A DNA stretch of 64,000 nt from Echinarachnius parma (taxonomy: Eukaryota; Echinodermata; Echinoidea; Clypeasteroida; Echinarachniidae): positions 29,699 to 93,698 of the forward strand of contig JBAMJV010009425.1 in the NCBI GenBank assembly GCA_037951105.1, read 5' to 3'. A program made the position numbers and the translations under genes. Under the pieces are notes generated by a model. The model was not told the origin of the DNA and searched no databases. It was given only the letters and a program-made list of their open reading frames with translations. Of this stretch, positions 1 through 64,000 are shown in pieces. Positions within the stretch are counted from its first letter, which is position 1. Every line of letters begins with the position of its first letter.

Positions 1-594
1 CAATATCAACAATAAAATACCAGAAATGTGGTGGTATATATACTTGATACAATCTTAAGCAAATTATGACAAAATTGGTAACTCCGCACGTGCCCTCATA
101 GACCCCCGTTTATGGAGAACACGCACAACATAAACAGACACAGCACGTGAGAGAAAGTAATTTACCTCGTTATACTTCGCAATTCTTACTTATAGTAATC
201 AATTGACCTAACAAACGAGATTCCTTTACTTTAAAAATGGACCAGTTTGTTAGGGCCAGATACCGAACTTTTCGTATACACCCTTGTCTAGCTTTGGGTA
301 TTCAAGTTTGATACGGCACAGCAGTTCATAATGGGTAATTGTACAAAGGTCATGAGTGTACGTAAAGTGAGCACACAATCATATTCTGCTTCAATGACGT
401 CACGACATCCGAGCAGATGAGTTCATTATAGTATTGTAAACACAAAACCGGTACTTTTGAAAACACAAATGCAGATTTTATTGGAGGTTTTACATTTGAA
501 TTTTTTGTAAAAATCAACCTCTGAGGTAAACAGAACAACATATATTATTTTTAATTCGTCAGTACAGTCTTCTTTTAACCTGTCATCGATTATT

Positions 595-1150
595 CCCGGG
601 GGGGGGGGGGGGTCTGTCCTCATAGAAAGGGGGGGGTATCATGCGTGACCAAGGACTTGCCAAAAGCACCCTAAACGAGTATTTGCGTGGTGCAAAAAAT
701 ACACCCTAAGTAAGTATGCTTATCGGTAATTTGATACCCTTAGCAATTATCAATTTTTTGTACAACCCCTAAGCAAGTATTTTTGATTCCCTAAGCAAGT
801 AATCAATTTTTTGTAAACCCCTAAGCAAGTATTTTTGATACCCAAGCAAGTAATCTTTTTTTTTTGTAAACCCCTATTAAAAGCAAGTTGATAACTATTT
901 TTGATACCCTAAAGCAAGTAAGCTGAAGTTTTGAGACCCCTAACGAGTAATTCATCTTTTGGAGACCCTAAACGAGTAATTCATCAGCCTAAAAAGATAC
1001 CCTTTTTCCTGATTTTGGGTGATTTGGAGACCCGAGTATCTCGCCTGATCGTAAAAAACCACCCTGATCGTAAAAAACCACCCCTAATTACTCTTTTTCT
1101 TGGTCCAGGCATGATACCCCCCCCTTTCAATGAGGACAGACCCCCCCGGG
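595..1150. mobile_element. MITE with CCCGGGGGGG inverted ends and 8-bp target duplication
   Basis: The ends are inverted repeats of about 45 bp (CCCGGGGGGG, then CTGTCCTCAT and GGTATCATGC). Flanks are CGATTATT (587-594) and CGACTATT (1151-1158). The duplicate locus near 5550 has the empty site CGATTATTATG. An 8-bp duplication suggests a hAT- or Merlin-type element. The inside holds about ten imperfect repeats of CCCTAAGCAAGTATTTTTGA. Confidence 0.75.
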
Positions 1151-2044
1151 CGACTATTATGAATTTACAATATACAAGCTGATAAAACTGGGAGTGCGAA
1201 TGATATACTATTGCAATTTAATACGTTCCAGGGTATATGTGACTATACATATCGGCATTTTACTAAAATTAATATGACATGTCGTATGTGTGATTTGAAT
1301 TGAGTGTTATCATCGTGTAATGGCTCGCGTGGTTATATTTGTATTAAAAAAAGGAGATGACACGTAGTGTTTTAATTAGAAGATTCAAACACAGAACTTC
1401 TATACCGTTACCTAGTTACGGTAGTGTGTGTACATTTGAAAGTCTGCGGGTTCCTTGATTGCCCCTCAATAATGCGTGTTATCGTGATAATGACTTTCCT
1501 ACAAAAGATCGGCTAACCTAATTTCGTTCGGTCCATTAATTGAGCAAATTAAGTAGGCCTACCACCGTCAATTAAAAGGCCATCAAACTGCTGTTCACAC
1601 CGCTTTTCGACAACGGAACTTGGTAAAGATTTATATTATTATACATTTATATCAACTGCCTGACCACTATACATCTGTACTTACAACCATATCATATGCC
1701 TGCAAGGAGACTTGCAAAAAGGGGGGAAGACCTCACAGGATGAGGGCATCTTGTTGTGAAATCGGGTGTTGTTGACTTTTGTTCTTTTCTGTATTCACCT
1801 CCTGACGCTGGAGTGGGAGTAACTGGTGTGTGGGTGTGGCAGGAGGGGGCGGGGATGGACCAATTCACGCATTAAACCGTTAACATGGTTACCAGCAAGT
1901 CATTACGGCAAAGCTCTGCGGCATGTCGACATCGTTTTTAGATCTCTGGTTCTCCAGTCAGCATCATATCTATTAAAACAATCAATTAATTGGCCCTCTG
2001 CTCACAATATACGCATTGATTTGTATTTCCATCGCTGAACCAAA

Positions 2045-2095
2045 ATGGACAATTTTGTTGCTTTAATTTGCATCTGCGCCGTTGTGTCAAATATG
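2045..2095 (+). pseudogene. Duplicate signal-peptide exon with a 1-nt deletion
   Basis: Matches exon 1 of gene 1 (MDNFVALICICAVVS) with the same Kozak context and the GTAAGT donor. TCAAAATATG in the gene 1 copy is TCAAATATG here. The donor is therefore in phase 0, and splicing to exon 2 (which needs phase 1) would shift the frame. No further exons of this copy follow before 4956. Confidence 0.65.
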
Positions 2096-2256
2096 GTAAG
2101 TATCAATAAAAAGCTAACTTCACTATTGATCTGTTTACAATGACGTCCAATGTCTGCACTTTTTAGAATATCGCACGAATAGAACATGTGAACAATAATT
2201 TGTGGATAATACATTTTGTTTAAGACTCATTTTACTTTAAATTTTGCATTGAGATA

Positions 2257-3056
2257 TACAGGGTGGCCGAACAAACAAACAAACAACCAGGTTCACGGGC
2301 ATCTTTTACAAAGACAAATTATACCAAGAACAGTTAATTTGATCCAGTATTTTTTTTTAAATTAGGATGTCGTAAGTGAGACCATGTTTTGTCAATTTTT
2401 ACCAAGTCAGTCCATGATAAATCGCACTTACTGTCCGTCATAGCATCGAACAACGAAAAATACGCGCGCCATTGTAAGTGTGCATTCAACTGTGTGCCAA
2501 GATAATGAGCATAATTGGTTGATGTTGATTGTGTCGGGTAAGAAGTGCGATTTATCAGGTACTGACTTGGTAAAAGTTGACAAGAACAGTCAATTTGATC
2601 CAGTAGTTTTTTTAAATTTATTTAGGATGTCTTAAGTGAGACCATGTCAGGTTCCAATTTTTTGTCAATTTTTACCAAGTCAGTGCCTGATAAATCGCAC
2701 TTACTGCCCGTCATAGCATCGAACAACGAAAAATACGCGCGCCATCGGAAGTGTGCATTCACACTTCCGATGGCGCAGCGTAATTATTAGTTGTTCGATG
2801 CTATGTCGGGCAAGTAAGTGCGATTTATCAGGTACTGACTTGGTAAAAATTGACACAAATGGGAACCTGACATGGTCTCACTTACGACGTCCTAAAAAAA
2901 ACTACTCGACCAAAATTAATGTTCTGAATTAATATCATTTTTCTTTGTTACAAATGCCCTATCCCGTGAACCTAGTCATCATGTTTCTTTATTATGGCAA
3001 GTACCCCGTTCTGTTTTTTTTTGTTGGGGGGGGGGGGGGGGGGGGGCCACCCTGTA
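2257..3056. mobile_element. TACAGGGTGG MITE (Tc1/mariner-like ends), copy A
   Basis: Starts TACAGGGTGGCC after TA and ends GGCCACCCTGTA before TA. The inside has inverted modules with ATGTCAGGTTCC and AAGTGCGATTTATCA. A 21-G tract lies at 3026-3046. Confidence 0.6.
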
Positions 3057-3381
3057 TACAACATTGGTGTTTGTTTTGCGATATTTCTATCGAAAAGGTA
3101 TCTATATTATATATATCTCCAATCTCTGTCTGTCTGTGGACTCAAAAATCCAAAATTGCGCTCTATATCCCAATCACAGAAAAACTGTTCGATGAGTCAA
3201 TCACGCATATATTGCACAAACAAAAACGGAACGGGGAACTTCTCAAAATAAAGTTACACAATAATTATGTCCATCGGATAGGGTGTCTTTTCAAATGAAA
3301 AACGATACCAAGAACAGTAATTTTGGTTGTGTAGTTTGTTTTTATGGAGCTGTGAGTAACACCATGTCAGGTTCCCATTTT

Positions 3382-4955
3382 TATATATATATTGTTATTA
3401 TTATTATTATTAGTAGTAGTAGTAATATTACCTCGTTTTAACTGACGCTATTCCTGTCGAGATTTTGATAAATTATGGCATTCGATCTGCATTTCCAATT
3501 TTTGAAATACAGACTGTATTGGGGCCATTCTTAGTTTTGTGTGTGATCAAAAGTATGAAAATTGTTTAGATAGGTTGCTTTTATTTCAAGTATATTAGGC
3601 ATAATGTACACTTCATATAAGACTTGCAAACGTGAACGTCTTTCAGGTGTAACACAAATAATTGTATTATGATTATGTAACCGAAGTTCTGATGTCAAAT
3701 GGCATTGGTCGTATTGGAATTTGCACGGGAACATTTTTTTTTGCCTAACTCACGTTCATTTTGGAATTCCTGTGAATTATGAAAAGCTATTAGATCTGTA
3801 CTATAGATCTGTAAGTAAGAAAGTAGTAACGAATAAGAAATTATCTCAACCAGTTATTTTGTAATGCATTTCTCTTATCAAAGTAGTGAATTTCGCTAAT
3901 ACGCCCTTCACATTGTACACTACAGTCTCATTTGAAAATTGTTCAAATAAGCATCTAAAGTAAATTATAGTATATCATTAGTGATATGAGGGGCATATTG
4001 AAATTAAAGGCCCCAGGTGATCTCAAAATCATGATATGACCAGAGACGCTTGCCCGTTAACCCCTGTCATCTTATATAAGGCTATGTTTGTTCCATAATT
4101 AGGAATACAAATTTGATTATCATCAGAATAGTAATAAATGATTGTACATTAAAGGATGATTGGTTACTTTGTTGTTGCTTGCCTTAAGTGCATGTCGTAC
4201 CATGATGTACAATATACATGTACGAGTACATATTTGGGGATAATTCCAACGAACTACGAACCTAAATCAATGAGTCAACAAAACGTTAAAATAATTGCTA
4301 ATTGCTCGGCCTCATGACATTGAAGTTCCACATATCACGCGATATAGTTCAGCGTATATCCGGTTTATCAATAGAGTGATGTGCGGATCTCATTGTAGGT
4401 TCGTAATAATTCGTTGGAATTATCCCTAAGGATTTAGGGATCGAGTTATCATTGTCGTCGTGCTGTCTGCCCTTCTATTACAATCATAAAGAGGCTTTTA
4501 GTAAATCGTATTAATCGTATAATTGACCTACTCTGAACAAAGGGTGAACATTCTGACTTTTCATTTCAACTCTTAATTGACAATTTCCTGTCCGATTCCC
4601 ATTAGGAGACCTTGGAAATATTTGCTATGATGGATTTTAAAAGAGCTTATTGGCGAAATTCATTACTTTGATAATTAAAATAATGATTTTAGATAACCAT
4701 TTCATACTAATAAAACAGTTAAAATCTTATACTTGTCCTAAATCTGAATTCTTAAAACGTGAATCATCAACGAGTAATGGAACGATCCTCAAAATCTATT
4801 ACGTCACGGATGCAATAATATACGTTTCTCGTGAAAATCACCGTAGGCCAATCTACTAAGTAAAACCATACATTAAATATAAACATATTACTTCATATTT
4901 TCTTCCTATTTGCTCGCTACAAAAAATTGACAAGAACATTACAAATAATATCCGC
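3382..4955. other. Spacer between 5' copies A and B, with an inverted-repeat element
   Basis: No gene seen. 4237-4263 and 4397-4426 are inverted copies of a segment with GGGATAATTCCAACGAA, enclosing about 130 bp, like a small MITE. From 4406 on, the sequence matches 39990-40230 upstream of gene 2. Confidence 0.5.
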
Positions 4956-6438
4956 AATATCAACAATTAAATTACCAGAAATGTGGTGGTATACTTTGAT
5001 ACAATCTTAAGCAAATTACGACACAATTGGTAACTCCGCACGTGCCCTCATAGACCCCCGTTTATGGAGAACACGCACTACATAAACAGACACAGCACGT
5101 GAGAGAAAGTAATTTACCTCATATACTTCGCAATTCTTAGTTATAGTAATCAATTGACCTAACAAACAAGATTCCTTTACTTTACAAAATGGCCCAGTTT
5201 GTTAGGCCCAAGAAACCGAACTTTTCGTAAACACCCTTGTCCTAGCTTTGGCGTATTCAAGTTTGATACGGCACAGCAGTTCATAATGGGTAATTGTACA
5301 AAGGTCATACGTGTACGTAAACATGGTAAAGCGAGCACACAATCATATTCCTGCTTCAATGACGTCACGACACCCGAGCAGATGAGTTCATTAGTATGTA
5401 AACGCAAAAACAGGTACTTTTGAAAAACAAATGCAGATTTTATTGGAGGTTTTACATTTGTAATTTTTGTGAAAATCAACCTTTGAGGGTAAACTGAACA
5501 ACATATATTATTTTTAATTCGTCAATACAGTCTTCTTTTAACCTGTCATCGATTATTATGAATTTAATACAAAGCTGATAGAACTGGGAGTGCGAATGAT
5601 ATAGTATTTCCATTTAATACGTTCCGGGTATATGTGACTATACATAATCAGCATTTTACTAAATTAATAATGACATGTCGTATGTGTGATTTGCATTGAG
5701 TATTATCATCGTGTAATAGCTCGCGTGGTTATATTTTTATTTCAAAAAGGAGCTGACACGTGTTTGATTAGAAGATTCAAACACAGAACTTCTATACCGT
5801 TACCTAGTTACGGTAGTGTGTGGACATTTGAAAGTCTGTGGGTTCCTTGATTGCCCCTTAATAATGCGTGTCATCGTGATGATGACTTTCCTACAAAAGA
5901 TCGGCCTAACCTAATTTTGTTCGGTCCATTAATTGAGCAAATTAAGTAGGCCTACCACCGTCAATTAAAAGGCCATCAAACTGTGTTCACACCGCTTTTC
6001 GACAACGGAACTTCAGTAAAGATTTGTATTATTATACATGTTATATCAACTGCCCTGACTACTATACATCTGTACTCACAACATATAATATGCCTGCAAG
6101 GAGACTTGAAAAAGAGGGGAAGACTTCACAGGATGAGGGCATCTTGTGTGAAATCGGGTGTTGTTGACTTTTGTTCTTTTCTGTATTCACCTCCTGACGT
6201 TGGCGTGGGAGTAACTGGTGTGTGGGTGTTGCAGGAGGGGGCGGGGATGGACCAATTCACGCATATAACCGTTAACATGGTTACTAGCTAAGTCATTACG
6301 GCAAAGCTCTGGCGGCATGTCGACATCGTTTTTAGATCTCTGGTTCTGCAGTCAGCATTATATCTACTAAAACAATCAATTAATTGGCCCTCTGCTCACA
6401 ATTTACGCATTGATTTGTATTTCCATCGCTGAGCCAAA

Positions 6439-33780
<27,342 letters not shown>

Positions 33781-35342
33781 AGCTAAAAAGAAGTATCGGA
33801 AAACGCCCCACACACCCAAAATAGATAAGCGTTTTCATCACAGACACTGTGAAAGGTTTGATTTTTAGTTATCACATAACTTCTTCCTAATCTCCCCGAT
33901 TGATTCCACACTGTTCGCTCGATTTTATGACATTTTAAAAATATTTCTGAAAACCTATTTTAAAAATGTTGTTTTAAAATTTGAAAATATTGACCACTTT
34001 TCTTTGCTATGATAACCATAAACCGAATCGCATGTTTTTTCTCTCCTAGTAGTATTTATGTATTTGTTTGATAGTTTGCGATTAAAACCTGCTTATGGGA
34101 TTTTCACGATGTCTACAAACATTTTGAATTTAAAAACCCCACTTTGGTTCAAGTATACGGGTTAACAATTTAAGAAATTGCAATCACACATTATCACGTA
34201 CTGAACTGCATTTGGTAGCTTATATAATATATGGTCACTTCCATAATGACTTTGAGGACGTGATGGCCCCTAAAACAAATCAGATTCCACAGAAAAGTCA
34301 AAGTCTATGTTTTGAGAAGATTCAATCTTACATATTTGTTTTAAGTTAAAAACAAGTTAAATTCGCCTGTTTATATTAGTAAATATGGCAAAAACAGCTC
34401 AGTAATGTCAGAATTCAGAGCATTTTCTGTGTTTTCATGATAATGTTCAGAGCCGTGTTTATATATGGCTCTGATATTGTTTTATATTGTAGCGCCCTCA
34501 TGTTGTGACCTTACGAAATAATTACTATCGGAACTTGTAGACCTGGACCAGCTTGATATGTCTGCCAGATATGAAAGTGGTCGATCTAATAATACAGGAA
34601 ATGAGAGGGGGCACTATGTGCCCCTTCACCTTGGGTATAGGAACGCCAAAATAGTTTGGATTTTATTTTAGTTTTTCTTTAGAGATAATCTCTCTTTTGA
34701 ATACATATTTAAGCTGAACATATCATTCACATTTTCTGTATAAAACAATGGTTGAAAATTGATGTGCCCGGAGAAACGGCTGCATTTTGAATGAAAGCAG
34801 CCATGTTACCTTACCGTTATTATGTTGAACTGTCATTTAAGCAGAATCGACTTATAACTCTGAGTTTGTAATGATAACTTACAAGTCTTTGTTACTAAAA
34901 TGATGTTCGACGAGAATTGTATTATCCCTTTAAACTAAGTATTATTAACTGAATTACAATCATAGTAACTATGTACATGTATATAAAATGTAAACTGAAT
35001 TACGATCGTATGTAAATAAGCTTAGCTGAATAACGATGTTACGAAAGTAATGATTTACTGATCTACATAAATATATGTAAATAAGCATTATTATATACAT
35101 AAACTTATTAAACGAAATAACCAAGTTACTTTAATAATTACGTTCTTTGGTTACAGTAACTATATACATACAAAGTAATGCATTCAAATATTTGACCTGG
35201 GCAATACGAATCAGTGAATGGCTAATCTCAGTCATGTAATGTCAAATTAATTTGCATTGAGCTCAGCTGTGATGATTACATTTTATTTATACATTTAGTC
35301 AAAGTAAAATAATAAACCATATGTAAATTGTGTTCATAGTAA
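33781..35342. other. Sequence downstream of gene 1
   Basis: The first 100 bp and 34930-35200 match sequence downstream of gene 2 (61949-62040 and 63670-63850). ATTAAA at 34081 is a candidate poly(A) signal. No gene seen. Confidence 0.5.
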
Positions 35343-35861
35343 AAGGGGTAGTTCAGTTTTGGTATAGAGGGAGCTGCACGAAATATTTTGTGTGTAAGAT
35401 ACTGGACATATGAGAGTAACATTTGAAAGAACATACAATTCTAATGACAGAAAAAACTTTATTTTGTCAAAATCGGTTCAGAAACGGCTGAGATATCAAT
35501 AATATTTTCGATCGGAATAAATCTGGGCCCCAGATTTATTCGATGATTTAAAAAAAAAAAAATCAAAATGTTTACAATTTTTAAAAATTTCCAAAATAGG
35601 TTTTTAAATATTTGTTGATCATTATTTCAAGAAAACATCACATGCATAATTTTGTATGAAAAATGGTTGAAACCAATGCTTCTTTAGAGAGCGCCCTCGT
35701 GTGTTTTAATGGCTCTTTTTGATTGATAACAGGCTTTTAACTTAGTCGTTTGTAATTTTCTACACATTTCGAGCATGGTGGAGTTATAACTATTAGTTTG
35801 TAATGTTATTGTGCAGTTTTTGGTTACTAAAGCTCAGCCTTACCAAAACTGTACTACCCCT
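35343..35861. mobile_element. Diverged TTAA MITE related to family 1
   Basis: Ends AAAGGGGTAGTTCAGTTTTG and CAAAACTGTACTACCCCT, with TTAA on the right. The centre has ATCTGGGCCCCAGAT. Same plan as the 9138 copy but clearly diverged. Confidence 0.65.
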
Positions 35862-36262
35862 TTAATGTAATCTCTAGTTGACAATTTGAACTCAAACTCA
35901 AACTCAATCGATTATGTATGTAATTGACTCTCTTTTGCTTTCAATTCATTATTGTAATTATAAAGTAATCACCTGTTTGTATGTTAATCTGAGATTAAGA
36001 TCGATAAGTTAATTGGTAGAATGGACTACTAAAAATATACCTTTCATGTATAAGAAAAGTATGTGTTGGTGTTGTTTCCCTATAACATATGTATAATATG
36101 TACATACAAAATGTAAACATTTCAAAAGTTCAAGTAAATGTAATGTATTTTCAGTAAACTATATCATTAAAGTTATATATTATCACAACATGTTATGCAT
36201 CAAACTATTTTAATGGAGTTTACTGGAATTGTTCCCATGTTATGTATATACAATTCTGTCTA

Positions 36263-36602
36263 TACAGGGTGGCAAAAAAAAAACACGGAACGGGGCACTT
36301 CCCAAAATAAAGTAACAACATGAACATGTCCATCGGATAGGGTGTCCTTTCCAATGAACAACGATACCAAGAAAAGTAATTTTGGACGTGTATTTTTTGT
36401 TTTAGGGCGCTTTGAGTGAGACCATGTCAGGTTCCTATTTTGGTCAATTTTTACCAAGTCAGTGTCTGATAAATGAGACTCACTGCCCGTCATACTACTG
36501 ACCAAGTATGCCTATTCTCTCGGCACCGCTCGGCACACAGCTGAATGCACACTAACAATGGCGCGCGGCATACTCGCGTGTTCAATGGTATGTCGGGACA
36601 TA
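36263..36602. mobile_element. Half copy of a TACAGGGTGG MITE
   Basis: Left end TACAGGGTGG with ACGGAACGGGGCACTTCCC and inner ATGTCAGGTTCC. The right half is missing after about 36602. Confidence 0.55.
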
Positions 36603-37989
36603 TTGATATAAATAAGTTGTATCTGATTAAAGGTTCTATGATGGATTTGCATTATAACAAATACCATTAATGATAACACTGACATGTATTATATCTCACC
36701 TCATTTCCTCATTACTCAAATAGAATGACAACCATGACAATGGGTACGTGTCATTTTGTACTAAGTGCTTCGAGCGCGTGAAGTGTCGAATAGGAGGAAG
36801 GCTATCTCATTGATAACAAACGTTGTTAGGAAGCGATGAAAGTTGAGGCGGAAAACATTTTCCCAACGTGAAATTAATCAGCAGGGAGGTATAGATGAAT
36901 AACCCTTGAGACAAGCATGAATGCGATATTATACTGCTGTTAACTGGTTGTGAAGGGAATATCACGGAATGTTCCAATCCGAGCATTTTGCATTTTAAAT
37001 CCCGAGGGAACATTCCATCATTTTCCATGAACAACACAGTTAACAACTGTTATAATCATCTGGCTAAATCCGGGGGCTAAATAAACATTCATGCATTAAA
37101 ACATTAAAAAACAACATACCTTTGGTTTTCATTGTGACGTCATAATACAATCTCTTCTGCAGCGCTCGCCATGCGGTGAATAGTGCATCTGCCATGTGAT
37201 TTTATACAAATAATACATGGTCTAGAGTGCGTTATGTAAGTGCATTGCACGCGAGGCTATGTTAGCTGTGCGTAACGCACAGCTAACATAGCCGAGAGTA
37301 CGATGCATTTACATGACGCACGATAATATAACCGTAGTATTATTTGTTTTATAAAACGAGCTCAACCGCGGATTGTTTTATTTTGCTGGCTTATTGAAAA
37401 CAGACTTGCCACAATTAGTAACCCAGTCTATCTACTCTCTAGAATTTATTAGGAATTTACAGAATTAATCATCACTACTGCACTCGCTTCACTGAATTTG
37501 ACTCTGCAGCTCAGCAGATCAAATGCAGTCGCCTGTGAAATTGCCACAACATTTCCCGTAAAAGTGAGAATTATCAAAGAATTTCAAGCATTTCCATTCC
37601 AAAACTAACCAATATCAAACCACATATCATATAATTTACGAAACTGCTAAGATGTATTTACTACATAAAAGATAATTTACAAAACGAAGCATTTTCCATC
37701 TTTTTGTTTTATCACTTTCGCAAGTTTGTCTTCGTAGAACTATGTAAGCAAGCATTGTGACGTCATCAACCGTGCAAAAAGTTGTGCAATGAAAACGAGT
37801 AACGCACCCCGGTTGCACCCTGTTTTGCACGGTCGTGCATGTTAGTTGAAATTAGTCACGTGACATGAGTTAACCAATCACGTTACATAATTCACCAGAG
37901 CCGTTTTATAAATACAATTATTATGGCAATCACGTGAGTGTGTTAAGCTAATCAGTGACGCGTATTTTACTAAGACAGATGATATTATT
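36603..37989. other. Intergenic region with nested inverted repeats
   Basis: No gene seen. 37255-37293 is a perfect palindrome (19-bp arms, 1-nt loop) inside a longer imperfect one of about 110 bp. Inverted TGTTAACTGGTTGTG / CACAGTTAACAAC lie near 36935 and 37035. Probably one or more MITEs. Confidence 0.5.
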
Positions 37990-38515
37990 TACAGTGTGGC
38001 CCCAAAAAACGGACCGGGGTACTTTCCAAAATAAAGTACCAACATGTTTATGTCCATCGGATAGGGTGTCTTTTCCAATGAAAACGATACCAAGAACAGT
38101 CATTTTGGTCGTGTAGTTTTTGTTTAAGGACGCTGCGAGTGAGACCTGTCAGGATACCTATTTTTTTCAATTTTTACCTAGTCGCCGCCAGTTAATATGC
38201 ACTCCCTGCCCGTAATACCATTGATCGACCATGCCTATTCTCTCGGCACACTGCTGAGTGCACACTAACAATGGCGTGCGTTATCAACGCTATGAAAGGC
38301 GGTACGTGCGATGTATCAAGCACTGGATTGTTAAAAATTGACAAAAAAGAGAACCTGACATGGTGTCACTCACAGCGCTCTAAAACCAAAACTACACGAC
38401 CAAATTGACTGTTCTTAGTGTCGTTGTTCATTTGAACACCCTATCCGATGGACATAATACATTTGTTACTATATTTTGGGAAGTGCCCCGTTCCGTTGTT
38501 TTGGGACACCCTGTA
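37990..38515. mobile_element. TACAGGGTGG-family MITE
   Basis: TACAGTGTGGCCCC ... GGGACACCCTGTA, with CGGACCGGGG and CCCCGTTCCG subterminal motifs. Confidence 0.6.
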
Positions 38516-38586
38516 TAGTTATTGTAACTCGCTATATCTGTGGTGCATTGTAGGTCACCCTAGAGGTTGGAGGTTGGAGTGTGTGA

Positions 38587-38587
<1 letters not shown>

Positions 38588-38627
<40 letters not shown>

Positions 38628-38650
38628 CGTGCGCGTGCGCGTGTGCGTGT

Positions 38651-38696
<46 letters not shown>
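38588..38696. repeat. (TG)n microsatellite
   Basis: TG repeats with a GCGTGCGCG interruption near 38625-38645. Confidence 0.95.
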
Positions 38697-38697
<1 letters not shown>

Positions 38698-39980
38698 TGC
38701 TCTTGTGCCATTGTAATAATATTACATTTTTTTCAGTAATGGAGCAGTCACACGATGCTTGCGACGACCTGCAACAAGACTATAGAACTTATGAAGGGCC
38801 GATCATGTTCGAAATAACTAGACGTTACATGGTCTGGTAGACAATACTTAATCCTGAATACTTCAGGCAAGTCTCGTCGCATGCGGTGACCTATTGAAAT
38901 CGTATCCATGGCAACGATGCATGGTTTGGTAGACAATGATTTATCCGGAATACTCCAGGCAAGCCTCCAGATATTTCTGCTTTTCATCAAAAGCTATTTA
39001 TTCTCATTACACACCCTCATCATTGAAAGGGAGGTATTCAACCGACAGGTTTGTATTGTCATGATTTGGATCGGCATCCACATGACAGCGAAGGGGGGGG
39101 GGGGGGGGGGGGGTCTCGGCTCTTGCGCTCTTAATTGGGCCCAAGATTCTTCTTCATGTCCCACAGTTGTTATTTTTGTTGTTTGTCTAACTTGTTTACC
39201 GCGGGAATTTATATTTGGCCCATTTTGGGTCTTTGTATGAGCTAAAAGCCAAAAGCTTGCACCCCGACCCCCGTCCTATGTTTATATTTTGCAACATTTG
39301 TCTTTGTTATGGCTCCATACTCAGGTTAATTTCATATAAATTTGGTGCACCAATAGGGTTGCCCACCGCTAGTATGCTCCCCGGTGAGTAGAGGATGTGT
39401 ACAAGGTAATTGTGCGGGTCTGACGCTTAGAGGCTATTCGGCGCGATATAAATAAGAACTACTATTATTATTAATTATTATTAAATAGTATTGTTATTAT
39501 TATCATTATTACTATTATAATTATTATTATTAGTGGTAGTAGTAGTAGCAGTAGTATTATTCCATAATTTGTGCATCATATACACCATATCAATATAAGA
39601 GCAGAGAGATATTAACGCTCATCCTTGAATTGCGAAACATTTTCTGAGTGTTCATTGTATAGCTGCAGTGAGTTTGTACAACGCGGTGATGTATTCCAGA
39701 CTTTGACACTATCCGCCTTTCATATGCGCACGTGACCAATCGCAAGCTGTTGCAGGTCGTCGCAAGCATCGTGTGACTGCTCCATAAGTGACTGTCAAGC
39801 GAATCTAGTGCGTTGTATGACATTTTACGCCCTCGTTCGGCGGAGGTCCAAGACCAGCCATTTTCCATTCTTTTTTAAAAGATTCGAAAACAGATCTTGC
39901 GCCTGACTGGCGTGAGAGCGTGAACAAGGGGTAAAATGCGTGAGTCTCACGCTCAATGCGTGAGAGTTGGCAACCCTGCC
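38697..39980. other. Intergenic region with a SINE 3' fragment
   Basis: No gene seen. Two related blocks near 38810 and 38920 (GGTAGACAAT, ATTTATCC/ACTTAATCC) look like an inverted or repeated MITE piece. A G21 tract lies at 39093-39113. Confidence 0.4.
39357..39547 (+). mobile_element. SINE 3' fragment with an (ATT)n tail
   Basis: GGTTGCCCACCGCTAG, then GCTTAGAGGCTATTCGGCG and a GCGATATAAATAA end followed by TTA repeats and GTAGTA, like CR1/L2-mobilised SINE tails. Confidence 0.5.
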
Positions 39981-41230
39981 TGTTCGTTCGTAATTCGTTG
40001 GAATTATCCCTAATGATTTAGGGATCGAGTTATAATGGTTATTATGTGGTCGTGCCGTTTGCCGTTCTATCACAATCATAAAGAGGCTTTTAGTAACTCT
40101 TTTTAAATCTCATAATTGACCTACTCTGGACAAAGGGTGAACTTTCTGACTTTACATTTCAACTGTTAATTGACAATTTCCTTCCCGACTCCCATTAGGA
40201 GACCTTGGAAATGTTTGTTATGATGGAATTTAACCTGTCAGTGATTATTATGTATTCACATCATACAAAGCTGAAAAACTGGGAGTGCGAATGATATGGT
40301 ATTGACATTTAATACGGGTAAATGGGACTACATAATCGGCATTTTACTTAATTAATCATGACAAGTCGTATGTATGATTTCGTGTTTGATTAGATTTTTC
40401 AAACACAGTAATGCTATACCGTTACCTAGTTACGGTAGTGTGTGAACATTTGAAAGTCTGCGGGTTCCTTGAGTGCCCCTCAATAATGCGTGTCATCGTG
40501 ATAATGACTTTATCCAATACGATCGGCCTAACCTAATTTTGCTCGATCTATTCATTGAGCAAGTTAAGTACCGCTGTCAAATAAAATGCCATTAAATTTC
40601 GTTCACACCGCTTTTTGACAACGGAACTTCGGTAGAGATTGCTATTATATAAACTGCCCTGTTTGTACTTACTACAAATAAGTATGCAGGTTGACTCGAA
40701 AAAAGGGGGAAAGACTTCACAAGACGGGGTTATCTTGTGTGAAATAGAGTGTTGTTGTCTCATATTCTTTTCTTTATTCTCCTCCTTACTTTGGCGTGGG
40801 AGTAACTGGTGTGTGGGTGTGGAAGGAGGGGGCGGGGCTAGACCAATTCACGCATATAACCGTTAACATGGTTACCAGCTAAATCATTACGGCAAAGCTC
40901 TGGCGGCCTGTCGACATCCATATCTCTGGTCTGCCGACATCTGGTATCTCGCTATTCTCCTGAGTACGGCTCAACTGAGGGTGTATCTTATTCTCCAGTC
41001 AGCATCGCATCTAGTAAAACAATCAATTCATTGGCTCTTTGCTCAAAATATACGTATTGATTTGTATTTCCATCGCTGAGCCAAAATGGGCAATTTTGTT
41101 ATCTTAATTTGCATCTGCGCCGTTGTGTCAAAACATGGTAAGTATCAATTAAAAGCTAACTTCACTATCGATCTGTAATGACGTCCACTGTATGCACTCT
41201 TTACAAATATAGCACGAATAGCACAATGAA
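39981..41230 (+). repeat. Copy C of the gene 5' region (upstream of gene 2)
   Basis: Shares the TTCGTTGGAATTATCCCTAA segment with 4406-4430, the GAGACCTTGGAAAT segment, the TACCGTTACCTAGTTACGGT hairpin and the signal-peptide exon with copies A and B. It lacks about 0.9 kb between the CTTGGAAAT and CCTGTCA segments. Confidence 0.75.
41086..41137 (+). CDS. Gene 2 exon 1: signal peptide
   Basis: ATG in CAAAATGG context. Encodes MGNFVILICICAVVSKH with donor G|GTAAGT in phase 1. Matches exon 1 of gene 1 and its upstream duplicate. Confidence 0.8.
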
Positions 41231-44200
41231 TCAATGTGTGGTTTCTATTGAAAAGGTATATATAATGTCAAATTTGTACCTATTAACATAATATACATCG
41301 TTATTCAAATTTGACTCCAATGCACGAGTAATTAGTTTGGGAACAATTCTAAAGTCAAGATAAAATGATAGGTCCAAGGTTCTAAAGGTAACGCCGTTCT
41401 TAACCCCGCCCACCCACCCCCCCCCCCCCCCCCCTCCCCCCCCCGATAGATGACATATTTTCAGCAGACGGGATGGAGGTTCATATAATTCATGTCATTT
41501 TGCTAATGTTGCTTCCAAAATAATGAAACATATCGATAGAGGATGACTGATGATGATTAATGTTGATACGTAAGGTACAGTCACATTGTGTTTATCAATG
41601 ATTATAATGTAAACAAAACGTTTAGATTTAGATGAAATATGTTTCTTAATCGTTTATACATCTTTGTTAAAGGGATAGTTGAGTTTTGGTATAGAGGGCG
41701 CTACACAAAATACATTTTTGGTGAGATAATGAAAAACTGAGTGTCAAATTCGAAAGAGCATACAATTTAAATGACAGAATAAACTTGATTTGATCAAAAT
41801 CCGGTCTGCAAATAAGGATGCCAAAGTAGCAACACAATCGTCGTCATGTTCTCGTTTAAAATGATCAATGTAATTGTAATGCAGAATACTGCGATCTACT
41901 TGATGAATTAGAGGGACAGTTCCTCTTTTACAAAATGTCTGAACAGTTTCCAGTTGACTGATGGGGATGAATATAACACACAACAACAAAATCAGATCGA
42001 ACAGCCCTGTAATTTGCATTATACGAATGAAAAACGAATGCGTCCCTCCATCAAACTATATATTGGTCAATAAAGGAGTTTTACTGATTTAGCATAATAT
42101 TACAACAATATTGTACTCATTCTGGTATAGGTATTGTGAAGCCGACATTTGTAAAGGTATGTCACGGAAAAGGATCAAAAAAATTAAGAATATGTAATTA
42201 CTGGTTATTCCGCTTATGCCATTGTTATTTATGCGCGGGTCACGTAGGGGTCACGCATAGCGATGTAGTACTCCGTGGAATCCGTGTGCGAACTTTCTCA
42301 CCGGGTGAATACACGTATAATGCACAATTAAATGTTGGACAACGGTTTATTAGTTTTAGGTCTATAACTCCACGAAAAAGAGATTTCAAGCCCTAATTTT
42401 TGCAGGCATGCTATTAAATGACATTTTCTTTCATATAAGACAATAACTTCGCAAGCTTTGAAATTTGGCTTGCAAAAGAGAGTCTGTCCCTTTAAGAAGT
42501 AAAAATAAAGACTTAAATACGTATAATATAACGAGATGCCTAAAGCCACTCCGTCGCGCCTATGGGATAAAATTAAAACTTCATGTGTGCTGGTAAATGT
42601 TCTGGTGATCGATCACTAGAGTCCGCTTGCATGTTGTAATATGCAAGTGTTTTGCTACAGAAGTACAGCGTTCGTAGCAATATCCCCAAAACCAGGATGG
42701 AACAGTTAGTTTACTTTGATCTGAAAGGATTCGTCTGAGATGATAAACTATTATATATGGACCATGAAGTTCATATAATTAGATATATTTAATACTTGGA
42801 GGACTTCAATTAAGTAAGCCTAGACAAGGAAGGCAATTAAGAAAGACAATAATTTTTGTTCGTGTGGCATTGGTCATATGTATTAAGTTACAGAGACCTA
42901 TGCACAGAACGGTAGTGATGCTACGTACCGTGTGGGACCTGAAGGAAGACTCATCCGGGACCTTCTGAGCAGCTATGACGTCAGAGAGAGGCCATCTCCG
43001 GACGAAAGTCCTGTCCGAGTCGACATGTATTACGTTCTACAGTCGGTCTTCAATATTGTAAGCACTTACCACACAATCAATTTAATAACTGTTTAACATT
43101 TAAACAATCAGATAAAGATTTGTGTTATAATGAATATAGTGATGACGATGGTAATGATGATGACGTACTAATGGCAATGAAAAAGAAGATGGTAACAATG
43201 ATTGAAATTATTATTATTATTACTATTTTATTCTGCATCAAACACATTTACATTAAAACAAAACAGTAAGTTACAGAGTAATTGTTATACAATACTATCA
43301 CATACATGCACCTAAATCTCGCTGTCAGCTGCACCTGGGCAAGTCGCCCGGGTATGGTAAAAGTTAACTTAAAGGGCAATGAAATCCAGACAAATAATTG
43401 TATGCACTATAAGACAGTAAATAGGATGAATAGTCCCTGAAAATTTGAGCACAGTCGGTCAAGAAATAAGAAAACTATGGCTCTTTAAACAAAAACCATT
43501 TATTTCTATGAGTGACACAAATTGGCAACGCACTCTGGCAAAGTTGTGGACTACTCCCTATACGTTTTGTACACAAAATGTCGATTTTCTCAAAATATAT
43601 ATTTACCCTTCGTTTGAGTTCAACATAATGTTTTGTAGAATGCATTTATACATAACATATCCTGAGTTGGGGGAATGGAAAAATGTGACTATGAAGAAAA
43701 CTGTAAAAATGGGAACATTTGTGTACAAAACATATGGGGAGTAGTCCACACACTTTTCAGAGTGCGTTGCCAATTTGAGTTCCCTATATGAATAAATGGA
43801 CATCTTCAAAGATGTATCTTGCCCGATTATGCTCTAACTTTTAAAGTAGAATTTCATTGAAAATCACAAAATATGAGAATAATGCATCACTAGAGAGCTA
43901 GGGGCTATTACTACTTTGTTTATGTCCCATACCAACACGATATCTTATTACAACAACAAAACAAAACCCCATCACAAGAATCGAAAACAAGCACTCTTTA
44001 CGCTAAAAAACGCCAATGTTTTGATGACGTCATTCATTGAGTAATTTATCATTAGCAGACGATGTCTCATTGCGAATCTACATAACCATTAGTGCACTCA
44101 TATTGTCTGCTAAACGTGTTTTCTTGTCACGAAAGCGCATTTATTGCATTGCATTTTGTAAATAAGGTTCACCTCGACTTATACACAATAATCATTCACT

Positions 44201-47200
44201 CGGAGACATTACGGAAATAAAGACAAATTCAATGAAGTAAGTCACACACCGTCCTACACTATCTGCTTGAAAGACCCGCCGAAGTCTGGGCACGATCTAT
44301 TTGCCCATTGTTCACCAGCTGTATTTTGATGCGGTGTCGCTGAATGTGCATTTTTGTGTGTGATACTTATGGCAGTATGGGCGATGTGATACATTAAAAT
44401 AACGTTATTTAACATGCTTTACGGGAAAATTGTGTGTCAGAGAACAATAAAGTGCTTTTAAGAGTGAGGCAGAGGAGCAAATAATGACAAATATTCTCCT
44501 CAATAAACAAGGATGATTGAACAGAGTCATGTTAAAAAGGCACTGTAAAATGTGTATGTTATATATCGGACATCGTCTGCTAATGATGACTTACTCAATG
44601 TATGACGTCATAGTATTGTTAGCTGGTTTCGGCGGGACTTTTGATGCCACAATACTGGCTTACGCATTACCACTAATTCATTGATGATAACTCATCAATA
44701 ACAATGTTATGAAACACTTATTTGTAATATTCGTATTATGGAGTATGTATGAAATATGGAAATATGAACTGAATCTAAATAGAAAAACAATGAAATTCTA
44801 CTTTAAAGATTATTCCTCCTAATCGCTTCAAGTCTATTAAGCAACATTTTGCTTGGATTTCAGTGGTGTTTAATAACTATAGTCCGCAGACTCCCCTTAG
44901 CTGACAACATGAGAATAATTTCTTCAGCGATTAAAGACAATTTAAACAATTAATTAACTGGCAATGATTATATAAAATTACTCACAACAATAATTAAAAA
45001 GTCTAAACTTGAACATTTGAAATGGAGACAATGGCAATATGATAAGTATTGAGATCATGTTATAGATGTGATAGATGTGATAGAGATATAGGAATTAAAG
45101 AGGAGAAAGAGCATTGGAGAGGGTGTAAACAGCATTTTCCACTATGCTTACCCGTATAACGATGCCTATATCATGTATATGGATGCTTTCATGATAACTA
45201 CATTTACCATTATCTATTTTTTACAGGATGCCAAAACCCAAATATTCTCTGGCTCTTCGTGGTTTATGTTGGTAAGATTTTGTTGGTACGACATTCTTTA
45301 AGTCATAATCTAAATTTACATCTGTACATGAAGCATTGGGAACTTCCCCAAATGATTATTGCAAACGTTAATTTTGTTAATTTTGTTATTACACAGCATT
45401 TGTCAATAATGTCAAACTCAGTCTGCCGGTAAAAGGAAATTGTATAAATCAACTAACTGATATATGATACTAACAGATAGAGCTGGGTTTGGTATAAGAT
45501 TTAGTATTGGAGTACGTGTAAGAGCTAAGTATTTGCCAGGTTTCGGAATCAGCGTGTGTAACAATATAATCTTCGTTGCAAATAATAATCATCGAGCAAA
45601 TGTCGCTAAAGCTAATGTTACAGAAAACATTTTATAGGCTGTGCCCTTAATACAATGAGGGGTCTGAATCCGTACGAAAATTATACTGTTTGTTTGTTTG
45701 TTTGTTTGTTTATTTTATTTCCACTTTTTCACATCAATACAAAGAAACATCATACAAATATATAAAATGAGTAACATGTAAGTTTAACAAAATATGTTTC
45801 TAATTAAAATACAAGCAAAAACAAATATATGAATTGGTGCCAATCCATCGTGAAAATAATCTGCATAATATAAAATAAGAAATAAGGGGGAGAATGGATA
45901 TCTTATGTAATGCTTGGTAAGTTTCTTATAAAGGAAAAAGCAGGAGACCACATGTCGTAAGCGTAAAAGCTTGATGATGAATGTGGCCTCTGCCGAGTTA
46001 GCAAATAAAGAACAACCTATGCAAGGGACGCGATTAAAAATCCATTTATCAATTGTATTATAAATTTGTGTGTTATATTCAAAATAAAATAAAATATAGG
46101 TAAAATAATTCAAAGTGAGCATGGCTGAATTAATTTCGAGTGAAAATAACAAAATATATTTAGTGACAAGTTTCGTATTGAGAAGTGCATTTGTGCATAG
46201 TGCAAAACTTTAGCTTGGTGCATAGAACAATAAGAGACTAATATCGTGAAATTAAGTGTGTGGTGGTTTCAATTACGTGTAATAATATTAAAATGTATTA
46301 AAATGTATGCAGGGCCCTTTCCTATTGACAAACAAAATAGAACAATTCCAAGATATAACAAATCAAATTATTTAACATTTCTATGTAAGATCTAGCAAAC
46401 TATACTGAGTTAACAAATATGTTTTCATATTAGCTTTAAATGAATAAAGGGAGGTCCTAATTTTAATATGGTTAGGTAAGTTATTCCAAATATCTGGTCC
46501 ATGGTGTCTAATTGATCGTAGGGCTAAACTAAGTTTGGGATTATTAAGATGGTAATCATGAGCATGTCGAGTTAAATACGAGTGTACGTTTACATTTAAT
46601 AAATAAAAGTTTAGGAAAGATGCTGGAAGTGTTTTGGAAGTATACTTATACATAAAAATGGCAGTTTGGAGCGTATGTATGTCATAAACCTTTAACGTTT
46701 TTAATTGACTAAATAACGGGTTAGAATTTGCAAGATAATTAGAGTGTGTACAAATACGAATTGCTCTCTTCTGCAGAAGAAATATTGAGTTTATTTTCAT
46801 TTTACTACAATTTGCCCATATAATATTACAATATGTTATATACGGTAAAATTAAAGTATTATAAAGAGTAAATAAAGATTTATCATTTATCAAATATTTC
46901 ATTTTATACAAAATACCAATATTCCGGGATATCAAAATAGTTATATTATGAATATGTTCATTCCAAGACAAATTTGAGTCAATAGTAACTCCTAAAAATT
47001 TAGTTGACTGTTTTTCTACCAGGGATAAACCATCTATAAACAAATTACATTGAGGTTGGTCTTGGGAGTTAATAGTTCTAAAACGAATGAAATTAGTTTT
47101 ACTTATATTTAAGGATAATTTATTACATTTAAACCATAATGAGATATTACACAAATCATGATTTACAGTATCAACAAGTGTATCAATATTTTTGTGTGAG

Positions 47201-50200
47201 TAAATTATATTTGTGTCGTCGGCAAAAAGAATGTAAGTTAGAATATTTGATGATCTTATTATATCATTAACATAAATCAAAAATAATAGTGGGCCTAAGA
47301 TGGAACCTTGAGGAACTCCACATGTGAGGTTCAATTTTGAGGAACTATTGGAATAATAATAAACGTACTGTGTTCTATTTTTAAGATAGTCCTCAAACCA
47401 GGATAGAGCAAGGCCTCTGATACCATAGTGTTCTAGTTTATGAAGTAAAATTGTATGATCGATGGTATCAAAGGCCTTACTCAGATCCATAAAAATACCT
47501 ATAACATATTCCTTTTTAGCGAGAGATTCAATTATCTTATCACAAAGTTGAATTAAAGCAAAATCAGTTGAATGATTTTTCCTAAAACCAAACTGATTAG
47601 GAATCAAAATATCGTGCTCATTCAAAAAAGAAATCAATCTATTATATACCAATTTCTCTAAAACCTTTGAAATACTTGATAATAGTGATATTGGGCGATA
47701 ATTTTGAAGTTTAGATGGGTCATCTTTTTTATAAATCGGTATAACTTTAGCAACTTTTAATAAGTTAGGACAGGAACCAGTAGAGAGAGAAATATTAAAT
47801 ATATAAACCAATGGAGAAACAATAAAGTGTATTATTTGCTTAATGAGATTCATACTTAACCCATCCTGTCCTGATGACTTACTTGATTTCAATGATTGAA
47901 CTATGCAAACTACTTCATAAATTGTTGTGGGAGTGAAGAATAATGAATTTTCAGAGGGTTCAAAAAGGTATTGAGAAAAATTATTATTACCAGCATCAAT
48001 CTTAGAGGCTAATGTGGGACCTATATTAACAAAATAATCATTAAACAAATTTGCACATTCTTTCAAATTATTAATATCTTGTCCATTGACATTAATGTTT
48101 GTATTTATATGTTTTTTCTTACCAGTAAGATCTTTTATAATATTCCAAAGTGAATTATTATTTTGAGTACTCAAAATTTTATTTGAATAATATAATTTGC
48201 GGGATAGCCGAATAATTGATGTTAACTTATTTCTATATTTTTTATATTTATCTAAATCATTATTATCTTTACTTCGTAATGCTTTCTTATATAATCGATT
48301 GCGAGTCGCAATCGATCGTAAAATGCCCCTAGTTATCCATGGTTTCTTAGCCTTATTTTTATTTAACTTAATTCGAACCAAAGGAATATTTTTATTATAA
48401 TAATACATTAGTTTATTCAAAAATATATCGTATGCATTGTTAGCATCTACTAAATTGTATACATCAGCCCAAGATTCTGATGCTAAGTCATCCCGAAAGC
48501 TCTGAATATTAGCATCCGTTTCTTTTCGAACGTATATATACTTCATGGGCTCAAGTTTAGATAATTTAATCGTAGGGGAAATAACAAATATGGGGAGGTG
48601 ATCAGAAATATCAAAATACAATATTCCATTCTGAGTATCTTCATTACAAATATTCGAAAATATATTGTCTATTAAAGTTTCAGTTACATTAGTTATTCGG
48701 GTAGCTTTATTAATATGTGGATGGAGGGAATAAGAAGAGAGTGTAGTTAGTAACCTAAGTCCAATATTATTAAATGCAGGTGGAAGTAAATTAATATTAT
48801 AATCACCCATAAGATATATGATTTTATTTTCACGCGATATTAAAGAAAGACTTTCTTCTAATCCATCCACAAACATATCAATATTACTATGAGGTGGTCT
48901 ATACATCACTCCAACAAGTATATTTTTAGCTTGTTTATTTATAATTTCAATAAAAATATATTCGGAGCCATCTACATGTAAGTCGGGTCTCTCTTTAAAT
49001 AATAAAGAATCATGGATATACAATGCTACTCCACCCCCTCGTCCATAATTACGATCAACTCTAATTAATTTGTAATTTTCAATATTAAATAAAGGAGGTG
49101 ATTTATTATTCAACCATGTTTCCGTTATCCCTATTATGGAAAACGGAAAATGTTGTATGGAAGAAAAAAATAAATCCATAGACTCAAAGTTTTTATTCAT
49201 GCTTCTAGCATTAATATGCAACAAACTAAGGGACTGTTGATTATGGTCATCATTATTTAAATTAAATGCAGCGTTAAAATCGTCAATAGTATAATATCTT
49301 GATTCATTTTCTGTTACATCTTGGTTAATTTCTATATCAAAATTCATATGAATAAATTCAATATACAATTATCAAATACAATAATTAGGAGATGGGCCCA
49401 TGTAATGATTTGTATATTATGTAGAAGTATATAGTCTGTTTGATATGTAACGTTAAGCATGTAAAATGTATCACTTCGTACTAGTCTCAGTATAAACAAT
49501 AATGTCACCATGGGTGCATGTGCAGTGACTTGTGCAAGTGCTAAAATAATACAAAGAATGGTGAGTGAATAAACGGAACAACGAATTGCAGCCATTGATG
49601 GCGGTTCCGGTTTAGTACTGACCACCGCCAGGTCAGAAAAAAAGGAAAGAACAAAGCATGAGAGAACGGACAGTACTATCAAGAGGTAAGAGGAATGCAG
49701 ATTCAGAATGGATCAATTAAATTAATTAAATGCGCTAGAGTATATAGGTTACGAGGCACCAAGGAAATGGGTCACTCATTGAGAGGATCTCCCATGTATT
49801 TACTACATACAACAATAGTAATTGTAAACAGCAAGGAATTTACATTTACAATGAAATCGTATCGACACAATTAACAGTGTGTTTTCATTCAACTTAACTA
49901 ATAATAAGAATGTTAGACCAGCGAGTTACCACGCGGTTTACCTCAATGCATGTGGGCAGTTCTTAAACAAATAATAACAAAGACAAGATAGAGAAAGAGA
50001 AGGAGATCGCAATCTAGAGACTAATCTATACAAGGGAATTGTTAACAATCAAGATAAAAGTGTACAAAATCAATCATTCCAATATAAATGTGTTTACATT
50101 ACATAACAGACGAAGGGAATAGAATAAAACGAGAATTCTATACGGTGTTAAATTTAGAAAGCGTGTTCTCTATTGTGAGTCAAAGTAAGTCAATATATGG

Positions 50201-53200
50201 CACTCTCACCGAAGACGCGCACGCGACCGGCATGCATGACAAAAGGAACCAATACGCTATACAAATCGCATAGGGCATGAGCTCCAGCCATGCATACCAA
50301 GCCGCGGGCACGCCCCCGAAGAGAATGCCGTTAATTAGCATTGCATATGAATGTACACTACATACGAATGATAGTATTCAAGGTTATCATAATACCATGG
50401 ACCATCAATTAAAGTAAATTTAATACTGAAAGAAATTGCAACTAGTATTTTGTATTCTTTATACAACAGCATTAAAGCATAAGGGGTAGCAAAATTAGTA
50501 TCAATGTCAATAACAAGGGGAAAATACATGCGTAACACCATGGCTGGTACAAATCCATGAAATAAAACAAAATAAATGTGCCACTGTTTAGTACTAGCTG
50601 CTGTACAATATTTTCAATTTCCACTAGTACTTCGAATTTGCATAGTGGTCACATAATTACAACACATCCATCGTTCAAAAATGTTGTGGAAGTGTCAACA
50701 AACAATTATAAATACAGAGAAGAAAATAAAACATATATATATATGAACAAAATACAGAGTTATCTGTTATCTGTTATTATGTTGCCCATAATGTTGGAAA
50801 AGTTTATTTTTCAGATCCAACTTCATACTTTTTAAACATATGTTTACACCCCAGCAGCAATTTTAGACTATAATGTGTCCACACTACCAATGAACAACGA
50901 ATTGTTGCATGAGTTTGCATTTAGTAATATAGCCTTTTGTTTGGAGCTATGGAAGGCAAAACCTTTGATGCTTGGTCCCTTTCCCTCTCCAAGGCCCATG
51001 TCCAACACGTTATTGTTATGGCACATTTATCAGAGTTGGCTGTAAATCTTTTAACCACAATTCTACAGAGGCTCTCTAGGCCGTCCGACGCCATTGGCTA
51101 TACGCCAAAGTATGCTTGTGATGTGCAAGACTTGAAAAAAGAAGTCACGAATCGGCGGGGCGTAATATTTACGCGTTCCAGAGCAATCAGGAAAATCGTG
51201 GAGGGGGGGGGGGGGGGGGGGTGCCACAACGGCCCCGGCCTTATTAGGATTAAGCACTGTCCCTTATACCCCCGTCAGACTATGCTACGCTCTCGCGCCG
51301 ACCTGGCGCCGCTCCTAATCCCCATTCATAAAATTGGAAGCGTGGGGAGGACGTGGGGAGAGCGTGTTGAGGTCGTGTGGAGAGCGGCGTTCATTGTTCT
51401 CTATTGTTTAGATCGTACACTTTTCTCGGCCGCTCTGGCGCCGCTCCCGCGGCGACCAAGTTAAATTAGCAAATTGGCAACGCAGTGGGCAATGAATGGG
51501 AAGATTATCTCACATGCGTCAATAGATATCCTGCTCGATGAACAAAAGAGCAGGACGTAGCTAGCTCGGCGTTCGCTTTGGACATGTTGAAAAACGAACT
51601 TGGGGCTTCGGCGTCCTACTCTTTGTTCAGGGGCTATTGTATGTCCATGCATGGGAGGATATCTTTTCACACAAGTGTCATAATCTTCTCATTCATTCCC
51701 AAGTTGAACAAAAGACATTCTTGCAGATCTATTCCAGCACTTCTGCTAGTGGACGCCATAGATTGCGAAGTTTGACACGTTTCAACTATAGGTAAAATGA
51801 TATCACAATTTAAAATGGCATGTCCGGGCAAAAATAATGTACATTCGGGGGAAACACAATTTCTGGCTAAAACGTGGCATGGCGGCATACAAATTATATG
51901 AGGCTCCAATGAATGGGGACATACGCACACCCTATGTATGCATTATGAACACATATTTCCCGCAAATATATGATTGTTTTGTCCAAAATCTACCACTACT
52001 ACCACCACTACCACTACCACTACTACCACTACTACCACTACTACCACCACTGCCACCACTGCCACCACTGCCACCTGTCACTGCCACCACTGCCACCACT
52101 GCCACCACCACAACTACAACTACCACTACCACTACCACTACCACTACCACTACTACCACTACTACCACTACTACCACTACTACCACTACTACTACTACCA
52201 ATGATAGTCAACAATAATAACCCTCCCCATTCCCTCCACCCAACCTCGTGAAACGCACTGAGTGTGTTCAACTACATTCGTACATGGTATTGGATCGCAC
52301 AGAGCGTGTGCATGGAGATCGTGTTTCCCCTGCGCTTTGAAATTTTTTTAAATTTTTTTATAAGTACGAGAACGCAGACAGAGCGTAGAGCAAATGACCT
52401 CGTCTCATTGTTATGAGCTATTGTTAAAGATACACCAAGCGTGCACAGTGAATAGCTCGGAAAGCGTGGCCAAAGCGTACGCAGAGCGTGTTCAGGTCGT
52501 GGCAAGAGCGGGAACGAGCTACCATTGTGTCATTAATCGCTCGATTTGTCGGCGTTTCCCCTGCGCTTTGGACAAAATGTTTTTTTTTTTTATAAGTACG
52601 AGAACGCAGACAGAGCGTGGCTATAGTGTGACGGCACACTTAGCAGGGGTGGCCCAATCAAGGATCATGGGTCACATTCGTTGTCAGTGACTGATATATA
52701 TTTCAAGGAGTAATATTACACATTTTCATGCCAACAATGCGCTTCAACAGGTGTCATCTTTAATGCTGACCAAAGTTGCAAATTGATAATTGATAATATC
52801 CTTAATACTGCGCTGCAGTTCCCCCCCCCCCCCGCCCCCCCCGGCCCCTATTTTGGTTTTACGGTCAATATGCACGTTGCGAAGGACAAGTGTACTTTAA
52901 TTTCATTGTGATAAGATTTTAAGAACTTGATCAATAAGGTATTGTGGTCATACACACCAAACACATCATAAACAATTCACAGTGTCACATTTAACTTCGT
53001 ATAAAGTTGTAAAAATATATATTTATTCTAACTTAATGGGCAACAGTGTATTACTTGAACCATATGTGTATGTTTCTTTACACCATTTAGGACTGGGTAG
53101 ATGAGAGGTTGACATGGGATCCCAGGAAGCATTCTGGTATCAAGTCGTTGAACCTGAGAGCAGATCAAATATGGGCTCCTCCAATATTCCTCTTTAACAC

Positions 53201-56200
53201 GTAAGTATTATATGTATAATGGTTGTGGTTTTATAAATAAGTACCATCACAAGTAAGATCGTCGTTCAGTTAGATCTCAGAGTAGCTCTGCGTATACTCA
53301 CTGAATAAATTTATGATTACATTAAAAGATTATGTTTGATCAGTATTCCAGTCTGAGTTTTTTATCAAAAGTAACTACAGTAACAAACAGTAACTACAGA
53401 CAATTGTAATGCATCCATCAGTAGGTGGCATAGCGTGGTCGGACTGATTTATTTATTTATTTTTATATATATATATTTTTTTTTTGGGGGGGTGGGGTGG
53501 CATGTGAAATGTTGGGGCACCTACCATGCATTTATTTTGTATGGATTGTCTCGTTATGTAGTCCAGTCAATCTAGCAAATATTAGGGGGTAACCTCGGCA
53601 AAATTACAACATGGGATTTTTCTTCGCAATTTCGTTCAGGAAACTCCCCTGAACAACATACAAAAAGTCCTAAGAAATCAAAGCTGGGGAAAGTGGTTTA
53701 ATTTGCATTATAAAGATGATTAGCAAATTTGCATAATTGTGAAATAAGGTCAGGGGTCATTTTCTATCTAGGAATAGTACACTAGTAATTAAAACAAATA
53801 TTCTAAGGTATTTTGGGGCAAGAAATCCATTTCCGGTGCTCGTTTGCGAGTGCCATATGGGCAAAACCCTGAAATCCAAGATGGCTGCTTCCTAATTTGA
53901 AATATTTATGAATATTATTGGTTTTCAGTGGCTACAGCCTCTATTAAGCAATAATTATTATTTTTTTTTTCTTTAATCATGTTCTAAATGTATATCAAAG
54001 ATACTTCAGCTTGGTTGCCCCCTTGGCAACCTCTAGCAATGCATATAATTAGCATAATTTTTTATTATTTACCTAATTTGCATATTCCCCCATATTGAGT
54101 ATATTGGGAACCCGGAAAGTAAAAATGACGAGAAATACCACTTTCCCAAGGTTTCGGGGGGGGGGGGGGGGGGGGGCAGGAAATCCATTTATGATACCTA
54201 ATTCGACGTATCACCTTAGCAACCCACATAAATCCAAGATGGCCGTCTTTGGCATTTTAAAGGAGATAATGCTATTTGCAACTTTAACGGCATTTGTTTT
54301 GGAGGGCATAATTTGTTTACTGTTAGCAACCAGCTACATTGAAATATAAGTATTCCAATTGCTAATTCCAATAATTGAGATTCCAAAAATTATAATGTTG
54401 TTCGAATATAACCAAAAGAATGAAGTTGTGTATCATTACATGTGCAATTTGGGGAGCAGCCATCTTGGATTTAAGAAGGTTGCCATGGTGCTATATGGAA
54501 ATAAGTATAAAAAATAGACTTGTTGCCCTCCAAAACCTTGGAAAAGTGGTATAACTTTTTTTACTTTCCGGGTTCCCAATATACTCAATTTGGGGGAATA
54601 TGCAAATTAGGTAAATAACCCAATTATGCAAATTATATGCATTGATAGAGGTTGCCAAGGTGGCAACTAATCTGAAATAGCTTCACTACATATTTAGAAC
54701 ATAAATGAAAAATAATAATCTGGAATTATTGCTTATTAGAGGCTGTAACCAGTGAAAACAATAATATTCATACATATATGCAAATTAGGGGCAGACATCT
54801 TGGCTTTTAGGGCGTTGCCTATACGACACATGCAAATGAGCACCGTTAATGGATTACATGCCCTAAATTACCCTAGCATAATCGTTTTTATCAATATTGT
54901 ACTATTCCTAGATAGAAAATGACCCCTGACCACATTTCAGAAATATGCAAATTAGCTAATTATCCTTATAATGCAAATTAAACCACTTTCCCTAGCTTCG
55001 ATTTCTTAGGACTTTTATTATGTTGTTCATGGGAGTTTCCTGAACAGAATTCCGAAGAAAATTCGCAAGTTGCATTATTTGAATTGTCAAATTATTATGG
55101 GGCACGTGTTCCAGCCCGTAGCTTCGCCACTGGTTACCACCACTTAAAAATCCTCCCATGACTTGCTAAGCCCCGCCCGTTAAATTAGCTACCTTCAGGC
55201 ATTGTTTGATTTTCGAAAATGATGTGCTATGCAATTCCTACACTAAGCCTTAGTTTTCGCTTTAATTTGTCTTGAAAATAGTGAAGTCTTCTGCATTGCT
55301 GTTGTACTTTCAAACCAAAACAATATCTGCTTGATCGAAAATCCGTTCATAAATAGTTGACATATATCTATACATACAGCAATTTTAAACCAACACGTTC
55401 GTAAAAAAAAAAAATATATATATATTTATTTCTGATTAACCAACAAATACATTGATGATATATCGAGGTGTTTGCATAGCGCCTTATGTGTTAACCGCTC
55501 AAAAATAAACACAGCCTTCGTAAGAGTCCTTACGATTTCTTTCCAGTATGATGACCGATAACCGCACATTTTAGGTACGTCCCCCCCCCCCCCCCCAAAT
55601 ATCTAAGAAAAAAATAACAAGTATATATTGCGGACCATTTTGAAATAATAAAACAAAACATAAGTTTTGCCCCCAATAATTTGTGTGCCCCTCCCCCAGT
55701 TATTACGACCACGCTACGCCACTGCAGTCAGCGTGGTCGAGACTTTGCTCTTTACATGCTCAGACGTACACACAAGCATGTTATTTTCTTTGAAAGCGCT
55801 TTCATGACCTTGAATCATAATTGTTTTTAATGGATATATGTTTCTTTTTTAAAATTCATTTTTAATCATATTTATATTTGAACTGTATTATTTTACATTT
55901 CGTTTGTTTGTTGTGATGCACGTGCAATTTATACTACTTTCTTTCTCATTTCCCACAGCCTACAGATCGCAACACAGAACGCGCCAAATCACATTCTAAC
56001 CTTCGAGAATATCAGTACAATTCTCATACATTCCGACGTGGGATCAGAGTGGAACTTGCTCAACTCTACGTCAAATATCACCGAGTTCGATTACCCTCCT
56101 TTTAACGCAACATACGAAGTTCTGTATTTCTGCCTTGATCTCAAACGACTGCCTAAGTTCTACATTGAGAGTCTAGTTGCCCCAATTGCGCTGATCAGTT

Positions 56201-59200
56201 GGCTTTCGCTGGTTGTCTTTATGGTTCCTCCCAAGAGCGGGGAGCGTTTGTCTACAGCCATTTCGCTGGTCCTCGGACTGACTGTGTTCCAGATTGTTGT
56301 GTCAGACAGCTTTCCACAAACCTCACGCGGTAAATTTAGCACTCAAGTTATAATTATTTTAAAGCCTCAACATAATACTTGTACCATGTTTACTGAATGT
56401 TATGATAAACTCTAGTGTATATTCCAATACCAAACTGTCCGGTTTACAATGGAACCATTGAACATTACCGGTATTACCGGATTACCGGTACATCAATACA
56501 TTATACAGATGTTAAAGTCATACCTGTAAAGTGTCAGATATTGCACAAAATGACATTTGAGACTTCAATCCTATATCAATATCATTGTAAAAATACAATT
56601 GAAAGATTTGTGAAAGTTTGAAAGTAAACGAACACTGTTTACCTAGTGAAAAAAACGAATATTGATTTCATATTTTATCACCGAATACCGATGGTCTGCC
56701 ATACATTTGTCGCAGTAATGAATGATCCGTTTGAGATATTCGCACCCGTGTTAGTATGTTTACACACGTAGTACAGAATTCATGGAATTTGAACTCGCTC
56801 GGCTCAAAGTTCAATCTCCGGAATGTTCTCACGGGTGCTGCATGCGGACGTTCTCAGCTAGGACAATTGTACTTTTTATCAAAAGCGTTAATCAACGTGA
56901 TTGAAATAAAAGATTTAAATGATAATTATCTTCATACTAAAGGGACATTTGAAAAAATCAAACCCTATTTTATTCTTCTTTTACCATAAGCTAAACAACA
57001 CGGTAGAAGAGAAACGAGGAAGCTCCAAGTAATTTTCGTGGATTTGGACACTTTACAGGTATGACTTTAACTAGTGGTGGAGGCAACATCATGGAATGTT
57101 CCTCTCTGAGGGAATTTGCTATTAAGGGAAGATTGTAAGTCCCGAGACGTATAGTATATCGACTCATGTAAAACAGCAATTTTTTCAAATATAATCTTGG
57201 AAACAGTATTTAATATGGTCTAAATACATCACTGATGAGAAAAAATTTGCATAATTTGCATATTTCTGAAATAAGGTCAGGGGTCATTTTCCATCAAGGA
57301 ATAGTACAGTAGTAATCAAAACAATCATGACAGGGTAATTTGGGGCAAGGAATCCATTTCCAGTGCTCATTTTCATGTGCCGTATGGGCAACGCCCTAAA
57401 ATCCAAGATGGCTTCCCCTAATTTGCATATTTATGAATATTATTGATTTACAGTAGCTAAATCCTCTAATAAGTATTATTTACAGGTCATATGGATTAAA
57501 TCATGCTCTCAATGTATATTAAAGATACTTCAGCTTGGTTGCCACCTTGGCAACCTCTGACAATGCCTAAAATTAGCTTAATTTGATTATTCACCTAATT
57601 TGCATATTCCCAGAAATCGTGTGTTTTGTGAACCCAGAAAGCAAAATCAATATCACTTTTCCATGGTTTTAGGGGGCAACGAATCCATTTATGATACTTA
57701 TTTCGACGTATTACCTCGGCAACCCACATAAATCCAAGATGGCTGCCTTTGTCATTTTGAAGGAAAACTGCTATGTGCCACTTTAACAGCAATTATTTTA
57801 TAAAGATGTAATTGTTTTACTGTAAGCAACCAGCTACATTGTAATAACAATATTCTAGTTTCTAATTCCAATAATAGAAAGTCAAAAAAGTACATAGTTT
57901 ACAAAATAAATGCTGTTAAAGTGGCACATTGCAGTTTTCCTTTACAATGCCAAAAGCGGCCATCTTGGATTTATGTGAGTTGCCGAGGTGATACGTCGAA
58001 ATAAGTATCATAAATGGATTCATTGCCCTCTAAAACCATGGAAAAGTGGTATTTCTCGTTGATTTTACTTTCTGGGTTCACAAAACACACGATTTCTGGG
58101 AATATGCAAATTAGGTGAATAATCAAATGAAGCTAATTATAGGCATTGTCAGAGGTTGCCAAGGTGGCAACCAAGCTGAAGTATCTTTAATATACATTAG
58201 GAGCATGATTTAATCTATACGACCTGCAAGTAATACTTATTAGAGGATGTAGCTACTGTAAATCAATAATATTCATAAATATGCAAATTAGGGGAAGCCA
58301 TCTTGGATTTTAGGGCGTTCCCCATACGGCACATGAAAATGAGCACTGGAAATGGATTCCTTGCCCCAAATTACCCTGTCATGATTGTTTTGATTACTAC
58401 TGTACTATTCCTAGATGGAAAATGACCCCTGGCCTTATTTCAGAAATATGCAAATTAGCTAATTATCTTTAAAATCGCCAAAATGCACCCTGGGACCAAA
58501 AGTAAAAAATGGAAACATCACTTTTTCTTATCAGTAATGTATTTAGACCAAGTTAAAAACTGTTTCCAAGATTATATCCAAAAATGTCACAACATTTATT
58601 TTTACTACATTAGGGGATATACTAGTAGACGAAGTACATTTTGTATGAATGTACACTGAATTTTGGCGCGGAATGCAGACCGACGCATGACCGAATATAT
58701 ACATTCGGAAAATACCCCTCAAACGACCCCGAATTAGTCGGTTTGCTGTCCGTATTCACCAAAACATGCCACATGTGAAACTGGGTATCGGAAAGGCAGC
58801 GGAAGGGGAGACGTACGCACCGTGTTTATGTCCTATACAGGGTGGCCCAAAAAAAACGGAACGGGGCACTTCCCAAAATATAGTACCAACATATTTATGT
58901 CCATTGGATAGGGTGTCTTTTCCCATGAAAACGATACCAAGAACAGTAATTTTGGTCGTGTAGGTTTTGTTTTAGGACGCTGTGAGTGAGACCATGTCAG
59001 GTGCCTATTTTTGTCATTTTTTACCTAGTCAATGCCGGTTAAATTGCACTCCCTGCCCGTAATACCATTCAACGAACATGCCCATTCTCTCGACACACGG
59101 CTGAGTGCACACTAACAATGGCGCGCCTTGTTCAACGCTATGAAAGGCGGTACGTGCGATCTATCAAGCACTGGCTCTGTAAAAATTGACAAAAAAGAGA

Positions 59201-61948
59201 ACCTGACATGGTGTCACTCACAGCGCCCTAAAACAAAAACTACACGACCAAATTTACTGTTCTTGGTATCGTTGTTCATTTGAAAAGGCACCCTATTCGA
59301 TGGACATAATACATTTGTAACTATATTTTGGGAAGTGCCTCGTTCCGTTTTTTGGAGGGGCCACCCTGTATAGGGTGAACAAATAAAAAAAAAACGGACC
59401 GCCATGCTTCCAATATCATCGGCACAAAATGATTGATTCCACTGGTAATCTCCTCCTAAGAAATGTAATACCAGTCGCGACAATGTTGGCAAAGTATTGA
59501 TAGTTTTATGGGGCATTTTCTTCAAATTAATTACAATATTGTACACATATTTATAGACGACTTTAACCTAAAATATCATGCCTTAATATTACTGGCCATA
59601 GTATCAGCATTGTATGCACAACAACTACATAATTATGATGATATTGGTTATATTTTCCTTGATCAAATATTACTTGTCTACTAAAGCCAATCATATTTTC
59701 CCATGATCATATGATATGGGAAATATGCCATATCGTTTTTATCTTGGTCACTCTGGTTACACTCGAAAGGTTTCAAGCCCATTCATTCTAACATATGCAT
59801 CGTGAAGCCAAAACTAGTTGAACTACATTTCATTTCGAGGTATCTAGTAACTTTATTTACCGCTCAGCGAATACAACAAGGTATGTGAGAACCGGCTAGG
59901 GTTCTCATTAATTGCCATCCTGGTGTTAGGATTTTGAAAATTTTACTAGATTCCTTTGATATGTTTTACTACCTTTCCTTCAATCATATATCTCTTCCAG
60001 GTGAATCGCCCATCGTTATGGTGTTCGTGAGGAACTCTTTCATAATTTCAATCGTAGTCACTATCTGCTCCGCCATCGTTATCAACATTGCCCACCACCA
60101 AGGCAATATCCAAAACAAGGTACGTTGAAAGATAATCATGAGCATAAGCGTATGAGGCGTGGGGGCTGCTGTACCCTCTGGAGTTTTGAAAACGGCAATT
60201 TTCGGGTAAAGCATTTTGAAAACGGCAATTTTCGGGCAAAAAGCACCAAACTTTTAGGCAAAATTATTTCATATTCGGGCAAAAATGTATCGTATTTGGA
60301 CAAACTCATATCACATTTGGGCAAAAGCAGGTTATATTCGGAAAAACTCATAAAAGTTATCAATTTTGGGCGGTAAAATTTTGATCAAATGTTTTATTTG
60401 TATTTCTTTCCTTTTCGGCTTGTGATGCACAAACGGGGAAGATGGTATAAGGGCAAAATACCTCAGCCCCCTGGAACGAAAAAATGCCCCTACGCCCATG
60501 AGTATGAGGTCTGATGGATAGAATGTCATCTAAGTCCCCCTTAAACCCTTGGCAGTGTATCAATGTATACATACATTCATTGTGAAATGAAATTAAGTTG
60601 TAAACAACAGAAAGAGAATGCGTAAATGTTTAGAAATCCCCCAAAATGCTTATAAATAATCCGCAGAGTAATTGGCCAATTTCTACTTTTCATTGAAGTT
60701 CCTTCTGTCTTTTCTATTTTTGTTACCAGACCTTGCGCATGCTGCTCCACCGGGCACTCGCTCCATGCCTACTGGTCCGGGATCCCATAGCGCAGCGATC
60801 CCTACAAAGAGATGATGACGAGACCGCATCACTGGTAACGATGTGTTTTTATCTATTCCACTTAATGTGTTTCCAGACCTTGCGCATGCTGCTCCATCGC
60901 ACCCTCGCTCCATCATGTCCATGTTTACTGGTCAGGGATCCCATAGCGCAGAGATCCCTGCAAAGAGATGATGACAAGACTGAAGAACTGGTAACGATGT
61001 GTTTCATCTATTTCACTTTAAAGGCATGCCTGTAAAGTGTAAAATGCTGCCGAAAGAGACATTTGAGACTTCAATCCTAAGTCAATATTATTGTAATATA
61101 CAATTAAAAGATGTGTGAAAGTTTGAAGAAAAACGAACCCTGTTTACCTCGTGAAAAAAACGAATATTGAGTTCATATTTTATCACCGAATACCGATGGC
61201 CTGGCGTAGATTTGTTGCAGTAATAATCATCCGTTGGACGATATCCGCACCCGTGTATGTTTACAGACGGTACAGAATTCATGGAATTTGCGCGCGCTCG
61301 GTTCAAAATTCAGTCGGGTCGGGAAGCTTTCCCACGCGCGCTGGCCGGACGTGTTCAGCTACGACAATTGTACTTTATTTGAAAAGCGTTTGCTAACGCT
61401 TTTCAAATAAAAGATTTCAATGATAATTATTTCATACTAAAGGGACATTTGAAAAAATCTAACCCTATTTTATTCTTCTCTTACCATAAGCTAAACAACA
61501 CGGTATAAGAGAAACGAGGAAGCTCCAACAAAATATCGTGGAGTTATAGACACTTTACAGGCATGCCTTTAATGTGTTGCACCCCGACGTTCAGTCGAAC
61601 ATGAAACACATTCGGGCAATCGCAAACCAAATCAATTACAAACAATTAATCAATGTTTGACAAATGAAATCATTGATGTATGCTTAAATTAATTTTTGAA
61701 TGGAAAGAAAATTATATTGTGACGGGTTTCGAAACAGCAATTTCCAGATCATCATGATTACTTTCATAAAATAATGTTGGTTTGTTGCCGTTGCTAGTGA
61801 TTTAATTTTGTTTTTCTACGAACAGGAGGTCGACTCCGTGACTGACTACGAGATCCTAGCGAGTGTGGTGGACAGGCTCTTCTTTGTAGCAATCGTCACC
61901 TCACAGACAGTCATCACGGCACAATTTGTCATATCCATCTCGTCTTAA
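41086..61948 (+). CDS. Gene 2: nAChR-like Cys-loop subunit paralogue lacking the Cys-loop exon
   Basis: Exons: 41086-41137, 42894-43057, 45227-45271, 53091-53200, 55959-56329, 60001-60119, 60730-60834 and/or 60877-60990, 61826-61948. Joining these (one exon 8) gives an open frame of 363 codons including stop. Exons, splice sites and flanking introns match gene 1, so this is a tandem duplicate. The 153-nt exon carrying loop E and the Cys-loop is not found between 53200 and 55959. Its loss is frame-neutral because both its borders are phase 2. M1-M4 are intact, with GER before M2. A product without the Cys-loop would probably not fold as a normal receptor, so this may be a decaying copy, a diversified subunit, or one with an assembly gap. 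Confidence 0.72.
41138..42893. other. Gene 2 intron 1
   Basis: No gene seen. C18 and C9 runs at 41417-41444. A truncated family 1 MITE starts at 41671. The end, from 42560, matches gene 1 intron 1. Confidence 0.5.
41671..41816. mobile_element. Truncated TTAA MITE, family 1
   Basis: AGGGATAGTTGAGTTTTGGT after TTAA (41667-41670), then the GATTTGATCAAAAT block. It stops at about 41816 without the other end. Confidence 0.65.
42894..43057 (+). CDS. Gene 2 exon 2: N-terminal helix
   Basis: 164 nt, acceptor TTACAG, donor ATT|GTAAGC. Encodes ETYAQNGSDATYRVGPEG and RLIRDLLSSYDVRERP. It is nearly the same as the gene 1 exon. Confidence 0.87.
43203..43375 (-). mobile_element. Minus-strand retroelement 3' fragment
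   Basis: The minus strand reads CCCGGGCGACTTGCCCAGG ... AGAATAAAATAG followed by an (ATA)n-like tail. Confidence 0.4.
43376..44815. repeat. Inverted-repeat element(s) in gene 2 intron 2
   Basis: 43505-43580 and 43725-43800 are inverted (GGCAACGCACTCTG, GGACTACTCC). 44022-44068 and 44567-44612 are inverted (ATTAGCAGACGATGTC). TAAAGTAGAATTTCATTG at 43843 is inverted at 44798. Probably a MITE of about 1 kb next to or around a smaller one. Confidence 0.6.
45227..45271 (+). CDS. Gene 2 exon 3: 45-nt exon
   Basis: Encodes DAKTQIFSGSSWFML between TTACAG and GTAAGA. Same size and phase as gene 1 exon 3. Confidence 0.87.
45272..45690. other. Gene 2 intron 3 before LINE 2
   Basis: Collinear with gene 1 intron 3 (about 9720-10040); no gene seen. 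Confidence 0.45.
45691..50330 (-). mobile_element. LINE 2: CR1/L2-like retrotransposon, apparently near full length
   Basis: The minus strand carries a 5' leader (from about 50.3 kb, limit uncertain), the intact ORF 49368-46381, a 3' UTR and a terminal (AAAC)n tail at 45691-45715. It is inserted antisense in intron 3 of gene 2. Gene 1 has no such insertion there. Confidence 0.8.
46381..49368 (-). CDS. LINE 2 endonuclease / reverse transcriptase, intact 995 codons
   Basis: APE endonuclease at about residues 48-262: HINARSMNKN, GITETWL (80-86), GVMYRPP (153-159), MGDYNINLL (187-195), SDHLPIF (255-261). Reverse transcriptase at about 536-800: NYRPISLLSS, MDLSKAFDTIDH, GVPQGSILGPLLF, FADD (715-718). 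The C-terminus has the PSLRLC-less, LTRHAHDYHL ... GPDIWNNLP block seen in this LINE group. No stop or frameshift. A 112-codon frame overlaps its start upstream (49682-49344); I see no family features in it. Related to LINE 1 at 18 kb but a different family. Confidence 0.9.
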   Translation of the reverse strand: MYIEFIHMNFDIEINQDVTENESRYYTIDDFNAAFNLNNDDHNQQSLSLLHINARSMNKNFESMDLFFSSIQHFPFSIIGITETWLNNKSPPLFNIENYKLIRVDRNYGRGGGVALYIHDSLLFKERPDLHVDGSEYIFIEIINKQAKNILVGVMYRPPHSNIDMFVDGLEESLSLISRENKIIYLMGDYNINLLPPAFNNIGLRLLTTLSSYSLHPHINKATRITNVTETLIDNIFSNICNEDTQNGILYFDISDHLPIFVISPTIKLSKLEPMKYIYVRKETDANIQSFRDDLASESWADVYNLVDANNAYDIFLNKLMYYYNKNIPLVRIKLNKNKAKKPWITRGILRSIATRNRLYKKALRSKDNNDLDKYKKYRNKLTSIIRLSRKLYYSNKILSTQNNNSLWNIIKDLTGKKKHINTNINVNGQDINNLKECANLFNDYFVNIGPTLASKIDAGNNNFSQYLFEPSENSLFFTPTTIYEVVCIVQSLKSSKSSGQDGLSMNLIKQIIHFIVSPLVYIFNISLSTGSCPNLLKVAKVIPIYKKDDPSKLQNYRPISLLSSISKVLEKLVYNRLISFLNEHDILIPNQFGFRKNHSTDFALIQLCDKIIESLAKKEYVIGIFMDLSKAFDTIDHTILLHKLEHYGIRGLALSWFEDYLKNRTQYVYYYSNSSSKLNLTCGVPQGSILGPLLFLIYVNDIIRSSNILTYILFADDTNIIYSHKNIDTLVDTVNHDLCNISLWFKCNKLSLNISKTNFIRFRTINSQDQPQCNLFIDGLSLVEKQSTKFLGVTIDSNLSWNEHIHNITILISRNIGILYKMKYLINDKSLFTLYNTLILPYITYCNIIWANCSKMKINSIFLLQKRAIRICTHSNYLANSNPLFSQLKTLKVYDIHTLQTAIFMYKYTSKTLPASFLNFYLLNVNVHSYLTRHAHDYHLNNPKLSLALRSIRHHGPDIWNNLPNHIKIRTSLYSFKANMKTYLLTQYSLLDLT
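50331..51274. other. Gene 2 intron 3 after LINE 2
   Basis: No gene seen. A G19 tract lies at 51203-51221. The 5' limit of LINE 2 may lie further into this stretch. Confidence 0.35.
51275..52638. mobile_element. TIR element with an internal CCACTA/CCACTG minisatellite
   Basis: CCGTCAGACTATGCTACGC near 51272 is inverted as GCGTGGCTATAGTGTGACGG near 52615. Inside: a 232-bp direct repeat (CCTGCGCTTTG ... GAGAACGCAGACAGAGCGT at 52328 and 52560) and repeated GAGCGTGTTSAGGTCGTG words. Confidence 0.55.
51990..52201. repeat. (CCACTA)n / (CCACTG)n minisatellite
   Basis: Trinucleotide/hexanucleotide array of ACT, ACC and CTG triplets. The long Thr, Val or Gly ORFs across it are not genes. Confidence 0.9.
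52639..53090. other. Gene 2 intron 3 end
   Basis: No gene seen. C13 run at 52821-52833. The last 60 bp match gene 1 before its exon 4. Confidence 0.5.
53091..53200 (+). CDS. Gene 2 exon 4: loop D Trp, WDP motif
   Basis: 110 nt, acceptor ATTTAG, donor AC|GTAAGT. Encodes DWVDERLTWDPRKHSG and ends IWAPPIFLFN. Loop A Tyr is absent, as in gene 1. Confidence 0.87.
53599..55083. mobile_element. Fold-back element 1 (about 0.6-kb inverted arms)
   Basis: 53599-54170 is inverted at about 54520-55083: GGTCAGGGGTCATTTTCTAT and its complement, AAGTCCTAAGAAATC, TTGCCCCCTTGGCAACC, CCAAGATGGC. It lies in the gene 2 intron exactly where exon 5 would be expected. Confidence 0.75.
55084..55958. other. Gene 2 intron just before exon 6
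   Basis: 55090-55510 matches gene 1 intron 4 (12560-12980) and 55860-55958 matches the end of gene 1 intron 5 (31140-31241). Thus intron 4 and intron 5 parts are joined with no exon 5 between. C16 run at 55581-55596. Confidence 0.6.
55959..56329 (+). CDS. Gene 2 exon 6 equivalent: loops B-C, M1, M2
   Basis: 371 nt, acceptor CCACAG, donor CGCG|GTAAAT. Encodes RLPKFYIESLVAPIALISW and GERLSTAISLVLGLTVFQIV. It joins in frame to exon 4 (AC+C gives Thr). The first residue is Thr-Leu-Gln where gene 1 has a Cys across its exon 5-6 junction. Confidence 0.86.
56516..57066. mobile_element. TTAA-flanked MITE, family 2, first copy
   Basis: Perfect 20-bp ends AGTCATACCTGTAAAGTGTC and complement, TTAA at 56512-56515 and 57067-57070. 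The empty site is kept in gene 1 (GATGTTAACTAGTGG near 31785). Size 551 bp; no transposase frame. Confidence 0.82.
57184..58592. mobile_element. Fold-back element 2
   Basis: Ends with AATATAATCTTGGAAACAGT and TTTAGACCA blocks and their complements; arms of about 0.6 kb. The inside shares CAGGGGTCATTTTC, CCAAGATGGC and GCCAAGGTGGCAACC with fold-back 1. Confidence 0.75.
58593..58835. other. Gene 2 intron 6 segment
   Basis: Matches gene 1 near 31850-31960 (GAATGTACACTGA, GCATGACCG). No gene. Confidence 0.45.
58836..59370. mobile_element. TACAGGGTGG-family MITE, best-preserved copy
   Basis: TACAGGGTGGCCC ... GGGGCCACCCTGTA flanked by TA on both sides (58834-58835, 59371-59372), 535 bp, with CGGAACGGGGC arms. 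The TA target and TACAGGG ends suggest Tc1/mariner-type mobilisation. Confidence 0.7.
59373..60000. other. End of gene 2 intron 6
   Basis: Collinear with gene 1 31970-32563; no gene seen. Confidence 0.5.
60001..60119 (+). CDS. Gene 2 exon 7 equivalent: M3
   Basis: 119 nt, acceptor TTCCAG, donor AAG|GTACGT. Differs from gene 1 by VVTICSA in place of VVAICSA; otherwise the same protein. Confidence 0.87.
60120..60729. repeat. Gene 2 intron 7 with a GGGCAAAA-rich repeat
   Basis: Same repeat as in gene 1 intron 7, with a local 30-bp tandem duplication of TTTTGAAAACGGCAATTTTC (60183 and 60212). Confidence 0.55.
60730..60834 (+). CDS. Gene 2 exon 8a: first copy of the duplicated intracellular-loop exon
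   Basis: 105 nt, phase 0 to 0, acceptor TTACCAG, donor CTG|GTAACG. Encodes TLRMLLHRALAPCLLVRDP and the tail DDDETASL. A second copy starts 42 nt downstream of its end. Confidence 0.75.
60877..60990 (+). CDS. Gene 2 exon 8b: second copy of the duplicated intracellular-loop exon
   Basis: 114 nt (38 codons), acceptor TTTCCAG, donor CTG|GTAACG. Encodes TLRMLLHRTLAPSCPCLLV, with a three-codon enlargement around SCP, and the tail DDDKTEEL. The 42-nt spacer from 8a (60835-60876) is in frame and has no stop, so read-through of both copies, or a choice of one, are both possible. Confidence 0.72.
61022..61568. mobile_element. TTAA-flanked MITE, family 2, second copy
   Basis: Ends AGGCATGCCTGTAAAGTGT and complement, TTAA at 61018-61021 and 61569-61572, 547 bp. 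The inside is close to 56516-57066 (GTTTACCT.GTGAAAAAAACG, CCGAATACCGATGG). It lies between exon 8b and the MA-helix-like frame. Confidence 0.8.
61571..61660 (+). other. MA-helix-like frame in gene 2, cut off from exon 8b by a MITE
   Basis: Encodes NVLHPDVQSNMKHIRAIANQ and ends in TGA at 61658. A weak GT (GTTTGA at 61655) would be in the phase needed to join exon 9. The TTAA-flanked MITE at 61022-61568 separates it from exon 8b. The AG of GTTCAG just before TCGAAC could act as acceptor. Confidence 0.5.
61826..61948 (+). CDS. Gene 2 last exon: M4 and stop
   Basis: 123 nt, acceptor GAACAG. Encodes EVDSVTDYEILASVVDRLFF and M4, ending SISS and TAA. A possible ATTAAA lies at 62327. Confidence 0.87.
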   Translation, partial: EVDSVTDYEILASVVDRLFFVAIVTSQTVITAQFVISISS

Positions 61949-64000
61949 AGCTAAACAGAAGTACTGGAAAACACCCCACGCACCTCAAATTATACGTTTT
62001 TTGTATTTTTTTATCACAGACACCACACTGTCATAATTCTCCATAGTGGAGAATTTTAACTTATACATTACTTATTACCCCGATTCGATTCGTCCGGACA
62101 TGAACAATGCGTGCAAAGCTTTTCACAGCGGTGCACATGGAAAGTTCATATTATATTTCTGTAATTAACGGTATTAAGGTTCAAATTATACCATATAAAT
62201 CATCGTTATATTATTTACAATGTTATTATACAAATTAACAATATTTTTCAATTAATTTGGCTAATTTAATGTAGATGCATTCTGTAATATTTCACAATTA
62301 ATTATCTTACATGAGAAATATATTATATTAAATTGTCCATTCCCCCCAAAAAGTACGACAAATATAAACTTGAAAACTATTCATACTTCCCTATATCCTG
62401 AGTTCATGGGTCTGTAAAAGAAGACTTGTATATATATTGTGTAGGACAATACAGGGGGCTTTGTTCCAAAGACAATATAACTAGTCTGATAATGGAGACA
62501 ATGGTTAATACCATTTTTTAAAATCATGATATATGTGTTTGTTAGGTGCATTATACACTACTGTAATTCTGACCTTCATCATGTTCATCGACGTAGGTCG
62601 GTTTGTTACCTACGTCTGTTTAGGGCAGGAATACGATAACTCATTGTTATACGTTGTACATTTCATCGACGAGGACTTTCCCAAGTGTCATTTATTCAAT
62701 ATCATCATACACAGCATATCTTCACTGACAAGAATTTAAGATAAAATAAGTATGTTCTTCAGCTGAGTGAGTAGTTTTCAATAAAAACAGCAACGCAGCT
62801 TTATCAGGGTTAAATGCAGTATGGACCTGGATGAGCATTGCCTTGTTCCACGTGATGCTATTCCTGTTTGGGACTTAATGCTTATTCGGCCTTCTGGTCT
62901 GTTGAAATTTAATTTAATTTCAGACAAGTGCAAGAATTTCCTTGTGAAAAATGTTCAATATATTATTTTATAACGACGGGCATCCAAAAGGTTGATAGTC
63001 CGATCTTGAAGGAGCAGGAAGTTGGGCTACCTAATGTTGTGTATGCAATGTTGCATCCTCCGCATGGTCAGTGATGCAAAGCCAGGTCAGTTGTATTCTT
63101 GTCTTTGTTTTAGACTGGCCGTCCATATTGCAGTGTTCGTTGATTACCAACAATCATTTGGAAATTGAAGCAATGTCAACCGATGAGAGGCATGTGCCTG
63201 CTGCGGGACAAAACGCTTGCTCACAAGAGCTGGGTTGACCTGACAAAAGCCACATACTGTGGGATGGGGTTGTTGCCGCTTCCACCCTTCCACCTGGCAG
63301 CGTTAGATGCCATTTTTAAACAGATGAGGAAACAATTAGGCCAACAATGCTGTTATGAATGTTTCCGAGGGGTTTCTCAAGAGACTTCATCAAGGAGGCC
63401 CTGGATGCCCTCAGTTATTGAAAAGTGCGTGGCTTTGAATGAGGATTATTTGGAGAAGTGGACATAATTATAGCTATATTTAATTGATGGTTCACCTTAA
63501 CTCCTTCAGGGTCATGATATGATTTTGTTCAAAGCCCCTCGTATACCAGTAATGTTTATTACTTATAACTTATATTACCAGTACTCAAAATCTTTGAAAT
63601 AACATATTTGAACTATTTTGATAGACTACTGTCATAGTGGCATTCTAAACATTTTGAACTTAGCATATTAACTGAATAACAATCAAGTTATGTATATATA
63701 ATGCAAACAGAACTATTATCATATGTAAATAAGCATCAACTGCATTATAATATTACGTTAATAAGTATTTACTGACTTTAGAATAATAATGTAAATAGGC
63801 CTTAACTAATATTTTGCACATACTAACGAAAGTACAAAGGAACTTTGAGCAGTATGATCCTTAGTAAGTTCATGTATTTACTTTCCAATTAAGTGTCAAT
63901 TGTCAATTCTATTTCATATTATATTGCATGTACACAAACACGGTAATAACATCAACAGTTCAAGAAAATAAATATTTTAAAATAATGTAATGTCCGTAAA
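61949..64000. other. Sequence downstream of gene 2
   Basis: Parts match the region downstream of gene 1. Frames at 62533-62739 (68 codons) and 63165-63467 (100 codons) have no family features I recognise. A short hairpin (ATTCTCCATAGTGGAGAAT) lies near 62036. No gene supported. Confidence 0.4.
63165..63467 (+). other. Unclassified 100-codon frame
   Basis: Starts MKQCQPMRGMCLLRDK; has a CCYECF motif and WMPSVIEKCVALNEDYLEKW. Its base composition is less AT-rich than the flanks (62900-63470), so it may be a relic of a gene or transposon. Another frame of the same stretch is also partly open, so the coding frame is unsure. Confidence 0.2.

Follow-up and report, generated by a model that had tools for sequence, protein, structure and literature searches.

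The Cys-loop is the namesake of its receptor family and is held to be important for folding and gating. In the oyster Crassostrea gigas, 8 of 141 ligand-binding domains of nicotinic acetylcholine receptors (nAChRs) are reported to lack it (PMC6896357). In humans, the partial duplicate CHRFAM7A (dup-alpha7), with a truncated extracellular domain (ECD) and an intact channel part, is described as assembling with the full subunit and reducing the current it carries, an effect not seen in all cell systems (PMC8998457). Transcripts without single or multiple exons have been described for Tuta absoluta alpha6 (exon 3; PMC5111602) and Bombyx alpha4 (exons 6-8; PMC2045683). Finally, receptors of the Cys-less Pro-loop type are reported to occur, including in some invertebrate metazoans (PMC4795631).

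Gene 2, the subject of this study, resembles each of these systems in part. Like the oyster domains, it is a genomic nAChR-family copy without the Cys-loop; in gene 2 this reflects clean loss of an exon from an otherwise complete gene, a comparison made at the level of the oyster domains (PMC6896357). Like CHRFAM7A, it combines a truncated ECD with an intact channel part; however, the N-terminal part described as replaced in CHRFAM7A is kept in gene 2, which has lost an internal ECD exon instead (PMC8998457). Exon-skipped transcripts yield subunits without an ECD or channel exon through splicing, whereas in gene 2 the exon is gone from the gene itself. The Cys-less receptors are described as retaining the loop and its invariant proline, and gene 2 is devoid of the whole segment (PMC4795631). 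Literature searches covering titles and abstract openings returned no description of gene 2. What is new here is that a single symmetric exon has been lost cleanly, at the genomic level, from a gene that otherwise appears constrained; Cys-loop-less copies were already known.

A tandem pair of nAChR-like genes

The window, the whole 64-kb stretch of DNA analysed, corresponds to positions 29699-93698 of contig C9408 and reaches the end of that contig (assembly size 1.2 Gb, 14,790 contigs). It contains a tandem pair of nAChR-like genes, gene 1 and gene 2, on the same strand and 7.3 kb apart (Table 1). Farther upstream is gene 0, another paralogue, whose exons 2 to 9 occupy C9408:7003-21243, so that three such genes are neighbours on this contig. 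Gene 0 is also represented by a haplotig on C1232 (97.8% identical across 2.5 kb), and C1799 carries a fourth paralogue. Gene 1 and gene 2 share exon plan and intron phases; all introns are GT-AG, including every intron border of the gene 2 model, whose reading frame is intact. Exon 3 (45 nt) and exon 4 (110 nt) resemble their counterparts in vertebrate nAChR genes.

Table 1. Features of the gene 1/gene 2 locus (window coordinates)
Feature	Position	Strand	Remarks
Gene 1	6439-33780	+	complete nAChR-like subunit, 413 aa
Gene 1 exons 1-5	6439-6490, 8501-8664, 9037-9081, 12128-12237, 14297-14449	+	
Gene 1 exons 6-9	31242-31612, 32564-32682, 33271-33375, 33658-33780	+	
Gene 1 exon 5	14297-14449	+	153 nt, phase 2/2; whole Cys-loop (CSLNLHKFPFDEQTC) plus the stretch before it
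Gene 2	41086-61948	+	362 aa using exon 8a; without Cys-loop
Gene 2 exons 1-4	41086-41137, 42894-43057, 45227-45271, 53091-53200	+	
Gene 2 exons 6, 7	55959-56329, 60001-60119	+	
Gene 2 exons 8a, 8b, 9	60730-60834, 60877-60990, 61826-61948	+	
Gene 2 fused intron 4/5	53201-55958	+	GT-AG, 2758 nt, without exon 5
Fold-back mobile element	53607-55072		within intron-4 part; second copy at 57245-58475
Final detected intron-4 homology	55474-55509	+	versus gene 1 12942-12980
Filler, left part	55510-55573		weak likeness to exon-5 acceptor
Dispersed repeat copy	55574-55727	-	77% to consensus
Retained intron 5 start	55729-55773	+	versus gene 1 14482-14526, from 33rd base of intron 5
Intron 5 3' end to exon-6 acceptor AG	55874-55958	+	homologous to gene 1 31155-31241

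The gene 1 protein matches Pfam families PF02931 (119 bits) and PF02932 (54 bits), and its closest PDB structure is neuronal alpha-4 (E 9.5e-42). The gene 2 protein has muscle-type beta as its closest solved structure. Its match to PF02931, the ligand-binding domain, scores 82.7 bits and covers profile positions 2-97 of 216 only, whereas PF02932 is matched at 57.8 bits and four hydrophobic segments are found at residues 191-215, 220-243, 249-280 and 340-360, bearing out the claim of a preliminary description that the product has M1-M4 and no Cys-loop. Both genes encode SGERLS before M2, a GEK/GER-like motif from which cation selectivity is predicted, the GEK motif having been tied to that property (PMC2045683). 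Gene 2 is thus like the nAChR-like non-alpha subunits in its two Pfam domains, its GER motif and its hydrophobic segments; it differs from them in having no Cys-loop (the C-x13-C pattern is missing from the protein and undetected in the intron), no loop E, no invariant Pro-loop proline, the segment being deleted, and no vicinal cysteines in loop C. The last are absent from both genes, which have a single cysteine each in that region (Cys233 in gene 1, Cys182 in gene 2). The two genes are tandem paralogues within a cluster of nAChR-like, non-alpha pentameric ligand-gated channel genes. Cys182 is the sole cysteine remaining in the gene 2 ECD past the leader; it matches Cys233, whose possible partner, Cys175, was lost at the exon junction.

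Other peculiarities of the cluster were recorded. The remaining ECD has five N-glycosylation motifs in gene 2 and three in gene 1, an observation concerning positions 141 and 163 of the gene 2 protein. Gene 2 carries two tandem copies of exon 8 (8a, 105 nt; 8b, 114 nt), both of phase 0 with splice sites present; the 42-nt gap between them is probably below intron size, and they are possibly alternative exons. The first exon of gene 1 and its upstream region are duplicated as well (2045-2095 and 6439-6490); the copy at 2045-2095 is one base shorter and does not join gene 1 exon 2 in frame, and another copy encoding the identical protein precedes the window at C9408:27113-27163. Intron 5 of gene 1 includes some 15.4 kb (14519-29891) flanked by a perfect 21-nt inverted repeat, with retrotransposon-like stretches judged by eye; at this place the intron is short in gene 0 and gene 2. 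C1799 bears a pair of gene copies, about 20.4 kb apart (238988-263674), whose exons 2-4 encode identical proteins; the second breaks off at the contig end, and the pair would reflect either a recent tandem duplication or an assembly duplication.

Deletion of exon 5 from gene 2

Exon 5 of gene 1 has the length, phases and complete Cys-loop (C-x13-C, with FPFD) attributed to it in the preliminary description; the stretch preceding the loop we take, from family anatomy, to be loop E. Searches for a counterpart in gene 2 were negative on both strands, as that description had it. A tblastn search of all 64 kb with the exon 5 protein found gene 1 (108 bits) and nothing else above 17.7 bits. When exon 5 DNA was aligned to the gene 2 intron, equally good scores were obtained with 128 of 300 shuffles on the plus strand and 286 of 300 on the minus strand. 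An exon-5 profile built from gene 1, alpha-4 and alpha-6 rows scored no more than 0.7 bits in any tile overlapping the intron, versus 95 for gene 1. Together these results rule out a hidden or diverged exon 5 inside the intron. A move elsewhere in the genome was likewise ruled out: the exon-5 protein had 28 matches at E 0.01 across 1.2 Gb (60 candidates scored), the four with at least 60% identity being gene 1, gene 0, the gene 0 haplotig and C1799, and the remaining 24 showing 49% or less. Thus, a gene 2 exon 5, for which the preliminary description had proposed a tblastn search, was found neither in the window nor among the candidates scored in the assembly. Queried with gene 2 exon 4 DNA, the assembly gave 11 matches: one each in gene 2 itself, gene 1, gene 0 and the gene 0 haplotig, two on C1799, and five short ones falling in the following intron; neither exon 4 nor exon 6 disclosed a second copy or allele of gene 2 in the assembly. 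A more distant paralogue on C7647 and C1605, its upstream exons cut by contig ends, has no exon 5 in the stretches examined; its missing portion is possibly represented by a 46% exon-5 match towards the end of C11178.

Since the exon-5 segment is present in gene 0, C1799 and the human subunits aligned, its loss from gene 2 is derived. The symmetry of exon 5 makes in-frame splicing from exon 4 to exon 6 possible, and these two exons do join in frame across a GT-AG intron, as previously proposed. The predicted product keeps the N-terminal leader and the initial portion of the ligand-binding domain, together with the pre-M1 region and M1-M4. The "luck of phase" to which the open frame had been ascribed is no small coincidence, given that lengths divisible by three occur in three of the seven internal exons of gene 1 (exons 3, 5 and 8).

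The junction could be delimited by collinear homology to gene 1, extending from exon 4 through intron 4 (53091-53385, 53499-53546, 55084-55141, 55256-55312 and 55474-55509) and resuming in intron 5 towards exon 6 (55729-55773 and 55874-56000). The block at 55729-55773 is 78% identical to gene 1, a score equalled by none of 2000 shuffles. The fusion of intron 4 to intron 5 recognized in the preliminary description therefore stands, but intron 5 returns at 55729 rather than at 55860, and a filler (55510-55727) including a mobile element had passed unnoticed. The right 154 nt of this filler are a copy of a dispersed element. The right end of the copy, GCTACGCCACTG, reaches 55724 (55727 with CAG included) and so comes within 1-4 nt of the intron-5 block; no left end was recognized in the filler. 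A genome search with 55440-55958 yielded at least 44 matches, the window plus 43 others, with 40 of 179 candidates scored; all 43 fall within query positions 135-295 (window 55574-55734). Among 11 copies aligned from this set, the right end was present in 9 and the left end, CAGTGGCGTAG, matched in 5, one with a mismatch (60 nt shown). Identity to the consensus is 84-99% for these 11 copies and 77% for the one in gene 2, which suggests that the junction element is not fresh; it may predate the deletion, so that its divergence does not date the loss. As for the left part of the filler, its likeness to the exon-5 acceptor region was equalled by 24 of 1000 shuffles for gene 1 and 70 for gene 0; the corresponding numbers were 84 for C1799, where the match lies away from the acceptor, 679 for gene 1 12960-13268 and 966 for gene 0 intron 4, all five comparisons being uncorrected. 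A possible 28-nt pseudo-exon lies at 55547-55574 (acceptor tttccag, donor GTACGT), with an in-frame TAG if spliced in.

Because one deletion end falls within 4 nt of the terminus of the element, the deletion is associated with it. Exon 5 was thus lost in a local, mobile-element-associated deletion that reached across the exon from intron 4 to intron 5; insertion of the element may have come first, or the element may itself have initiated a deletion next to it. The fold-back element of intron 4 is a separate insertion and was rejected as the cause of the loss: it is flanked on either side by intron-4 homology and does not adjoin the junction. The assembly gap at this element that the preliminary description had contemplated is not there, the window being free of Ns.

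Selective constraint on gene 2

In the alignment of gene 1 with gene 2, 72 gap openings accompany 438 substitutions over 3142 noncoding sites; the 1089 coding sites show 116 substitutions and are free of gaps. The indel count was made in 9 collinear blocks taken from 22, the 13 dropped blocks comprising matches to the exon 1 duplication and to mobile elements, short pieces and the exon 8b block; the exon-5 loss and the insertion in exon 8b (9 nt, in frame, relative to gene 1 exon 8) stand outside the coding count. The aligned coding exons of gene 2 have neither indels nor stops. On a wholly neutral gene 2 branch, 11-15 disabling events would be expected; that none is seen limits the neutral share to about 20-27% at most, if both branches are equally long and the noncoding rate is uniform (among exons, pairwise dS ranges from 0.09 to 0.53). 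In simulations, the open frame survived 0.1 neutral substitutions per site in 4.5% of 4000 runs.

A comparison of dN/dS, also proposed in the preliminary description, gave branch omega values of 0.45 for gene 1, 0.52 for gene 2 and 0.56 for the background (307 codons; gene 0 and C1799 as outgroups). Exons 1 and 8 were left out, since neither gene 0 nor C1799 yielded an exon 1 and no exon 8 was located for C1799. Equality of gene 1 and gene 2 was not rejected (2dlnL 0.08), and neither, at the 5% level, was an omega of 1 on the gene 2 branch (2dlnL 2.89 for all codons, 0.70 for the ECD, 3.07 for the transmembrane part, TM). ECD omega is high across the whole group (background 0.59), making the branch test weak in power. 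Replacements polarised with gene 0 numbered 16 in each gene; the probability of 16 or fewer of 32 in gene 2 is 0.019 if its branch is fully neutral, 0.048 if three quarters neutral and 0.12 if half. Unique changes at otherwise invariant sites were similarly distributed (gene 1 versus gene 2: ECD 6 versus 6, TM 6 versus 5). Gene 2 scored 82.7 bits against the Pfam ligand-binding domain, 57.8 against the TM domain and 112.6 against its top PDB entry, versus 73.5, 54.4 and 114.0 for gene 1 minus exon 5; the ECD part encoded by exon 6 matched no Pfam family in either gene. Pairwise omega was 0.18 in M1-M3, 0.08 in exon 8, 0.63 in the ECD and 1.03 in M4; for the whole gene it did not differ significantly from 0.5 (2dl 0.57).

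These comparisons disfavour long-standing decay and suggest that constraint was absent for no more than roughly a quarter of the gene 2 branch since duplication. Hence either the loss is recent, or a Cys-loop-less subunit has been maintained; the sequence data would be compatible with a loss during approximately the final quarter of the branch. The alternative originally put forward, a dying copy or an unusual subunit, thus holds as such, except that a dying copy as a long-standing state is disfavoured by the absence of indels and stops, the dN/dS values, the equal replacement counts, and Pfam and PDB scores comparable to those of gene 1 minus exon 5.

A Cys-loop-less subunit or a young pseudogene

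By analogy with dup-alpha7, gene 2 may encode an exon-deleted, constrained subunit that enters or captures gene 0/gene 1 pentamers and lowers or alters their activity, a reading to which we attach an about even probability. The deletion removed exon 5 and left intron 5 from its 33rd base, and splicing of exon 4 to exon 6 would then yield a 362-aa subunit without the Cys-loop and the stretch before it. Through most of the period after duplication, its coding exons appear to have been about as constrained as those of its complete sisters, suggesting that the product is probably made and used. Loop E belongs to the complementary binding face, and the Cys-loop contacts the M2-M3 linker; with both missing, gene 2 alone should not form an agonist-gated channel. 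The subunit would bind no agonist on its complementary face and would not couple binding to gating, so its most likely role would be that of a silent or dominant-negative partner of the gene 0 and gene 1 subunits. Use of the cryptic acceptor ending at 55546 would add the TAG of the pseudo-exon and counts against an intact product. It seems unlikely that selection has kept a subunit which, although loop E, the Cys-loop and the surrounding strands are missing, folds and assembles with a rebuilt ECD-channel coupling and serves its tandem neighbours as an obligate regulatory partner.

Recent pseudogenisation is plausible, if somewhat short of probable: exon 5 would have been lost late, the protein would be misfolded or degraded, and the open frame would reflect the youth of the decay. 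A neutral spell of up to about 20-27% of the branch would often enough leave no stop or indel, the 16 versus 16 replacements fit a neutral fraction of 0.25-0.5 (P 0.28-0.12), and removal of an ECD exon, exon 3, from human alpha7 is reported to have abolished function, giving non-functional receptors (PMC5111602). On the other hand, Pfam scores, indel counts, branch omega and replacement counts carry no decay signal, and the divergence of the junction element does not suggest a fresh event, although the element may be older than the deletion. An assembly error or a collapsed haplotype, with exon 5 retained in the true gene 2 or in another allele, appears improbable. Haplotigs do exist in this assembly, as for gene 0, and repeats lie at and near the junction, but no additional exon 5 close to that of gene 1 turned up among the 60 candidates scored, and homologous intron blocks are collinear on both sides of a junction without Ns. 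Gene 1 and gene 2 could conceivably be used jointly, through read-through from gene 1 exon 5 to gene 2 exon 6, the 3' exons of gene 2 serving as an alternative channel cassette. Their common strand, 7.3-kb spacing and compatible phases would permit this, and pairwise omega is lower in M1-M3 and exon 8 than in the ECD. However, gene 2 possesses a start exon of its own as well as upstream homology, its ECD exons are equally intact, the outgroups indicate that high ECD omega is group-wide, and M4 is unconstrained in this pair, all of which makes conjoined use highly improbable.

Gene 2 may therefore be either a truncated regulatory subunit or a fairly recently disabled copy. If the loss is recent, gene 2 is an ordinary mobile-element-associated exon deletion. 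In any event, an exon-deleted gene standing beside intact sisters provides a ready experiment on whether a Cys-loop-less subunit can assemble, and it bears on whether truncated receptor copies persist as regulators.
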